This document shows, piece by piece, positions 1 to 64,000 of a stretch of 64,000 nucleotides of DNA (within the stretch, counting starts at the first letter, position 1; each line of letters begins with the position of its first letter). Source of the DNA: Pontibacter deserti (lineage in GTDB: Bacteria; Bacteroidota; Bacteroidia; Cytophagales; Hymenobacteraceae); assembly GCF_023630255.1 (NCBI RefSeq), contig NZ_JALPRS010000002.1, positions 1 through 64,000 on the forward strand, in the 5' to 3' direction. Both the position numbers and the translations under genes were made by a program. Below the pieces are notes generated by a model that did not search any database, was not told where the DNA came from, and saw only the letters and a program-made list of their open reading frames with translations.

Positions 1-1
1 G

Positions 2-133
2 TTGGACCACTATAAAACTGTAGCTAGCGCGTTTGCCATGCCTGTCCCTGCCGGGCCAGTTGCACCAGGAGATGCAACACCATCGTTAGTCACGAGTCAG
101 GAGACTCGCGGCAGCAATAATTTGCTTAGCTGA
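2..133 (+). CDS. 3' end of a plus-strand gene cut by the window edge, product unknown
   Basis: Frame 2 is open from the first complete codon to TGA at 131-133 and gives 43 residues rich in Ala, Pro, Val, Ser and Thr. The composition looks like a flexible C-terminal tail, and no family can be recognised. Support for coding is the uninterrupted frame followed within 15 bases by a strong hairpin (148-193) that can terminate transcription from this side. The rest of the gene lies outside the window. Confidence 0.45.
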   Translation: MDHYKTVASAFAMPVPAGPVAPGDATPSLVTSQETRGSNNLLS

Positions 134-147
134 TACTATAAAACAAA

Positions 148-193
148 ACATCCTGCCACACCTGACTGAGCCAGGGGATAGATAGCAGGACGT
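148..193. terminator. bidirectional hairpin terminator
   Basis: A 9-bp arm at 148-156 pairs with 185-193 (one G-U). The loop holds a second small stem (CCTG/CAGG). There is a T run on the plus side (193-197) and an A-rich stretch on the other, so it can end both the plus-strand gene tail at 133 and the minus-strand gene at 245. Confidence 0.6.
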
Positions 194-244
194 TTTTATA
201 TACTTTTAAATTAGTGTAGTAACTGTATAATCAATAGCGTTTAC

Positions 245-985
245 TTAAAAAATGGAGATTCTATAATCTTTCAGTTTTTTATCCAGGGCCTTAGAGTCGC
301 CGCAAACCTTGTCAAGCAGTTTCCAGAAGCGGGGGCCGTGGTTCTTCTCTACCGTATGTGCCAGTTCGTGTAGAATCACGTAATCGCAGAGAGACTCAGG
401 CAGGCGCATCAGGTGCAGGTTCAGGTTAATGTTGTCCGTGTGAGAACAGCTGCCCCACCGGCTTTTGGCATTCTTGATGAATACATTCTGGTACTTAAAC
501 CCGAACCGCTCAGCAAAGAAAGCAACACGCTGTGGCAGGTATTCTTTTGCCTCTTTGCGATAAGCTTCTTCTACCGATTTACGAATAAACTTCTGCACAT
601 CCGGCTCACTTACATCTTTAAAAACAGGATAAAACACATTGATGTACCCGTTCTCTATCACGCAGCGCATATTATACTGAGCATGAGTAAGCAACCGTAG
701 TGTATGAAATCTTGTTTTAAATTCAGTGTCAGCATCGTATACCGTTAATTTGGTTTCCTGCTGCTGCATTCGGCTCTGATGCTCCTTAATCCAGTCGGCT
801 TTGGTATAGATAAGCTGCTCTGCCTTATCAAAACTGATGTGCGGAGGAACAGCCACTCTGATACCTTTCAGAGGCCTGACACTGATGCTGATGCGCTTGG
901 CTTTATCGCTGCGCTCAATCAAGACTTTCCCAATTCCATCAATATGAACATTGACAGATGAGAGTTTTAAAAAAGTTGTAGGCAC
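245..985 (-). CDS. YgjP-like (DUF45/WLM-type) zinc metallopeptidase
   Basis: Protein of 246 residues ending in the typical M48-like core of the YgjP family (PF01863): SRWGSC at 175-180, the zinc motif HELAH at 206-210 and a third His in NHGPRFW (H216). HExxH plus a distal His is the metzincin-like zinc site, with Glu207 as catalytic base. No signal peptide or membrane segment is seen, so it is probably cytoplasmic. The start is GTG at 983-985, because no upstream ATG gives a better N-terminus. It is a stand-alone minus-strand unit with its own hairpin at 148-193. Substrates are unknown for the family. Confidence 0.85.
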   Translation of the reverse strand: MPTTFLKLSSVNVHIDGIGKVLIERSDKAKRISISVRPLKGIRVAVPPHISFDKAEQLIYTKADWIKEHQSRMQQQETKLTVYDADTEFKTRFHTLRLLTHAQYNMRCVIENGYINVFYPVFKDVSEPDVQKFIRKSVEEAYRKEAKEYLPQRVAFFAERFGFKYQNVFIKNAKSRWGSCSHTDNINLNLHLMRLPESLCDYVILHELAHTVEKNHGPRFWKLLDKVCGDSKALDKKLKDYRISIF

Positions 986-1190
986 TTTGGCTAAAAGTTA
1001 AAGTACAAAATCTTTGTGTCAAATATAGATAATTATTGCGTTAGCAATCCAATATATAGCAGCGTTTTTTCTTTTTTTATTTAAATATATGTATTTGAAT
1101 TGTACTATATTTTCGGTGTTTTTATGGGTTTAAGTATGTTGCGGAGCAATTACAGAAGCCTGTAGTAAGGTAAATAAAAGACAAAAAAAA

Positions 1191-1216
1191 TGCCTGCCGT
1201 TATTACGCGGCAGGCA
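1191..1216. terminator. bidirectional terminator hairpin
   Basis: Perfect 9-bp GC-rich stem (1191-1199 with 1208-1216) flanked by an A run at 1182-1190 and a T run at 1217-1224. It ends the minus-strand pair 1244-2008. Confidence 0.8.
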
Positions 1217-1243
1217 TTTTTTTTGTATTAGTTTTTTAAACAG

Positions 1244-1447
1244 TTAGCGTATGTTGCCACCAGTTGTCATGTCGTCGTGGCTGTTTTTATGAACGCGGCT
1301 GCTATCGGTAGTATAAGAACGCAATGTTGGCTCTTTGTTAGCCGCACCTGTGCCGGCAGTTTCCGGATCTGTGTTTTGTCCTTTACTGTTTTGCTTACCA
1401 GTTGTTTTGTTTTCAGCGTTCTCGTCTTTCTTTTTATCTGGTTTCAT
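1244..1447 (-). CDS. small hydrophilic disordered protein, unknown function
   Basis: A 67-residue protein, very rich in Lys, Asn, Thr, Asp and Glu, with no hydrophobic segment; it is probably intrinsically disordered. ATG start at 1447. It lies 18 bases downstream of the DUF1232 gene on the same strand and directly before the hairpin at 1191-1216, which suggests a two-gene transcript. No family is recognised. Such short charged proteins are common next to stress or envelope genes in Bacteroidota, but no function can be assigned from the sequence. Confidence 0.6.
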   Translation of the reverse strand: MKPDKKKDENAENKTTGKQNSKGQNTDPETAGTGAANKEPTLRSYTTDSSRVHKNSHDDMTTGGNIR

Positions 1448-1465
1448 AGGTATAGTAGTTTAAGT

Positions 1466-2008
1466 TTACAATTCTGTATGCCTGTCTACTTCTACGGTAT
1501 CGCCGGAACGGTCGCTGTATTTTGGGGTACCAAATGATGAATCTGCGTTATGAGGTGCGTTGTTATGTGCTGCTTGGCGCTGTTGCTCCTGGTGCATCTG
1601 GTCCCATTCTTTAAATCGGTCCAGCTCTGTTTTTATACTGGTCATAAACCAGGCAAGCAAACTGGCATCATCCAGCAAACCTATCACAGGTATAAAATCA
1701 GGGATGACATCAATAGGAGTGATAAAGTATATGATTACGGCTACACCGCCTATCAACGTAGTGGTCGGAATACCTTTATACTCGCCGGCAACCGCTGACT
1801 TTATCATACGAGATAGTAGCTGAAGGTTTTCCCAGGCTTCGGCGGCCAGGGTGCCTACACTCTTTTTAGCCGTAGCTTTTTTGAAGGCATCGTTCAGTAG
1901 CTTTGTTACTTCTGCAGGGTGCTTCAGGTATCTTTCGGCTTTTGCCAGGAGCGTCTTAAAAAAAGAGCTTTGTGAAATGTTTTTACCGTCGGGTGCCTGG
2001 TTATTCAT
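1466..2008 (-). CDS. DUF1232 (YkvA-like) membrane protein
   Basis: 180 residues. The central part (about 80-130) matches the DUF1232/YkvA pattern: a hydrophobic stretch running into ITPIDVIPDFIPVIGLLDDASLL, characteristic of the family. One or two short membrane segments are likely at 84-97 and 105-122. The N-terminal 70 residues are charged and helical; the tail is Gln/His/Asn-rich. The family's role is unknown. It probably forms an operon with the small gene at 1244-1447, 18 bases downstream. ATG at 2008. Confidence 0.85.
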   Translation of the reverse strand: MNNQAPDGKNISQSSFFKTLLAKAERYLKHPAEVTKLLNDAFKKATAKKSVGTLAAEAWENLQLLSRMIKSAVAGEYKGIPTTTLIGGVAVIIYFITPIDVIPDFIPVIGLLDDASLLAWFMTSIKTELDRFKEWDQMHQEQQRQAAHNNAPHNADSSFGTPKYSDRSGDTVEVDRHTEL

Positions 2009-2142
2009 GAGTTTTGGGTTGTTTGTGTTAAGTAATTAGCTGATTTATACTTGCCGGTATTTGGGTGCAAAGTTGGCTAAAGTAATGCTAACCTTCCTAT
2101 ACTTTAGAGATATAAAATTGTTGTAAATCCCCGGAAATAAAA

Positions 2143-2168
2143 AAGCCTTGCAGGTGGCTGCAAGGCTT
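2143..2168 (-). terminator. terminator of the NlpC/P60 gene
   Basis: Perfect 10-bp stem (AAGCCTTGCA) with a 6-base loop. On the minus strand it is followed by a run of T (plus-strand A run 2139-2144). It lies 23 bases after the stop of the gene at 2191. Confidence 0.8.
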
Positions 2169-2190
2169 GCTATAGAATTTAATCTTATAC

Positions 2191-2835
2191 TTAATTTACA
2201 CGGCCGCCGGCATAGTAGGTTCTGCTATAAAATTTCTCTTTTAATGAGCTTACCATAACACCGCCATTTGTGGCAGAATGGATAAACTTACCGTTTTTCA
2301 GGTAAATGCCTACATGGAAGATGGGCTGCTTTGGGCCACGCTTAAAGAAAACAAGGTCGCCGGTGCGGAGGTTGCCTTTTTTTATACGCTTCACATCCTG
2401 GTACATAGAGTGCGAGCTGCGGCTTAACCTGATGCCATATACTTCGCGGTAAATGCTTGTAACAAAGCCAGAGCAATCAGTGCCTCTCTTAGATCCGCTG
2501 CCATAGCGGTAAGGCGTGCCTAGCCAGCCAGCTACAGTTTCTACCAGGTTCTTGTTTTTACTGGTGGCAAACTGCATACGCAGTTTTTTAGAGTAAAATG
2601 CTTCTGACTCTGGTTTAGGGGCAGGTGCTGGTTCTGGCTCTGGCTCCGGAAGCTTAACCAGTGGGTCTTTGGCAATAAGAGCAGAAGTAAGATCTTCACC
2701 GGAATTTATGGCGTAAGGTGTGATGTCTGCAACAGGCTCAGGCAGATTTGCCGACTCTGCTGGCGTTACTTCGTAAAAGTAAGACAGGATAAGCGAAAAG
2801 GCCGCCAGGATACATAAAATAAAGGTCTTTCTCAT
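2191..2835 (-). CDS. NlpC/P60 family cell-wall endopeptidase
   Basis: 214 residues. An N-terminal signal-anchor (residues 4-20) is followed by a Pro/Glu-rich spacer (about 61-77), then an NlpC/P60 cysteine-peptidase domain (about 98-212). The catalytic triad is visible: Cys121 in TDCSGF, His174 in HVGIY and His186 in IHSA. Members cut the D-gamma-glutamyl-diaminopimelate bond in peptidoglycan peptides, so this enzyme probably acts in the periplasm on murein turnover. It is monocistronic, with a candidate Bacteroidota promoter at 2959-2966 and a terminator at 2143-2168. Confidence 0.92.
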   Translation of the reverse strand: MRKTFILCILAAFSLILSYFYEVTPAESANLPEPVADITPYAINSGEDLTSALIAKDPLVKLPEPEPEPAPAPKPESEAFYSKKLRMQFATSKNKNLVETVAGWLGTPYRYGSGSKRGTDCSGFVTSIYREVYGIRLSRSSHSMYQDVKRIKKGNLRTGDLVFFKRGPKQPIFHVGIYLKNGKFIHSATNGGVMVSSLKEKFYSRTYYAGGRVN

Positions 2836-2958
2836 AGGGTTTGGCTAGTTAAATCCTGCACTGTGCAGGCAAACAGTTTCACCATATTTAAGCAGCAGCT
2901 TTTGCACTGAAATTGGCTTTTAATTATAAAGTTGCCAATTGTATTCTGCTGCTGCGGG

Positions 2959-2966
2959 CAAAAATA
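2959..2966 (-). promoter_or_regulatory. candidate -7 box of the NlpC/P60 gene
   Basis: The minus strand reads TATTTTTG, an exact TAnnTTTG. A TTTG lies 20 bases upstream, close to the expected -33 spacing. The leader would be about 120 bases. Confidence 0.4.
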
Positions 2967-3116
2967 AGTACAATTATTTTAACAGCCAAACCCGATGATT
3001 ATTGCATTCGCTTATAAATTAGATACTTTCACCCAGCTTTTTATACCCTTAGCCCCGCTGGATATAAGTATAGTTTTGATTGATATTGGAAAAGGTATAA
3101 AATATTTTTTTGTAGA

Positions 3117-3494
3117 GTGGATTATAAAATTGTAGAAAAATCTCCGTTTGCCCGGATTGCCCGCATGGTTTTAAAGAGCCGAAACGTTGCCATGGTACTG
3201 GGCAAAAGTATACACCTTAGCGGCGTAGACCGCGAAACTTTTTTAGAGGATAAGGGCTGGGTAGAGCATGAACTGTGCCATATCAGGCAGTTTCAGGAGC
3301 ATGGGTATGTACGGTTTTTGTGGCTATACCTGAAGGAGAGCTACAGGGTAGGGTATTATAACAATAAGTATGAAGTAGAGGCCCGTGAAGCCGGGAACAA
3401 ACACAAGCGCCACCAAATGGCTGCCAAAAAAGAAGCCGGCGAAGTAAAACCCTCTGGCTTACCGCTACCGGCTGATGTTAAGAAGAAAGTATAA
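3117..3494 (+). CDS. small HExxH-motif protein, putative metallopeptidase-like
   Basis: 125 residues with a GTG start at 3117. The core WVEHELCHIRQFQEHG (residues 48-63) holds an HExxH zinc motif (51-55), and the conserved-looking YEVEAREAG downstream could supply a third ligand (Glu). The order resembles small DUF4157-like proteins, but it is far shorter than a normal protease, with a basic Lys-rich tail. No signal peptide is evident. It is divergent from the NlpC gene. Enzymatic activity is an inference from the motif only. Confidence 0.75.
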   Translation: MDYKIVEKSPFARIARMVLKSRNVAMVLGKSIHLSGVDRETFLEDKGWVEHELCHIRQFQEHGYVRFLWLYLKESYRVGYYNNKYEVEAREAGNKHKRHQMAAKKEAGEVKPSGLPLPADVKKKV

Positions 3495-3511
3495 ACTGGT
3501 AAGAGTTGCCT

Positions 3512-4000
3512 TTACTTTATACCTGCGCCGCCTAAAATCTCAAGTACCTGGCCTTTCTGCGGCGGGCCGGCAAGTATAGGCATTGCCTGTGCGATCAGTT
3601 CTCTTACACCTGCTACTTTTAGTGAGTTGTCATGGTCTTCTTTGCTATCCCAAGCCTCTGTTACCCAAACAGCATTATTATCATCCTTGTCTATACTTAC
3701 CAGGTATAGTTGGCAACCCTTAGCTGTTGATACCAGTTTAGCTGCCTCTAAAAGTATAGCTGCTAATTTATCTCTGTTGCCTTCTGTGGCACTAAGTTTT
3801 CCATGTAAGCCGTAGCGGGTGGTCATGTTGGTAGTTGGTTTGTGGTTAAGGGTATTAGTTTCATGTTTAACTTGCTGGTATGCCAAGCCAATGCTTTTAT
3901 TCTCTACTGCCGTGGTTGAGTTGATCTTTTCTGCCGCTTTGGGAGAGCAGGCACCTAAAGCTCCAAATAGTAGAACTACTAAAATTTTCTTAGCTTCCAT
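3512..4000 (-). CDS. lipoprotein with antibiotic-biosynthesis-monooxygenase (ABM) domain
   Basis: 162 residues. A lipoprotein signal ends in LGAC (lipobox cysteine 18). After a linker, residues about 62-155 form an ABM-type ferredoxin-like fold (PF03992): the GLHGKLSATEGNRDKLAAILLEAA start, the central LVSIDKDDNNAVWVTEAWDSKEDHDNS strand-helix and the AxAxPxLAGPPQ end. ABM proteins include quinol monooxygenases and many small-molecule-binding proteins. A membrane-anchored ABM protein is typical of Bacteroidota but has no defined substrate. It is convergent with the gene at 3117. Confidence 0.85.
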   Translation of the reverse strand: MEAKKILVVLLFGALGACSPKAAEKINSTTAVENKSIGLAYQQVKHETNTLNHKPTTNMTTRYGLHGKLSATEGNRDKLAAILLEAAKLVSTAKGCQLYLVSIDKDDNNAVWVTEAWDSKEDHDNSLKVAGVRELIAQAMPILAGPPQKGQVLEILGGAGIK

Positions 4001-4025
4001 TTATTCTATTAATTACTGAATGCCC

Positions 4026-4088
4026 CTAACGGACTGGTGTGGACGTAGTGCAAGGCGTCAGCCGAAGCATAGAGTACACACCTGGTTA
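4026..4088 (-). other. attC-like folded site downstream of the secreted-protein gene
   Basis: Read on the minus strand the site starts TAAC (4088-4085) and ends GTTA (4030-4027). Between them is an imperfect inverted repeat (CAGGTGTGTAC against GTCCACACCAG, plus a looser inner stem) and a roughly 20-base loop region. This is the architecture of integron attC sites (outer R boxes, imperfect inner arms with unpaired bases), but the R boxes match the RYYYAAC/GTTRRRY consensus only partly. It lies 14 bases after the stop of the gene at 4102. Confidence 0.5.
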
Positions 4089-4101
4089 CCTAATTTTATT
4101 T

Positions 4102-4737
4102 TTAGTTTTTGATCATGTAAATGCCGCCATAACTGTACTCTCCTTTCGGGAGCCTGCCTAAAAAACCAGCAAAAAACTTATTAAGGGTAAACTCTTTATC
4201 AAGCGACTCCAAAATCTTTCTTACACTTATAATCTCAGGTAAGCTTCCATCTTGGTATCTCTCACTTTCAGGCTCCCAATAGGAATACAGGCGATATACT
4301 TCATTCTTCCCAATTTCAAAAACGTAGGTTGTTCCGTCAAGTCCCTGAGGATAGTTCTGTATTTCTTCAGAGTCAGGCAAGGTCTCAATGTTAAACGCTT
4401 TGAGTGTGTCCATGAGCGATAAAACCTTTTGGCCTGGAATCTTAATTTTGTGTACAAGCAATTCACTCTTTGGTTTTCTCTTGCTCCCAAAATGCTTGGT
4501 CGCAAAATTCACTATTTGTCCGTCATAAGTAGAATCGTTGTATTGTACTAGCTCCACTACCTGGTAGTCTCTCCAAATCCGATAAGCTTTTTGATATTCA
4601 GCGGTATCTAATTTAGCCATCCCCAATTCCTTTACATCTTTATCACGAATGGACTTCCAATAGGATTGAGTTTCGGTTAGCTGTCCGAATGCAGAGCAAC
4701 TTATGAGAAGGCTAAGTATAAGGAGTAGCAATTTCAT
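4102..4737 (-). CDS. secreted protein of unknown function (cassette-like gene)
   Basis: 211 residues with a Sec signal peptide (MKLLLLILSLLISCSAFGQ, cut near residue 19). The mature part is mixed alpha/beta, acidic and Tyr-rich, with no recognised domain. It could alternatively be a lipoprotein using the Cys at position 14, but the AFGQ end fits signal peptidase I. The stop is followed almost at once by an attC-like structure (4026-4088), which suggests a mobile gene cassette of the gene-plus-recombination-site type. No regulator or partner is adjacent. Confidence 0.75.
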   Translation of the reverse strand: MKLLLLILSLLISCSAFGQLTETQSYWKSIRDKDVKELGMAKLDTAEYQKAYRIWRDYQVVELVQYNDSTYDGQIVNFATKHFGSKRKPKSELLVHKIKIPGQKVLSLMDTLKAFNIETLPDSEEIQNYPQGLDGTTYVFEIGKNEVYRLYSYWEPESERYQDGSLPEIISVRKILESLDKEFTLNKFFAGFLGRLPKGEYSYGGIYMIKN

Positions 4738-4991
4738 GACTTATAATTTTAGGTAACTACCAAATAAACAAGATCTCACGCTTATGAGCACTATATGCGT
4801 AAAGCATCCACTTTAAATTTTAAGCGGCTCTCATAAATATAGCTGTTAATCTAATTCAAGAGTTTTGTGCAGGAAGAGGGAAACTCAAGAATAAACTTAC
4901 TAACTCTAATTCTTGCTGCACTACCGCTTGTTGCTTCCAGTGGCTTGCCATATATACTCCCCTGCTAAGGCTTTTAATAAGACGAAGGTGT

Positions 4992-5717
4992 TTATTGATT
5001 AACTTCCTCAGCTATAAGAACAAGAGTTTTATTATACTTTTCAATCACACTATCATACTTAGCCATAATTTCATTCAGACTAGCAGAATGCCTCAGGTTA
5101 TTTTGTATTTGTGGCTCACGAAGCACATGCTCCCAATTTCCGTTATTGTTCTTATCCTGGATTAAGAAAGTATTTATGGCTGGCTCCAGCTTTTCCCTTT
5201 TATAGTCGTTCATGTCTGCGTTCAGAAGGTTCAGCCAGGGAATGTCTTCCTGATAGAGCTCCAGAATGTTGTTCAGCAACTTTTTGTTTTCAATAATACC
5301 CAGTTTACCAGATGCTTTTAGACCTTCGTACCTACTGTTGTTCGAATTAAAATGAGTAGTGTTATACATAACCCACTTGTATTGCTTTAAACTATCTTGC
5401 TGCAGAGGCGACCCATAAGCAACATTGTAAAAATAATCGAACCCCTTTTTTACGTTTCTATAGGTTTTAACATCACCTCCCAACTCCGTCAGGTCCTTTT
5501 GCATATCTATTTGCAGGCCTATCAGAAATTCTCTCTCCTCCTGTTTTACATGGTTATGTTCACTCCAATTATGCAGCCACAGCGATAGTGTTATAGCAAA
5601 AACGATAATCCCGATTTCAATTAAAGTCTCTTTAAGCTTGTGCTTCCAGCCGGTTTGAGGATTTTTCATTATGTTATAAACTGCTTTGGTGTGTTTTACA
5701 ACTTCTAATTCAGCCAT
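4992..5717 (-). CDS. DUF6090-like single-pass membrane protein
   Basis: 241 residues. A short cytoplasmic N-terminus, one hydrophobic segment (about 31-47, IEIGIIVFAITLSLWLHNW) and a following HNWSEH with charged EEREFL stretch resemble the DUF6090 group of Bacteroidota proteins, whose pattern is one TM segment followed by a long helical domain outside the membrane. The remaining 190 residues are helical and charged, with repeated Asn/Lys. Function unknown. It sits in the accessory stretch 4.0-6.8 kb; no attC-like site was recognised directly after its stop. The family assignment is by eye. Confidence 0.72.
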   Translation of the reverse strand: MAELEVVKHTKAVYNIMKNPQTGWKHKLKETLIEIGIIVFAITLSLWLHNWSEHNHVKQEEREFLIGLQIDMQKDLTELGGDVKTYRNVKKGFDYFYNVAYGSPLQQDSLKQYKWVMYNTTHFNSNNSRYEGLKASGKLGIIENKKLLNNILELYQEDIPWLNLLNADMNDYKREKLEPAINTFLIQDKNNNGNWEHVLREPQIQNNLRHSASLNEIMAKYDSVIEKYNKTLVLIAEEVNQ

Positions 5718-5991
5718 AGTTTTATTTTATAAAACAAATATATTGTTTTACAGATATTATTTATGAATTCAGATCAATGAAATAAATACATGTAAGGCTG
5801 AAAAAAGAGAGATTAAAATATAGCTGGGCTGCTTTCTTAATGGTGAGAAGAGACATCAAAGTAATTAAGATAAGAGCCGGAGGTACTTAAAGTCCTTTCT
5901 CTATTGTAAGCACATTTTTGCCAAAGCCTACAACTATAAGTATAGCCAGAACAGTTGCTGGTAGATGTAGGCACCCACCAAAGACGGTTTA

Positions 5992-6123
5992 ACCTAACGC
6001 CCCTTGATATGGCTTGTAGCGGTATTCGAAGCACTTTCCTGATCGCTTGAAACGAAATGGGCTAAGAGTTTAAAACATTGAATTTAGCATTTCATCCGCT
6101 ATATGTTATATGCAATGTTAGGC
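5992..6123 (-). other. attC-like recombination site downstream of the CPBP gene
   Basis: On the minus strand a GCCTAAC box (6123-6117) opens the site and GTTAGGT (5998-5992) closes it. Both fit the integron R-box consensus (RYYYAAC and GTTRRRY). Inside, 6096-6111 and 6007-6022 form an imperfect 16-bp inverted repeat with about 12 matches and centrally unpaired bases. Total length is 132 bases, within the 57-141 range of known attC sites. The stop codon TAA of the CPBP gene lies inside the first R box, as in many gene cassettes. Confidence 0.62.
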
Positions 6124-6834
6124 ATAGCTTTTTTCTGTTACAGCAATTAATCCTGGTTGCTCTTTTACAAAAAATTTGACGTAAATCAATACTAAAACAG
6201 GAACTAGTATCAATCCACTAACAAAATTTAAAAGCGAAGTCCAATCTGTCAATTCATTTCCGCCTTTTGAAATGAGCACTAATTTGCCCAATGGGCCATT
6301 TGAAAATATCGTATTGTAAATAAAATTCCAACCCAGATGAAGTCCGAAAGGTAACATGATGGATTTGGTTTTCGAAAAAGCCCAAGCCCAAGCATAACCC
6401 ATTAATCCAGTTCCGATAAAAACCAAAACCATAGCCATTATATTACCTAAAACTCCGTAAGAGAACCAATGGTAAATTCCGAACGAAATTGCGGAAATCA
6501 AAATACTTTTCCTTGAGCCTATTCTTTGGATGAGAATAAATAATAAAGCTCCTCGAAAAATAAATTCCTCTGTCAAAACAGATCTAATATCCCACCAAAA
6601 TGATTTTAGAACAATTTTGCCCGTGACATTTTCATTCAATATCCAAACCGACGATTTTAGATATGCTTCTAAATATTGGACAAGAACACAGAGTATTGCA
6701 GTAATTAAAAATCCGATTAAGAATTGTTTTAATCTTTTGGCTGCTGGAAGAAGCCCTAATGCTAAAATATTCTTCTTTTCAATTAAATATAAAAGCAACC
6801 ACGAAATAGCAATTGCGAATAGAACTCCTATCAT
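6118..6834 (-). CDS. CPBP-family intramembrane glutamic endopeptidase (Abi/Rce1-like)
   Basis: 238 residues with six to seven hydrophobic segments. The three catalytic motifs of the CPBP/Rce1 family are present: EExxxR (Glu89, Glu90, Arg94), FxxxH (FGIYH, His122) and HxxxN (His166, Asn170). Family members cleave peptides within the membrane, for example CAAX-like or bacteriocin-immunity substrates; the target here is unknown. The gene is visibly more AT-rich than its neighbours and poor in the AGTATA/CTATAG words common elsewhere. Its stop lies inside an attC-like site. Together these suggest acquisition as a cassette. ATG at 6834. Confidence 0.88.
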   Translation of the reverse strand: MIGVLFAIAISWLLLYLIEKKNILALGLLPAAKRLKQFLIGFLITAILCVLVQYLEAYLKSSVWILNENVTGKIVLKSFWWDIRSVLTEEFIFRGALLFILIQRIGSRKSILISAISFGIYHWFSYGVLGNIMAMVLVFIGTGLMGYAWAWAFSKTKSIMLPFGLHLGWNFIYNTIFSNGPLGKLVLISKGGNELTDWTSLLNFVSGLILVPVLVLIYVKFFVKEQPGLIAVTEKSYA

Positions 6835-7140
6835 TTAGTTGATTGGTTTTAAATTATGCCTTAACTCCCAGCTAAACGAAAACATATGCTTATCTGCACT
6901 ATAGGTGAAGGTAGTGTTATTGATTGTCCATGTGCTGTTATGATAGAACAGCTAAGGTAGACAATATATAAACTATAAGATATAAATCTATAAAGTCAGG
7001 GGTTTTAGTTGCAGGTAAAGCTTTAGAGCAATGGCTGGTGCCGAAATTTGAGGAATGATGTGACCGCACTCTTAGGTAAAGTATAAAGCCTGAATGAGCT
7101 GCGTTATAACGAGAGTATATGCGTTTATATTCGGGTACAT
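6835..7140. other. gene-free gap
   Basis: About 300 bases without a convincing gene; a 72-codon minus-strand frame here has unlikely composition. On the minus strand GTTAAGGC (near 6857-6864) resembles an R box with one extra base and could mark the upstream edge of the CPBP cassette. This is a weak signal. The gap ends in the terminator at 7141-7190. Confidence 0.35.
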
Positions 7141-7190
7141 TAAAGTATAAAAGCACCTGCCAACTAAATGACAGGTGCTTTTATACTTTA
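7141..7190. terminator. terminator with perfect 19-bp stem
   Basis: 7141-7159 pairs perfectly with 7172-7190 around a 12-base loop. The stem includes TAAAGTATAAAAGCACCTG, that is, the abundant AGTATAAA word plus a GC clamp, giving T-rich ends on both strands. It closes the minus-strand operon starting at 8340. Confidence 0.8.
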
Positions 7191-7207
7191 ATCTATAGTT
7201 TGCCGGG

Positions 7208-7840
7208 TTATGCTTCGCGCCACTTAATGGTGCAGCCTATGGCTTTGGTGTTGGGCTGGCTCACTGTCTTGCCGGCTACCAACTCATTAAGAGCGGCTTC
7301 GGCGTATTTTTTTTGTACCTCGTCTGGCTCGCGGCTGTTGTCGTCTATAGTACCAATGTAAGCTACTTTATACTTGCCGTCTTTCTGTTTCTGCACAATG
7401 TAGAGGTGCGGTGTGCGGGTTGCGCCGTAAGTTTTGGTAATCTCCTGGGTTTCGTCGTGCAGGTACGCAAACGGGAAGTTCTTTTCTTTGGCGCGCTGCT
7501 GCATATGAGCATAAGAGTCTTTCGGAGATACGCTTACATCGTTCGGGTTAATGGCAATAACCGGGTAGCCTTTAGGTGCATACTTTTTGTGCAGGGCAAT
7601 TATGCGGTCTTCGTAAGCTACAGAGTAAGGGCAGGTGTTGCAGGTAAAGGTAACTATAAAGCCTTTCGCATCCTTATAGCTGGCCATCGATACCATTTTG
7701 CCATCCACGTTCTTCAGTTTAAAGTCGCGGGCTGTGTCGCCAACCTGGTAGCCGTTGTTATCAGCCGGAGTTGCAGCAAGCAAAATGCCCAGCACCAGCA
7801 GGCAGAAAGTGTACATCAGGGGTAAGATCGGTTTTTTCAT
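7208..7840 (-). CDS. thioredoxin-fold redoxin (AhpC/TSA-TlpA type), secreted
   Basis: 210 residues. An N-terminal signal peptide or anchor (residues 5-24) is followed by a redoxin domain (about 33-180). The active site is CNTCPYS (Cys67, Cys70), and the cis-proline region is TRTPHLYIV. A further conserved-looking GCTIKWR sits at the extreme C-terminus. This matches a Bacteroidota family annotated as thioredoxin-family or redoxin proteins acting on periplasmic thiols; the precise substrate is unknown. It follows the TlpA-like gene with an 11-base gap on the same strand, so the two are probably co-transcribed and act together. Confidence 0.88.
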   Translation of the reverse strand: MKKPILPLMYTFCLLVLGILLAATPADNNGYQVGDTARDFKLKNVDGKMVSMASYKDAKGFIVTFTCNTCPYSVAYEDRIIALHKKYAPKGYPVIAINPNDVSVSPKDSYAHMQQRAKEKNFPFAYLHDETQEITKTYGATRTPHLYIVQKQKDGKYKVAYIGTIDDNSREPDEVQKKYAEAALNELVAGKTVSQPNTKAIGCTIKWREA

Positions 7841-7851
7841 AGAAGTATAGG

Positions 7852-8340
7852 TTATGGTTTAAATTGCTTTACTAAGGCTTGCAGCTCGTCCTCTTTCAGC
7901 TCTTTCTCTACAAAGTGGTATTGCTTGCGCTTGTTGTTAAAAAGTATAGTTGCCGGTATGGCGCCACTCCATTTCGGTTCCAGTTTATCTATCCAGGTAT
8001 TGGCATCGGCTTCATCCAGCAGCCATACATCTGAGGCTATTTTGCGGCGCTGCATAAATGTTTTTACCTTTTGCAGGTCCTGTGCTGCATCCATGCTTAC
8101 CAGTATAACGCGTACCGGCTGGCCCTTATACTGATTGTTTACAGCTTCAAAATAGGGCATTTCTTTTATGCAGGGGCCGCACCAGGTTGCCCAGAAGTTT
8201 ACTACATACAACGTGTCGGAAGAGGAATTGCGAAGCTGCTGCAGTTTATCGAATTTAACCACATTTACGTCCTGCGCCTGCGCGGTAAAACCTGCCAGCA
8301 AAAGTATAAAGCTAATGCGGATACTAAAGATCAGTTTCAT
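7852..8340 (-). CDS. TlpA-family periplasmic thiol-disulfide oxidoreductase
   Basis: 162 residues. Signal peptide MKLIFSIRISFILLLAGFTAQA, then a thioredoxin fold with WATWCGPC (Cys54, Cys57) and the cis-Pro loop GAIPATILF. ATG at 8340 is preferred over the upstream in-frame codon at 8379 because it starts directly at the signal peptide. TlpA/ResA proteins reduce periplasmic disulfides, often for cytochrome c maturation or envelope redox repair. It is the first gene of an operon with the redoxin at 7208. Confidence 0.9.
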   Translation of the reverse strand: MKLIFSIRISFILLLAGFTAQAQDVNVVKFDKLQQLRNSSSDTLYVVNFWATWCGPCIKEMPYFEAVNNQYKGQPVRVILVSMDAAQDLQKVKTFMQRRKIASDVWLLDEADANTWIDKLEPKWSGAIPATILFNNKRKQYHFVEKELKEDELQALVKQFKP

Positions 8341-8379
8341 AAGTATACAACGTGATTTGCTATACTGTATTACAATCAT

Positions 8380-8786
8380 AAAGTTAAACTGATAACCTGG
8401 AAATCAAAGGTATAACTATAGGTTTTAGACGAACAGACTATGGGAAGGTATGAATCTGCTTTAAACTTAGATGTAGTGAATCAGAAAGCCTGAGATACAG
8501 GTAGGTATAAAAAAAGAAAGGCTCCTCGTTACAAGGAGCCTTTCTCTTATGATAAGTTTATAATAAACTTTTCAACTTTTAGCCATACCCTTTTACGGGA
8601 GGGTTTATGCAATGGTTACACTACTTTAGAAAAAAAATAAATCTTTTTTCGTGATGTGGTTAAGCTGCTATAGTCAGATGAAATAAGAGACTATAGATGA
8701 GTATCCTTAGAATGTAATAGGTTTTAACCTAAGCAGGTAGAGCTCGTTAAGTAGGAAGTATAAACCAACTGAAAACACACAACACT
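8380..8786. other. 407-base gap with an orphan terminator
   Basis: No open frame of quality. It contains a strong hairpin at 8515-8545 that no annotated gene uses, and the upstream region of the PfpI gene. Confidence 0.5.
8515..8545 (-). terminator. orphan terminator hairpin
   Basis: Perfect 12-bp stem (8515-8526 with 8534-8545) and a 7-base loop. On the minus strand it is followed by a T run (plus-strand A run 8509-8515). No annotated minus-strand gene ends just above it, so a short untranslated transcript from 8550-8780 is possible. Confidence 0.65.
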
Positions 8787-9347
8787 ATGGCAAACAAACT
8801 GCAAGGAAAAAAGATAGCGATACTGGTAGAAGAAGGCTTTGAGCAGGAAGAACTGACACGCCCGATGCAGGCTTTAAAAGAAGAAGGAGCTGAAGCCCAC
8901 ATTATCTCACCGAACAAGAACAGCGAAATAAAAGCCTGGGCACACACCGACTGGGGTGATAAATTTAAAGTAGATAAAAACCTGAACGAAGTAAATGCGG
9001 ATAACTATGATGGCCTGCTACTGCCCGGTGGTGTTATGAACCCAGATAAATTGCGCAGTAACAAAGAGGCTGTAAACTTTGTAGGTAAATTTATGGAAAC
9101 AGGTAAGCCGGTAGCTGCCATTTGCCACGCCCCCTGGACGCTGATAGAAACCGGTAAAGTAAAAGGCCGAAAAATGACAAGCTACCACACGCTGCAAACA
9201 GACCTGAAAAATGCCGGAGCCAATTGGGTAGACGAAGAAGTGGTAGTAGACCAGGGCTTAGTTACCAGCCGTAAGCCGGATGATATTCCTGCTTTTACTA
9301 AAAAGATGATAGAAGAATTTGCAGAAGGCAAGAACAACAAACGCTAG
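8787..9347 (+). CDS. PfpI/DJ-1 family class I glutamine-amidotransferase-like protein
   Basis: 186 residues, full length for the PfpI/YhbO group. The flavodoxin-like fold starts KKIAILVEEGFEQEEL (acidic residue near 16), and the nucleophile elbow is AAICHAPW with Cys113-His114. The conserved GRKMTSYHTLQTDLKNAGA and DQGLVTSRKPDDIPAF follow. Relatives are described as intracellular proteases or, more convincingly, deglycase/glyoxalase-type enzymes protecting against methylglyoxal. Monocistronic, convergent with the gene at 9400, sharing the hairpin at 9365-9393. Confidence 0.93.
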   Translation: MANKLQGKKIAILVEEGFEQEELTRPMQALKEEGAEAHIISPNKNSEIKAWAHTDWGDKFKVDKNLNEVNADNYDGLLLPGGVMNPDKLRSNKEAVNFVGKFMETGKPVAAICHAPWTLIETGKVKGRKMTSYHTLQTDLKNAGANWVDEEVVVDQGLVTSRKPDDIPAFTKKMIEEFAEGKNNKR

Positions 9348-9364
9348 CTAAATCAACTATAAAA

Positions 9365-9393
9365 AAGCCGCGACAGCCAGCCTGCCGCGGCTT
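9365..9393. terminator. bidirectional terminator
   Basis: Stem AAGCCGCG/CGCGGCTT (9365-9372 with 9386-9393), an A run before and a T-rich stretch after. It lies between convergent genes 8787 (+) and 9400 (-). Confidence 0.7.
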
Positions 9394-9399
9394 ATACTT

Positions 9400-9942
9400 T
9401 TAAGGTATCAGGTTATAAAGTATAGCTGCTTGGCCTTCCAGCAGTGTTGCCAACACTATATCTAACACCAGCAGGAAAAAGCCTTGAAGCACTATAGATT
9501 GCCCCCAGCCTTTTAGCTGCTCTATTTTAGGAGATAATTTGGAACGCTCCTGCAGCCATATACCTATGAACAGGTAAGCCACATCCAGACCAATATTCAG
9601 GTATAGTATCTTTTTGTACCAGTCGTGTTGAATTATACTTTCCGTCAGATTTTGGGTAGCGGGGGTTTGGGTAAGCAGCGAATATAAAGCCACAGATGCA
9701 ATAATCATGTTCACGATATTCCAGTAGATGTTCATCTGGAAGAAGAAACGTTTATTGCGGGTGGCCTTCATCAGCTTAAAGCTCCCGATAATAATGTTCA
9801 GCAGCGCCCAGCTCCCCAGCACGATCATGCCAATTCTCATGATCTCGTTTTGGCGCAGGTTAAACGTTGCCAGCGTGTTTGTTTGTGCACTTGCCGCTAC
9901 AGACAATAGCATAAACAACAGCAGGCAAAGGTACTTTCTCAT
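9400..9942 (-). CDS. integral membrane protein, DUF6992-like (family assignment tentative)
   Basis: 180 residues. Signal peptide MRKYLCLLLFMLLSVAASAQ, then about four membrane helices (approx. 34-55, 70-88, 113-132, 150-170 of the mature numbering). ATG at 9942 is chosen because it begins at the signal sequence; an upstream in-frame start exists at 9981. The features NEIMRIGMIVLGSWALLNI and NIYWNIVNMIIA look like a small Bacteroidota-only membrane family, possibly DUF6992. Function unknown. Convergent with the PfpI gene. Confidence 0.75.
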   Translation of the reverse strand: MRKYLCLLLFMLLSVAASAQTNTLATFNLRQNEIMRIGMIVLGSWALLNIIIGSFKLMKATRNKRFFFQMNIYWNIVNMIIASVALYSLLTQTPATQNLTESIIQHDWYKKILYLNIGLDVAYLFIGIWLQERSKLSPKIEQLKGWGQSIVLQGFFLLVLDIVLATLLEGQAAILYNLIP

Positions 9943-10046
9943 AATAAAAAGGTTGGTTACTGTAGCTCTAAACGCAGCCACCTGTTTTTTAGCATATATC
10001 TGGTTATAAGCTGATGGTGTAAGGGCAGGCTAATCCATCCAGTGGG

Positions 10047-10775
10047 TTAAAGATTGGTACGTCTGGCTACCAGGTCTATCCCGATATTTACATCCGGGTA
10101 AATGGTCTGGTTGCCCAGTGATTTATCGGCACGGTAAACCAGGTTCCACTTAGTGCGGTCTATGTTAAAGTTGGCTTTGGCTGTAAGCATATCATCCTGC
10201 CAGGCTATTTTAGCTGGAAAACGTATGCTGCGGGTTTTATCTTTTATGGTCAGGTTGCCGGTAAGCAGGTGGGTGGCTCCTTTTACAAGTAGTTTTTTAT
10301 CCTGAGCAGGAACTGGCCCGGATTGTTTGCGCCTGGTGCTGTCGTAAGGGCTGATGCTGGTAAGTATAAAAGTGGCGGTAGGGTAACGCGCTACATCAAA
10401 GAAGTCGGAAGAGCGCAAGTGCGTGGTTAATTTTTTATTGCCAGCTTCGTCCAGGTTTTTGTCGTCAGAGCGGGTGGCAGGCATATGAAACTCTACGTTG
10501 CCACCAGTTAATTTGCCGTTATCTAAATGGAGGTTGCCGTTACTGATCTTAAAAATGCCATTGTGCCTTCCTGTTATTTTAGCTCCTATCCAGGTAACCT
10601 TCGTTTTAGCTGTATCAATGGTGTATAAGTCTGAAACAGGTGCAAGCGATTTATGTAAAATAGGTGCACCAATTTCGGCTTCCTCGGTTTTCACTGTTGT
10701 ATCACAGGCAATAAGGGGCAGTACCAGAAGTATAACTGGCGTAAGTATAGTACTAAGGTGCTGCTTACTACTCAC
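10047..10775 (-). CDS. YceI-family lipocalin-like lipoprotein
   Basis: 242 residues. Lipoprotein signal with lipobox LIAC (Cys 24). The YceI domain (about 51-235) starts YTIDTAKTKVTWIGAKITGRHNGIF, continues through the NVEFHMPATRSDDKN... LTTHLRSSDFFDVARYPTATF core and ends in the NFNIDRTKWNLVY... DLVARR strands. YceI proteins bind isoprenoid-like lipids in a beta-barrel pocket. It lies 12 bases downstream of the barrel gene at 10788, so the two probably form an operon in the outer envelope. Confidence 0.92.
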   Translation of the reverse strand: MSSKQHLSTILTPVILLVLPLIACDTTVKTEEAEIGAPILHKSLAPVSDLYTIDTAKTKVTWIGAKITGRHNGIFKISNGNLHLDNGKLTGGNVEFHMPATRSDDKNLDEAGNKKLTTHLRSSDFFDVARYPTATFILTSISPYDSTRRKQSGPVPAQDKKLLVKGATHLLTGNLTIKDKTRSIRFPAKIAWQDDMLTAKANFNIDRTKWNLVYRADKSLGNQTIYPDVNIGIDLVARRTNL

Positions 10776-10787
10776 TGCTCTTTATTT

Positions 10788-11429
10788 TTAAAATCCGATA
10801 CCCACGTATAGCTGGGCTACATTGTTTTTTACGTCTTCCCCGATAGTTAGTCCTGTGTCTCCTTCATCTAATAAGCCGGCAAAGCCTAAATTATAGCGGG
10901 CTCCTAACCTGAACATACGGAAACGGGCTTCAACACCGGCGGCTACACCATAATCAAATGTGTTCAGGTCCTCCATGTTAATTTCTTTGTCATCCTGCTT
11001 GGCAGCTACCATTATGCTCATCTGCGGACCTGCGTGTATACTGAAGTTATCTGAGAAGTTAAATACAGCCAGCAAAGGGAGCTCCAGGTAATCAAATCGG
11101 TTCTCTACATCAGTCTCAAATCCTTTACGGGAATACAGGCCTTCTAATTGCAGAGAGAAAGACTCGCTTATACCAAATTGTGCATAAATGCCCGCATGGA
11201 AGTTGGTATGTGAAATGGCATCTAATGCATCGGCATCATCACCATAAACATTGGCAAAGTTTACGCCGCCTTTTATACCAAAGCCTGCATTAGGAGCATC
11301 AATGCCACTTAATAGGTTATGGTTTTTCTGAAGGGTGGTTGGTCCTTGTAAATCTTCGGGCTCCTGCTCCTGGGCAAAACAAACCAGGCTGAGTAGCAGC
11401 ATAGTAGCCGAAAGTAGATATTTTTTCAT
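10788..11429 (-). CDS. porin-family outer-membrane beta-barrel protein
   Basis: 213 residues. Signal peptide MKKYLLSATMLLLSLVCFAQ. After a 35-residue acidic linker the sequence alternates short amphipathic strands (GFGIKGGVNFANVYGD, AGIYAQFGISESFSLQLEGLYSRKGFE, LGARYNLGFAG) and ends LYVGIGF, an aromatic C-terminal strand as recognised by the BAM machinery. This pattern fits the OMP_b-brl_2 group (PF13568), probably eight strands. Function unknown; first gene of the unit with the YceI lipoprotein. Confidence 0.9.
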   Translation of the reverse strand: MKKYLLSATMLLLSLVCFAQEQEPEDLQGPTTLQKNHNLLSGIDAPNAGFGIKGGVNFANVYGDDADALDAISHTNFHAGIYAQFGISESFSLQLEGLYSRKGFETDVENRFDYLELPLLAVFNFSDNFSIHAGPQMSIMVAAKQDDKEINMEDLNTFDYGVAAGVEARFRMFRLGARYNLGFAGLLDEGDTGLTIGEDVKNNVAQLYVGIGF

Positions 11430-11906
11430 AGTGATAAAGTTGTTTACCGGGGCCGTTTGCTGGTATAAAAGAGGCTTCCTTCTATAGTATACTATAATGT
11501 CTATGTATAAAGTTGCAGTAGCCTCACGATACTGTTTTGTTTGAGCAGTTTCAGAGATTTTAAAGCGAGGCCAATGTGTAAAAGCTGTTTATGAATTACT
11601 AACTGCTCTTGATAAAATATTTAGTAAGATTTATACTTTACAGCTTTAAGATAGGATTATATGATACTTTTACAAGTTGCTTGACCTAAAATGCACAGCA
11701 AATGGTGGATAACTTTGTTGATTCAACACACTTATCCACATTTACCCACATCACAAAAGGCCAGTTTTAAAGTAATTAAGGCGCTGCTAAAAACTTATAC
11801 ACCATGTTGGCCGCAGCTACTAAGCGCTTTAGTTTTTGCACACTTTCCGGAAGTATAAGGCAATAAAGTAAAACCTGCGGTGGCATAATGTTGTTACCTT
11901 TGTGCT
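11430..11906. other. 477-base AT-rich gap with DnaA-box-like cluster
   Basis: Three 9-mers related to the DnaA box TTATCCACA occur within 47 bases: 11704-11712 (reverse, 8 of 9), 11732-11740 (exact) and 11742-11750 (8 of 9). An AT-rich stretch (about 11600-11665) lies just before them. This is either a replication-related or DnaA-regulated element, or chance. No open frame is convincing. The gap also holds the upstream regions of 10788 (-) and 11907 (+). Confidence 0.35.
11895..11902 (+). promoter_or_regulatory. candidate -7 box, near-leaderless
   Basis: TACCTTTG is an exact TAnnTTTG and ends only 4 bases before the ATG at 11907, so the transcript would have almost no leader. No clear TTG is seen near -33. 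Confidence 0.4.
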
Positions 11907-12809
11907 ATGCTAAAAATTGCCTGGTCACGGATGTTTGCGCACGCCCTGCCTGAAGGTCATCGTTTCCCGATGGCTAAGTACGACCTGTTGCCCGAGCAGC
12001 TGCTTTATGAAGGCACTATAACCGAAGCTAATTTATTTGCCCCGGCTCCACTACCAGAGCGTTTTATTCTGGATACCCACGATTCTGACTACTGGCATCG
12101 CCTGCGGCACTTGCAGCTTACTTCATCCGAGATCCGCAAGACAGGCTTTCCGCTTTCTGATGAACTGGTAGATCGCGAGGTGGTAATTATGAACGGAACA
12201 GTACAGGCGGCTTTGTTTGCGCTGGAATTTGGCATCGGGATGAACATAGCTGGTGGCACCCACCACGCTTTTACTGACCGCGGTGAAGGCTTTTGCCTGC
12301 TAAACGATATTGCCATTGCCGCCAATTACCTGCTCAACTATAAAGGCATAAGCAAAATACTGGTTGTGGATCTGGATGTGCATCAGGGCAATGGCACTGC
12401 ACAAATATTTGCCACCGAGCCACGGGTGTTTACCTTCAGCATGCATTGCGGGCATAATTATCCGTTTCATAAAGAGCAATCAGACCTGGATATTCCTCTT
12501 GCCGAAAACACCGGAGATGCTTCATACCTGCACCAGTTACAGGCTATACTTCCACGTCTTTTAGATGAAGTGCAGCCGGAGTTCGTGTTTTTCCAGTCGG
12601 GGGTGGATGTGCTGGCAACAGATAAGCTCGGGAAGCTGGGAATGACTATAGCCGGATGCAAAGAGCGTGATCGTACTGTATTAGAGTTGTGCAAGCGTCA
12701 TAGTTTGCCGGTAGCGGTAAGTATGGGTGGCGGCTATTCTAAGCAGATCGCTCACATTGTGGAGGCTCATGCCAATACCTTCAGGTTAGCACAGCAGTTG
12801 TGGTTTTAA
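11907..12809 (+). CDS. histone-deacetylase-family (AcuC/HdaH-like) zinc amidohydrolase
   Basis: 300 residues, full length. Signature elements: GGTHHAF (His119-His120 charge relay), DLDVHQGNGT (zinc ligands Asp157 and His159), SMHCGHNYPF, QSGVDVLATDKLG (third ligand Asp239) and the MGGGYS motif with the transition-state Tyr. Bacterial members remove acetyl groups from small molecules such as polyamines or from lysines (acetoin-utilisation type). Cytoplasmic, monocistronic. The candidate promoter directly abuts the start codon. Confidence 0.92.
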   Translation: MLKIAWSRMFAHALPEGHRFPMAKYDLLPEQLLYEGTITEANLFAPAPLPERFILDTHDSDYWHRLRHLQLTSSEIRKTGFPLSDELVDREVVIMNGTVQAALFALEFGIGMNIAGGTHHAFTDRGEGFCLLNDIAIAANYLLNYKGISKILVVDLDVHQGNGTAQIFATEPRVFTFSMHCGHNYPFHKEQSDLDIPLAENTGDASYLHQLQAILPRLLDEVQPEFVFFQSGVDVLATDKLGKLGMTIAGCKERDRTVLELCKRHSLPVAVSMGGGYSKQIAHIVEAHANTFRLAQQLWF

Positions 12810-12889
12810 TAGTAACTATTACTATTATCCCGAGCGAAGCCGAGAAATCTTATAGGTCCTATAGTCGAGGCTATACTTGTTCAATCCTA

Positions 12890-13360
12890 GCGATCCTTCT
12901 ATAGCCTCTTCCAATCCTGGGAGCTCTACTTGCCTATTGTTTTATCTCTGGCTTTGGTGCCCTCACGGCCTAGAGGCCCCGTCTTCGGGCATCGCGCTGC
13001 TGATTTGAAGCTACCCTCGCTGTGCTCGTGTTGCCTGGCGGCACCGCAACAAATCAAAGGCGCTCAACCCAAAGACTGCGATCATTTCGATAGCTATAGT
13101 TCTTATAGTTTGAGATGCTATAGTTGCATAGCTTTCTCGTGGTGGTAGGTTCGTAGGGACAGGTCGCGACCTGTCCGCTCACAGGCTGTACAATGAAACT
13201 ATAGCTTCAACTATAGCAGTTACAGAACTGTCCCCTTGAGGGGACTACAGGGGTGTTAACACGGCAACTATAAAATTATACATGTAACTATAGCAGTAGC
13301 GGAAAAACTCCTCGCCTTAGACAAGGAGGGGTTGGGGTGGTTGGAACACGGAAACTATAA
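12890..13360. repeat. intergenic repeat, copy A
   Basis: This gene-free block is clearly similar, in the same orientation, to 32764-33215. Shared landmarks in order are GAGCTCTA, GGCTTTGGTG-CTCACGGCC, CGTCTTCGGGCATCGCGC, GGCGCTCAACCC, a TAGCTATAGTTCTT block, the palindrome GGACAGGTCGCGACCTGTCC (13157-13176), and CCTTAGACAAGGAGGGGTTGG. It is unusually dense in CTATAG. No gene is present in 12810-13403. Confidence 0.75.
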
Positions 13361-13403
13361 GGCTGCGCAGGCTTCGAAATATAAAGGCTATAAAACCACT
13401 GAC

Positions 13404-13616
13404 CTAATGCCTCTTCCCAAGCTTGTCATCTTCATCAATTGTCTTTTGTCCGGGGATGATCAAACGCAGAATCAGGTAAATAACAGGCGCGAGAGCCAAT
13501 ATCAGTAACACCATCAAAATTACCTTCAGTGCCTTTACAAAAACAGAAATGATAATGGACGATATAATGATGGAGATAATGAAAAGTACCCAGAAGTTTA
13601 TAGTTTGGCGGCTCAT
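13404..13616 (-). CDS. small two-helix membrane protein at the end of the type III PKS operon
   Basis: 70 residues from ATG 13616 (an upstream in-frame start at 13697 would overlap the methyltransferase gene and adds an unlikely N-terminus). Two long hydrophobic segments (about 8-27 and 30-54) are almost pure Ile/Leu/Val; a charged tail follows (PGQKTIDEDDKLGKRH). No family recognised. It is 35 bases downstream of the methyltransferase on the same strand, so it is probably co-transcribed. A role in membrane placement of a lipid product is possible but unproven. Confidence 0.65.
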   Translation of the reverse strand: MSRQTINFWVLFIISIIISSIIISVFVKALKVILMVLLILALAPVIYLILRLIIPGQKTIDEDDKLGKRH

Positions 13617-13651
13617 AGTGTTGTATGCATTTGTCAGGTTATACTGCAGTT

Positions 13652-14359
13652 TCAGGATAAGGATTTGTGTAACACCAATTGCCACCTGAAAGCCCACATC
13701 CAGCGCAGACTATAGTTGGTGATTCCTGCCTGCGTTACCAGTTGCGCTAGCTCGTTTCTTTTAAAAGCCCGCCATACTGAAAGGGGCGCATCGTTCTGTA
13801 CCAGGTAAGACCCCGAAAACAGCTTGGTGATGTACTTGATAGAATAGTAGGCAAACCAGTGCCGGTGCAGGTCGTTAATAATTACAGCCACCCGGGCCTG
13901 CCGGTGCAGTTGGCTGAAAAGTGCAACAAGCTGCTCGTCTGTAAAATGGTGGCAAAACAGGCTGCAAACAATAATGTCATATTCCTGGCGGGCGAAGGCT
14001 TCGGAAAAAACATTATGCTGGGTTATGGTTATGTTGTTATAATTCTGGCAATGCTGCCGGGCATATTGTACCATAAAATCGTTGGCATCTATACCTGTTA
14101 GCTGTGCATTTATACTTCTGCGCCGGGCCCAGTTGGCTATAGTTGTTAAGGTGTCGCCACCGCCACAGCCGATGTCGGCTATGGTTACAGACTCGTTTTT
14201 ATAGTTTATAGTTAGCTTATCCAGCGCATCCAGTACCACCTTGTGCCCGCCCAGCCAGTTGTTTATAACTTCCAGTTCACGTAGGTTTTTCCGTAGTTCG
14301 TCCCCGGCTAGAGTCAGGTCGTCCATCAGTTCGGGTTGGTTACTCCGCAGCGCCAGCAT
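13652..14359 (-). CDS. class I SAM-dependent methyltransferase of the type III PKS operon
   Basis: 235 residues. SAM-binding motif I is VTIADIGCGGGDT (58-70), with the acidic motif II ending TGIDAND. Motif IV/post-I is DIIVCSLFCHHF, and a C-terminal GSYLVQNDAPLSVWRAF... helix pair follows. It resembles Methyltransf_11/25 proteins. The start overlaps the end of the polyketide synthase gene by 20 bases, which implies tight co-translation. By analogy with SrsB of Streptomyces griseus it may O-methylate a phenolic lipid made by the synthase; the substrate is an inference. Confidence 0.9.
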   Translation of the reverse strand: MLALRSNQPELMDDLTLAGDELRKNLRELEVINNWLGGHKVVLDALDKLTINYKNESVTIADIGCGGGDTLTTIANWARRRSINAQLTGIDANDFMVQYARQHCQNYNNITITQHNVFSEAFARQEYDIIVCSLFCHHFTDEQLVALFSQLHRQARVAVIINDLHRHWFAYYSIKYITKLFSGSYLVQNDAPLSVWRAFKRNELAQLVTQAGITNYSLRWMWAFRWQLVLHKSLS

Positions 14360-15461
14360 AATGTACTTTTAGTAACATCGATTCTAAGGTAAGGCCGGGG
14401 CCAAAGGCGAAGCTCAACACAGGCTCGTCTTTCTCTTTGCTGGTCAGGTTATCCATCAGCGCCTTTAACACAAACAATACCGTAGCCGACGACATATTCC
14501 CAAAATCGCGGAGCACCTGGTAGGCATAGCGGTTATCGTCACGAGTCATACCCAATTCCTGCTCTATCACTTCTAATATGCGGCGTCCGCCAGGGTGTAT
14601 GGCGTATAGTTTTATCTCTGCTAATGTTGTTTTCAGGCCCTGCAGCAGGCGGTCGGTCAGCTGTTTTATACCTGATTTAATAAGGTCAGGCACGTACGAT
14701 GAAAGTGTCATTTCAAACCCGGTATCACCTATATGCCAGGCCATGTCGCGCTTGCCAGCAGGGGCCAGATCGCAGTGGAAAGATTGCAGCTCCAGGCTCA
14801 TCTCACTGCATGGTTTCCCCTGCATTAGCACAGCTGCGGCACCATCGCCAAACAAAGCATTCGATACCAGGTGGTCTTCTTCAGGATTATTCTGAAAATG
14901 GATGGTGCAGAGTTCTGTACAAACCAGCAGTACATTCGCATCAGGAGCAGCTTTACAGATAGCATCGGCCAGTTTTATGGCATTAAAGGCAGCATAGCAC
15001 CCCATAAAGTTAACCGCAGTCCGTTGCACGGTAGCAGGCAGATTTAGTCGCTCAACCAGCTCAATATCCAGACCAGGGGCATACATGCCGGTGCAGCTAA
15101 CGGTTATCAGGTGTGTGATCTCGGTCAGGTTTATACCTGGAGTTTGTTTCAGGCAATTGCGCACTGCCTGCTCCGATAGGTCCACTGCGTGTCGTTTGTA
15201 CACATCCATACGCTGCTGCACCGTCGGGAAAGGTTCCAGGTTAGGTGTGTTAGGATAAAAGGTGAAATCGCCGTTCTCACGGATATAGTCAGGCAATACA
15301 CTGTAGCGTTGCCCGATACCTGATACACGATAAAGCGCCCTGAGCCTGCGGGTGTTCTGTTCGTCGAACTGCAGCGCGCGTGCCATAAAATCTGCTACTT
15401 GCATCTGCGGTATTTTATGAGGCGGGTTGGCCGTGCCGATGGCGCAGATGTAGCTCTTCAT
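14340..15461 (-). CDS. type III polyketide synthase (chalcone/stilbene-synthase family)
   Basis: 373 residues, full length. The thiolase-fold triad is visible: Cys123 in ITVSCTG, His289 in YAIHPGG and Asn322 in FGNMSSATVLF. The GDGAAAVLM and FGPGLTLE motifs are also present. Such enzymes condense a fatty acyl or other acyl-CoA starter with malonyl-CoA to give resorcinols, pyrones or related aromatic lipids. It sits between an FAD oxidoreductase and a methyltransferase, the same trio as phenolic-lipid operons. Product unknown. ATG at 15461. Confidence 0.93.
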   Translation of the reverse strand: MKSYICAIGTANPPHKIPQMQVADFMARALQFDEQNTRRLRALYRVSGIGQRYSVLPDYIRENGDFTFYPNTPNLEPFPTVQQRMDVYKRHAVDLSEQAVRNCLKQTPGINLTEITHLITVSCTGMYAPGLDIELVERLNLPATVQRTAVNFMGCYAAFNAIKLADAICKAAPDANVLLVCTELCTIHFQNNPEEDHLVSNALFGDGAAAVLMQGKPCSEMSLELQSFHCDLAPAGKRDMAWHIGDTGFEMTLSSYVPDLIKSGIKQLTDRLLQGLKTTLAEIKLYAIHPGGRRILEVIEQELGMTRDDNRYAYQVLRDFGNMSSATVLFVLKALMDNLTSKEKDEPVLSFAFGPGLTLESMLLKVHYAGAAE

Positions 15462-15611
15462 GGAGATAGTGTTTAGGTTGTCGTGTATCGAATTTGGTTA
15501 GGTGGCTACAGAATAACAGCCAGTATCTCTTTATTTCGAAATACTAAAAAGAAACACGTCTTTGCTTACGCATACAGGAACCAGATAGATATAGAACACT
15601 TAAAGTATAGC

Positions 15612-16745
15612 TTAAAAAGGTTTGCCGTGTGTCTGGCGCATGAGCAATTGCACGGCTGCAGGCACCTGCTTCAGCGTTTTTACAGCTATCTCTGAAAGTA
15701 CAGGGTGCCCGAATAAGTGTTGCACAGTTCTGCCCAGCTGTAGCCTGCTGGAAAACTGCTTTTTCCAGGCATGGTTATAGTTGCTTTCGAGGTGCTGGCG
15801 ATTGCGTCCATTTTTAAAGTATAAAGCTACCTGTTCGGCTGCCAGCTTACCTGCATGTATGGCCATTGCCATGCCGTTGCCGCAAAGAGGAGTTATCATG
15901 CCGGCAGCGTCGCCGCACATCAGCATGTGGTTTTCTATACAGGTTTTTGTAGCAAACGAAATTTCATTGATCACTTCCGGATGTGCATATACAAACGCTG
16001 CTTCTTCAAATATCTGGCGCAGGTGCGGGTTGCGGTAAAGTATAGCTTGCTCCATGGCAGGTATGGTGCCGTGCTGTTTCAGGTTCTGGCGGGTGGTCAG
16101 GTAGCAGAAACAGTAAGTGTCGTTCTCCACAGCCGATATGCCGGCATAGCCATTTTTGAAGTTATGTAGTGCAATTACATTTTTTGCCTGATTATACTTT
16201 ATGTGATATTTTACGCCGATATAAGGCGAGCGCTGCGCAAAGAAACGGCGGTTCAGCTGTCGGTCGAGGTTGGTGCGTTTGCCGTAAGCCCCCAATACAA
16301 TTTCTGCCTGTAGTTTCTCGCCGTTGCCTGTCTGAAGTATAAAGCTGCCATTCTCAAAAGTAACATCCTGCACTGTTGTGTTAAGCTTAAAGGTAACTCC
16401 ATTGGCTTGTGCTAGTTGGTACAGGTAGTTATCGAGGGTATACCTGCTAATGCCAAAGCCACCAAGATCTAGGTCTGCTTCTAAAGTTTGCCCCGACGGA
16501 GATGAAAGTATAAAACGATTAATGCGGGCTGGTTGCAGCTGGCTTATGTCGGTACCCAGGTGTTGCAGGTAAGGCAGCACTTCGTTCGAAACATATTCGC
16601 CGCACACCCTGTGAAAAGGATACGACTTCTTTTCTAGAAGCAAGACCTGTATGCCCTGTTGTGCCAGAGCAAGTGCGCTGGTAAGTCCGGCAAGTCCGCC
16701 GCCAATCACAATTACAGGCCAATCTGGGTTATTTATTTTATACAA
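15612..16745 (-). CDS. FAD-dependent oxidoreductase (geranylgeranyl-reductase/hydroxylase type)
   Basis: 377 residues. N-terminal Rossmann motif VIVIGGGLAGLTSALALAQ (11-29), EKKSYPFHRVCGEY and the second FAD motif GDAAGMITPLCGNGMAMAIHAG near 285-305 define a group-A flavoprotein related to geranylgeranyl reductases and aromatic hydroxylases. The start is TTG at 16743-16745; no better ATG exists before the FAD motif. It is the first gene of the unit with the type III synthase, 150 bases upstream. By analogy with SrsC it may hydroxylate or oxidise the aromatic ring of the synthase product to a quinone. Confidence 0.9.
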   Translation of the reverse strand: MYKINNPDWPVIVIGGGLAGLTSALALAQQGIQVLLLEKKSYPFHRVCGEYVSNEVLPYLQHLGTDISQLQPARINRFILSSPSGQTLEADLDLGGFGISRYTLDNYLYQLAQANGVTFKLNTTVQDVTFENGSFILQTGNGEKLQAEIVLGAYGKRTNLDRQLNRRFFAQRSPYIGVKYHIKYNQAKNVIALHNFKNGYAGISAVENDTYCFCYLTTRQNLKQHGTIPAMEQAILYRNPHLRQIFEEAAFVYAHPEVINEISFATKTCIENHMLMCGDAAGMITPLCGNGMAMAIHAGKLAAEQVALYFKNGRNRQHLESNYNHAWKKQFSSRLQLGRTVQHLFGHPVLSEIAVKTLKQVPAAVQLLMRQTHGKPF

Positions 16746-16883
16746 ATCGAGGATTGCTAAAATTTGGTGAACAGACCTGTTTTAGTGGGTATAATACAAT
16801 AACTATTTAAAAGCTTGCTCGTTTTAATAAATGGAACGACTTTTGTAATTCCTTTACGTAAATACACTTGTTAAAGACTCTCT

Positions 16884-17258
16884 ATGAAGCAAATTATACT
16901 TACTATTTTAGTGTCTATTTCTATGCTGGCAGCTCAGGCCCAGGAACAACAAACCGGACAGCAGGCAGAGAAAGAGAAGCCGCTTACAGTATCTCAGGAC
17001 GATAAGGACTTTACTATATATCCGAACCCCAGCAATGGCGTGTTTACTGTTTCGCTTGCTAACATGACAGCTAAAAGAGCGGAGCTGCGCATTATGAATG
17101 TGATTGGCAACGAAATTTACCACGAAACGCTTACCCGCGACAACGCGCTACTTTCTACTACAGTAGACCTGAGCCGTTACTCAAAGGCAAAAGGACTGTA
17201 CTATGTTAAACTGGAAACAGATAATTTTAGTGTGGTACGACGGGTAATTGTAAAGTAA
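16884..17258 (+). CDS. very short T9SS type A cargo protein (signal peptide plus sorting domain)
   Basis: 124 residues. Signal peptide MKQIILTILVSISMLAAQAQ, then only about 20 polar residues, then a complete type A C-terminal sorting domain (about 42-124). The domain shows FTIYPNPSNGVFTVSL, the central LRIMNVIGNEIY and the end GLYYVKLETDNFSVVRRVIVK. The domain normally directs a much larger passenger through the type IX secretion system; here almost no passenger is left. Monocistronic with its own terminator (17276-17312). Confidence 0.88.
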   Translation: MKQIILTILVSISMLAAQAQEQQTGQQAEKEKPLTVSQDDKDFTIYPNPSNGVFTVSLANMTAKRAELRIMNVIGNEIYHETLTRDNALLSTTVDLSRYSKAKGLYYVKLETDNFSVVRRVIVK

Positions 17259-17275
17259 AAATACCTGTAAAGTTG

Positions 17276-17312
17276 AAGCGGCAGCCTCCTTAAAGAGGCT
17301 GCCGCTTTTTTT
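17276..17312 (+). terminator. strong terminator
   Basis: 13-bp perfect GC-rich stem (17276-17288 with 17295-17307), 6-base loop, seven T. It ends the T9SS mini-protein gene. Confidence 0.88.
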
Positions 17313-17385
17313 ATACCTGCTCCGGTAAAGTATAAATTATACAATTGCCTAATTTTACCCTTACATCTATTTTACGCACAAACGA

Positions 17386-18405
17386 ATGCAACGCTTTAAC
17401 TACCTGCTGCGCTTATTGCCAGCTTTATTTTTACTTGTCACTGCTTGTAAAGAGCCTTTAGTAGCCACCCGCGAAGCCCCCCTTAGCACCATTGCCTTTG
17501 GCTCCTGCAACCGCCAGGATCTGCCGCAGGTAATATGGCCTGCCATAATCCAGAACAACCCGGATGTATGGGTGTGGCTGGGCGATAACATTTATGGCGA
17601 TTCTGAAGATATGGCTGTAATGAAGCAAAAGTATGATATGGTATTGCAGGAACCGGGCTACAAGCAACTGCAGGCAAATGCCAAGGTAATCGGTACCTGG
17701 GACGACCACGACTACGGTCTGAATGATGGAGGCAAAGAATTTAAGATGCGGGAGCAAAGCCAGCAACTGTTCTGGAATTTTATAGGTGAGCCAGCTAACA
17801 GTACGCGCCGGCAGCAGCAGGGTGTTTACAGTGCGCATACCTATGGCCCGGAAGGTAAGCAGGTGAAGGTTATATTACTGGACAGCCGTTATAACCGCGA
17901 TTCGCTTGTGCGCATCAACAAAATATACCAGGTAAACCAGACCGGCGATATGCTGGGCGAAGAACAATGGAAGTGGCTGGAAAACGAGCTTCGCAACAGT
18001 AAAGCGCAGGTAAACATCATAGGTAATGGTATACAGGTATTGCCTGAAGAACAGATGTATGAGAAGTGGGCCAACTTTCCGGCATCCAGAAAAAGACTGT
18101 TAGATATGATTGTAGCTACCCAGGCACAAGGGGTTATACTTATAAGCGGCGACCGCCACATTGGCGAGATATCCAGAACAGAATTACCGGGTCTGAATTA
18201 CCCGCTTTACGAAGTAACCAGCAGCGGCATGACGCATGTGTACAGCGGCAACAACGTAGAGCCTAACAAGTACCGCGTTGGCGGCCTGGTAAATAAACTT
18301 AACTTCGGGATGTTCCGGTTTAACTGGGGCAATAAAGTGCAGGTAGAGATGCTGGTAAAGGGCAAAGACAACGAAGTATACCTGCGCGAGAACGTAACTT
18401 ATTAA
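17386..18405 (+). CDS. PhoD-like alkaline phosphatase lipoprotein
   Basis: 339 residues. Lipoprotein signal with VTAC (Cys 21). The metallophosphoesterase core shows FGSCNRQD (about 39-45), VWLGDNIYGD, IGTWDDHDYG and ISGDRHIGE. This set of Asp, Asn and His ligands belongs to the PhoD/alkaline phosphatase D family (phosphodiesterase/phosphatase with Fe3+/Ca2+). It probably hydrolyses phosphate esters at the cell surface or in the periplasm. Single gene, closed by the hairpin at 18430-18463. Confidence 0.92.
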   Translation: MQRFNYLLRLLPALFLLVTACKEPLVATREAPLSTIAFGSCNRQDLPQVIWPAIIQNNPDVWVWLGDNIYGDSEDMAVMKQKYDMVLQEPGYKQLQANAKVIGTWDDHDYGLNDGGKEFKMREQSQQLFWNFIGEPANSTRRQQQGVYSAHTYGPEGKQVKVILLDSRYNRDSLVRINKIYQVNQTGDMLGEEQWKWLENELRNSKAQVNIIGNGIQVLPEEQMYEKWANFPASRKRLLDMIVATQAQGVILISGDRHIGEISRTELPGLNYPLYEVTSSGMTHVYSGNNVEPNKYRVGGLVNKLNFGMFRFNWGNKVQVEMLVKGKDNEVYLRENVTY

Positions 18406-18429
18406 ACGCTTCTTGAATTTCATACTTGT

Positions 18430-18463
18430 AGGCGGCCGGCTTTAAAAAGTTGGCCGCCTTTTT
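18430..18463 (+). terminator. terminator of the PhoD-like gene
   Basis: Stem AGGCGGCC/GGCCGCCT with a 13-14 base loop and a run of T to 18463. Confidence 0.8.
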
Positions 18464-18537
18464 GTTATGGCCTTGTCAGCATGTTAAACCTTATCACAAA
18501 ACAGCTGTCAAATAATCAAACTTTAAAACGAAGACCC

Positions 18538-18996
18538 ATGAAAACTAACATCCTTAAAAATCTTTTTGTACTGGGATTAGGCGTGTTTCTTTCTGTTGGA
18601 GCAGTAGCACAGGACCAGCCACAGCAGGGCAAACCTAAAAAAGAGCAGCTAACACCGGCGCAGCGCCAGGCTAAAATGCTGGAGAACTATAAAAAGAATC
18701 TGAACCTGTCTGATGCGCAAGGCCAAAAGCTAAAAGCCATACAAGACCGTAAGGTAAAGGACATGCAGGCCATCCGTAACGACCAGAACCTGACCCGCGA
18801 CCAGAAGCGTGAGAAAATGAAAGCACTGCACACCGCGCACCAGCAGGAGATAACTGCTATACTGAATGCAGAGCAAAAGCAGAAGTTTGCAGAAATGCAG
18901 GCCAAGCAGGAAGCACGTAAGCAGCAGATGCGTGAAAAGCGTGGCGGCCATCAAAAAGGCGGCAGAATGCAGTATAAAATGCAGCGCAACAAATAA
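18538..18996 (+). CDS. Spy/CpxP-like LTxxQ-repeat periplasmic protein
   Basis: 152 residues from ATG 18538; the in-frame start at 18481 only adds a polar leader before the signal peptide MKTNILKNLFVLGLGVFLSVGAVAQ. The mature part is a Gln/Lys/Arg-rich helical protein with LTPAQRQAKMLENYKKNLNLSDAQGQKLKAIQDRK and two further helices ending in a basic Gly/His/Lys tail. This resembles Spy/CpxP-type chaperone proteins (LTxxQ motif) widespread in Bacteroidota. Role in envelope stress is inferred. Convergent with 19073. Confidence 0.82.
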   Translation: MKTNILKNLFVLGLGVFLSVGAVAQDQPQQGKPKKEQLTPAQRQAKMLENYKKNLNLSDAQGQKLKAIQDRKVKDMQAIRNDQNLTRDQKREKMKALHTAHQQEITAILNAEQKQKFAEMQAKQEARKQQMREKRGGHQKGGRMQYKMQRNK

Positions 18997-19035
18997 TTTA
19001 CCGTTGTGCAGTAACTTATAGATTACGTTTAAAAT

Positions 19036-19068
19036 AAAAGCTCCCGGAGGTTAAGTCCGGGAGCTTTT
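19036..19068. terminator. bidirectional terminator
   Basis: Perfect 13-bp stem (AAAAGCTCCCGGA with its complement, 19036-19048/19056-19068) with T and A ends. It serves 18538 (+) and 19073 (-). Confidence 0.85.
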
Positions 19069-19072
19069 ATTT

Positions 19073-19417
19073 TTATGGTTGCTCAGGTAGTATGGCTTTG
19101 GAAATATATCCGGTAAACGTTTCTGAATTTTTATCCAGCCGCGCTTTCATAAAAAGTACATCTGTGGTATCCAGTAGTTGTATCTGCTGAGACGTATCAA
19201 AATGTGTAAGGGTAGGGCTGTCAAAATCTGCTTTAGAATAAAGCTCCCCGCCAATAAGTGGCTTTGTCACCAGCAGCACATCCGTCGGCAAAGCAACTGG
19301 TTTGCCGGTTTCACTGGCTATAGTTGCTTCTGAAGTGTCCGGATTATTTGGTTCAGAGTGGCAGGCAGTACAGGCTATGGTTGCAGCTATACTTACTATA
19401 TAAATCATTCTCGGCAT
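19073..19417 (-). CDS. small lipoprotein with SH3-like domain
   Basis: 114 residues starting at ATG 19417 (MPRMIYIVSIAATIACTAC); the longer frame to 19498 adds a polar leader without a signal. A lipobox-like ACTAC gives an anchoring cysteine. Residues about 50-112 (GGELYSKADFDSPTLTHFDTSQQIQLLDTTDVLFMKARLDKNSETFTGYISKAIL) look like a bacterial SH3-type five-strand fold. Ligand unknown. It follows the LLM oxidoreductase gene on the same strand with a gap of about 95 bases, and they may be co-transcribed. Confidence 0.72.
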   Translation of the reverse strand: MPRMIYIVSIAATIACTACHSEPNNPDTSEATIASETGKPVALPTDVLLVTKPLIGGELYSKADFDSPTLTHFDTSQQIQLLDTTDVLFMKARLDKNSETFTGYISKAILPEQP

Positions 19418-19511
19418 AGAGGGAGGTTGGCTAAAACGGAAACTATAAATTCCCTTATGGTCAGTTATGTAAGTTATAAGGTACGGTGCTGCTGTCATAA
19501 GGGTTAATGTT

Positions 19512-20534
19512 TTAACCTATCGTGCCTTTCTGTAACTCTGCCAGTATCTGGTAAGAGTGTAGCCTTGCAGCATGGTCATAAATATGTGACGTAACCATCA
19601 GTTCATCTACGCCTGTGCTATCCAGAAACTGCTGTAACTCCGACTTTACCGTGGCAGGGCTTCCGATAAAACTATACAACAGCATTTGCTGCACCGCATA
19701 CATTTCCGACAGGTCCCATTTATCATCCATACTATCTACGGGTGGTTGCATTTGCCGTGCTGTGCCACGAATCACGTTCAGGAAAGACATGTAAAGAGAG
19801 GTAGCCAGGTGGCGGGCTTCTTCGTCAGTGTCGGCGGCTACGAGGTTTATACCTGCCATGGCATAAGGTTCTTTCAGTGTTTCTGATGGCTGAAAGCTGT
19901 CGCGGTATACTTTAAGAGCCGTGTGTAACAGAGTAGGTGCAAAGTGGCTGGCAAAGGCAAAAGGTAACCCCAAAATACCAGCCAGCTGTGCGCTAAAGGT
20001 GCTCGAGCCCAGTAACCAGATCGGAATGTTCAGTCCTTCGCCGGGTACTGCTCTTACGCGTTGGCCAGCAGATGCAGGTGCCAGGTAACTTCTCAGCTCT
20101 TCAACATTCGCCGGAAAGTCTTCTCCGGCACCCTGCAGGTCGCGGCGTAATGCCATAGCGGTAACATGGTCTGTTCCCGGAGCACGGCCCAGACCCAAGT
20201 CTATCCTGCCGGGGTATAAAGTTTCCAGAGTCCCGAATTGCTCAGCTACTACCAAAGGTGCATGGTTAGGCAGCATAATACCACCGGAGCCTACCCGTAT
20301 AGTGGAGGTACCACCTGCAATATAACCTATAAGTATAGATGTGGCAGAGCTGGCAATGCCGGGCATGTTGTGGTGTTCGGCCATCCAGTAACGGGTATAG
20401 CCCCACTTTTCAGCGTGCTGTGCCAGGTCCAGGCTGTTTTTAAAAGAGTCGGCTGGTGTTTTGCCGGCAAGCACCGGCACCAGGTCAAGTATAGAAATAG
20501 CTGTATCAGAAAGCTGATGTTTTTTATCGCTCAT
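19512..20534 (-). CDS. LLM-class (luciferase-like) flavin-dependent oxidoreductase
   Basis: 340 residues. The TIM-barrel family pattern is clear: [109 protein letters not shown] (shown in parts, motifs [18 protein letters not shown] and [12 protein letters not shown]). This is the YhbW/MsnO8-like subgroup. These use reduced FMN to oxidise an unknown substrate. Cytoplasmic. Confidence 0.92.
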
Positions 20535-20716
20535 GTGTAATGTTGCTATGGCTTAAAGTATAAGTTATACTTGCTGTTTAAGATATAGATGCAAGTATAG
20601 ATGGGTTATAACAAGTAAGGCGCTGGAAGGTTTATTTAACTCTGGTAAATGTTTTAAGGTGGTTAACAAGCAGGGTGAAACTTTAGGATTTATGAATGGA
20701 GCTGAGAACAGCTTTA

Positions 20717-20748
20717 TAAAAAAAGCTGCCTTCCATAGGGCAGCTTTT
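20717..20748 (-). terminator. terminator of the lipoprotein gene at 20772
   Basis: Stem AAAAGCTGCC with GGGCAGCTTTT; A run 20717-20724 gives the minus-strand T tract. Confidence 0.8.
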
Positions 20749-20771
20749 GCTCCTGCAGTAGAAGTATAATA

Positions 20772-21314
20772 TTAATTACCACCACAGTCCCAGATGTTAG
20801 ATTTAACTCCCTGACCCGGGTTTTTAGTAATAATGTGTCGGGCAATTACATGGCTGCCATCTTCTTGACTTACAAATACCAGCGTACCCCTATGTATAAC
20901 AACATCACTTTCACCTAAAATGCTGCCACTCAGGTTTAGTGATCCATCCGCATTATAAACAGGGTTTTTTATACTAAACATTTCGGCACCTCCTACTACA
21001 TCAAACTCAGTACCCGTCTCCAGTCCTACTGCAGTCATACCTTTTACTGTAAACTGGCGGATGTAATGTGTTTGACCGCTGGCGCTGTTTGTTTTCTTTA
21101 CTTTATTCTCAATAATGCCTGTAAACCGGATATCTTCACCATAACATTCATTTATCAGGGCTGTGGCAGTAAATGTTATTTCAGTTACCGTAACCGCATT
21201 CTGGGCTATAGTTGCACTTGGTTGCACTTCTTCTGACTGATCTGAGCATGCAAAAAGTAAAAGGCTGAGCCCTACCAAAGATAAAAGTTTGCGGAAGTAA
21301 ATCTTTGTGTTCAT
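20772..21314 (-). CDS. lipoprotein of unknown function
   Basis: 180 residues. Lipoprotein signal with LLFAC (Cys 23) and an acidic linker. The remaining part is predicted all-beta with alternating Thr/Val strands and ends in the unusual NIWDCGGN; two further Cys (one in NECYGED, one in DCGG) could form a disulfide. No recognisable domain. Single gene with terminator at 20717-20748. Confidence 0.78.
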   Translation of the reverse strand: MNTKIYFRKLLSLVGLSLLLFACSDQSEEVQPSATIAQNAVTVTEITFTATALINECYGEDIRFTGIIENKVKKTNSASGQTHYIRQFTVKGMTAVGLETGTEFDVVGGAEMFSIKNPVYNADGSLNLSGSILGESDVVIHRGTLVFVSQEDGSHVIARHIITKNPGQGVKSNIWDCGGN

Positions 21315-21582
21315 AGTCTTATAGTTTAAAGTTTAGTTCTAGCATTTTCATCTGCAGACAGGGCTTATTGCAGGTCTATGTGGTGTATGGAAATGTAATA
21401 TATTAAGAGGGTCAGCAGGGCAGGCTGAGAGTGCTGTAGAAATAGGCTTTGTGTTCATAAGTATTAACATAAATTATACGTATAATGCATTGCATGATAT
21501 ATAGTTGCATACAAATTCAGGTATTTACTTGGCAGGCCATAGTTAAAGGTGGGTAAATGTATTCTAGTGTAGAGGAGAAATA
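21315..21582. other. gap upstream of the lipoprotein gene
   Basis: AT-rich, no open frame of quality; it presumably carries the promoter of 20772-21314, but no exact TAnnTTTG was seen. Confidence 0.4.
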
Positions 21583-21617
21583 AAGAGAAAAGCCGCTATA
21601 CATGACGTGTAGCGGCT
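21583..21617 (-). terminator. terminator of the tRNA-Arg transcript
   Basis: Stem AGCCGCTA with TAGCGGCT (21591-21617) followed on the minus strand by TTTTCTCTTT. It lies 5 bases after the tRNA 3' end. Confidence 0.8.
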
Positions 21618-21622
21618 TATAG

Positions 21623-21694
21623 TGGCCCCGACAGGAATCGAACCTGTATCAAAAGTTTAGGAAACTTCTATTCTATCCATTGAACTACGAGGCC
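21623..21694 (-). tRNA. tRNA-Arg (anticodon CCU)
   Basis: The minus strand folds into a cloverleaf. Acceptor GGCCTCG pairs with CGGGGCC (one G-U), T8 A9, and the D-arm is GTTC...GAAT. The anticodon arm GAAGT-TTCCTAA-ACTTT gives anticodon CCU (reads AGG), and the T-arm has GTTCGATTC. The discriminator is A and the 3' CCA is not encoded. It lies downstream of the HD-PycTM gene on the same strand. Confidence 0.95.
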
Positions 21695-21727
21695 CGTAGT
21701 TATATCGGCAAATTTAAGTATTTATAC

Positions 21728-22951
21728 CTATAAATCAACCCGCGCGGCAGCAGGCACTGCATCCGAGAAATAAGCTATTGAAATGGCAAAGGCCAGAACG
21801 GTAAGCACCAGCCCAACCATAAATATGGTGTAAGAAATGCGCAGGATATTGTATTTGCGTTTCAGAACTTCACCCAGGTAATAAATGTCGGTTATCATGT
21901 TGTTATACAGCGATTTTTTGTCGCGCATAATGTTGTGCATACCGTGCTGAAAATCCTCGAGAGGGATGTTAGTAAAGTTACCGAAGAAGAGCAGGTTTAC
22001 TTTGCGGCTGTTGATCTTTTCTTTCTTGAAAGAGGTGATCTCGGGCTGCGCTGAAATTATAGCAAAAATTACAGAGCCAAGTGCCGTTAAAAGCAGTGTG
22101 CCTACAGGTATTAGCAACGACCGATGTTGCGCAAACTCAGCTCCGGTAACCGATGTTTTGGCACTGAGGTAAGTGATCACCACCGACAGGATAATAGCGT
22201 TAAGGCTGATCATCATGTTGGCTTTATTATCAGCAATTGCACTCAGGTTAAGGTGGGTGCGATAGGTGTTACGGAACATGGTCTCGATACCACGCTTGGG
22301 CTGGGCCAGTGTTTCGCGGTGCTTTTTTTCTTCCTTCTTTTTCTTCTTTACTTCTTTGCTCAGTCGGCTGCGCTGCTCCTGTATGTTCAGGCCAAGTTGC
22401 CCGGCATACTTTCGCTGTGCCTGGTACGTATGGAAAGTAGTAGACAGCAGAAAATCCATCTGGAACTGTGCCCACTCCCTATCTGAAAACGATTTGTCCC
22501 GGAAGATTTCCCATTCCACGCGCAGCAGCTCAGCCGTACTAAAAAATGTTTCTTTCCCGATGTTGGACATGTCGGCATCCACGAGCAGCTCCTCTAAAAG
22601 TGTAACAGGCTCTACATCGTGTTTGGTAGCATGTATGCAGGCGGCAATGCGCTCGATCCGTTCAGCAGGGTGCTGTTGTAGTTCCAGCCACTCACGTGCA
22701 AAGCGTACACTTTCTGCTTCATGGCCTTCGTAAGTGTTCACATATCCTGTGTCATGAAACCAGGCTGCCAGCAACAGATCCTGTAACTCGTCGTGTGGGA
22801 GGTTCTGCATTTCGCCCAGGTCGCGGGCTTCATTTACGGTTTCAAAGGTGTGTCTATAGTTGTGGTATACAAGCTTTTTAGAGAGTTCTCCCTTAAACAG
22901 CTTAAACACATATTCTCCGGCTTGTTTAACTAGTGTGTTGTTGTTATCCAT
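21728..22951 (-). CDS. HD-domain protein fused to a Pycsar-type transmembrane effector (PycTM) domain
   Basis: 407 residues. The N-terminal HD phosphohydrolase-like domain (about 1-190) shows YRHTFETV (His34), AAWFHDTG (His66-Asp67), HATKHD (107-112) and a distal Asp126. A very basic linker (KKKKKEEKK, about 202-210) follows. The C-terminal PycTM/DUF5706 domain (about 220-395) contains NTYRTHLNLSAIADNKANMMISLNA, two hydrophobic segments (about 250-263 and 280-300) and a third near 372-393. PycTM is the membrane effector of cCMP/cUMP Pycsar defence. No nucleotide cyclase lies next to it, so this may be a stand-alone sensor or hydrolase-effector. ATG at 22951. Confidence 0.88.
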   Translation of the reverse strand: MDNNNTLVKQAGEYVFKLFKGELSKKLVYHNYRHTFETVNEARDLGEMQNLPHDELQDLLLAAWFHDTGYVNTYEGHEAESVRFAREWLELQQHPAERIERIAACIHATKHDVEPVTLLEELLVDADMSNIGKETFFSTAELLRVEWEIFRDKSFSDREWAQFQMDFLLSTTFHTYQAQRKYAGQLGLNIQEQRSRLSKEVKKKKKEEKKHRETLAQPKRGIETMFRNTYRTHLNLSAIADNKANMMISLNAIILSVVITYLSAKTSVTGAEFAQHRSLLIPVGTLLLTALGSVIFAIISAQPEITSFKKEKINSRKVNLLFFGNFTNIPLEDFQHGMHNIMRDKKSLYNNMITDIYYLGEVLKRKYNILRISYTIFMVGLVLTVLAFAISIAYFSDAVPAAARVDL

Positions 22952-23256
22952 AATACAGCTTTTCTGCAGGGGCCATGTGTATTGTGGCAGGCAGCAATAG
23001 GTATACAGGCAAACTTTTTGTCCTGCATTACCTGCGTTACGGCAATATCATGTTTTTGTTAACTGCAGGCATTGGAGCCACATTTACAAGTATAAAATTG
23101 GGCTATAACTAAAAAAACAATCTGCTCGTTAATTTCATCAGTTCTGAAGTATATAACTGTAAAGAAATATTTGGCCGGCTGTAAGTAAACCAGCCTGCTA
23201 CTAACCATACATTGCCTTCGTGCTGCACCAGCACATCAGTATTGTTTACCATAACT
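22952..23256. other. 305-base gap between divergent genes
   Basis: Divergent upstream region of 21728 (-) and 23257 (+). No convincing frame; no exact promoter box or notable hairpin seen. Confidence 0.4.
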
Positions 23257-26200
23257 ATGAGAAAAAGATATACCCTTTGGCGCTCCACTTCATTAAAGGT
23301 TGGTGTGGTGTTGCTTATACTTATTCTTAGTGCCTGCGCCCGGCACGACGTATACTTTGGTCCGCAAACAGCTAACTGGGAAACAGCCAAGCCAGCTGAC
23401 TCTAACAAACTGCTTTATACTGTTTTTCTGATAGGGGATGTGGGCGCCCCGGAACTGGAGCGCACCGAGCCATCTATGAAACTGATGCGCCAGCAAATGA
23501 TGGAAGCCGGTGCTCAGAGTGCCACTATCTTTTTAGGGGATAATGTGTATCATAACGGTCTGCCGGAGCCCGGAGCCTACGACCGCGAAGTATCTGAAAA
23601 GCGCCTGAACGCCCAGCTTGATATCTTAAAAGGATACCCCGGCGAAAAGTATATGATACCGGGCAACCACGACTGGAACCACAGCGGCCGTGGTGGCTTG
23701 GAGGCAGTTACACGTGAGCAGCGTTATGTAAACGAATACCTTACGGATGAGAACATTGTAGTTGGCGGAGATTTTTATGTGCCTGGTAACGGCTGCCCGG
23801 GTCCTTATGAAGTAAAGATCAGCGATGACCTGGTACTGATCGCGCTTGACTCGGAATGGTGGCTGCACCCTTTCGATAGACCTTATGGAGAGAACAGCAA
23901 TTGTGGCGCTGCTACCGAAGTAGACTTGCTCATACAACTAGAAGACATCATTGAGAAAAATGCAGGCAGCGATATCATGATCGTGGCGCACCACCCGCTC
24001 AAAAGCCGGGGTGTACATGGCGGTTTCTTTACCCTTAAAGATCATATCTTCCCGTTCACGCTCCTGCGCGAGTGGATATACCTGCCACTGCCTGTTATAG
24101 GTTCTATTTATCCTTTTGCCCGTAAGTATGGCGGTATTTTACAGGATATTCCGCACCCACGTTACCAGGCCTTCATCCAGGGGCTATACAACATCTTCGA
24201 TAAGTATGATAATATTATTTATGCTGCTGGCCATGAGCATGCCCTGGAGTATTTTAAACATAATAATGCCGGGCTTATAGTTAGTGGCTCAGGCTGTAAG
24301 ATACAGGATATAAGAGGGGGTGGCGATGCACATTATGCTGAAAAGGTAAAAGGCTTTGCCAAAGTAATGTACTATGAGAATGGTGAAGTATGGACGGAAT
24401 TCTGGGCACCCGAAGGAGATGGCTCAACTGGCAAGCTCACCTTCAGGACGCCGGTTTATGCCAAAAAGCCGCGAAGAGAACGACCACTTGTGCAGGATGA
24501 AACCAATTATGCCGATAGTACCCTGGTGCTGGCTGCGAACACAACTTATAAGGAAGCCAGTAGTATGCGCCGTAAGCTTTTAGGCGACCATTACCGCGAA
24601 GAGTGGGCTACACCGGTTACGCTGCCTACACTGGATATGAAAAACGTGGAAGGCGGGCTGCGGCCATACCAGAAAGGGGGCGGAAGGCAAACCGTATCTC
24701 TTAAAGTACGCAACCCGGATGCACGCGAATTTACCCTGCGAAGCGTGAACAAAGACCCAACTATGGCCTTGCCGGAATACCTTCGCGAAACGGCAGCCCG
24801 CGACCTGCTGCAGGACCAGATCTCGGCGCAGCACCCGTATGGTGCCTTAGTAGTTCCAAAGCTGGCTGATGCTGCCGGTGTGTACCATACAAATCCGAAG
24901 CTGGTATACATTCCGCAAACGCCGTACCTGCGCCAGTACATGGAGGAGTTCAGTAACATGATGGCATTTCTGGAAGAGGATGCAGATGAGAACCACGAGG
25001 ATGTCGCAAGCCTTGGTAATGCAGAAAACCTGGTAGGTACCGACAAAGTGCTGGAAGAACTACAACAGGATAACGACAATGAAGTAGACCAGCAGGAGTT
25101 TGCACGTGCCCGTTTGTTAGATATGCTTATCGGGGACTGGGACCGCCACGAAGGGCAGTGGCGATGGGCCGAGAAGAAAAAGCAGGGCGAAAGTGGCGAC
25201 ATTTATATACCAGTGCCTGAAGACCGTGATCAGGCTTTCTTTAAAGTAGATGGTGTGTTACCATGGCTGGCTACCCGCAAATGGAGCATCCGGAATGTGC
25301 AGAACTTCGATCATGATTATGGCGATATCATTGGCCTGAATCTGAGCGCCCAGACCGTAGACCGTACTTTCCTGTCCGGTGTTACGCGCCAGGATTGGAT
25401 GAAAATTGCTGAGGATATCAAAAAGAGCATGACAGATGCTGTAATTGAAGAAGCAGTACGGGATTTGCCAGAGAGTATACAACCAATATCTGGCCCTGAG
25501 ATAATTGCCAAGCTTAAATCCAGAAGGGATAAGCTCCCGCAGGCGGCCGAGGAGTACTATACTTTTCTGGCTAAACTGGTGGATGTGGCAGGCAGCGACA
25601 AGCACGAACGCTTTGTGGTAAACAGGATAAATGATGACGAAACCAGCCTTACAGTATACAAAATTACGAAAGAGGGAGAGTTGCGGGACACGTTGTATAA
25701 GCGTACTTTCTATACCAACGAAACAAAGGAGATCAGGCTGTATGGCTTAGGTGGCGAAGACGAATTTATAGTAAATGGTGATGTAAAAGAAGGTGTCGTA
25801 GTGCGTATTATCGGGGGAGATGAGGCTGATAAAATAACGGATAACTCGAACGTAAGCGGCTTTAAACACCATACAGTGGTTTACGATACCAAGGCAGGCA
25901 ACGACTTTATTTTTGGGCCGGAAACCAGAGATGAGACAGCGCCTTATGCAGATGTAAATCTTTATGACCGGAATAACTATAAGCTGCCATACTTTGGTCC
26001 GCGCCTGTCTTTTGAGTATAACGTAGACGATGGTTTATTTATAGGAGCAGGTGTGCTGGCACGTACACATAAATTCCGGAAAACGCCTTATGCTTCTGAA
26101 CACTTGCTGGAAGCTAATTATGCCTTTTTAACAAACTCTTACAACATACATTATACAGGCGATTTCAGGCAGGTTACGGGCAACTGGAACCTGCTGCTGG

Positions 26201-27075
26201 ATGGGAAAATTGAGGGCCCGCAGTACCAGCGTAATTATTATGGCTTAGGTAACGAAACTGAAAAAGACCCTGGCGTGGATGAAGCTTTTTATCGTGTGCG
26301 GTATGAACGGCAGCGGGCTAGTGTAAGGCTTTATAAAGATGCTACCTCATTCTTTAAAATAGGTATCGGCCCCACTTACGAACGTTTTAAGGTAAATACC
26401 CCAACCCAGGAAAATTTTCTGGTAAACGAAGCTGTAGCTGGTAACCTGCAGCCCGGCACTTTCGACGAAGCAACCGGGACATTTAATGCGCAGGAATATG
26501 TAGGTATAGAAGCGTTTGCTAACATGAATGTGATAGGTGGTGGTACAGATCCTAATCCGCGTATAGGTCTGCGCTGGTACAACAACATCCACTATAATCA
26601 TCAACTGGGTAAGTATAACCTTGATTTTACACGGCTCAGCTCAGAGTTCAGGTTTTATCTTACACCAAACTTCCCGTTTCAGCTTACCTGGGCAGGGCGT
26701 GTAGGTGCATCACATAACATTGGAGATTACAGGTTTTACCAAGCCAGCACGCTGGGTGGGACAGATAACCTGCGCGGCTACCGTCGTACGCGCTATGCAG
26801 GTCGCAGTGCCATCTATGCCAATGCCGAAGGCCGCATACAACTCATGAATTTTAACTTATACTTAGCGCCGGGCAGGCTTGGTGTATTGGGCCTTTATGA
26901 TACAGGGCGTGTGTACCACGAAGACGACAGGCGCCAAAGCTTTATAAAAAGCCTGCACAACGGGTATGGAGTGGGCGTTTGGGCAGATTTCCTGAACCGT
27001 ACGGTATTTACTTTAACCCACTCCTGGAGCAAGGAAGATACGCTATGGATGTTGAACTTTGGTTTCCAGTTTTAA
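23257..27075 (+). CDS. large surface lipoprotein: metallophosphoesterase, kinase-like middle region, outer-membrane barrel
   Basis: 1272 residues from ATG 23257 (an in-frame start at 23212 lies before the signal). Lipobox LSAC. The metallophosphoesterase domain (about 45-400) has all ligand motifs: LIGDVGAPE, FLGDNVY, IPGNHDWNHSG, VAHHPL and AAGHEHA. The middle region (about 470-700) has a Gly-rich KGGGRQTVSLKV, then TLRSVNKD, then GDWDRHEGQWRW (Asp629-Arg630-His631), then PEDRDQAF (Asp656, Asp658). This order resembles protein-kinase-like folds with a DRH catalytic loop and a downstream metal-binding Asp. From about residue 895 to the end there are amphipathic strands of a BamA/surface-antigen-type barrel ending WMLNFGFQF. 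The phosphoesterase-barrel architecture is known in Bacteroidota; the kinase reading is an inference. Confidence 0.88.
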   Translation: MRKRYTLWRSTSLKVGVVLLILILSACARHDVYFGPQTANWETAKPADSNKLLYTVFLIGDVGAPELERTEPSMKLMRQQMMEAGAQSATIFLGDNVYHNGLPEPGAYDREVSEKRLNAQLDILKGYPGEKYMIPGNHDWNHSGRGGLEAVTREQRYVNEYLTDENIVVGGDFYVPGNGCPGPYEVKISDDLVLIALDSEWWLHPFDRPYGENSNCGAATEVDLLIQLEDIIEKNAGSDIMIVAHHPLKSRGVHGGFFTLKDHIFPFTLLREWIYLPLPVIGSIYPFARKYGGILQDIPHPRYQAFIQGLYNIFDKYDNIIYAAGHEHALEYFKHNNAGLIVSGSGCKIQDIRGGGDAHYAEKVKGFAKVMYYENGEVWTEFWAPEGDGSTGKLTFRTPVYAKKPRRERPLVQDETNYADSTLVLAANTTYKEASSMRRKLLGDHYREEWATPVTLPTLDMKNVEGGLRPYQKGGGRQTVSLKVRNPDAREFTLRSVNKDPTMALPEYLRETAARDLLQDQISAQHPYGALVVPKLADAAGVYHTNPKLVYIPQTPYLRQYMEEFSNMMAFLEEDADENHEDVASLGNAENLVGTDKVLEELQQDNDNEVDQQEFARARLLDMLIGDWDRHEGQWRWAEKKKQGESGDIYIPVPEDRDQAFFKVDGVLPWLATRKWSIRNVQNFDHDYGDIIGLNLSAQTVDRTFLSGVTRQDWMKIAEDIKKSMTDAVIEEAVRDLPESIQPISGPEIIAKLKSRRDKLPQAAEEYYTFLAKLVDVAGSDKHERFVVNRINDDETSLTVYKITKEGELRDTLYKRTFYTNETKEIRLYGLGGEDEFIVNGDVKEGVVVRIIGGDEADKITDNSNVSGFKHHTVVYDTKAGNDFIFGPETRDETAPYADVNLYDRNNYKLPYFGPRLSFEYNVDDGLFIGAGVLARTHKFRKTPYASEHLLEANYAFLTNSYNIHYTGDFRQVTGNWNLLLDGKIEGPQYQRNYYGLGNETEKDPGVDEAFYRVRYERQRASVRLYKDATSFFKIGIGPTYERFKVNTPTQENFLVNEAVAGNLQPGTFDEATGTFNAQEYVGIEAFANMNVIGGGTDPNPRIGLRWYNNIHYNHQLGKYNLDFTRLSSEFRFYLTPNFPFQLTWAGRVGASHNIGDYRFYQASTLGGTDNLRGYRRTRYAGRSAIYANAEGRIQLMNFNLYLAPGRLGVLGLYDTGRVYHEDDRRQSFIKSLHNGYGVGVWADFLNRTVFTLTHSWSKEDTLWMLNFGFQF

Positions 27076-27161
27076 AATCTATACTTAAATATAGTAATGC
27101 CGTATGTAGTACAACTTGCGGCAATTTCTGCTTCTAAAAGCCGCATTTGTACTATAAAACT

Positions 27162-28193
27162 ATGAAACTTACTACGCTACTTTTAGGAGCGGCTGCTATA
27201 CTTTGTACTATAGTTCAGGCACAGGCTCAGAGTCCCGAAACAGAAATAATGGAAGAGTATGCCAGCCCATCGGTAGTTGGCATGGGTAAAGGCAAAGGTA
27301 TTGTTATCGGGTATGAGCGTTTACCAAGTTTTGATATAAAATCCGATTCTAAACACCCTCGCCTGGAAGATGGCCAAGGGCGTGTGCGCCGGCACAATAA
27401 ATTTGACGTGAAGATTAACGCGCCGGTCTTAAACAGGCCTCAGACAAAAGTTATATTTGGCATAGACTACAAGTTTGAAGAATTTAATTTCGAGGATGTT
27501 ACACCGGCAGCGTATGACCTCTATCAGTATCTGGAGGACAGGAACCTGCAAAGTGTGGGCGCACAGGCAGTATACCTGCATTCCATAGATAGCCGACGCT
27601 TTTACCTGGTCCGGTTAAGAGGGGAGCTGAACGGCGACTTTACAAAAGATGACATCAACTCTGACCTGATAGACTATTTTAAACCTACTATAGATTTAAT
27701 GTATGGCTGGAAAAAATCACCGAATTATGTGATTGGTGTAGGCCTGCAACTTGGCTATACTTTCGGGCGAGAAAGTATATACCCGGCTATAATTTACAAC
27801 CACACCTATAATAATAACTGGGGTGTAGAAGCTATTTTCCCTGCCAATGCCCGTTTGCGCTACAACGTAAATGAGAAAACGCTTCTTTTTGCCGGTTACC
27901 GCTTAGAGGGTGCCAGCTATAACCTTTATGTTGATGAAGGCTCGCTGTCGGAATTTGGAGAAATAGAACTCAGCCGTACAGATGTAAAAGGCCTTCTACG
28001 CCTGGAGCGCGAGATTTACGATTTCCTGTGGTTTGGAGTTGAAGGTGGTTTCAGGCAATATTACCGCAACCGTGTATTTGATGAAGCGGGCTCCCGTAAC
28101 GAAATACTGGATAACGACCTGTTTGGAGCCGGCTTTGTGAAGGTTGAGCTGTTTGTTGTGCCGCCAAGAAGATTAATGGAGAAGAGTAAATAA
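27162..28193 (+). CDS. DUF6268-like outer-membrane beta-barrel protein, paralogue 1
   Basis: 343 residues from ATG 27162, which starts the signal peptide MKLTTLLLGAAAILCTIVQAQAQ. The mature protein alternates amphipathic strands: VIGYERLPSFDIKSDSKHPR, RRHNKFDVKINAPVLNRPQTKVIFG, GVGLQLGYTFGR and LLFAGYRLEGASYNL, ending GFVKVELFVVPPRRL. This fits the Bacteroidota DUF6268 family. It is closely similar along its length to 28753-29808 and lies just after the phosphoesterase-barrel gene. Function unknown, probably an outer-membrane protein. Confidence 0.82.
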   Translation: MKLTTLLLGAAAILCTIVQAQAQSPETEIMEEYASPSVVGMGKGKGIVIGYERLPSFDIKSDSKHPRLEDGQGRVRRHNKFDVKINAPVLNRPQTKVIFGIDYKFEEFNFEDVTPAAYDLYQYLEDRNLQSVGAQAVYLHSIDSRRFYLVRLRGELNGDFTKDDINSDLIDYFKPTIDLMYGWKKSPNYVIGVGLQLGYTFGRESIYPAIIYNHTYNNNWGVEAIFPANARLRYNVNEKTLLFAGYRLEGASYNLYVDEGSLSEFGEIELSRTDVKGLLRLEREIYDFLWFGVEGGFRQYYRNRVFDEAGSRNEILDNDLFGAGFVKVELFVVPPRRLMEKSK

Positions 28194-28752
28194 TATAGAT
28201 TTGTTAGTGACATATGGCTTCAGACTATGTGTATCTGTTATTCCGGGCTTTAATCGAAGTGATCTTATTGGTTTTATAGTTGAGATCTTTACTTGCTTGT
28301 AACTGAGCTATACTTTCATATCCGGTTCTTATCCTGAGAGTTCTGTTTAACTATTATTTTATAGTTAGCCCCGAAACAAGTCCGGAATCTTCGGCTTTGG
28401 TACACACACGACCCAGAAGCCCGGTTTTCCTATTAAGTTCTCTTTAGCTTTTTTACTCCTTTGTTCTAAAGCCTTCGGCACCGGAACCCGCCAAGGCACT
28501 TCACTTACAACTGTTATACTTTTCATCGCAACACCTAATTGCCCGTTCCAACTTACACGGGCAGTCCGTATTAGAGAGACCTCCACTTTTACCAAGCCAA
28601 TATCCTGAGTGGTACAGGCAACCGAAGACGATGAGCTGATGACACTGGGCTTTGGCTTCTTTTTATAAAAACCGTATAACCATACTAAGTATAGGAATAG
28701 AAAAAATCTGCTCCTATAGCTGTTTTTTTGATACCGTATACCCCTATAAGCT
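28194..28752. other. 559-base gap with a degenerate relative of the intergenic repeat
   Basis: No convincing gene; a 76-codon minus-strand frame has atypical composition. Around 28398-28500 the order GGCTTTGGT, CTTT-GTTC, TTCGGCACCGGAACCCGCCAAGGCACT echoes repeat copies A and B (GGCTTTGGTG ... TTCGGTACCGGAACCTCTCGAGGCGCT). The match is partial and could be an old, decayed copy. Confidence 0.35.
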
Positions 28753-29808
28753 ATGAAAAAAATATTTACCAGAACATTGCTGTTTTCTTTTCTCCTGATC
28801 GGGTGGCAGGCAGTTGCCCAGCGACCAGCATACCGTCAGGCTGACACAACAATATATGCCGGCCCAGGGGTGGAGGGCCAGGCCAGACCGCGCGGGGTAG
28901 TAATCAGGTATGAACGCCTCCCCAGTTTCGATATAGAATCTGAGTCTGATGACCCTAGGATAGGAAATGGAGAGGGACATGTCAGGCGCCACAACAAGTT
29001 CTCTGTTTCAGCAGCAGCCCCACTGATTAACAGGCCTCAGACAAAGCTTATTATTGGTTTCGGCTACGAATTAGAGGAATTTAATTTTGAAGACCTCGAC
29101 GACAACTCCTATAGTTTGTACCGATACCTGGAAGATAAGAACATGAAAAGTATAAGCTTGCAGCTAGCCTACCAACACTCCCTGGATGAACGCAAGTTTT
29201 ATATAATCCGTGTAAAAGGCGAACTCAACGGAGATTATACCCGGGACGACATTAACATTTCTGATTACCTGAAAACCACTGTAGATTTAGCTTATGGCTG
29301 GTCCTTATCTCCTTATTATTCTATTGGTATAGGCGTACAATATGGTTATATTTTTGGCAGGCAAAGGATTTATCCGGGCCTCCTGTATAACCGTACCTTC
29401 AACCCGAAATGGGGAATAGAGGCAATTGCTCCTGCTGCAGCCAGAGTGCGCTATAATGCTAACGATAAAACGCTTTTCTATGCGGGATATCGTTTAGAGG
29501 GTAGCAGCTATAACATCTACGCTGACGAAACAGACCTGCAACAGTTTGGTGATATAGAGCTGCGACGTACAGATATAAAAGGTCTGCTGCGCATGGAACG
29601 TGAGATCTATGACTTTCTGTGGTTTGCAGTGGAGGGTGGCTTCCGGCAGTACTACAACCACCGTGTTTTTGAAGATGTGGGTACTTCAGATGATGAATTG
29701 ATTGAAAATGACCTCGCCGGCGCAGGCTTTGTAGAAGTTGAGCTATACCTGGTGGCACCACGCAAATGGTTAGAAAAAGGCCAGGTTAGAAAAGGACCAG
29801 GCAGATAA
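28753..29808 (+). CDS. DUF6268-like outer-membrane beta-barrel protein, paralogue 2
   Basis: 351 residues. Signal peptide MKKIFTRTLLFSFLLIGWQAVAQ. It aligns with the gene at 27162 throughout: VIRYERLPSFDIESESDDPR, RRHNKFSVSAAAPLINRPQTKLIIG, TLFYAGYRLEGSSYNIYADE and EIYDFLWFAVEGGFRQYYNHRVFED. The two genes are evidently a tandem duplication that has diverged, separated by 559 gene-free bases. Ends in a basic tail (RKGPGR). Function unknown; same compartment as its paralogue. Confidence 0.82.
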   Translation: MKKIFTRTLLFSFLLIGWQAVAQRPAYRQADTTIYAGPGVEGQARPRGVVIRYERLPSFDIESESDDPRIGNGEGHVRRHNKFSVSAAAPLINRPQTKLIIGFGYELEEFNFEDLDDNSYSLYRYLEDKNMKSISLQLAYQHSLDERKFYIIRVKGELNGDYTRDDINISDYLKTTVDLAYGWSLSPYYSIGIGVQYGYIFGRQRIYPGLLYNRTFNPKWGIEAIAPAAARVRYNANDKTLFYAGYRLEGSSYNIYADETDLQQFGDIELRRTDIKGLLRMEREIYDFLWFAVEGGFRQYYNHRVFEDVGTSDDELIENDLAGAGFVEVELYLVAPRKWLEKGQVRKGPGR

Positions 29809-29857
29809 CAGCACATGCATAAGATAGTATGAACGTAATCTGAGATCACAAATAGTA

Positions 29858-29902
29858 TAAAGTATAAAAGGCCAGCAATAACAGCTGGCCTTTTATACTT
29901 TA
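29858..29902. terminator. bidirectional terminator with perfect 19-bp stem
   Basis: 29858-29876 pairs with 29884-29902. The stem again contains AAAGTATAAAAGGCC. The last three bases are the ppk1 stop codon. It separates 28753 (+) from ppk1 (-). Confidence 0.82.
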
Positions 29903-31996
29903 TTCCCGTTCCGGCTTCAAGCCTTTGGGCACCAGGCTGCGGAGGTAATCATAGGTAGCATACTGCGCCCGGATATGATCATCTGTAGATTGGGTTACAT
30001 AGGTATTATCTACGGTACGGGACTTGGTGTCGTCGGAGCGTTGCAGGTCTACTATGGTACGAACCTGGTCTATCAAATCCTGTTGAAAAAGCGGGAAAGC
30101 TACTTCTACCCGACGGCTCAAGTTACGCGTCATCCAGTCGGCAGAGGCTATATAATACTTCTCTTCCCCATTGTTATGGAAAATGTAGACCCGGGCATGT
30201 TCCAGGTAACGATCTACTATACTTTGTACTGTAATATTTTCGCTTAAACCCTTTACACCAGGTTGCAGACAACAGATACCACGAATCAACAATTCTATCT
30301 TTACACCTGCCTGGCTTGCTTCATATAGTTTCCTGATCATGCGGTCGTCCTGCAGGGCATTCATCTTTAAGATCATGGAAGCCGGCAACGCTTTCCTGGC
30401 ATTTTTTATTTCTTTATTCACCAGGTCGTTAAAGCGGTCTCGCATGTTAATAGGAGCAACCAGCAAATGCTTGAACTTCTTGTCAGGCTGACGGTCTATA
30501 AAGAAATTAAATACCTGCTCCACATCTTGAGTAAGGCGTTTGTCGCAGGTAAACAGGGCGTGGTCGCAGTAAATTTTGGAGGTGTCTTCGTTGTAGTTAC
30601 CGGTGCTTAGGTAGGCATAGTTTACCAGTTTGCCATTCTCGTTTCTGGTTATTAAGCCAAGCTTAGAATGTACTTTCAGATCAGGTACGCCAAGTATAAC
30701 ATTGGCCCCGGCTTTCTGTAATTTACCCGCCCAAAAGATGTTTGATTCCTCGTCGAAACGTGCTTTGAGCTCTACAACCACTGTTACCAGTTTACCATTT
30801 TTAGCTGCCTTGGTGAGTGCTTTGGCAATGGCAGAGCCATCGGCTACACGGTATAAAGTAGCGCTGATGGCAGTAACGGCAGGGTCTATAGCAGCTTCAT
30901 CAAACAGCTTTACCACATAGTCAAAAGACTGATAAGGGTAATGTACGATGTAATCCTGCTTCTGCATGGCCGCAATCATACTTGGCTCTTTCTCCAGTAG
31001 AGGGTGCACCAGTGTAGGCTGCGGCTTATACTTTAGCTCCGGCAGGTTAAAATCCGGGAATCCGAAAAAGTCTCTGAAGTTGTGATACTTGCTGCCTTCT
31101 ACAAGCTCCTCGTCTGTTATACCGGTATGTGCCATAATGGCGTCCAGCAACGATTGTGTTGTTTCTGGGTCGTATAGCAAGCGGGCAGGAGTGCCTATCT
31201 CACGCTTCTTCAATCCTTTTTTGATCTTCGACATCAGGTTAGCCGACACATCTTCTTCAATATCCAGCTCCGCATCCCTGGATACTTTTACTGCATGTGC
31301 TTCAAACTGGCTATACTCCGGAAACAGTAACGGCAGGCACGCACGAATGGCATCATCAATAAACATAACATACCTGTTGTTTTTTTGAGTAGGCAGTTTA
31401 ATAAAGCGGCCGCCATGTTTTTTAGTTGGTACTTCCAGCATGGCATACTGTTCTGGTAGGACAGCATCTTTTTTAGCGCTGCTCATCTGTACACCTAAAT
31501 ATACTGTCTGGTCTTTCAGGAAGAAGTGTGTTTCCGTGTCATCCATCACCATCGGTAGCAGCAGTGGCTGCAGGTTCTCTTTAAAGTAAGTGGTGATGAA
31601 CTTTTTCTGAGTGGCTGTGAGGTCTTTTTCGGTGATCAGGTGGATGTTTTCCTTTTTAAGATCGGCTAAGATTCCATCGCGAAACACCTCGCCGAACTCC
31701 TGCTGCTGGCGCTTTACTTCCTGCATTACCAGGTTCAGTGTTTCAGCAGGATCTTCGTCCAGCTTTTCAATTGTTTTGCGTTTCAGCTTTATCAGACGCT
31801 TAAGAGTAGCCACACGCACTTTAAAATACTCATCCAGGTTAGATGAGAAGATGGCCATGAACTTAATGCGCTCCAGCAGGGGCACCTGTTTATCGTTGGC
31901 TTCCTGTAATACTCTATAGTTAAAAGCCAGCCAGCTTAATTCCCGGTTTATAAACTCAGGTTCTGCCTGTTGCTTCTTTTTTTTCTCTTTTTCCAT
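29900..31996 (-). CDS. ppk1: polyphosphate kinase 1
   Basis: 698 residues from ATG 31996; an in-frame TTG at 32029 is less likely. N-terminal domain EFINRELSWLAFNYRVLQEA, then the two PLD-like catalytic halves with the phosphorylated His443 in LKVHSKLGL and the second His607 in VYIFHNNGEEKYYIASADWMTRNL, plus VVELKARFDEESNI. The enzyme reversibly transfers the gamma phosphate of ATP to inorganic polyphosphate through a phosphohistidine. It lies 91 bases after sixA on the same strand. Its stop codon forms part of the terminator. Confidence 0.97.
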   Translation of the reverse strand: MEKEKKKKQQAEPEFINRELSWLAFNYRVLQEANDKQVPLLERIKFMAIFSSNLDEYFKVRVATLKRLIKLKRKTIEKLDEDPAETLNLVMQEVKRQQQEFGEVFRDGILADLKKENIHLITEKDLTATQKKFITTYFKENLQPLLLPMVMDDTETHFFLKDQTVYLGVQMSSAKKDAVLPEQYAMLEVPTKKHGGRFIKLPTQKNNRYVMFIDDAIRACLPLLFPEYSQFEAHAVKVSRDAELDIEEDVSANLMSKIKKGLKKREIGTPARLLYDPETTQSLLDAIMAHTGITDEELVEGSKYHNFRDFFGFPDFNLPELKYKPQPTLVHPLLEKEPSMIAAMQKQDYIVHYPYQSFDYVVKLFDEAAIDPAVTAISATLYRVADGSAIAKALTKAAKNGKLVTVVVELKARFDEESNIFWAGKLQKAGANVILGVPDLKVHSKLGLITRNENGKLVNYAYLSTGNYNEDTSKIYCDHALFTCDKRLTQDVEQVFNFFIDRQPDKKFKHLLVAPINMRDRFNDLVNKEIKNARKALPASMILKMNALQDDRMIRKLYEASQAGVKIELLIRGICCLQPGVKGLSENITVQSIVDRYLEHARVYIFHNNGEEKYYIASADWMTRNLSRRVEVAFPLFQQDLIDQVRTIVDLQRSDDTKSRTVDNTYVTQSTDDHIRAQYATYDYLRSLVPKGLKPERE

Positions 31997-32087
31997 CTTT
32001 GTGTAAGTTGTGCTGCATATTGTTGACAAGTAGTTTTACAATAAAACAGGTTGCAGCAATGGGTGAAGTATAAATCAGGCAGGCGCC

Positions 32088-32582
32088 CTACTCGTAGTTC
32101 TTTGGGAAATCGAAGAACAGGAATTCTGCATTGTCCCGGCTGATCTCGTACCAGCTCTCACAATCAAAATTAAGGGCAACTACACCCGCAGTAGGTATAA
32201 TACCCACTACTTCCGACGACAGCATGTTGGCAAATTCAGTAAGAGCATCATTATGACCTATAATCATCATGCTTTCAGCCTCTACAGGTGTTTCCTGCAC
32301 TACCTCCAGCAGTAAGTTCTTATCAGCACCGTAAATACGTTCATCTATCACAATATCATCCGGGTCGTAGCCTAGTTCTTTGCCTATAAGGGTAGCGGTG
32401 GAGATGGCACGTACAGCAGGGCTCGATACGATCAGGCTAGGCAATACGCCTCGCGAAGAAAGCTCCCGGCCCATTAGCGATGCATCATTGCGTCCTCGTT
32501 TGTTCAGGGGCCTGTCGTGGTCGCTTAGTTCTTCAAATTCCCAGCTCGACTTGGCGTGTCTCAGTATATATAATGTCTTCAT
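32088..32582 (-). CDS. sixA: SixA-type phosphohistidine phosphatase (histidine phosphatase superfamily)
   Basis: 164 residues from ATG 32582, chosen because it places MKTLYILRHAK at the N-terminus as in the family; a start five codons upstream exists. Catalytic RHA motif with His9, DHDRPLNKRG, VSSPAVRAISTATL and the second His in MIIGHNDAL. SixA removes phosphate from phosphohistidine. Directly upstream of ppk1 on the same strand, an enzyme with a phosphohistidine intermediate, so a functional link is plausible. Confidence 0.93.
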   Translation of the reverse strand: MKTLYILRHAKSSWEFEELSDHDRPLNKRGRNDASLMGRELSSRGVLPSLIVSSPAVRAISTATLIGKELGYDPDDIVIDERIYGADKNLLLEVVQETPVEAESMMIIGHNDALTEFANMLSSEVVGIIPTAGVVALNFDCESWYEISRDNAEFLFFDFPKNYE

Positions 32583-32696
32583 GGGATCAATAATCAATCA
32601 GGACCAACAGCATATTTGGAAGTTGCTATGGTTCTGTGTCTTTACTGAAAGTGTCTGAAAATAGTTGTGGTAGGTTAAAGGATGTCTAGCTGCAGA

Positions 32697-32728
32697 AGAC
32701 CTTGTAGCGTACGCAGCTCCTACGAGTG
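32697..32728. repeat. left inverted repeat around repeat copy B
   Basis: Reverse complement matches 33311-33342 at 29 of 32 bases. It may be a terminal repeat of a small non-coding element. Confidence 0.65.
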
Positions 32729-32763
32729 TATAAATTCTATAGTTAACTGTAACTGAAACAAGT

Positions 32764-33215
32764 TTCTTCTTCGATAGCTGCTCTTAATCCTTGGAGCTCT
32801 AGTTACCTACATTTTTATAGTTGGCTTTGGTGCGCTCACGGCCGCGGGGCCTCGTCTTCGGGCATCGCGCGGCTTTCGCTTCCTTTGCTCGTGCCTCACA
32901 ATGCCTTTCGGTACCGGAACCTCTCGAGGCGCTCAACCCGAAGACTGATATCAATTCGATAGCTGTAGTTCTTGCTGCTTGAGAAGCTATAGTTGCATAG
33001 CTTCTCTCGTTGTAATTCCGTAGGGACAGGTCGCGACCTATCCAATTAGGGTTTGTAACTATAGAACAATAACCAAACTATAACAGTTACAGAAGTGTCC
33101 CCTCATGGGGTCTACAGAAACCATAGAACTATAAATTCAACTATAGCTATATCAGAAAAAAGCTCCCCGCCTTAGACAAGGAGGGGTTGGGGGTGGTTGG
33201 AAACAGAAACTATGG
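32764..33215. repeat. intergenic repeat, copy B
   Basis: Same order of conserved blocks as 12890-13360: GAGCTCTA, GGCTTTGGTGCGCTCACGGCC, CGTCTTCGGGCATCGCGC, GGCGCTCAACCC, GCTATAGTTGCATAGC, the 20-base near-palindrome at 33024-33043 (one mismatch), and CGCCTTAGACAAGGAGGGGT. Diverged by substitutions and small indels; same orientation as copy A. Confidence 0.75.
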
Positions 33216-33310
33216 TAACACTTCCCTACCATCCTAAAGGTCGGAATTATTTTAAATAACAGAAGTTCCTTCCCCTGTTCTTAGGGGAAGGCTGGGAAGA
33301 GGTAAAAAGA

Positions 33311-33342
33311 CGCTCGTAGGAGCTGCGCACGCTACGAGGTCT
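33311..33342. repeat. right inverted repeat around repeat copy B
   Basis: Inverted partner of 32697-32728 (29 of 32 bases). Confidence 0.65.
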
Positions 33343-33401
33343 AAGAATCTTGCTCATCCATTCATCCTGAAAATCCTGATTCTGACAAAGCCGAAATAAA
33401 C

Positions 33402-33433
33402 AAAAAGAGCTACCCGCGCAGGTAGCTCTTTTT
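33402..33433 (-). terminator. terminator of the hflX unit
   Basis: Perfect 13-bp stem AAAAAGAGCTACC with 33421-33433, a 6-base loop and T/A-rich ends. It lies 24 bases after the hflX stop. Confidence 0.85.
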
Positions 33434-33456
33434 TTAATTCAGTAAAGTATAAGCAA

Positions 33457-34644
33457 CTAAACGTTATTCGGGTAGCGCTCAAAATGAAGCTCAGCTACAC
33501 GACGCTGCATTTCATCACGCAGGTCTTCGATATTTAATTTATTGGTAGCAGATATGAAAAGTGCCGGAGCGTGTACTTTAGCCATATAAGTAGCCTTTAA
33601 GTCCTCGATAGAAGGACGTACCTCGTGGCCTTCTTCCTGCATTTCCTGTTCACGTTGCTGTAAGTATAAATCTACCTTGTTAAATACCAGCAGCACCGGT
33701 TTTTCAGCAGCGTTGATATCCTTTAATGTATCATTCACTACTTCAATATGCTCTTCAAAAGAAGGATGCGAAATATCTACTACGTGTACTAGTAAGTCTG
33801 CTTCACGAATTTCATCAAGCGTGGATTTAAACGATTCGATCAGTTTGGTAGGCAGCTTCCGGATGAACCCAACTGTATCAGAAAGCAGGAACGGGATATT
33901 GTCGAACACAACCTTGCGAACAGTGGCATCTACGGTAGCAAACAGTTTGTTCTCCGCAAACACATCCGATTTGGAAAGCAGGTTCATGATAGTTGATTTA
34001 CCTACGTTGGTATAACCAACCAAGGCTACACGAACAATGCCTGCACGGGCTTTACGCTGCTCAAAGTTCTGTTTCTCAAATTTCTTAAGCCGCTCTCCCA
34101 ACAAAGCAATTTTGTCGCGCACAATACGGCGGTCAGTTTCAATTTCCGTTTCACCGGGACCTTTCATACCGATACCACCTTTCTGTTTGGATAAGTGAGT
34201 CCAGAGATTGGTAAGGCGGGGGAGCAGGTACCTGTACTGGGCCATTTCTACCTGCGCGTGAGCCTGGGCAGTTTTAGCACGCAGCGCAAAAATATCAAGT
34301 ATAAGCAAGCTGCGGTCAACAATCTTTATCTGTAGTTCGCGCTCAATGTTACGCACCTGCGAGGGGCTAAGGTCATCATCAAAGATCACCATATCCACGT
34401 TGTGTTCCAGCACGTAGGCTTTGATCTCGTCCAGTTTGCCACTGCCTACAAAAGTAGCCCGGTCTGGTTTTTCGAGCTTCTGAACAAAGCGTTTTATAGT
34501 TTTGGCTCCGGCCGTTTCCGTTAAAAAAGCAAGCTCATCGAGGTACTCGTTGGTCTGCTCATCCGTCTGGCGGTAGCCTGGTACGGCCACCAGCACTGCA
34601 GTTTCCTGGGGCTTGGCGGTTTCGTAATATTTCTGTTTACCCAT
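33457..34644 (-). CDS. hflX: ribosome-associated GTPase HflX
   Basis: 395 residues. N-terminal HflX domain with TFVGSGKLDEIK and FDDDLSPSQVRNIE, the Gly-rich KGGIGMKGPGETEIETDRR linker, then the G domain: GYTNVGKST (P-loop), ATVDATVR, DTVGFIRKLP, NKVDL and SATN. HflX splits stalled ribosomes, for instance after heat stress. It follows the SirB-cytochrome gene by 3 bases, so it is in one transcript with it. ATG at 34644. Confidence 0.97.
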   Translation of the reverse strand: MGKQKYYETAKPQETAVLVAVPGYRQTDEQTNEYLDELAFLTETAGAKTIKRFVQKLEKPDRATFVGSGKLDEIKAYVLEHNVDMVIFDDDLSPSQVRNIERELQIKIVDRSLLILDIFALRAKTAQAHAQVEMAQYRYLLPRLTNLWTHLSKQKGGIGMKGPGETEIETDRRIVRDKIALLGERLKKFEKQNFEQRKARAGIVRVALVGYTNVGKSTIMNLLSKSDVFAENKLFATVDATVRKVVFDNIPFLLSDTVGFIRKLPTKLIESFKSTLDEIREADLLVHVVDISHPSFEEHIEVVNDTLKDINAAEKPVLLVFNKVDLYLQQREQEMQEEGHEVRPSIEDLKATYMAKVHAPALFISATNKLNIEDLRDEMQRRVAELHFERYPNNV

Positions 34645-34647
34645 TAA

Positions 34648-35364
34648 TTATTTCTTAAGCGTCATGGTATAAGCTGCCAGTTCGTCAAGCTCCTGTTCGC
34701 TCAGTTGCTCTTTAAAACCTGGCATCAGGCCACGGCCTCCAGCAATTACCTCTTTACGGTCATGCAGGCTCAGCTGGCTCTCCGTAAGGTTGGCAGCACC
34801 GCTTACACCTTTAGCACCGTCTTCGCCGTGGCACGTAGCGCACTGTTGTACGAAAATTTTCTCGGCATTGGCTAACGCAGTTTCATTAAGTGAGGCCACA
34901 ATATCTTCCTGGGCAGCTTCTGATTCGCTCAGTGTTGAATCACCAGTTTCAAAAGCATCAGTTTCAGGAGTTTCGATTATGGTTGTACTTTCAGCTGTCT
35001 CTTTTTTCATGGTCAGGCTGTCGGTTTCGGCAACGCCGTACACATACAAAAAGATCAGCAGGGCCAGTGTAGCCAGTACTTTGTTTTCGCGTTTTAAGCC
35101 AACTATACCAAGCGGAATAGCTATCAGTACCAATACTACCTTCGTGATCAGCCAACCTGGTATGCCGCTATAGTTAAACAACATCCACCCACCTGTTACC
35201 AGAATTAATGTGCCAAGGATCATTTCCACCACTTTGGTTTTGTTGCGCAGCGTTGTTAAGGCATCGCGTTTGTTCAGTAGCAGCAATACTGTTTTTGTGG
35301 TAAAAAGCAGCAAAAATAGAATTACAACCAGAACATGCGTGTGTAAGAAGGCTGTGATCGGCAT
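34648..35364 (-). CDS. SirB-like membrane protein fused to cytochrome c domain
   Basis: 238 residues. Four hydrophobic helices (about 8-28, 45-62, 70-88, 95-112) with the TKTVLLLLNKRDALTTLRNKTKVVEMILGTLILVTGGWMLF pattern of SirB/YchQ-type proteins. Then a Glu/Thr/Ser-rich linker (about 115-155) and a class I cytochrome c domain with heme motif CATCH (about 175-179) and the distal Met in RGLMPGF. It probably hangs a monoheme cytochrome on the outer face of the inner membrane. It is upstream of hflX with a 3-base gap. Confidence 0.85.
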   Translation of the reverse strand: MPITAFLHTHVLVVILFLLLFTTKTVLLLLNKRDALTTLRNKTKVVEMILGTLILVTGGWMLFNYSGIPGWLITKVVLVLIAIPLGIVGLKRENKVLATLALLIFLYVYGVAETDSLTMKKETAESTTIIETPETDAFETGDSTLSESEAAQEDIVASLNETALANAEKIFVQQCATCHGEDGAKGVSGAANLTESQLSLHDRKEVIAGGRGLMPGFKEQLSEQELDELAAYTMTLKK

Positions 35365-35516
35365 GGTGTGTTAATTTTTAAAGGTAAAGGGTAAGGAAGA
35401 ATGGATGCAATTTAGGTTAATTTTTTCAGATGATAGCGCTATTTTAGGTAACTTGGCATGTTAAAACAGTGCAAAAGGCTGTAACCTTCCCGGCTTTTTG
35501 GTTTCATAAAGCTTTT

Positions 35517-36635
35517 ATGCGCATAGCTATTGTTATCAACACTTCCTGGAACATCTTCAACTTCAGAATGAGCCTGATAAAGGCACTGTTGGCAGAAGGC
35601 CATGAAGTAGTAGCCATAGCCCCGCATGATAGTTACTCTCAGCGCCTGATTGATGCCGGTTGCAGGTTTGTTCCGGTAACCATGGAAAAAGGTACAAATC
35701 CTTTTAAAGACATCTGGTTAACCTGGCGTTTGTACCGTGCATACTCCCGCGTAAAGCCTGACGTGGTGTTGCATTATACTATAAAACCGAATATTTACGG
35801 AGCCATTGCCGCGCACCTGGCGCATATTCCGTCCATCAATAATGTGTCGGGGTTGGGTACGATTTTTATCAAGAAAGATTACATCTCTAATATCGCGCTC
35901 AGGCTTTACAAGCAAGCTTTTCAGTACCCTTTTAAAGTATTTTTTCAGAACCAGGACGACCGTCGGCTTTTCCTGAAGCACAAATTGGTAAGAGCAGGTA
36001 TAACCGAGGTTTTGCCGGGTTCAGGTATAGATCTTCAGGAATTTAAGCCAATGCCAAAACCTGACCCGGATGCGCCGTTTACTTTCCTGATGATTGCTCG
36101 GGTGCTATACGAGAAGGGGGTAGCCGAATATATGGAAGCCTGCCGTTTGCTGAAGGAAAAATACCCAGGTATAAAGTGCCAGTTGCTGGGTCAGGTAGAT
36201 GAGCTTAGCCGTTTCGGGATAAAGCAAACCGTGCTTGATGAGTGGCTGGCTACCGGTGCTGTAGAGTATTTAGGTACCACCGACGATGTGGCAACTATAA
36301 TTGCACAGGCGGATTGTGTGGTGCTGCCCTCTTACCGTGAAGGCACACCGCGTACCTTACTGGAAGCTGCCGCCATGGCCAAACCTTTAATTGCTACCAA
36401 TGTACCGGGCTGCCGCGAAGTGGTGCAGCAAAGTATAAATGGCCTGCTTTGCCGCGTGCGTAATGCCTCCGACCTGGCAGATAAAATGGAACAGATGCTG
36501 CAAATGCCCCCGGAGCAGCTACAAAGAATGGGCGAGGCTAGCCGACAAATTGCCGAAACCAGATTTGACGTGAACTTTGTGATACAGCGCTACCTGCACG
36601 CTATTAATGAAGTTGCAAAGCATAAGAAAGTATAA
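35517..36635 (+). CDS. GT4-family glycosyltransferase
   Basis: 372 residues from ATG 35517 (MRIAIVINTSWNIFNFR); the 35469 frame start is upstream of this natural N-terminus. Two Rossmann domains. Donor-binding motifs: MIARVLYEKGVAEYMEA, ECxGTTDD-like EYLGTTDDVATIIAQAD, and the E-x7-E type LPSYREGTPRTLLEAAAMAKPLIAT. It transfers sugar nucleotides to a lipid- or polysaccharide-linked acceptor. Followed after 23 bases by rfbC, so probably part of surface-glycan synthesis. Acceptor unknown. Confidence 0.93.
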   Translation: MRIAIVINTSWNIFNFRMSLIKALLAEGHEVVAIAPHDSYSQRLIDAGCRFVPVTMEKGTNPFKDIWLTWRLYRAYSRVKPDVVLHYTIKPNIYGAIAAHLAHIPSINNVSGLGTIFIKKDYISNIALRLYKQAFQYPFKVFFQNQDDRRLFLKHKLVRAGITEVLPGSGIDLQEFKPMPKPDPDAPFTFLMIARVLYEKGVAEYMEACRLLKEKYPGIKCQLLGQVDELSRFGIKQTVLDEWLATGAVEYLGTTDDVATIIAQADCVVLPSYREGTPRTLLEAAAMAKPLIATNVPGCREVVQQSINGLLCRVRNASDLADKMEQMLQMPPEQLQRMGEASRQIAETRFDVNFVIQRYLHAINEVAKHKKV

Positions 36636-36658
36636 ACTATAGTTACAGTAAAGAATAC

Positions 36659-37201
36659 ATGGATTTTAAGACATTTGAGATTGAGGGTTTAGTAGAGTTT
36701 CAGCCACGGGTGTTCCGCGACGACAGAGGTTATTTCCTGGAAACCTTCAGCATGAAATGGTTTGAGCATTTAGGGTTAAAACCAAATTTTGTACAGGATA
36801 ACCAGTCGGTTTCTAAGAAGGGGGTACTGCGCGGATTGCATTTCCAGAAACCACCTTATGCCCAAGGGAAACTGGTAAGAGTATCATCTGGCCGTGCCTT
36901 AGATGTAGCCGTTGATTTGCGTAAAAATTCGCCGACCTATGGTAAGCATGTTACCTGTATACTTGATGCCGAGCAGCAAAATGTATTTTACATACCCGAA
37001 GGTTTTGCTCACGGTTTTGTAGCCCTCGAAGACAATACTACTTTCCTGTACAAATGCACTGATTTTTACCAGCCATCAGCCGAAGGCGGTATACTCTGGA
37101 ACGACCCTGAATTAAGTATAGACTGGGGAGTTGAAAACCCGCTTGTATCTCCTAAAGATGAAATACTACCGCTGTTAAGACATTTTGAGTCGCCGTTTTA
37201 A
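36659..37201 (+). CDS. rfbC: dTDP-4-dehydrorhamnose 3,5-epimerase
   Basis: 180 residues, family length. Cupin fold with the active-site block RGLHFQKPPYAQGKLVRV (His61, Lys71), DVAVDLRKNSPTYGKH and YIPEGFAHGF (second base region). It catalyses C3/C5 epimerisation on the way to dTDP-L-rhamnose. The other rml genes are not in the window. It lies 23 bases behind the glycosyltransferase and ends at the terminator 37266-37310. Confidence 0.96.
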   Translation: MDFKTFEIEGLVEFQPRVFRDDRGYFLETFSMKWFEHLGLKPNFVQDNQSVSKKGVLRGLHFQKPPYAQGKLVRVSSGRALDVAVDLRKNSPTYGKHVTCILDAEQQNVFYIPEGFAHGFVALEDNTTFLYKCTDFYQPSAEGGILWNDPELSIDWGVENPLVSPKDEILPLLRHFESPF

Positions 37202-37265
37202 GACCAGTAATTAAGTCTGAGACACAGATTAATGGAGATTTGATTGATTATTGGGATTCTTTAAT

Positions 37266-37310
37266 AAAACAGAAAAGCCAGCAAATTATAGTTGCTGGCT
37301 TTTCTGTTTT
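37266..37310. terminator. bidirectional terminator with perfect 19-bp stem
   Basis: 37266-37284 pairs with 37292-37310, A-rich on one side and T-rich on the other. It separates rfbC (+) from murF (-). Confidence 0.85.
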
Positions 37311-37342
37311 ATTCACACATTCACTCAACCACTCATTCAGAA

Positions 37343-38629
37343 CTATAACACATCCACCAATGTTTCCAGCCCCATACCTCTTGAGCCTTTAATCAGGATG
37401 TAGCTATCTGAGAAGGGGTGATGCTGCAGCCAGAATTGCAGGTCTTGCTTTGTTTCGAAATGCTTAAAGGTTTCGTCAGCTTCGGCGGCGAACTTCATGT
37501 CTTTTCCGCAAAGTATAACGGTATCAATTGGTTGTTCGGCAGCAATGGTACCCAGTGCTGAATGTTCAGCCATACTTTCATCTCCCATCTCAAACATATC
37601 CCCAAGTATAACCACTTTGCGCGGCACGTTCATGTTGCCAAAGTTTCGGATAGCAGCGGCCATAGAAGTTGGGTTGGCGTTGTAGGCATCCAGTATAATA
37701 GTATTGCTGCCTTTATGGATCACCTGCGAGCGGTTGTTTACAGGGCTATAGTTGGCAATGGCTTCGTTGGCTTTAGTAAGCGATACTCCAAAGAATTTAC
37801 CAATGCAGGCTGCTGCAGCCATGTTCTCGTAGTTATAAGCACCTACCAGTTGTGTATTTACTACGTTGCCTTCTTCATCTTTATACACCACGTACGGCGA
37901 GGCATCTACTAATTCACTGTGGTAATAATCACCGATGGCCGGGTACATTATTTTGTTGGCAATGCGGCGGCTCATGCGCATCAGGTGCTCGTTAGTGCTG
38001 TTCACGAAAACAGTTCCTTCTGTAGTATCCAGGTGCACGTATAGTTCGCTCTTCGCATGTGCCACACCTTCTAAACTGCCAAAACCTTCCAGGTGCGCTT
38101 TGCCAATGTTCGTGATCAGACCATGCGTTGGTAAGGCAATAGAGCAAAGCAGTTCGATCTCACCAATGTGGTTGGCGCCCATCTCGATGATCGCCATTTC
38201 GTGCTCCGGTTTGATGCGCAGCAAGGTAAGCGGCACCCCGATGTGGTTGTTCAGGTTACCCAACGTATAGAGCGTGTTGAATTTCTGGCTCAGTACAGCA
38301 TGGGTAAGCTCTTTGGTAGTGGTTTTGCCGTTGGTGCCAGTTATACCAATTACGGGTATACTTAATTTTTTACGATGATAACGGGCCAGATCCTGCAGCG
38401 CCTGCAGCGTATCTTCTACTACAAAGCAGTTCTCCGATGCCATAGCCGGGTCGTCTACTACGGCATATTTTGCCCCTTTCTCTAAAGCCATCGTAGCAAA
38501 CTTGGCTCCTTTAAAGTTTGGGCCGTTCAAGGCAAAAAACAGGCTTTGCGCCTGGTCCGCGCGGGAGTCGGTGCTAACGTGGTGGCACTCCAGGTATTTT
38601 TGATATAGAAATTCGATGCTGGTCTGCAT
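37343..38629 (-). CDS. murF: UDP-N-acetylmuramoyl-tripeptide--D-alanyl-D-alanine ligase
   Basis: 428 residues. Mur ligase fold: VSTDSRADQAQSLFFALNG at the N-terminus, ATP loop GITGTNGKTTTKEL (95-108), MAIIEMGANHIGEIELL, ITNIGKAHLEGFGSLEGVAHAKSEL and DAYNANPTSM. It adds D-Ala-D-Ala to the muropeptide precursor in the cytoplasm. It stands alone rather than in the usual dcw cluster, a common situation in this phylum. ATG at 38629. Confidence 0.96.
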   Translation of the reverse strand: MQTSIEFLYQKYLECHHVSTDSRADQAQSLFFALNGPNFKGAKFATMALEKGAKYAVVDDPAMASENCFVVEDTLQALQDLARYHRKKLSIPVIGITGTNGKTTTKELTHAVLSQKFNTLYTLGNLNNHIGVPLTLLRIKPEHEMAIIEMGANHIGEIELLCSIALPTHGLITNIGKAHLEGFGSLEGVAHAKSELYVHLDTTEGTVFVNSTNEHLMRMSRRIANKIMYPAIGDYYHSELVDASPYVVYKDEEGNVVNTQLVGAYNYENMAAAACIGKFFGVSLTKANEAIANYSPVNNRSQVIHKGSNTIILDAYNANPTSMAAAIRNFGNMNVPRKVVILGDMFEMGDESMAEHSALGTIAAEQPIDTVILCGKDMKFAAEADETFKHFETKQDLQFWLQHHPFSDSYILIKGSRGMGLETLVDVL

Positions 38630-38755
38630 GAAATAGTTAATTTTAAAGTATAAATGCTATAGCAGTTTATCGTTAACAAGTTACTGCCATACAGGTTGCA
38701 ATATACATCCAAAACAGCAAAGGCACTACAGCACTTTACAGCTCCCTGTCATCCT

Positions 38756-40963
38756 ATGAAAAAGATATTCCTGCTGCTTTTTATACTTACAGCTTATAAT
38801 GTGGTGGCCCAGGAACCTCTGCAGTTTGTGCTGCACCAACATGTGCCGGTAACTACAGGTCAAGGCACGCTTGCTCAACCCTGGAGCGGCGGCCTCAATG
38901 CTCCTCAATTCTCCACTATAGATCTGAATTTTGATAACCAGCCCGACCTGTTTGCTTACGACCGTATGCAGCACAAGGTATTTACATGGCTGGCAGTGCA
39001 GCAAAACGGCAGCTGGAAGTATAACTATAGCCCGGAGTACGAAATGCTTTTCCCGGATGACCTGACTGCCTGGGTGCTGCTGCGCGACTATAACTGCGAT
39101 GGCCTGAAAGATATTTTTACCAGCACGCCGCTTGGAATTAAAGTATACAAACAGGAGAGGGGCACTAACCAGCTTCCGAAGTTTATACTTGCCGAAGAAG
39201 CCATACTTTATAACCAGAATGTAAACCTGCAACTGCAAAGCGCCGACATACCGGCCATAGAAGATATAGATAATGATGGTGACCTGGATGTGCTGGTGTC
39301 AGAATTTTCGCATGGGAAGCGGTTAGAATATTACCAGAACATGCGCGTAGAGAATAACCTGAATTGCAGTGCGCTAAGCTTTGTGCGCAACTCTAGCTGG
39401 TGGGGTGGAATTACTGAATGTGATGGCTGCAATAACTATGTTTTCGGGGCCGATTGTAGAATAGCTGCTCCGTTGCACACAGGCCACACGGGCAGCTCTT
39501 TTTTGCTGCTGGATATTGATGCAGATGGCGATAAGGACTTATTAAATGGCGCTGTACAGTGCGACGAACTGGTGTTAATGGAAAATAAAGGAACTGCGCA
39601 GGAAGCCCAAATGGATGAGGTAACCATAAACTTTCCGGCTAATACACATCAGGCCAGCTTCCGGAGGTTTCCGGCTGCCTACTACGAAGACGTTACTTTT
39701 GACGGCATACCCGACCTGCTCGTTGCACCAAACTTAGCCAACACCAACGAAGTTAATCCTGAACTTCAACGCTCGGTATGGCTATACAAAAACAAGGGAA
39801 CAGTACACCAACCAGATTTTGAGTTTATACAGGATAACTTTTTACAAGACCAGATGCTGGATGTGGGCGAAGGCGCTTACCCCGCTTTTGCAGACATAGA
39901 CAACGATGGCGACCTGGATATGCTGGTAGGTAACAACGGCGCGTACCGCAACGGTACTTATACTTCAACGCTCAGCTATTTTCAAAACACAGGTACTGCC
40001 ACCAATCCTGCTTTTACTTTAGTTACAGATAATTACCTGGGGCTGGAGAATCAGCACGTACTTAATCTGAAGCCGGTATTTGCAGATATAAACGGAGACG
40101 AAAAAGCAGACCTGATACTTACTTACAAAAGCATTCAAAGCAATGCCACAACTATAGTTTACCTGCCCAATACAGCAACTGCCACCACTTATAGTTGGAA
40201 CGATAAAACAGTAATGCATACTGCTACAGATGGCGATGCCCCAGCTTTTTTTGATGCGGATAAGGACGGCGACCTGGATATGGTTTTAGGCAAATCTAGC
40301 GGCGAATTGCAACTCCACACCAATGTTGGCACCGCTACTAATCCAAGCTATAGTTTAATTAAAACCAACCTGGGTGGCATCAGTTTCAGTTTTGATAAGC
40401 GCAACCTATACCCGGCAACTACTGATGTAGACGGTGACGGCACCGTGGATCTGATAACTACTGATGATAGCGGAAGTATAAAAGTATACCGTAACCTGGC
40501 AGCTATACTTGATCAACCCTTTACTCCGGAAACAGAACTGCTGGAAAATCCATTAACAGAAAGCCTGCTGCCAACCAAATTGGGCAAAGGCGGAAGTATA
40601 ACCGCAGCGGCATTGGGAGGCCCTGGAAACCTGTATGTAATAGTGGGCACGCAGGGCGGCAGTTTATACTTGCTGCAACAAACATCTGGCTACCAAGATA
40701 ACCCGGGTGCGCCTGCCGAAGAATTTGTAGTAGATGTATATCCTAACCTGGCAGATCGTGTTAGTACTCTGGTTCGTGTGAAGGCATCGGAGCCCGTTGC
40801 TTTTGTAGTGTATGATGCCATCGGTAAAAAAGTATACCACAGCGGCAATAACTATAAACAGTACAGCAGCGTGCCTGTGCACAACCTGAAAGCTGGTATA
40901 TATTTTCTGAGGGCTGTAAACAGGCAGGGCAAGTATAAAACCGCAAAATTTGTTGTTCAGTAA
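38756..40963 (+). CDS. FG-GAP/VCBS-repeat protein with T9SS type A sorting domain
   Basis: 735 residues from ATG 38756 (MKKIFLLLFILTAYNVVAQ signal). At least six Ca-binding-type FG-GAP units occur: DIDNDGDLDVLVSEF, DIDADGDKDLLNGA, DIDNDGDLDMLVGNN, DINGDEKADLILTY, DADKDGDLDMVLGKSSG and DVDGDGTVDLITTDD. They probably form a beta-propeller. The C-terminus (about 655-735, DVYPNLADRVST ... GIYFLRAVNRQGKYKTAKFVVQ) is a type A T9SS signal. Likely a cell-surface or secreted protein. Its stop TAA overlaps the ATG of the next gene. Confidence 0.92.
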   Translation: MKKIFLLLFILTAYNVVAQEPLQFVLHQHVPVTTGQGTLAQPWSGGLNAPQFSTIDLNFDNQPDLFAYDRMQHKVFTWLAVQQNGSWKYNYSPEYEMLFPDDLTAWVLLRDYNCDGLKDIFTSTPLGIKVYKQERGTNQLPKFILAEEAILYNQNVNLQLQSADIPAIEDIDNDGDLDVLVSEFSHGKRLEYYQNMRVENNLNCSALSFVRNSSWWGGITECDGCNNYVFGADCRIAAPLHTGHTGSSFLLLDIDADGDKDLLNGAVQCDELVLMENKGTAQEAQMDEVTINFPANTHQASFRRFPAAYYEDVTFDGIPDLLVAPNLANTNEVNPELQRSVWLYKNKGTVHQPDFEFIQDNFLQDQMLDVGEGAYPAFADIDNDGDLDMLVGNNGAYRNGTYTSTLSYFQNTGTATNPAFTLVTDNYLGLENQHVLNLKPVFADINGDEKADLILTYKSIQSNATTIVYLPNTATATTYSWNDKTVMHTATDGDAPAFFDADKDGDLDMVLGKSSGELQLHTNVGTATNPSYSLIKTNLGGISFSFDKRNLYPATTDVDGDGTVDLITTDDSGSIKVYRNLAAILDQPFTPETELLENPLTESLLPTKLGKGGSITAAALGGPGNLYVIVGTQGGSLYLLQQTSGYQDNPGAPAEEFVVDVYPNLADRVSTLVRVKASEPVAFVVYDAIGKKVYHSGNNYKQYSSVPVHNLKAGIYFLRAVNRQGKYKTAKFVVQ

Positions 40964-41358
40964 TGAAAGCGCTTTTATACATCCGTCTGCTGGCAGATAC
41001 CCAAACTATAGCCTACGGCAACCCTGTACTGGAGCAGGTTAAAATCCAGTACCCCGATGCAGCAGTATTGGATATTGATTCTCAGTCGGGTGAGCTGGTT
41101 CTGCATTATGCAAGGCAGTTATTGCAAGACTCGGAAGAACTTATAGTTTGTATAGACAGTAATGCCCCGGATGTTGGTGTTGGAAGTATATTCCCGCTGC
41201 TGGAGCTGATTTTAGAAGGGCAGAAAAGGCAGCTTATACTTTTAAAAAATAGCCACCACCGTTTGCAGCGCATGGTACAGGCCCGCCCGGAGTTACAGAT
41301 GAAAATGGTGCAGGATGATGTGGAGCTATTGCGTGCGGTGAAAGAGTTTTATACCTGA
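40963..41358 (+). CDS. unknown protein translationally coupled to the FG-GAP gene
   Basis: 131 residues. No signal peptide, mixed alpha/beta, hydrophobic strands (ALLYIRLLAD, EELIVCIDS, QLILLKNS). The ATG shares its first A with the TAA of the upstream gene, implying re-initiation. The fold could be a small Rossmann-like domain but no family is recognised. A cytoplasmic protein coupled to a secreted T9SS cargo is unusual. Confidence 0.75.
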   Translation: MKALLYIRLLADTQTIAYGNPVLEQVKIQYPDAAVLDIDSQSGELVLHYARQLLQDSEELIVCIDSNAPDVGVGSIFPLLELILEGQKRQLILLKNSHHRLQRMVQARPELQMKMVQDDVELLRAVKEFYT

Positions 41359-41488
41359 TAAACCATGGCGTGAGCGTCCACGTTCCTAACTTGCTATAGT
41401 TGGGCCTCCGGCCAGTCGGGTAGCAAATCCGGCATTATAATGAGGCACGGGTTGCAAACCCGCGCCAGCAAATACAAGGAATAACAGT

Positions 41489-42265
41489 TTACCCTCTCAA
41501 CTCAAAATCATCTGCATCCAGGTGGGCCGGGAAAACATCTCTGAAATCCAGTAATTCCTGCTTGCTTAGCGTGATGGTGTGTACTCCCTCCTGCTCGGTA
41601 GTTTCCAGTAGCTTATGGCCTTTCGGATGAATGATAGCTGAGTCGCCGGAGTAAGGATGATTATTGCCATCAGTACCGATGCGGTTAACGCCAATAGTAT
41701 AGGCAATATTCTCGATAGCGCGGGCTTGCAGCAAAGTGCGCCAGGCCAGGCTACGGATTTTAGGCCAGTTGGCAACATACAGGAGCAGGTCGTAGCGCTC
41801 GCCTGTGTTGCGGCTCCACACCGGAAAACGTAGGTCGTAGCACACCAGCGGACATATTTTCCAGCCTTTTAATTCTGTTGTCAAGCGCTCACTTCCAGAT
41901 GTATAAGTATGGTGCTCCTTCGCCATCCGGAACAGGTGTTTTTTGTTGTAGTGTTCATAGCTGCCATCAGGCCTAACCCAAAGCAGACGGTTATAGTACT
42001 GGTCATTTTCCTGCACAATTATACTTCCGGTAACTACAGCATCATACCTAGCAGCCTGCTCCCGCATCCATTGCAGGGTGTCACCTTCAGGTTGTTCGGC
42101 CAGTGCAGGGGCATCCATGCTAAACCCTGTCGTAAACATTTCCGGCAGCACAATCAGGTCAGTTTTAGGCGCAACGGCAGCCAGCTTATCCGCAAGCATA
42201 TTTCGGTTTGCCACCGCATTGTGCCAGTGTAGTTCCGTCTGTACTATCGTTACCCGCAGGTTCAT
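41489..42265 (-). CDS. omega-amidase (carbon-nitrogen hydrolase, YafV/Nit2-like)
   Basis: 258 residues. Nitrilase superfamily triad: Glu42 in LPEMFTTGF, Lys109 in YNKKHLF and Cys142 in LVCYDLRFPVWSR. The conserved RARAIENIAYTIGVNRIGTDGN and HPYSGDSAIIHPKG are also present. The YafV/Nit2 subgroup hydrolyses the omega-amide of alpha-ketoglutaramate and alpha-ketosuccinamate. It lies 77 bases downstream of a methionine-type aminotransferase on the same strand, forming a transamination-plus-amidase pair. Confidence 0.92.
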   Translation of the reverse strand: MNLRVTIVQTELHWHNAVANRNMLADKLAAVAPKTDLIVLPEMFTTGFSMDAPALAEQPEGDTLQWMREQAARYDAVVTGSIIVQENDQYYNRLLWVRPDGSYEHYNKKHLFRMAKEHHTYTSGSERLTTELKGWKICPLVCYDLRFPVWSRNTGERYDLLLYVANWPKIRSLAWRTLLQARAIENIAYTIGVNRIGTDGNNHPYSGDSAIIHPKGHKLLETTEQEGVHTITLSKQELLDFRDVFPAHLDADDFELRG

Positions 42266-42342
42266 GCTATTTAAATTATGAATTACGAATTAAAAATTAT
42301 AAATTATAAATGAGAAGCTGTAAAAACAATCAACAACTTATA

Positions 42343-43491
42343 CTATAGTTTCACCAGCTTTTCGGCGGCAGCGCAGAGTGTTTCGTCACCCTTGGCAAAA
42401 CAGAAGCGCAGGTATTTGTGGTCGGTTTTGTCGTGGTAGAAAGCGGATACCGGAACGGCAGCCACACCAACTTCCTGTACCAGGCGTCTGGCAAAATCCT
42501 GGTCGTGCTCCTGCGAGATAGCATCATACTTCAGCAACTGGAAATACGTGCCCACAGACGGAAGAAACTCGAACCTTGACGGTGCCAAATATTCGCAGAA
42601 AGCATCGCGTTTTTCCTGGTAAAAGTCTGGCAGGCTCAGGTAATGTTCTTCGTTGTCCATAAAATCAGCGATAGCTAACTGTAGTGGCGTAACGGTACAA
42701 AACGTAATGAACTGGTGCATTTTACGGAGCTCAGCTGTTAATGCAGGTGGTGCCACAGCATAGCCAACTTTCCAGCCGGTGGTATGGTAGGTTTTACCAA
42801 ACGAGGAGATCACAAAGCTGCGCTCGCGAAGTACAGGATTCTCCAAGGCGCTATGGTGTTTAAGACCGTCAAAAACCATGTGCTCATATACCTCGTCGCT
42901 GATCACAAAAAGGTTGTGGGCATCGGCAAGCAAAGCCAGCTCATCCATATCAGCTTTGGTCATAACAGCGCCGGTTGGGTTGTGTGGCGTGTTTACAATA
43001 ATAAGTCGTGTTTTTGATGTGATGCGGCTTCTTACCAACTCCCAGTTTATGCTGAAATCAGGAAGCGACAGGGGCACATATACTGGCGTGCCACCGCTTA
43101 AACGGATAGCAGGGGCGTAGCAATCGTAGCTGGGCTCCAGCACCACCACCTCATCGCCAGGTTTAACTACGGAGGTAATAGCTCCAAATAAAGCTTCGGT
43201 TGCTCCGGAGGTAACTGTTATCTCGGTGTCCGGGTTGGGGCGGTACCCATACAGCTTTTCAGTTTTTATACTTATTTTTTCGCGCAGAGACAGAACACCG
43301 GGCATTGGTGCATATTGGTTAAAACCATCGTGCATATACTTTGTAACCAGCTCTATCAAAGGCTCAGGGCAATTAAAGTCCGGGAAGCCCTGCGACAGGT
43401 TAATGGCTTTATGTTCGTTGGCCAGTGCCGACATCACTGAGAAGATACTGGTGCCTACATCAGGTAGTTTGCTGGTTAAGTTATTTGCCAT
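42343..43491 (-). CDS. PLP-dependent aminotransferase, methionine aminotransferase (YbdL) type
   Basis: 382 residues from ATG 43491 (MANNLTSKLPDVGTSIFSVMSALANEHKAINLSQGFPDF, given in parts); the 43527 frame start is 12 codons further up. Fold type I: NTPHNPTGAV, ISDEVYEHMVFDG and the PLP lysine Lys233 in SFGKTYHTTGWKVGY. YbdL/KAT II-like enzymes use glutamine or methionine as amino donor. Together with the omega-amidase downstream it could run the glutamine transaminase-omega-amidase route and methionine salvage. Confidence 0.93.
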   Translation of the reverse strand: MANNLTSKLPDVGTSIFSVMSALANEHKAINLSQGFPDFNCPEPLIELVTKYMHDGFNQYAPMPGVLSLREKISIKTEKLYGYRPNPDTEITVTSGATEALFGAITSVVKPGDEVVVLEPSYDCYAPAIRLSGGTPVYVPLSLPDFSINWELVRSRITSKTRLIIVNTPHNPTGAVMTKADMDELALLADAHNLFVISDEVYEHMVFDGLKHHSALENPVLRERSFVISSFGKTYHTTGWKVGYAVAPPALTAELRKMHQFITFCTVTPLQLAIADFMDNEEHYLSLPDFYQEKRDAFCEYLAPSRFEFLPSVGTYFQLLKYDAISQEHDQDFARRLVQEVGVAAVPVSAFYHDKTDHKYLRFCFAKGDETLCAAAEKLVKL

Positions 43492-43547
43492 AGTTGTAGT
43501 GGTTTTAGCTGAAGGAATTTTTTGCAACGAATATACTATACTTAGGT

Positions 43548-44129
43548 TTAGGAGAGTAACTGTTTTACTTGTTCACGTAACACTGGAATGGCATCCTGCT
43601 CAAACCAGGGGTTATGTTTCACCCAAAACTGGTTGCGTGGCGAAGGGTGTGGCATCGGCATATATTCAGGCAAATACGCATACCAGTTAGCTACAGTCTG
43701 GGTGAGGTTAGCCTTCGCCTTGGCGCCCAGAAAATAATCCTGCGCATACTTACCTACCAGTAATGTTAACTCGATGTTCGGGAGCAGGCCTAGTAAAGCT
43801 TGGTGCCAGTGTTGGGCACACTCGGGGCGCGGTGGCAGGTCGCCGCTTTTGCCTTTGCCCGGGTAGCAAAACCCCATCGGAACTATAGCTACTTTGCTTT
43901 CATCATAAAATACTTCAGGTTCCAGTCCCAGCCAGTGGCGCAGGCGCTTTCCGCTCTGGTCGTCCCAGGGTTTGCCGCTGGCGTGTACTTTGGTGCCCGG
44001 AGCCTGACCAACTATAAGTAGCTTTGCTGTAGCGCTTGCACGCAATACCGGCCTGGGACCAAGTGCCAGGTGTTCTTCACAAATGCGGCAGGCTCGTATC
44101 TGTTGCAGTAAGTTCTCGAGTGGCTCCAT
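43548..44129 (-). CDS. iron-sulfur uracil-DNA glycosylase (family 4/5-like)
   Basis: 193 residues. Four cysteines in the CxxC-70-C-15-C arrangement of Fe-S family 4/5 enzymes (Cys14, Cys17, Cys88, Cys104), the water-activating motif GQAPGTK (41-47) and the C-terminal HPSPRN motif. They remove uracil from DNA after cytosine deamination. A bona fide family 4 motif is GEPG; GQAPG suggests a related subgroup. A candidate promoter TACCTTTG lies at 44141-44148. ATG at 44129. Confidence 0.88.
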   Translation of the reverse strand: MEPLENLLQQIRACRICEEHLALGPRPVLRASATAKLLIVGQAPGTKVHASGKPWDDQSGKRLRHWLGLEPEVFYDESKVAIVPMGFCYPGKGKSGDLPPRPECAQHWHQALLGLLPNIELTLLVGKYAQDYFLGAKAKANLTQTVANWYAYLPEYMPMPHPSPRNQFWVKHNPWFEQDAIPVLREQVKQLLS

Positions 44130-44140
44130 ACGTATAGCTG

Positions 44141-44148
44141 CAAAGGTA
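44141..44148 (-). promoter_or_regulatory. candidate -7 box of the Fe-S UDG gene
   Basis: Minus strand TACCTTTG, an exact TAnnTTTG, 11 bases before the ATG at 44129; the transcript would have only a few leader bases. Confidence 0.4.
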
Positions 44149-44206
44149 CAAAGGTTTATACTTCCGGATAAGGCGCAAAGGTTAATTCTAATTCTCGTAT
44201 AGCAGG

Positions 44207-44797
44207 ATGATGCAACGTTATACTTCTATATTAATCTTACTTTTTGGGACTATACTTACTGCGCCGTGCCTGGCACAGGACCCGGAAGCAAAGTATAAAA
44301 ATGCAGTTACAGTAAAATTATTCGGGTTATCACTGCACTTAAAAGAAAGCCCGTATCCAGAGATATTCCCTAACCGGCTGGACAATAAAGGTTACCTTAC
44401 ATTAAACTATGGTGCTTTGCTCGGCTACGACAGGTTTATAGTTCGGGATGTGCATGCCATACGCGTAGAGCAAGGGCTTTATGCTGATTGCTCGGCATCG
44501 CTGGCCGGTTTTACGCATGTGGGCTGGCGCGGGCGTATCTTTCAGAAAAACAGGCATTCATTAAACGGAGGTATAGGACCCACGCTGGTTTACCGCCGCG
44601 ACTGGAACCGTATTGAGGGGTATAAAGATGATGGCTACTTTAACAGGCGGGGAGAGTGGCAGTATAAGTTTTACTGGTATGCCGGCGAGCTGGAGTATAA
44701 TTACCAGTTGCAGGGCAAAACAGATCTATCGGTTAGCCTGGTGCCCGGACTGCCGGAGCTGGTATCGATAGGGGTTGGGGTAAGGCAGCGTTTCTAA
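44207..44797 (+). CDS. small outer-membrane or secreted protein, unknown function
   Basis: 196 residues. Signal peptide ending CLAQ (about residue 24). The mature part alternates aromatic and Arg/Gly-rich strands (LTLNYGALLGYDRFIVRDVHAIRVEQGLYAD, GWRGRIFQKNRHSLNGGIGPTLVYRRDW, LEYNYQLQGKTDLSVSLVP) and ends in VGVRQRF, an aromatic terminal residue as in barrels. A roughly eight-strand beta-barrel is likely; no family recognised. Single gene with terminator 44816-44846. Confidence 0.78.
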   Translation: MMQRYTSILILLFGTILTAPCLAQDPEAKYKNAVTVKLFGLSLHLKESPYPEIFPNRLDNKGYLTLNYGALLGYDRFIVRDVHAIRVEQGLYADCSASLAGFTHVGWRGRIFQKNRHSLNGGIGPTLVYRRDWNRIEGYKDDGYFNRRGEWQYKFYWYAGELEYNYQLQGKTDLSVSLVPGLPELVSIGVGVRQRF

Positions 44798-44815
44798 AGT
44801 ATAAAGTATAAGCTA

Positions 44816-44846
44816 AAAGCCCTTAGCATGGTGTGCTAAGGGCTTT
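44816..44846. terminator. bidirectional terminator
   Basis: 13-bp stem AAAGCCCTTAGCA (44816-44828) with its complement ending at 44846, 5-base loop. It serves 44207 (+) and 44851 (-). Confidence 0.78.
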
Positions 44847-44850
44847 ATTG

Positions 44851-45282
44851 TTATCGGTTTCTTCTGCGTTCTTCTCTGAAAAAGCGTTCTGATGTGTGCC
44901 TTGGGTGATGGTGCTGATGCCGATGTGACATTTCATTTTCTGAGCTCCAGCGGTCTTCAGCATGCTGATCACCTTCCCGGAAGCGGCGGTCCTGTGGAAA
45001 TTCTGGTCGCTCGTTTCTATAGTCACCATATCTGCGGTCATCATCCTGGAAGTGCCTGTTGTCGCGTTGTTCAAATGGCCTCCAGTCGCTTCGGTTATAG
45101 TTGCCCTGCCGGCTTCTTTCATCTTCTGATCTTTGCCAGTCATCAGCGTGCGGGCCCATGCGTGGGTCTGGTTCTCCCCAGCGGTTCTGTGCATTCTGTT
45201 CATGTTCCGGACCACGGTCGCGGCGTTCATGATACCTGTCACGGTCCCGGTAGTTTCTATTATTATCCTGTTCGTGTCTCAT
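44851..45282 (-). CDS. intrinsically disordered Arg/Asp/Asn/His-rich protein 1
   Basis: 143 residues from ATG 45282; an in-frame ATG at 45306 would add a short hydrophobic leader, which seems less likely. About half the residues are Arg, Asp, Asn, Glu, Gln or His with scattered Tyr/Trp/Phe (RDRYHERRDRGPEH, QGNYNRSDWRPFEQRDNRHF). No signal, no helix-forming core: a low-complexity charged protein, possibly RNA- or phase-separation related. The same composition recurs in the next gene upstream, 45457-46245, so they look paralogous or functionally paired. Confidence 0.7.
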   Translation of the reverse strand: MRHEQDNNRNYRDRDRYHERRDRGPEHEQNAQNRWGEPDPRMGPHADDWQRSEDERSRQGNYNRSDWRPFEQRDNRHFQDDDRRYGDYRNERPEFPQDRRFREGDQHAEDRWSSENEMSHRHQHHHPRHTSERFFREERRRNR

Positions 45283-45370
45283 AGCTATCAAATTATTATG
45301 GTGCATATTTAGGTTTACGATACCAGTAAGAGGATGTTTATAAGCGGTTTATACTTAGGTATGTATAAAA

Positions 45371-45403
45371 AAAAGCGAAGCGGGTGGTGCCTGCTTCGCT
45401 TTT
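45371..45403 (-). terminator. terminator after the second disordered-protein gene
   Basis: Stem AAAAGCGAAGCGGG with 45390-45403 (one G-U). It lies 54 bases after the stop of 45457 on the minus strand. Confidence 0.72.
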
Positions 45404-45456
45404 ACTAACTAAAACTAATCTATAACCAATCTATCTAACCTGTTCCCTATACGTGA

Positions 45457-46245
45457 CTATCTTCTGTAACGTTGGGTTCTGTCGATATCATCATAATAAT
45501 TATCTTTTCCGGAGTCTGTTTCATCTGCCCAGCGCGGGCCTCCTTCGTAGCCACGATCGAACTGCTGCCTGTTATACAGCTCGTTTCCGTAACGCTTACG
45601 CTCGTTTACACGGTCCTCATGAGTCGGATAATTATGGTGCGGGCGGTAATCCGGATCATCAGAATGCATAATGTCGTTCCAGGTGTCTTTTATTCTGCCG
45701 AAAAAGCTTCTGTTGTCTCGCTGTGCTGGCGGCGTTTCATCTGCAGTATACCGGCCTTCGCGGTACCAGTTGTGTGTGCCGCTTCCGTAACGATAATCCG
45801 ATTCTTTGTAGCGGCTGCGGCCACCTGGCACATCGTTCCACTGCTCATAGCGGCTGGCAGGCGGTTCGTTATAGTTGCCTGGCTGCGCTCCACCTGCTGT
45901 TTGTTGTGCGTTATATTGTGTTGACCTGAATGAATCGCCGTGGTCTAAATAAGAACGTTCGTTGCGGTAAGTGCTATTCGGGCGGCTGCCGTAGTGGTCG
46001 TTCAGGTGCGCGTTCTGGCCTTTGTTGTAAGTATCATGATGGGTAGTGTGGTTGGTTCTTCCCTGTTGCTCTCTGTCCTGGGCACCGCGTTTGCTGGGGC
46101 CGGTATGGAAATAATTTCCCTCATCCCATTTCTGATCTTTTGGTGATCTGTAACCATAACGCTGTTTTGGCAGGTTCTGCTCCATATCGCGGCGGTGTAG
46201 TTCACGGCCCAGGCGCTGGTTTTCTTCTTCGTTATAATTTGCCAT
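45457..46245 (-). CDS. intrinsically disordered Arg/Asp/Asn/Tyr-rich protein 2
   Basis: 262 residues, ATG at 46245. Almost entirely polar with regularly spaced aromatics: QRYGYRSPKDQKWDEGNYFHTG, NDHYGSRPNSTYRNERSYLDHGDSF, GRSRYKESDYRYGSGTHNWYREGRY. A single more ordered segment, SFFGRIKDTWNDIMHSDDPDY, recalls the short SWFGD-type motif of Bacteroidota disordered proteins (by eye). No signal peptide. Separate unit from 44851 with a terminator between. Function unknown. Confidence 0.72.
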   Translation of the reverse strand: MANYNEEENQRLGRELHRRDMEQNLPKQRYGYRSPKDQKWDEGNYFHTGPSKRGAQDREQQGRTNHTTHHDTYNKGQNAHLNDHYGSRPNSTYRNERSYLDHGDSFRSTQYNAQQTAGGAQPGNYNEPPASRYEQWNDVPGGRSRYKESDYRYGSGTHNWYREGRYTADETPPAQRDNRSFFGRIKDTWNDIMHSDDPDYRPHHNYPTHEDRVNERKRYGNELYNRQQFDRGYEGGPRWADETDSGKDNYYDDIDRTQRYRR

Positions 46246-46342
46246 TGTCTTTCTGTCTTTTAATCATCAATTGCTACCATATGGCAGGTACTTATCATTA
46301 CGAGGCAGGCATGGCTATAGTTAGTGTATGGCTGTAAAAGCA

Positions 46343-46373
46343 ACGGGATGCCCTTGTTATAAAGGCATCCCGT
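46343..46373 (-). terminator. hairpin after the receiver gene
   Basis: Perfect 10-bp stem ACGGGATGCC (46343-46352 with 46364-46373); the following minus-strand T tract is weak (TTGCTTTT). Confidence 0.5.
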
Positions 46374-46400
46374 AACCAGGTAAGTATAAGCTGGTAACTG

Positions 46401-46808
46401 CTAAAAATGTTCCTGTATGATCTCGCGAACATCAGCTTCAGCTAAAGGTTTTGAGTAGTGTTTTAGAACCTCCGGGAACTGCTTTAGTTTCTCCAGGTCG
46501 TAGAAACTGGCCGATGAAGTAAGCATCATCATAACAGTTTTGTCTTTGTCCTCGCTTCTGAATTTCTGATACTCTTCCAGGAACTCAAACCCATCCATTA
46601 CTGACATTTTAATGTCAACAAAAATAAGGTCTGGGCGAGGGTAGCCTTCTGTATCTGCAAAAGCTTTGCGCAGGTAATCCAGGGCTTCTTCACCGTTTGT
46701 TACTATGCGGATGTTCTCAGCAGTATTCATACGCGAAAGCAACCGGTGATTCAGGTAGTTGGTTGTTTCATCGTCGTCAATAAGAAGGATAGTGTTTAGT
46801 CGCTTCAT
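46401..46808 (-). CDS. single-domain response regulator (CheY/Rcp1-like)
   Basis: 135 residues from ATG 46808 (MKRLNTILLIDDDETTNYLNHRLL); the longer frame starts seven codons upstream. Receiver fold with acidic pocket Asp11-Asp12, phosphoacceptor Asp65 in LIFVDIKMSVMDG, switch MLTSSAS and Lys in HYSKPL. No output domain. It lies 27 bases behind the nine-PAS kinase gene on the same strand, which is very probably its cognate partner. Confidence 0.93.
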   Translation of the reverse strand: MKRLNTILLIDDDETTNYLNHRLLSRMNTAENIRIVTNGEEALDYLRKAFADTEGYPRPDLIFVDIKMSVMDGFEFLEEYQKFRSEDKDKTVMMMLTSSASFYDLEKLKQFPEVLKHYSKPLAEADVREIIQEHF

Positions 46809-46835
46809 GTGGCTTATTATATGTTGCAAGATACC

Positions 46836-49800
46836 TTATACTTTCTTCTGTTTAAAATACAGGAAGAAGGTAGTACCCTCATTTAATCTACTTTCGATAT
46901 TAATGTATCCGCCGCTATTGGTTAGCAACCTGTTTACAATGTACAGACCAAGTCCGGAGCCGCTTACATGATTATGGAAACGTTTAAACATCTGGAACAG
47001 TTTATTCTGATGTTTGTTCATGTCGATCCCGATTCCGTTATCCTGGATTTTTAACTCCACATAATCGCCTTTCCTGGATGTGCTGATCGATATTTGCGGT
47101 TTCTGGTCCTGCTTACGATACTTAATGGCATTACTGATCAGGTTATAAAGTATACTTTTAAGGTTAGCCTTACCAAACGCCAACGACGGAACCTCCGAAA
47201 AATCAGTCATGATCTTTGTGTCGGTTGCAACCAGTGTGTCCTGTATACTTACCTTTACATCTTCTGTCAGCTCCTGTAGATTTACCTGTTCATATTCACG
47301 GATATGGCTTTTCTGAACTTTCACTACCTCGGCCAGGTCATTTATGGTATTATAGATCTGCTCCAGCGATTTATTGAACATGCCGATCAGCTCCGGGGCA
47401 TCCGGGTCTTTAAACTCGGTGTTTAGCGTAAGTTCGTTAAAGATGCCGGCCATGTTAACTATAGGCAGTTTCAGGTCGTGCGATGCTGTATATACAAAGT
47501 TATCGAGGTCCTGATTTATGCGTTCAAGTTCCAGGTTTTTATCAACCAGTTCTTCTTCAGCTTTTTTATGGTCTTCGATATCGGTGCAGGTACCAAACCA
47601 TTTTACAATATTGCCCTGTGCATCGCGCATCGGCATGGCCTGACCTAAGAACCAACGGTAAGATCCGTTAAAACCGTTCTTAAATCTGTATTCTATCTCA
47701 TAATACTCACCAGTTCGGAGAGAGTACTGCCAACGGTCCCAGGCACGCTGCTTGTCATCGGGGTGCAGCATGTCGTTCCAAACCAAGCCTATACTTTCTT
47801 CAAGTGTCAGGCCGGTATAATCCATCCAGCGTTTATTAAAATAATCGTGGTGACCATCAGGGCGTGTGGTCCAGATCATCTGCGGGATAGAGTCGGCCAT
47901 AAAGCGCATTTGTTTCTCTGACTCTTCCAACTGCTGCTGCAGCATTTTTATGTCATGTATATGAAGACCTACGCCATACCATTTAATTATATCGCCGTTG
48001 TTGTTACGGGTAGCCTGTGCTTTGATAATAAACCATTGATAGATGTCTGTAAGCACATTGCGTACCCGAACTTCCACATAAAACGGATCTCCGGTTGTGA
48101 TAGAGTGCGTCCAGTTATCCAGCAGCATTTGCAGGTCGTCGGGGTGAATAGCTGGGGCCCAGCCATAGCCTAACGACTCTTCTATGGTCATGTTGGTATA
48201 GTCATACCACTGTTTGCTCGTAAAATCAATATTGCCGTCAGGGTTAGCACTCCACACAATCTGAGGGCTGGACTCTGTCAGGTAACGGAATTTATTTGTT
48301 CCTTCTTCAAGGGCAAACATTATCTGTTTCTGATCTTCTATTTCTGTGTGGGAGCCTACCCACATGGTAATTTCTCCCTCGCTGTTACGAATAGGTACGG
48401 CCCGTGCAAGGAACCATCGGTATTGGCCATCTGCAGCACATTTCCACCTGTTTTCTACCTCAAAATTATTACCTGAAGTAACTGCCTCCTGCCATAGCCT
48501 GCTGGTTTCTTCCAAATCATCCGGGTGGATCAGGTTTTTCCAGCCATTAACCTTCATTTCCTCAAAATTGGAGCCCGTATAGTTGTACCAGCGTTGGTTG
48601 TAGTAGTCGGCGCTGCCATCCGGGGTGGTGGTCCAGGTTAACAGGGGCAGCGATTCCAGAATTTCGAGGGTTCTGGAGTTGCTCACCTGTAGTTGCTGTT
48701 CAATTTGTCTCTTCTCAGTTACATCCAGCATAGAGCCAAACATTCTGATAGCTTTACCATGCGTGTCGCGGATGATGTACCCTTTATCATGTATCAGCTT
48801 ATAAGAGCCATCAGCACATCGGAAACGATATTCTCCTTCCCATGAATTGTCTGAACCATCGAACGCTTTCTTAATAGAGCTCTTTATCAATGCCAAGTCA
48901 TCCGGGTGGATATGGTCTGTCCAGGAGTTAATATCAACTTCAATGTCATACTCTTTGTAGCCAAACAATGTGCTGTAGCCTTCGCTCCACCAGATGCTGT
49001 CATCCTGCAGGTTCCAGTCCCAGATAACATCGTTGGTGGCCATCGCAATGCGCTTAAAGCGTTCGTTGTTATACTGCAGTTCCTGGTCATTCTTCTTCTT
49101 GCTTGTAATATCCAGTACAGAGCCCAGCATGCGCTCTGGCATGCTATCTTTATCATAAATAATGTACCCATGGTCCATTACATAGGCATAGCTGCCATCT
49201 GCTCTGCGGTACCTGTATTCTCCTGTCCAGGATTTCTTACTGTTAGCTATCGCTGAATTTACACTTGCACGAATGCTCTGGTAATCTTCAGGGTGAATGT
49301 TAGCATCCCAGGTTGCGGCATCTGTGGTAAGATCAGCATCGGTATACCCGAACATTTCTTTGTAGCCGCTGCTCCAGGTAATTATTTTACCTTTTACATC
49401 ATACTCCCAGGTAGCACAGCCTGCCGCTTCAGATAACAGCTGCATGCTTTGCTGGTTAAAAGCTATTCGTTGTTTGGTCTGTACGAGCTCGGTTACTTCA
49501 ACAGCCGAAACAAGTATTCCTGCAGTAACTCCGTTTGTAATTAGAGGTCTGTATTCCAGGTTAAGATACATATCTGTAAACTGGCCGTTACGCTTCCGGT
49601 CTACAGCTAATTTATGCTCATGGATCTGTACTCTTTTGCCGGAACGGTAAACATTATCCAGTATACTTATAAAGTTAGTATGCTGTAGTTCAGGCCATAT
49701 CTCGCGGGCAGGTTTATGAAGATACTGCCTGTTGCCATATAAAATAGTGAAGCCAGGGGTAACGTAGTCGCAGATATGTTCCGGACCATGCAGGAGACAT

Positions 49801-51050
49801 AAATGTGCCGGCGAATTGTTAAGTATATTTTCGAGTTGAAGGTCTTTTTCCCGCATGCGCTCCATCGCCTGCTTCTGCTCTTCAATATCAGTTAAAGTAC
49901 CGATCCAGAACTGCAGGTTACCTTCAGCATCATGCATAGGTACACCACGCTCCAAAAACCAGCGGTACGTTTTATCATGGTGGTTGCGCAGTCGGTATTC
50001 AGTTTCATAAGGCATGCCGTTTGCCAGGGAGTTGTGCCACTCGGTCAGAACAGTTGCCGTGTCTTCAGGATGTATAACATTCGTCCAGCCATCGGTCTGG
50101 TTGGCTGGCATACCAGTGTAGCTATACCAGTTTTTGTTGAAGTATGAAATCTTTCCACTTGGTTCAGCCATCCAGGCTATATGAGGCAATACTTCCAGCA
50201 GATGCCGGAAACGGGCATCGCCTTCTTTTGTTACTTCCTTTGATTTATGATTTTCTGAGAGATCAATAATAGACCCAAGCGTACGTATTGGTCTGCCATC
50301 GGTGTGGTAAATAATATACCCCTGGTCCAGTACGGGAATATAATTGCCATCCGCTTTACGAAAACGATATTCACCTGACCAGATCTTGCTGCCAGATGCG
50401 TTGGCACGTTCTATACTTTCCTGTACAGCTGCAAAATCTTCAGGGTGTACTCGTTCGTCCCAGGATTCGCCTCCTTCACCCATCTCCTCCGGAGTATAGC
50501 CGAATATTTTTTCCAGCCCCTGCCCCCAATACATTTTATTATGCACCAGGTCATACTCCCACGATACAGCGTTAACTGTATTTGCCAGCATTGCAATATG
50601 CTCCTGGTTAGGCGTACCGGGTGTAGAATTACTTTTATCAGCTATGTCGCGGGCTTCGTGCAGGATGTAAAGCAGTTCACCATCGTCATTAAACACAGGT
50701 GTATGAGTTACGCTCCAGAATAGTTCTTTTAAACCGCCTCCGTGTACTGAAGGAAGCTTTACATTATAGCAGAATGTTGGAATATGATGTGCTGTTTTAT
50801 AAAGCAACACGTGCTCTAATGACTGCTCCAGCGCCTGCATTGGTGGCATGTTTAGCAAAGCAGCTGTGCCGGAAAAAGTTTGAGATAAAAGGGTACCTTT
50901 TAAATGGCTGCGGGATGTATATCGGGCTTTCAGGTACGCATCTGTTACCTCCAGAATAGTGAGTTCCGGTGAGAGTACAGCATACATGCCTGGCAATGTG
51001 CGAAAAACTGGGCCAAAATCGGGTAATACTTTTGCTTGCTGCAATGACAT
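46836..51050 (-). CDS. soluble multi-PAS sensor histidine kinase (nine PAS modules)
   Basis: 1404 residues, no signal or membrane segment. About nine PAS/PAC units of 120-130 residues each, many with the WxxxxHPDD and RxxDGxYxW signatures (YNKRWxDYTG-type starts; WVGTLTDIEEQKQ-type PAC ends). The C-terminal kinase has H box VYTASHDLKLP with His1191, N box LISNAIKY, and G boxes DNGIGID and GSGLGL. It probably autophosphorylates and passes phosphate to the receiver at 46401. Inputs could include flavin, heme or small ligands, not visible here. Confidence 0.93.
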   Translation of the reverse strand: MSLQQAKVLPDFGPVFRTLPGMYAVLSPELTILEVTDAYLKARYTSRSHLKGTLLSQTFSGTAALLNMPPMQALEQSLEHVLLYKTAHHIPTFCYNVKLPSVHGGGLKELFWSVTHTPVFNDDGELLYILHEARDIADKSNSTPGTPNQEHIAMLANTVNAVSWEYDLVHNKMYWGQGLEKIFGYTPEEMGEGGESWDERVHPEDFAAVQESIERANASGSKIWSGEYRFRKADGNYIPVLDQGYIIYHTDGRPIRTLGSIIDLSENHKSKEVTKEGDARFRHLLEVLPHIAWMAEPSGKISYFNKNWYSYTGMPANQTDGWTNVIHPEDTATVLTEWHNSLANGMPYETEYRLRNHHDKTYRWFLERGVPMHDAEGNLQFWIGTLTDIEEQKQAMERMREKDLQLENILNNSPAHLCLLHGPEHICDYVTPGFTILYGNRQYLHKPAREIWPELQHTNFISILDNVYRSGKRVQIHEHKLAVDRKRNGQFTDMYLNLEYRPLITNGVTAGILVSAVEVTELVQTKQRIAFNQQSMQLLSEAAGCATWEYDVKGKIITWSSGYKEMFGYTDADLTTDAATWDANIHPEDYQSIRASVNSAIANSKKSWTGEYRYRRADGSYAYVMDHGYIIYDKDSMPERMLGSVLDITSKKKNDQELQYNNERFKRIAMATNDVIWDWNLQDDSIWWSEGYSTLFGYKEYDIEVDINSWTDHIHPDDLALIKSSIKKAFDGSDNSWEGEYRFRCADGSYKLIHDKGYIIRDTHGKAIRMFGSMLDVTEKRQIEQQLQVSNSRTLEILESLPLLTWTTTPDGSADYYNQRWYNYTGSNFEEMKVNGWKNLIHPDDLEETSRLWQEAVTSGNNFEVENRWKCAADGQYRWFLARAVPIRNSEGEITMWVGSHTEIEDQKQIMFALEEGTNKFRYLTESSPQIVWSANPDGNIDFTSKQWYDYTNMTIEESLGYGWAPAIHPDDLQMLLDNWTHSITTGDPFYVEVRVRNVLTDIYQWFIIKAQATRNNNGDIIKWYGVGLHIHDIKMLQQQLEESEKQMRFMADSIPQMIWTTRPDGHHDYFNKRWMDYTGLTLEESIGLVWNDMLHPDDKQRAWDRWQYSLRTGEYYEIEYRFKNGFNGSYRWFLGQAMPMRDAQGNIVKWFGTCTDIEDHKKAEEELVDKNLELERINQDLDNFVYTASHDLKLPIVNMAGIFNELTLNTEFKDPDAPELIGMFNKSLEQIYNTINDLAEVVKVQKSHIREYEQVNLQELTEDVKVSIQDTLVATDTKIMTDFSEVPSLAFGKANLKSILYNLISNAIKYRKQDQKPQISISTSRKGDYVELKIQDNGIGIDMNKHQNKLFQMFKRFHNHVSGSGLGLYIVNRLLTNSGGYINIESRLNEGTTFFLYFKQKKV

Positions 51051-51183
51051 AGAATAGAGAAGTTTCCTTAGTTAGTAAGGAATGGGGTACCGAGTAAATT
51101 TAATAAAAGAATTTTCCTGTTCAAAGCTTATTTAGATACAGGGCTATTCAACGCTTAACGAATTGAAGTGATAAGTATAGTTT

Positions 51184-51594
51184 CTAAGGAGCTGAATTAA
51201 AATTGTCGTCGGTTTCTGTAAATGTGCCGAACCAAAACAAGATGTTTCCATTCGCGTCTCTAAATGGTTCAGCCTGTTCCAGAAAGTACCTGTAAGCTTT
51301 ATCAATGTGGTTTCTTATCCTGTATTCAATATGGTACTGACCTGAAACCAAGGCCTGCCTCCAGGCTTCTATTACCTGAGCAGAGTCTTCGGGGTGTACC
51401 ACCTTCACCCATCCATCTGTTTGTCCGGGATGCATGCCCGTATACTCGTACCAGGCTTTGTTAAAGTATAAAATCTTCCCGCCTGAGTTGCTAATCCAGG
51501 TCATTTGAGGTAATGCATCCATAAATTCATGCAGGTGATCATCGCTTTTGTTCAGCGCTTTTTCAGCCAGCTTGTATACCGATACATCTATCAT
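51184..51594 (-). CDS. stand-alone PAS-domain protein
   Basis: 136 residues: a short N-terminal helix, then one PAS/PAC module (about 20-130) with DALPQMTWISNSGGKILYFNKAWYEYTGM, WVKVVHPEDSAQVI, EYRIRNHIDKAYRYFLEQAEPFRDANGNILFWFGTFTETDD. It closely resembles the modules of the nine-PAS kinase 133 bases downstream on the same strand, especially its third unit, and looks like a copied module used as separate sensor or modulator. Confidence 0.88.
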   Translation of the reverse strand: MIDVSVYKLAEKALNKSDDHLHEFMDALPQMTWISNSGGKILYFNKAWYEYTGMHPGQTDGWVKVVHPEDSAQVIEAWRQALVSGQYHIEYRIRNHIDKAYRYFLEQAEPFRDANGNILFWFGTFTETDDNFNSAP

Positions 51595-51939
51595 GGGAAT
51601 GTTTTAAATCAACGTTTTATTGTAGCAAATGATACGGCGTTCATTTCTGTCAGGCCGTGCCCTTTAAATACCTCTTTCGCATCTGAGACCTTACAGTCAG
51701 AAGTAATAACCAGGTATACTTGGCAAAACATAAAAGATTGTATTGAAAGAAGAAGGGGGTACTTATACCTTAACTACGTGGTATGACCAGATGAAAAACC
51801 ACATATTCTCTTCAACAGAAAAATAATCTTTAGAGAGTTGTACGAATTCTCTAATGGACATGGTTTTAGCAACTTGTTAAAAAGTAAAATCACCGGATAT
51901 TTATGAGCTTATATCCGGTGATTTCAGAGATTATGCTGA
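51595..51939. other. 345-base gap with one possible small ORF
   Basis: Contains the upstream region of the PAS gene, the mfd terminator (51887-51924), and a 32-codon minus-strand frame (51763-51861, MSIREFVQLSKDYFSVEENM at its start) too weak to call as a gene. Confidence 0.4.
51887..51924 (-). terminator. terminator of mfd
   Basis: Perfect 14-bp stem AAATCACCGGATAT (51887-51900 with 51911-51924), then TTTTACTTTTT on the minus strand. Confidence 0.8.
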
Positions 51940-54900
51940 CTATAAGTTTGCGGTAACGGTTGCTACGCCAAAGCCTTCAAACACTTCACGGGCATCGGCT
52001 ATACTTTGGATATCCTCCACTATAACAATCAACTTATCTTTAGCTTCCTTCAGGCGTGAACGGCGTGGGTGCTGCTGCACATACTTCAGTATATGGCCAA
52101 AGATGTCGGATTGGAAGTATTTGTCGTTATTCTCGCTTGGCAGGTAGCCTTTCATCACTTCTTTCTTGATCGTCAGTTTCTCGAAGCCAAGCTGCTGTGC
52201 CTGCCAACGTAGCTTCACGATCTCGATCAGTTTCTGCACTTCTTCCGGCAGTGGTCCAAATCTATCAACTATACTTGCGCGTAGTTTTTCCAGTTCATCC
52301 AGGTCTTTGGTGCTGTCGAGTTTACTGTACAGGTTCAGTCTTTCAGAGATGTTGCCCACATACCAATCAGGTATCAGCACTTCCATGTCGGTTTCGATAT
52401 TACAGTCGCGTACCGGCTCAATAAAAGCTTCCAGATTATCGCCCAGGAACAGCTCACGGAATTCGGTTTCTTTCAGCTCTTTCACGGCATCGTCCAAAAT
52501 CTGGTGGTACATCTCGAAACCAAGATCTGTGATGAAGCCGCTTTGCTCGCCACCCAGTAAGTTACCGGCTCCACGAATATCCAAGTCGCGCATCGCAATT
52601 TTAAAGCCTTCACCCAGATCAGAGAATTCTTCGAGGGTACTCAAACGCTTGCGGGCATCGCTTGGCAAACCAGCTACAGGTGGCGTAAGCAGGTAACAAT
52701 AAGCCTTTTTGTTGGATCTACCCACGCGGCCACGCATCTGGTGGAGATCTGATAAACCGAACATATGCGCCCGGTTGATGATGATGGTGTTGGCATTCGG
52801 AATATCCAGACCTGACTCAATGATGTTAGTTGAAACCAGTACATCGTACTCGCCTTCCACGAACTTCATCATGCGCTTTTCCAACTGCTCACCATCCATC
52901 TGCCCGTGTGCGTAGGTGATCTTCGCATCTGGAACCAGTTTCAGGATCATGTTGGCGATCTCTTCAATATCCTTCACGCGGTTATGCACGAAAAATACCT
53001 GTCCGCCGCGCTTCAACTCTGCCGATACAGCATCACGAATCAGGATCTCATCAAAAACATGCAGCTCCGTTTGCACCGGCTGGCGGTTTGGTGGAGGCGT
53101 AGCTATAACCGAAAGATCGCGGGCTCCCATCAGCGAGAAGTGCAGCGTACGCGGAATTGGTGTGGCGGTAAGTGTAAGGGTATCTACGTTCACGCGCATT
53201 TCCTTCAGTTTGTCTTTTGTCTTCACGCCAAACTTCTGCTCTTCGTCAATGATCAGCAGGCCCAGGTCTTTAAACTTGATGTCTTTGCTGACGATACGGT
53301 GCGTACCTATCAGAATGTCTACTTTGCCTTCGGCTACACGCTTTAGGGTTTCTTTGGTGTCTTTGGCTGTTTTAAAGCGATTGACATAATCTACGGTAAC
53401 CGGGAATGGGGCCAGCCTGTCGCGGAAGGTTTTAAAGTGCTGCATGGCCAGTACTGTGGTAGGTACCAGCACTGCCACTTGCTTACCATCGCAGGCAGCC
53501 TTGAAGGCAGCACGAATAGCTACTTCTGTTTTACCAAAACCCACGTCACCGCAAACCAGGCGGTCCATAGGGTGCGGTTGCTCCATGTCGGCTTTCACAT
53601 CTTCGGTAGCCTTGCCCTGATCGGGGGTGTCTTCGTAAATAAACGACGACTCCAGCTCAGCCTGCAGAAAACCATCGCGGGTATAAGCATAACCGGGTGC
53701 GGCTTTGCGTTTGGCGTACAGGCTGATAAGCTCGGCAGCAATGTCCTTAACCTTGCTCTTAACCTTTTTCTTTTTGTTTTCCCACTCCGGCGAGCCCAGC
53801 TTGCTCATACTTGGCGGACCGCCTTCTTTGCCGCTATACTTGCTTATTTTGTGCAGCGAGTGGATACTCACATACAGCAAGTCATCGTCGCGGTACACAA
53901 GTCGGATTGCCTCTTGCAAACGGCCACCTACTTCTACTTTCTCCAAGCCGGCAAAGCGGCCGATGCCATAGTCTACGTGGGTAATATAGTCGCCGGGCTG
54001 CAGCGAACGCAGCTCTTTCAGCGTCATGGCCTTGGACTTGGAGTGCCCTTCCTTGGCCTTGTGCTGGTAAAACCTGTCGAACAGCTGGTGATCGGTGTAG
54101 CAGGTTATTTTTAGTGTCTGATCAATAAAACCTTCGCGCAGTGAAATACCAAGGTGCTGGAAACGCACGTCGTGATCCAGCTCATCGAAGATCATGGTCA
54201 GGCGGTTGATCTGGCGCGGTGAATCGGTAGCGATGACATTTACGAAACCATCTCCCTGGTGCTCGTGCAGGTCTTTTACCAGCCTGTTAAAATCTTTGTT
54301 GAACGATGGCTGTGGCTTGGCCTGTAGTTGTATGACCTCTGCTGACTTAAAATGAAAGCGCTTGCCGATCTCTATTACATTAAAGTTGTCGAGAAGCTTT
54401 TTGAACTGCTTCTGCGTCTGGAATAGCTGCTCCGGATCTGACACGATCTGCATGCCGCCGCTGCCAGCCATCAATTTTTCGAAAGCATGTGAGGCCTTGT
54501 CAAAATACTCGTCAATGACGTCCAGCGTCAGGCGCACATCTTTAAACCAAATGTTAGTGTCGGCAGGTAAAAAATCCAGAAAAGCTTCGCGGGTTTCCTG
54601 CAGTAGTTTGGTTTGCACGTTCGGGATGATCGAGATCGCTTTCTTCGTCTCCACCGAAAGCTGCGTGTCCGGGTCGAAGGTTCTTATACTTTCAATTTCA
54701 TCGCCGAAAAGCTCGATACGGTAAGGCAGGTCATTAGCGTATGAGAATACATCCACAATACCACCACGCACAGCATACTGGCCTGCTTCGTACACAAACT
54801 CGGTGCGCTCAAAGCCATACTCGGCCAGCATCTCGCTCAGGAAATTCACATCCAGCTTTTCGCCAACCTTTGCTCCCAGCGTGTTTTCCACCAGCGATTT

Positions 54901-55314
54901 TTTGTTTATCACTTTTTCGGTCAGTGCCTCCGGGTAAGTAACTATAAGTTCACCTTTTCCGGTTTTCTGGTTCAGGCGGTTAAGCACCTCGGCCCGCATC
55001 AATATGTTGGCGTTCTCAGTGTCGTCGAAACTATAAGGCCGCTTGTACGATGTCGGGAAAAGTAGTACTTCCTTCTCGTCGCCGAGCAGGTTTTTAAGAT
55101 CGGTATAGAAATAAGCAGCCTCCTCCTTGTCGTGGAGTACGAAGAGTTGGTGCTGGTAATTTATAGTATAAACCGCCGATGCCAGCACAGCATCCAAACT
55201 GCCGGCTATGCCTTTTAGCTGCAGGCGGTACGCGTTATTCGTCTTCAGTCGCTCGGCTATAGTTTGCACCATGCCATCGAGGCGGTATAATTCTAAAAAG
55301 TCAGATACTTTCAT
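51940..55314 (-). CDS. mfd: transcription-repair coupling factor Mfd
   Basis: 1124 residues, full length. UvrB-like N-terminal region, RNA-polymerase-interacting domain (LRSLQPGDYITHVDYGIGRFAGLEKV), then a superfamily-2 DNA translocase: Walker A CGDVGFGKTEVA, LIIDEEQKFGVK (DEEQ), LTATPIPRTL, and the RecG-like TRG region with IESGLDIPNANTIIINRAHMFGLSDLHQMRGRVGRS. It removes stalled RNA polymerase and recruits UvrA for repair. A candidate promoter lies at 55392-55399. ATG at 55314. Confidence 0.97.
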   Translation of the reverse strand: MKVSDFLELYRLDGMVQTIAERLKTNNAYRLQLKGIAGSLDAVLASAVYTINYQHQLFVLHDKEEAAYFYTDLKNLLGDEKEVLLFPTSYKRPYSFDDTENANILMRAEVLNRLNQKTGKGELIVTYPEALTEKVINKKSLVENTLGAKVGEKLDVNFLSEMLAEYGFERTEFVYEAGQYAVRGGIVDVFSYANDLPYRIELFGDEIESIRTFDPDTQLSVETKKAISIIPNVQTKLLQETREAFLDFLPADTNIWFKDVRLTLDVIDEYFDKASHAFEKLMAGSGGMQIVSDPEQLFQTQKQFKKLLDNFNVIEIGKRFHFKSAEVIQLQAKPQPSFNKDFNRLVKDLHEHQGDGFVNVIATDSPRQINRLTMIFDELDHDVRFQHLGISLREGFIDQTLKITCYTDHQLFDRFYQHKAKEGHSKSKAMTLKELRSLQPGDYITHVDYGIGRFAGLEKVEVGGRLQEAIRLVYRDDDLLYVSIHSLHKISKYSGKEGGPPSMSKLGSPEWENKKKKVKSKVKDIAAELISLYAKRKAAPGYAYTRDGFLQAELESSFIYEDTPDQGKATEDVKADMEQPHPMDRLVCGDVGFGKTEVAIRAAFKAACDGKQVAVLVPTTVLAMQHFKTFRDRLAPFPVTVDYVNRFKTAKDTKETLKRVAEGKVDILIGTHRIVSKDIKFKDLGLLIIDEEQKFGVKTKDKLKEMRVNVDTLTLTATPIPRTLHFSLMGARDLSVIATPPPNRQPVQTELHVFDEILIRDAVSAELKRGGQVFFVHNRVKDIEEIANMILKLVPDAKITYAHGQMDGEQLEKRMMKFVEGEYDVLVSTNIIESGLDIPNANTIIINRAHMFGLSDLHQMRGRVGRSNKKAYCYLLTPPVAGLPSDARKRLSTLEEFSDLGEGFKIAMRDLDIRGAGNLLGGEQSGFITDLGFEMYHQILDDAVKELKETEFRELFLGDNLEAFIEPVRDCNIETDMEVLIPDWYVGNISERLNLYSKLDSTKDLDELEKLRASIVDRFGPLPEEVQKLIEIVKLRWQAQQLGFEKLTIKKEVMKGYLPSENNDKYFQSDIFGHILKYVQQHPRRSRLKEAKDKLIVIVEDIQSIADAREVFEGFGVATVTANL

Positions 55315-55391
55315 TCAGCTCTATTACAAAACAAGAAAGGCAGAACACAGGGCTTATCGTATAGCCGCGTTCTGCTGGTAGTTCTTCCTTA

Positions 55392-55399
55392 CAAAGATA
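55392..55399 (-). promoter_or_regulatory. candidate -7 box of mfd
   Basis: Minus strand TATCTTTG, an exact TAnnTTTG about 77 bases before the ATG; no clear -33 TTG. Confidence 0.4.
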
Positions 55400-55562
55400 C
55401 TACAAGTTAATGTCTTATCAGAACTGGGAGTGAGGGGAGAAGGTTACGGGTAACATTATATAGCGTTGGAAATTTTATTATATAGAATCTAATATATTTC
55501 TTAAATTTCATCAGTGTTCAAATACATCTATAGTTTCTATATTAAGCACATTTACTCTACTC

Positions 55563-57587
55563 ATGCCATCTTCTAGGAAAAGTACCTGGTCTACAAACTT
55601 AATTCTTGTTGCAACCCTAACTCTAATATTATCTCTGAATGTCACTGCTCAGAATTATGAATGGGTAAAATCTGCAGGTGGCCCAACAAAGGTTTCATCA
55701 ATTTTTCCCGGGAAAATTCATGTTGATGCAAGTGGTAACACATACCTGACAGGGAGTATACATAAACAGGTAACATTCGATAATGTAACAATTGCACCTT
55801 CAACAGTAACGTCATATGGAGATATTTTTATAACCAAATATGATTCTAACGGAAAATTAGAATGGATTAAGCAAGATGGAGGTACCGGTAATGAATATGC
55901 ACAAGATATTGAAGTGGATGCTCAGGGCAATGTTTATGTGTTAGGATTTTTTAGTAAAGTCTTTGATGGTTACAAGTGTGAGATTAGTGGTGTAAGTTTA
56001 ATTTCTGATGGTTCTGAACATGAATATTTTCTGGCAAAATATGATGCTAGAGGAACATTAATATGGGTAAAACAAACTTATAACAGCGGCCACACTATGG
56101 ACCCGCAGGGACAAATAGCTCTAGATACGCAGGGTAATATCATAATGCAAGGCTCTTATATAGGGGAGATTGGGTTTGGTGGGAAATCATTGAAAAATGA
56201 TGGGAAGAGTTATAGTATGTTTGTAGCTAAGTATACTTCCTCGGGAACCCCCGTCTGGGTAACCACACATTTTAGTCATATTAATTACAATCCCTACTCA
56301 TCAGGCAATGAAATTGGAGACTACATGTCTGCAAATGGTTTGGTAACTGATAATGATAACAATATTTATATTACAGGAAATTTTAAAGGGACCTTAGACT
56401 TCGCCGGTGACCAAGTGAAGAGCCAAGGAACAGACATGTACCTCGTAAAGCTAAGTTCAAGCGGTCAGCATTTATGGCATAAAGTAACAGGCAGTGTTGA
56501 TCATGATTATACTGCAGATGTTGAAATAGATAGTAAAGGCAATCCCTACTGGTTAATCTACACCAACCGACCTAAAATAGGAACAGCTTCAAACTCGAAA
56601 GACTGGGGTACATTTATCGCGAAACTTGATCAGAATGGCAATGCATATGAGATAAGCTCTATAATTGAGTATGGCTTTTGCACCGCAATAGCTATAGGGA
56701 AGGAAGATAGAGTATATGCAATTGGACATTTTAGCCCTACTGCGAGAGTAGATTGCGTAGTGCTGGAAAGTACAAGTCAAAATAATGATGCTTTTTTTAT
56801 TAGTCAGGATGTAGCGGGTAATTTACAGTGGATTAAAGAAGTACAAGGGTTGTATGGAATTATGACACTGGATATACAGGTTGATAAGGAGAACAATGCT
56901 TATGGTCTTGGTTATTTCAGAGGGGATATATCTTTTGATAATATAAATGTTTTAAATATTGGCGGAGCAAATACTGCAGAACAAGGCTTATTTACAGATG
57001 ATATGTTTCTTGCCAAAGTCAACAATATTGATGTATATGCACCACCTGCCTCAATGAGCTTATCATGTGAAATACCACAAACTTCTTCGATCAATAATAA
57101 TACTACTTTAACAGCAACTCTCAAAAACGCAAACGCTCCTGTAAGTTATAGTTGGGACTTAGGAAATGGAGATACAAGAGTAACTACAAACCCAACTTTA
57201 AACTATACTTATTCATCAGCTGGGAAATATTTTATAAAGATTCAAGCAACAGATAATTTAGGTTGTAATGTAATATGTAGTAGTAATATCATTGTTTCAG
57301 GCTCTGTTGAATCCGGTCCTGTTGTACCAGGACCTAATACTGATATATTAATCCCAAATATTTTTACGCCCAATGGGGACGGAAAGAATGACGTATTTAC
57401 CATTGCAAATTATACTCTCGATGTCCCTTTTCAGATAACGATATTTAATCGCTGGGGAAAACAAGTTGTTGCTTTAGAAGACGGAGTAAAAGGCTGGAAT
57501 GGTGAGAACTGTGCTGAAGGTATATACTATTACATCATTCAGATAAATGGTGAAGTAAAAAAAGGCTGGATAGAATTAGTGCGCTAG
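55563..57587 (+). CDS. secreted SBBP-propeller, PKD and CHU_C (T9SS type B) protein
   Basis: 674 residues. Signal peptide ending NVTAQ. Residues about 30-500 are SBBP-like beta-propeller repeats (DASGNTYLTGS, DAQGNVYVLGF, DTQGNIIMQGS, DNDNNIYITGN, DKENNAYGLGY). Then a PKD-type domain (about 510-590, SYSWDLGNGDTRVTTNPTLNYTY) and a CHU_C/gliding C-terminal domain (about 595-674: IPNIFTPNGDGKNDVF ... ITIFNRWGKQV ... GIYYYIIQI), the T9SS type B signal. It is more AT-rich than neighbouring genes, so it may be newer to the genome. Likely a cell-surface or released adhesin-like protein. Confidence 0.92.
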   Translation: MPSSRKSTWSTNLILVATLTLILSLNVTAQNYEWVKSAGGPTKVSSIFPGKIHVDASGNTYLTGSIHKQVTFDNVTIAPSTVTSYGDIFITKYDSNGKLEWIKQDGGTGNEYAQDIEVDAQGNVYVLGFFSKVFDGYKCEISGVSLISDGSEHEYFLAKYDARGTLIWVKQTYNSGHTMDPQGQIALDTQGNIIMQGSYIGEIGFGGKSLKNDGKSYSMFVAKYTSSGTPVWVTTHFSHINYNPYSSGNEIGDYMSANGLVTDNDNNIYITGNFKGTLDFAGDQVKSQGTDMYLVKLSSSGQHLWHKVTGSVDHDYTADVEIDSKGNPYWLIYTNRPKIGTASNSKDWGTFIAKLDQNGNAYEISSIIEYGFCTAIAIGKEDRVYAIGHFSPTARVDCVVLESTSQNNDAFFISQDVAGNLQWIKEVQGLYGIMTLDIQVDKENNAYGLGYFRGDISFDNINVLNIGGANTAEQGLFTDDMFLAKVNNIDVYAPPASMSLSCEIPQTSSINNNTTLTATLKNANAPVSYSWDLGNGDTRVTTNPTLNYTYSSAGKYFIKIQATDNLGCNVICSSNIIVSGSVESGPVVPGPNTDILIPNIFTPNGDGKNDVFTIANYTLDVPFQITIFNRWGKQVVALEDGVKGWNGENCAEGIYYYIIQINGEVKKGWIELVR

Positions 57588-57610
57588 GCTCTGATTATAA
57601 ATATAAACCT

Positions 57611-58669
57611 CTACTTCAAAATCACTTTAATCATTTGCGGGTCATCCTGCAGGGTGCGGACATTTTGCTTTAGCTGTTCCAGTTCTCTGGTTAGGTCTTC
57701 TTTGGCTGATTTGAACTTCTGGTCCATTTGCTTGGGAGAGCCGCAGAAGCGGGTGTAAAAGCCGGCGTCGGGGCCAGTTACCAGTGCATGAAATTCTCCT
57801 TTCAGCTCATCCAACTGGTCATTCAGGATCTTTACATAGTATTGCAGTTGCTCATCTTGCAGTGTGTCCAAAGCCTGGCCTTGTTCCTGCATAAACTCCA
57901 TCTGCAGGCGTAGTAGCTCAAAGAAGTCGTCGTGGTGGTAGGCCTGGGTTACGCGTTTCATGGCTTCTTCTTTCCAGGCGCGTTTGGTTTCGTCTTGTTC
58001 TTTGTCGGGATGCAGTTGCTTGGCTAGCTCGGTGTACACGCGGCGGCTGGCCTTGCTGATGTTGCTTAAGTCCGCTTTAGCTTTTGCTTCTTTTTCTCTT
58101 TGAGCTTTTGTTTTGCGGCCTTTCTGACGGTTCTGTTTTTCCTGTTCGCGTTGCTCGCGTTCCCGGTCCAGCTGGGCTTGTATGCGCTCAAAATCATCCA
58201 GGTCATCAAAGTTGTCTGCTATAGTTGGTTCCTCATCAGCTATAGTTTCATCCTGTTTTTCGGCAAAAGCGGTGCGTTCTGCATAAGTGTATTCAGCATA
58301 TCGGTTGTGGAGTTCGATCATATCCTTGCGCTCATAGTTCGAGATGAGGTCAAAGGTGATGTTCTCAATAAGGGCCGATATTTTCAACTTCTCCCGGATA
58401 CTGAAAATAGGAAGTGAAAAAGCCTGATCTAACAAATTAGCCAACTCCACACGCTTTTCCAGTTGCTGCAGTATGATTGGGCGTAATTCTTTTTCGATGC
58501 GCTTCTGGGCCAGGTTTATACTTTCACGGCGTGTACTTATTTCTTTTTTAAGTAGCTCAATCTGCTCTGTTTTCTGGTTAAACTCCTGTTGCAGCTTGCT
58601 TAGTTTTCGCTCTGCTGAAGTAGAGATTTGGGGGGTAAGGTTAGGAGCAGGTTTGTTGGAATGGAGCAT
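57611..58669 (-). CDS. J-domain protein with long coiled coils
   Basis: 352 residues, ATG 58669. Coiled coil at about 18-75, an acidic disordered part (about 138-165), another charged Arg/Glu/Lys/Gln coiled coil (165-200), then a J-type helical hairpin with HPD at 220-222 (VYTELAKQLHPDKEQDETKRAWKEEAMKRVTQAYHHDDFFELLRL), and a final coiled coil. HPD stimulates Hsp70 ATPase. Position inside a long coiled-coil protein rather than at the N-terminus is unusual for DnaJ. Cytoplasmic; partner Hsp70 not in the window. Confidence 0.85.
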   Translation of the reverse strand: MLHSNKPAPNLTPQISTSAERKLSKLQQEFNQKTEQIELLKKEISTRRESINLAQKRIEKELRPIILQQLEKRVELANLLDQAFSLPIFSIREKLKISALIENITFDLISNYERKDMIELHNRYAEYTYAERTAFAEKQDETIADEEPTIADNFDDLDDFERIQAQLDREREQREQEKQNRQKGRKTKAQREKEAKAKADLSNISKASRRVYTELAKQLHPDKEQDETKRAWKEEAMKRVTQAYHHDDFFELLRLQMEFMQEQGQALDTLQDEQLQYYVKILNDQLDELKGEFHALVTGPDAGFYTRFCGSPKQMDQKFKSAKEDLTRELEQLKQNVRTLQDDPQMIKVILK

Positions 58670-58892
58670 GCCAAAATGTGAAGTTTAAATAAGTACAGTC
58701 AGTCTGAAATACGAAAGTATAGTTTTTTTGTCGGGGAGGGTAGGTTCAGGTATAGCAAAAAGACTTATCAGGAAAATAAATTATAATCAGGCAACCTGCC
58801 TTTGAAATATAGCATCTGTAAGATATTAACCTTCTGCTATAGTTCTATTCCAGATCTGGTTAGTCGCTAACTTATACTAACAAACTAAAACT

Positions 58893-60134
58893 ATGATGAT
58901 CAAAAGAACTTTACTACTGCTATTTTTCTTCGGAATTATGGCGCTTGCCAATGCTCAGCAAACCAAAATGATAAACGTTGGGGATCATTCCCTGGAAACG
59001 ATACAGGCAGGTACAGGAGATTATACCGTTATCTTCGAATCTGGCTTCGGGACTGACTATAAAGTATGGGGCAATGTGGCCTCTGAAGTTATGAATGCTA
59101 ACCAGGTGATGCTATACTCAAGAGCCGGTACCGGCAAATCAGAGCCAAACCCGAAGCCACAGACGCTGGAGCAGGCAGTACAGGACCTGAGCACGCTCAT
59201 CGAGAAAGCTAACCTGAAAGCGCCTTTTATTTTAGTAGGTCATTCTTATGGTGCTTTTATTATCCGTGGGTATGCAGCTTTAAACCCGGATAAAGTAAAA
59301 GGGCTGGTTTTTGTTGATCCGGCACATGAAAAGATGATGCAGGAATTGAAAAAAGTTGATCATGCGAAAGCAGTAAAAGATATTGAGTTGCAGAACAGCT
59401 ATATGCCTGCTAAGTTCAAGCAGGAGAACGAATTGATCAACCAGATATTTGACAAAGGTGCCTTACCTGATTTTGGAAAGTTACCGCAGGTTCCGGCTGT
59501 AGTGCTTACTTCGGTGCAGAAAAGAGCAAACCCTGAACTGTTTCTACACGAGCCGAAAGGCGTGGAAGTATGGCGGAAGCTACACAACGAGTTCTTTAGC
59601 CAGTTTACCAGCGGTGCACATGTAGTAACAGCTAACAGCGGACATAACATCCACCGCGAAGAACCGGAACTGGTTATAAATGCAATAAACCAGGTAGTAC
59701 AAGCAGCGACTAAACAAAAGGCACGTCAGGAGTATGAAGCAAAAATGACTGAGTTAAGTGAGAAATTAAGCCAGGCTTCAGCATTGCTTGATAAGCGGAA
59801 AGAGCAGAAAGCCGAAGCGCTTGTATTTGGTGCTTTGAAAGATTCAGGGTTTGAGGAGCGAACTATAAACACGATTGCTTATCAGCAGCTTAGCAATCCA
59901 CAAAGTATAGCCTTGGCAATTCTTATCTTTAAGTATAACACCATCCAATATGCCGGCTCTGCGAATGCTTTTGATAGCTACGGCGAAGCGCTGATGCAGC
60001 AGGGAAAACTGAAGCAGGCAGAACAGCAGTTTAACAAAGCCATTGAACTGGCAACTGTCTCAAACGATGCATCAACCATCAAAAACAGCCGGAGCAATCT
60101 GGAAAAGATCAATCAGCTTAAGAAAAGTAAATAG
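58893..60134 (+). CDS. secreted alpha/beta-hydrolase fused to TPR tail
   Basis: 413 residues. Signal peptide MMIKRTLLLLFFFGIMALANAQ. Alpha/beta-hydrolase fold (about 25-275) with ESGFGTDYKVWG, nucleophile elbow GHSYG (Ser118), an acidic residue in VFVDPAHE and the catalytic His in SGHNIHREEP. Then a coiled coil (about 280-310) and a TPR-like pair (about 345-400, GEALMQQGKLKQAEQQFNKAIELA). It probably hydrolyses an ester or amide in the periplasm; the TPR may bind a partner. Substrate unknown. Confidence 0.9.
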   Translation: MMIKRTLLLLFFFGIMALANAQQTKMINVGDHSLETIQAGTGDYTVIFESGFGTDYKVWGNVASEVMNANQVMLYSRAGTGKSEPNPKPQTLEQAVQDLSTLIEKANLKAPFILVGHSYGAFIIRGYAALNPDKVKGLVFVDPAHEKMMQELKKVDHAKAVKDIELQNSYMPAKFKQENELINQIFDKGALPDFGKLPQVPAVVLTSVQKRANPELFLHEPKGVEVWRKLHNEFFSQFTSGAHVVTANSGHNIHREEPELVINAINQVVQAATKQKARQEYEAKMTELSEKLSQASALLDKRKEQKAEALVFGALKDSGFEERTINTIAYQQLSNPQSIALAILIFKYNTIQYAGSANAFDSYGEALMQQGKLKQAEQQFNKAIELATVSNDASTIKNSRSNLEKINQLKKSK

Positions 60135-60225
60135 CTTATACTTAAATTTATCTCTTCTGCGTTAGATTCGTATTATAGGTTGTTTGTAAAATTTTGTTAT
60201 TAATTTTTACTTTAAACGAATCAAG

Positions 60226-60753
60226 ATGAAGAACACGCGTATTTTTAGTCTGCTTGCCCTGCTGGTGGCATTTGTATTTTCTACGGCAGTTATGGCCCAG
60301 GACCAGAAACCAAAAGCGAGCCCGCCGGCAACCGCTACCGGTAAAGTGGGTGGCGCTACCATAACTATAAACTATAGCAGCCCATCGGTAAAGGGCCGTA
60401 CCATTTGGGGCGAGCTGGTGCCTTACGGACAAGTTTGGCGCTCTGGTGCCAACGAAGCTACAACTGTTACTTTTGATAAAGATGTGATGGTAGAAGGCAA
60501 ACCATTGGCCGCCGGAACCTATAGTTTCTATACTATCCCGACAGAAGACAAGTGGACCGTGATCTTTAATAAAACCGCCAAGCAGTGGGGGACGCAATAC
60601 GACGAGAAACAGGATGCCCTGCGTTTGACTGTAACACCTCGTAAAGCACCGGTTATGGCCGAGCGCCTGAAGTATGATGTGAACAGCGAAGGTTTACTGC
60701 TGACATGGGAAAACCTGGCGGTGCCTGTTAAGATAACTGCAGCCAAAAAGTAA
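60226..60753 (+). CDS. DUF2911 secreted protein
   Basis: 175 residues. Signal peptide MKNTRIFSLLALLVAFVFSTAVMAQ. The DUF2911 pattern is clear: GGATITINYSSPSVKGRTIWGELVPYGQVWRSGANEATTVTFDKDVMVEGKPLAAGTYSFYTIP... TVIFNKTAKQWG (in parts; landmarks YSSPSVKGR, GQVWRxGANEAT, LxAGTYSFYTIP). Function not established; periplasmic, Bacteroidota-rich. Terminator at 60773-60805. Confidence 0.93.
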   Translation: MKNTRIFSLLALLVAFVFSTAVMAQDQKPKASPPATATGKVGGATITINYSSPSVKGRTIWGELVPYGQVWRSGANEATTVTFDKDVMVEGKPLAAGTYSFYTIPTEDKWTVIFNKTAKQWGTQYDEKQDALRLTVTPRKAPVMAERLKYDVNSEGLLLTWENLAVPVKITAAKK

Positions 60754-60772
60754 GATAAACCTGTCGGTGAAC

Positions 60773-60805
60773 AAGGCAGTTGCTGAAAAGTAACTGCCTT
60801 TTTTA
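60773..60805 (+). terminator. terminator of the DUF2911 gene
   Basis: 9-bp stem AAGGCAGTT/AACTGCCTT, 10-base loop, T run to 60805. Confidence 0.8.
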
Positions 60806-60886
60806 TTGTTTGAAAGCAAGTTCGTATAGGGATTTTGCTATATTGAAATTGAAATCATTTTTTAGTTATCAATTATTCCTGAAAAC

Positions 60887-62278
60887 ATGCTTAAGACATT
60901 TACACTAAACCTGAAACAAACCACTACCGACCTGATCGGCTTCCTGAAAAATCCGACAGATAGCCCCGAAACCGAAATGCCAATCAAAGGCAAGTTGAGA
61001 GAGCTGTTTAACCTGCTGCTAATAAATATAGTGCTATCTGTAGCACTTGTAGGTATTATAGAACTTATAGTGTTGCTGGGCTGGGTTAACTACGACGGAC
61101 ATGCTGTGTCAGAAATGCTGCGAAAGTTTCCGATTTGGGGAGGTTTATTGCTAGCAGTTATCATCGTTCCGTTTTTTGAAGAAGTAGTTTTCAGGTCGGG
61201 TCTTCGGTTCCGGAGAGGGTACTTTACTTTATTGACGGCTCTGATGCTTTTTGTCGCAGGCATCTTAAGCTTCAGATACTTGACTTTGTTTTGGGCGTTG
61301 GGTATTTCGATCGCGTTTGGTGGCATCATGATTATTTATTTGTTAAAAGCCTACTCTATAGGTGAATTTTTGGAGCGTAAATGGTCCCAGATATATGGAA
61401 TACTGTTTTATAGTATAGCTGTGATTTTTGGACTAGTACACATCTCCAACTATACAAACTTTAATTATGCATCGGTGGCTTTGCTATTAATCCCTGTATT
61501 GGTAGCACCGCAGATCTGGGCTGGATTAGCATTAGGCTATATCCGTGTAAAATATGGTTTCTTCTGGGGCTTCTTTCTGCATGCGGCGCATAATGCTGTT
61601 TTTATAGTTCCGACTCTCTTATTCATAAATCAGCTGGAAGAAAAGCTGAACATCCACAATGAAAACTATAGTTTGAAAGTGGAAGAGCATTTTCGCTATG
61701 ATGATACGGCTGGTTCAACAAGTATAATTTCAGGTGATACGGTCGCTTTTGAGAATACAAAACTAAATGACGTGATCACACACCTGCTGCAAACAGAAGA
61801 AGTATCGATACAAAATAAAATTGGTAATAAATCGACAAGAGCGGTAAACCTGTACTATAAAAGCGAGACTTCGGACCTAGCCAAAACCAAAGCAGCTATA
61901 CTTGCCGAACTACAAAAGCTGTATAAGTTTGATGTAACTAAAGCAGATGTGCAGAAGGAAATGTGGGATGTAGAAGTGGAGAATACAACGGCTTTAGCCG
62001 CTAACATCTCGAACAGGGGCGATAAAACATCGGAAGTTATGGTAGATAAGAAAGGAATAAAAATGCATAACGTAACAATGGAGCAACTGATCGGAACGCT
62101 GCAAAAAGAATACAACATAGCACTAGCCGATAAAACCACCGATGAAGGCAGGTATAATTTTAAGTTCAGTAAAATGAGTTTCGAAGAACTGAAGTCTGAG
62201 TTAAAAGAAAAGTATGGTCTTGTGTTGCAATCTAAAATGATAATGACGCAGCAGGCCTTGGTAGAGTTTAGGAAATAA
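60887..62278 (+). CDS. CPBP intramembrane protease fused to a DUF3738-like domain
   Basis: 463 residues. The N-terminal membrane half (about 35-245) has the CPBP/Rce1 motifs: PFFEEVVFR (Glu98, Glu99, Arg103), GLVHISN (His185) and HAAHNAVF (His232, Asn236). Residues about 260-463 are soluble and show a repeated helix-strand pattern resembling DUF3738/TIGR03435: VTMEQLIGTLQKEYNIALADKTTDEGRYNFKFSKMSFEELKSELKEKYGLVLQSK (in parts). The fusion of a glutamic protease with this domain is unusual. Substrate unknown. No clear partner gene. Confidence 0.82.
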   Translation: MLKTFTLNLKQTTTDLIGFLKNPTDSPETEMPIKGKLRELFNLLLINIVLSVALVGIIELIVLLGWVNYDGHAVSEMLRKFPIWGGLLLAVIIVPFFEEVVFRSGLRFRRGYFTLLTALMLFVAGILSFRYLTLFWALGISIAFGGIMIIYLLKAYSIGEFLERKWSQIYGILFYSIAVIFGLVHISNYTNFNYASVALLLIPVLVAPQIWAGLALGYIRVKYGFFWGFFLHAAHNAVFIVPTLLFINQLEEKLNIHNENYSLKVEEHFRYDDTAGSTSIISGDTVAFENTKLNDVITHLLQTEEVSIQNKIGNKSTRAVNLYYKSETSDLAKTKAAILAELQKLYKFDVTKADVQKEMWDVEVENTTALAANISNRGDKTSEVMVDKKGIKMHNVTMEQLIGTLQKEYNIALADKTTDEGRYNFKFSKMSFEELKSELKEKYGLVLQSKMIMTQQALVEFRK

Positions 62279-62381
62279 AAATATGCTATAGATAAGGTGC
62301 CAGTTAAATTGAGCCTATAGAGATAAACTTTTAAAGCCGTCGCCTGCGTTTAGGAAGTGTAAACACAAATTATAAAGGCAG

Positions 62382-63170
62382 ATGGAAAGCAGTCAGTTCT
62401 GGTTCTTTTATGCGTTAACGGCGGTGCGCTATGTGGTGGTGGCAGGGCTGGCGTTTCTGTTGTTTTATGTGCTGTTCCGGAGCAAGCTTACCCGTTTTAA
62501 AATTCAGAAGCTCTTCCCGAAGCAGCAGGATTATGTGCGCGAAGTAGGCTACTCGTTCCTGACCTTTTTTGTGTTTGCGCTGGTAGGTGTTATAGTTGCC
62601 TCGGATGTGGTATTGCCGCACACGCAGATCTACACAGATGTAGCGGAGTATGGCTGGGGCTACTGGGGTTTGAGTATACTGCTGGCGCTGCTCCTGCACG
62701 ATACCTATTTTTACTGGACTCACCGGCTCATGCACCACCCCAGGCTGTTTAAGCTGTTTCATCTTACCCATCACCGTTCCGTTAACCCGTCGCCGTGGGC
62801 ATCGTTTGCATTTAGTCCGCTGGAGGCTGTGGTGGAGGCCAGCGTGCTGTTTGTGATCGTATTCCTCATCCCGATCCATGGTTCGGCTATACTTATGTTT
62901 CTGCTGCTCATGACCATTTATAACGTGTATGGCCACCTGGGCTACGAGATCTATCCGAAATGGCTTGTGAACAGTTGGGTGGGTAAGTGGCTTAATACCT
63001 CTACCAACCACAACATGCACCACAAATACTTTAAAGGCAATTATGGCCTGTACCTGCGGGTGTGGGACGAGCTGCTGCACACAACTCACCCGGAGTACCA
63101 CAACACCCTCGAAAAGCTGGTAACCCGCAAGCAGGAACACCAACAGCCGGCACAGCCGGTCAGCATATAG
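62382..63170 (+). CDS. sterol-desaturase/fatty-acid-hydroxylase family membrane enzyme
   Basis: 262 residues, four to five membrane helices. The eight-histidine di-iron motifs are present: HDTYFYWTHR, HLTHHRS and TNHNMHHKYF. This superfamily hydroxylates or desaturates lipids (sterols, fatty acids, carotenoids, hopanoids or glycolipids) in the membrane with O2. Substrate unknown; the Gln/Pro tail is short. ATG 62382; about 90 bases upstream of the next gene in the same direction. Confidence 0.93.
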   Translation: MESSQFWFFYALTAVRYVVVAGLAFLLFYVLFRSKLTRFKIQKLFPKQQDYVREVGYSFLTFFVFALVGVIVASDVVLPHTQIYTDVAEYGWGYWGLSILLALLLHDTYFYWTHRLMHHPRLFKLFHLTHHRSVNPSPWASFAFSPLEAVVEASVLFVIVFLIPIHGSAILMFLLLMTIYNVYGHLGYEIYPKWLVNSWVGKWLNTSTNHNMHHKYFKGNYGLYLRVWDELLHTTHPEYHNTLEKLVTRKQEHQQPAQPVSI

Positions 63171-63256
63171 TATTATCTATATATCCCCGGAAATTGTTAT
63201 GTTTGTTATAGCTGCTACAGGTTTGCGGCTGGCCGTGTATAATAAACTGACACCGA

Positions 63257-64000
63257 ATGAAAACAAGTATATCCCGCGAACTAATCTATAGCATTGCCCG
63301 GCACAGCAACTGGCGTGGGCAAAGTATAGCTGCATGGTTCCGGAAAGAGCACATCTACGCAGACACATCTGCCTGGATACGCTTTATGCAACTGTTTCTT
63401 CTGGTGCTGGGCGGTGGATTTTTGGTAGCAGGCATCGTGTTCTTTTTTGCCTATAACTGGCAGGAAATGCACAAGTTCCTGAAGATCGGGTTGGTAGAAG
63501 TATTGCTTATAGCTGTTGCAATGCTGGCTGTTTTTACCAACTGGAGCAAACTAGTAAAGAACCTGCTGCTGATAGCTGACGTGATGCTGGTAGGCGTATT
63601 GTTTGCCGTTTACGGGCAGATCTACCAGACTGGGGCCAACGCTTACGACTTCTTTCTGGGTTGGACGATTTGGGTTATACTTTGGGTGCTGGCAGCTCGC
63701 TTTCAACCGCTCTGGGTCGTTTTTATGGCCCTTATTAACACCACTTTTATACTTTATGTAGAGCAGGTGGCTACAGGCTTAGCTTTCCCTATCGAATTGG
63801 ACATTTTGTTCGGAATAAACGCTACAGCTGTAGTGGTCTGGGAGGTGTTGTACAGCAAAGGCAAGATCAGTCGGTTTGGGAAGTGGTTTCCGAGATTAGC
63901 CACATTAGCTGCGCTGGTGCCTGTTACCATGAGTATGATCATCTTTATGTTTGATAACTATAGCTCCGTCGACAAAGGTCTTTGCTATGCGTTGGCAGCT
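63257..64000 (+). CDS. DUF2157 membrane protein, cut by the window end
   Basis: ATG at 63257 opens a frame that runs uninterrupted to the last base (248 codons shown). A polar N-terminus (ISRELIYSIARHSNWRG) is followed by several hydrophobic helices, with the DUF2157 landmarks FFFAYNWQEMHKFLKIGLVE and VYGQIYQTGANAYDFFLGW. Such proteins of unknown function often carry a further C-terminal domain, here missing beyond the window. Same direction as the hydroxylase gene, about 86 bases downstream. Confidence 0.88.
   Translation, partial: MKTSISRELIYSIARHSNWRGQSIAAWFRKEHIYADTSAWIRFMQLFLLVLGGGFLVAGIVFFFAYNWQEMHKFLKIGLVEVLLIAVAMLAVFTNWSKLVKNLLLIADVMLVGVLFAVYGQIYQTGANAYDFFLGWTIWVILWVLAARFQPLWVVFMALINTTFILYVEQVATGLAFPIELDILFGINATAVVVWEVLYSKGKISRFGKWFPRLATLAALVPVTMSMIIFMFDNYSSVDKGLCYALAA

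Follow-up and report, generated by a model that had tools for sequence, protein, structure and literature searches.

The window analysed here is a 64,000-nucleotide stretch of a Pontibacter deserti contig, in which a single open frame with zero internal stops encodes a 1272-residue protein that joins a metallophosphoesterase (MPE), a kinase-like domain and an Omp85-like barrel. Its nearest named homologues are Pontibacter proteins (80-87% identity), and full-length homologues are found in Pontibacter, Fulvivirga and Echinicola. The protein, its parts and three neighbouring genes are:

23257-27075, + strand: MPE–kinase-like–barrel protein, 1272 aa
23257-23337, + strand: lipoprotein signal, residues 1-27, lipobox LSAC (sequence reading, with a pattern check on homologues)
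23374-24471, + strand: MPE domain, residues 40-405 (Pfam PF00149, conserved metal-site residues, purple acid phosphatase matches)
24562-25596, + strand: kinase-like domain (CotH/HipA/FAM20C-like), residues 436-780 (conservation, profile, sequence and model comparisons)
24673-24693, + strand: glycine-rich loop KGGGRQT, residues 473-479
24739-24753, + strand: R495 and K499, at the end of the third strand (strand placed from the AF2 model)
25135-25161, + strand: putative catalytic loop DWDRHEGQW, residues 627-635 (conservation; D629 on the CotH invariant Asp)
25222-25230, + strand: putative metal-binding DRD, residues 656-658 (conservation; D656 on the CotH invariant Asp)
25579-25971, + strand: strand-rich linker domain, residues 775-905 (confident strands in the AF2 model of the entire middle region)
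25978-27072, + strand: Omp85-like C-terminal barrel, residues 908-1272 (NCBIfam NF047779, under the curated cut-off)
21728-22951, - strand: HD-domain and PycTM protein (Pfam PycTM 8e-28, HD 1e-5), a neighbour in most barrel-bearing loci
29900-32029, - strand: polyphosphate kinase PPK1 (Pfam), a recurrent neighbour
32091-32597, - strand: SixA-like histidine phosphatase, stop-to-stop frame (HMM match; Pfam His_Phos_1 on a Pontibacter orthologue)

A first-pass annotation of this DNA had described the product as a lipoprotein with a complete metallophosphoesterase and a terminal barrel, and these assignments hold. A lipoprotein signal (LILSAC) can be read at the N-terminus. The MPE domain lies above the cut-off of Pfam Metallophos (E 2.6e-5, 25.2 bits against 21.5), and its metal site (D61, D95, D139, H245, H246, H326 and H328) is 95-100% conserved in 55 sequences. 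By sequence its sole matches in the PDB are purple acid phosphatases; GDN, GNHD and GHxH motifs are common to these enzymes, to TRAP and to the MPE, but the match is weak (best E 0.035) and the domain here is bacterial and fused. The barrel matches NF047779 at E 2.7e-22; its 79.8 bits lie under the curated cut-off of 200, which was set for a whole protein. The linker contains GGxxxD-type repeats recalling calcium-binding rolls, and structural comparison of a longer model gave no fold identification for it.

The combination of MPE and Omp85 barrel is already known. The Omp85 “Metallo” subfamily, with an N-terminal PF00149 domain and termed metalloprotease, probably comprises the same proteins as the present family, although the available part of that account makes no mention of a kinase-like domain (Heinz and Lithgow, 2014; PMC4104836). 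For the kinase-like domain, which was previously unnamed, no description was found in the openly licensed literature.

Conservation and fold of the middle domain

The middle region (residues 430-908) matches no Pfam or NCBIfam model. A kinase-like fold is nevertheless very likely for its main domain, judging from four lines of evidence (profile, sequence, predicted structure and the order of the predicted elements) that are each moderate alone and gain their strength in combination. Conservation was read from an alignment of 91 rows, which takes in a few truncated duplicates of paralogues from the same genome. The protein-kinase-like residue set is present in kinase order, from the glycine-rich loop and the Lys to the catalytic Asp and the metal-binding Asp. 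Conservation reaches 100% at E573, D622 and D627, 99% at G474, G475, R495, K499, R630 and D656, 98% at D658, 96% at Q634, 95% at Q478 and H631, and 92% at D629, so that D627 is more invariant than D629; the loop is weaker at G476 (about 73%) and at the variable R477. All 15 tested residues are kept in 79 of the 91 rows, the window protein included. Because of this 92-100% conservation in 91 homologues, the motifs are, at the level of sequence, beyond chance resemblance. The residue numbers that the first-pass annotation had given for KGGGRQT, for GDWDRH with D629-R630-H631 and for PEDRDQAF with D656/D658 are exact, and the conservation that it had proposed to check at DRH and DRD is borne out.

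In profile comparison CotH is the closest of the known families, with FAM20C, HipA and the phosphatidylinositol (PI) kinases more distant, which refines an earlier reading that had named the last three. With a CotH alignment of 28 sequences as the query, hhalign scores the kinase-like domain at 42.0 (E 6.5e-5), against 42.2 for CotH with HipA and a maximum of 27.1 for decoys drawn from unrelated family pairs of the same loci. The match covers about 190 columns, reaches the end of the C-lobe, and places D629 on the invariant Asp of GNWD and D656 on that of IPYDYD. It recurs in disjoint subsets of the family (39.7 for MPE-kinase-barrel, 44.7 for kinase-barrel and 28.7 for stand-alone sequences), where block-shuffled profiles give 18.4 ± 2.9 and a maximum of 26.8. 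When query and template are exchanged, CotH scores 31.1 and HipA 29.7 (probability 12%), both above all 100 column shuffles each; the profile-profile probability for the domain is just 52-74%. HipA scores below CotH in most settings, and for the HipA/CtkA family (PF07804) hhalign sets N.D.H on the DRH loop.

A PDB search with a 79-row profile of the domain found no relative. Pfam CotH (PF08757) does not match the window protein or anything in its genome, and among 79 members it matches a single one, at E 0.023; HipA has no match in the same genome and does not figure among the families recorded for those 79. The Pfam Fam20C model (PF06702), run against 148 Bacteroidota genomes, has its best match in a family member, the protein of locus L151, and all scores lie below its cut-off (best 20.4 bits against 26.8; L151 itself 17.5). 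The catalytic segment of the L151 homologue has FAM20 kinases as its sole PDB sequence matches (C. elegans FAM20, E 0.0026; human FAM20C, E 1.1), in an alignment that ends LIGNQDRH / LIGDWDRH; L151 was chosen because of its Pfam Fam20C match, so the two findings cannot be counted as independent.

Structure prediction is of low confidence. AF2 modelling of the entire middle region from 12 sequences gave a poor result (pLDDT 55, about 30 in the kinase part), and a shorter crop was therefore modelled (residues 436-780, template-free, 12 sequences, pLDDT 57, pTM 0.57), in which the catalytic loop and the DRD region fall below pLDDT 50. The predicted elements of this crop follow the kinase order: strands surround the glycine loop, K499 follows the third strand, and a helix, GDWDRH, a hairpin and DRD come next in turn. 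Foldseek, whose rmsd values are large, ranks CtkA first (E 1.7e-4, probability 1.00), followed by other kinases, and VIA ranks Bacillus CotH first (Z 8.6, 189 residues aligned, rmsd 4.8), followed by HipA, CtkA and PI4KIIalpha; both lists consist of kinases throughout. VPS34 and PI3K are also among the structural matches, and FAM20C is absent among the VIA matches listed for the crop. A separate, poorer model of residues 430-908 once more retrieves CtkA (Z 7.4) and HipA, with FAM20C at Z 4.3. Fold comparison, which the first-pass annotation had named as one of two tests that could refute its kinase-like reading, thus returned kinase folds, if more weakly for the longer model.

The domain is filed here as a new family of the protein-kinase-like (PKL) superfamily, nearest to CotH and not a member of CotH, FAM20C or HipA. 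The CotH spore-coat kinases (PDB 5jd9, 5jda) read GNWD / IPYDYDNTFG where this domain reads GDWDRH / PVPEDRDQAF; unlike them, it has a long N-lobe, a GG..Q motif of its own, and a fusion to MPE, linker and barrel. The fold of CotH itself is described as an atypical PKL one with a distant relationship to Fam20C, and substitution of D228 or D251 inactivates the protein (PMC7821199). The secretory-pathway kinases of the FAM20C family carry LIGNQDRH or LMGNMDRH in place of LIGDWDRH.

Architectures and gene neighbourhood

Of 395 Bacteroidota genomes, 144 carry the middle domain, as do 75 of 171 genera, and viral and phage collections contained no relatives. Three forms make up the 91 rows: 52 are MPE-kinase-barrel, 24 are kinase-barrel proteins of about 870 aa, and 15 consist of the kinase-like domain alone, at about 530 aa. 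The genome of the window encodes four further stand-alone kinase-like copies and one stand-alone MPE. Two genomes, G251 and G055, encode the three parts as separate adjoining genes (first kinase, then MPE, then barrel), an arrangement that supports a functional link between them. On a tree of 85 sequences, 7 architecture changes suffice, where shuffled labels require 29.3.

Several variants deserve mention. At L072:6731-9319 and L077:1452-4112, from two genomes, a degenerate kinase-barrel copy in which catalytic residues have been lost adjoins an intact one, in an enzyme/pseudokinase arrangement. Several stand-alone copies (L057, L058, L061 and one in the genome of the window) have Ser at D629 with D627 kept. 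At L021 and L196 (G320) a break inside the MPE divides the MPE-kinase-barrel gene into two frames, of 130 and 1106 aa.

Neighbouring genes were counted within 12 kb, with Pontibacter loci kept apart from the others. Outside Pontibacter, the 21 kinase-barrel loci include HD-PycTM in 13, an SdiA-regulated propeller in 12, SixA in 10 and PPK1 in 9, while the 29 MPE-kinase-barrel loci include HD-PycTM in 23 (some PycTM only), the propeller in 19 and PPK1 in 2. In Pontibacter, HD-PycTM is present at 9 of 9 loci and PPK1 at 7 of 9. PPK1 would be met by chance at about 0.6% of loci, and the binomial value of 2.8e-15, which ignores shared ancestry, means just that the association is far beyond chance. 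The stand-alone copies lack the PPK1/SixA/HD-PycTM/propeller neighbourhood, and PPK1 is near none of them. No description of this neighbourhood was found in the openly licensed literature.

Among the neighbours of the barrel-bearing forms, the most constant is the HD-PycTM gene, in which an HD domain is joined to a Pycsar effector-like PycTM domain, with PycTM alone in some cases (L199). The HD-PycTM gene is also the sole PADLOC match, and the MPE-kinase-barrel protein has none. A tandem pair of DUF6268 outer-membrane-like genes (27147-28193 and 28753-29808, both +) adjoins the MPE-kinase-barrel gene in Pontibacter only, and a PhoD-like phosphatase lipoprotein lies upstream (17386-18405, +) as a further phosphate enzyme of the region. 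In one family, four genomes (L185, L186, L187 and L190) have a CotH gene of about 390 aa no more than about 7 kb from their kinase-barrel gene.

A candidate kinase/phosphatase pair in the cell envelope

The reading that we prefer, with a probability of about 0.78, is that of an active envelope PKL phosphotransferase paired with an MPE phosphatase on a barrel, in a pathway common with PPK1, SixA and HD-PycTM. A PKL domain from the CotH/FAM20C/HipA branch, its active site complete (the glycine loop, K499, D629, Q634 and D656/D658), would be held at the outer membrane by the Omp85-like barrel. The purple-acid-phosphatase-like MPE, which is usually fused to it, would remove phosphate, giving a kinase/phosphatase pair in the cell envelope, and PPK1, SixA and HD-PycTM, encoded alongside, would act in the same pathway. 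On its residues, the kinase-like domain is most probably an active phosphotransferase. Comparison of sequences, profiles and models establishes the domain make-up, the conserved residues, the PKL relationship, the architectures and the gene neighbourhood. We infer that both enzymes are catalytic and that the N-terminal modules face the periplasm, as the N-terminal domains of Omp85 proteins normally do, in place of the surface position that the first-pass annotation had named. FAM20C kinases act outside the cytosol, and the domain described here is likewise predicted to be extracytoplasmic.

ATP is not expected in the periplasm, and the link to PPK1 makes polyphosphate an attractive candidate donor; a role for it as phosphoryl donor or as substrate is speculative. 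The fullest version of the scheme, a Bacteroidota-wide writer and eraser of phosphate on one barrel that acts on envelope substrates and uses PPK1-made polyphosphate, not ATP, as source or target, is rather unlikely. To our knowledge, few bacterial kinases act beyond the inner membrane. Here a kinase-like family, predicted to be extracytoplasmic and physically joined to a phosphatase, is present in more than a third of the sampled Bacteroidota genomes, and its recurrent PPK1/SixA/HD-PycTM neighbourhood provides a concrete, testable link to polyphosphate metabolism. Together, these features suggest a hitherto unrecognised phosphate-handling system in the Bacteroidota cell envelope.

Two alternatives carry some weight. 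The substrate of the PKL fold may not be protein: the domain could act on a lipid, a sugar or a small molecule, or transfer nucleotides as some PKL families do. The presence of PI4KIIalpha, VPS34 and PI3K among the structural matches is in keeping with this, and for a protein of the outer membrane a lipid or a glycan would be a fitting substrate; the closest family by profile, CotH, is however a protein kinase, and we regard a non-protein substrate as possible rather than probable. It is likewise conceivable, though not the reading we favour, that the PPK1 neighbourhood is an inherited gene order without functional meaning. Related genomes share ancestry, and PPK1 is scarce beside the MPE-kinase-barrel form outside Pontibacter and absent beside the stand-alone copies; yet PPK1, SixA, HD-PycTM and the propeller recur across several families and with both barrel-bearing forms.

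Loss of catalysis, with the PKL fold serving as a binding or scaffold domain, is improbable. The degenerate copies at L072 and L077 and the Ser at D629 of several stand-alone copies speak for it, but the full residue set is kept in 79 of the 91 rows, that of the window protein among them, and the degenerate copies adjoin intact ones. That the middle region has no kinase fold, and is a structural or POTRA-like linker of other descent whose motifs resemble those of kinases by chance, is very improbable: although library models give no match and the structure prediction is of low confidence, the domain is found alone and in several fusions, and the profile, sequence and structural tests converge on PKL families.
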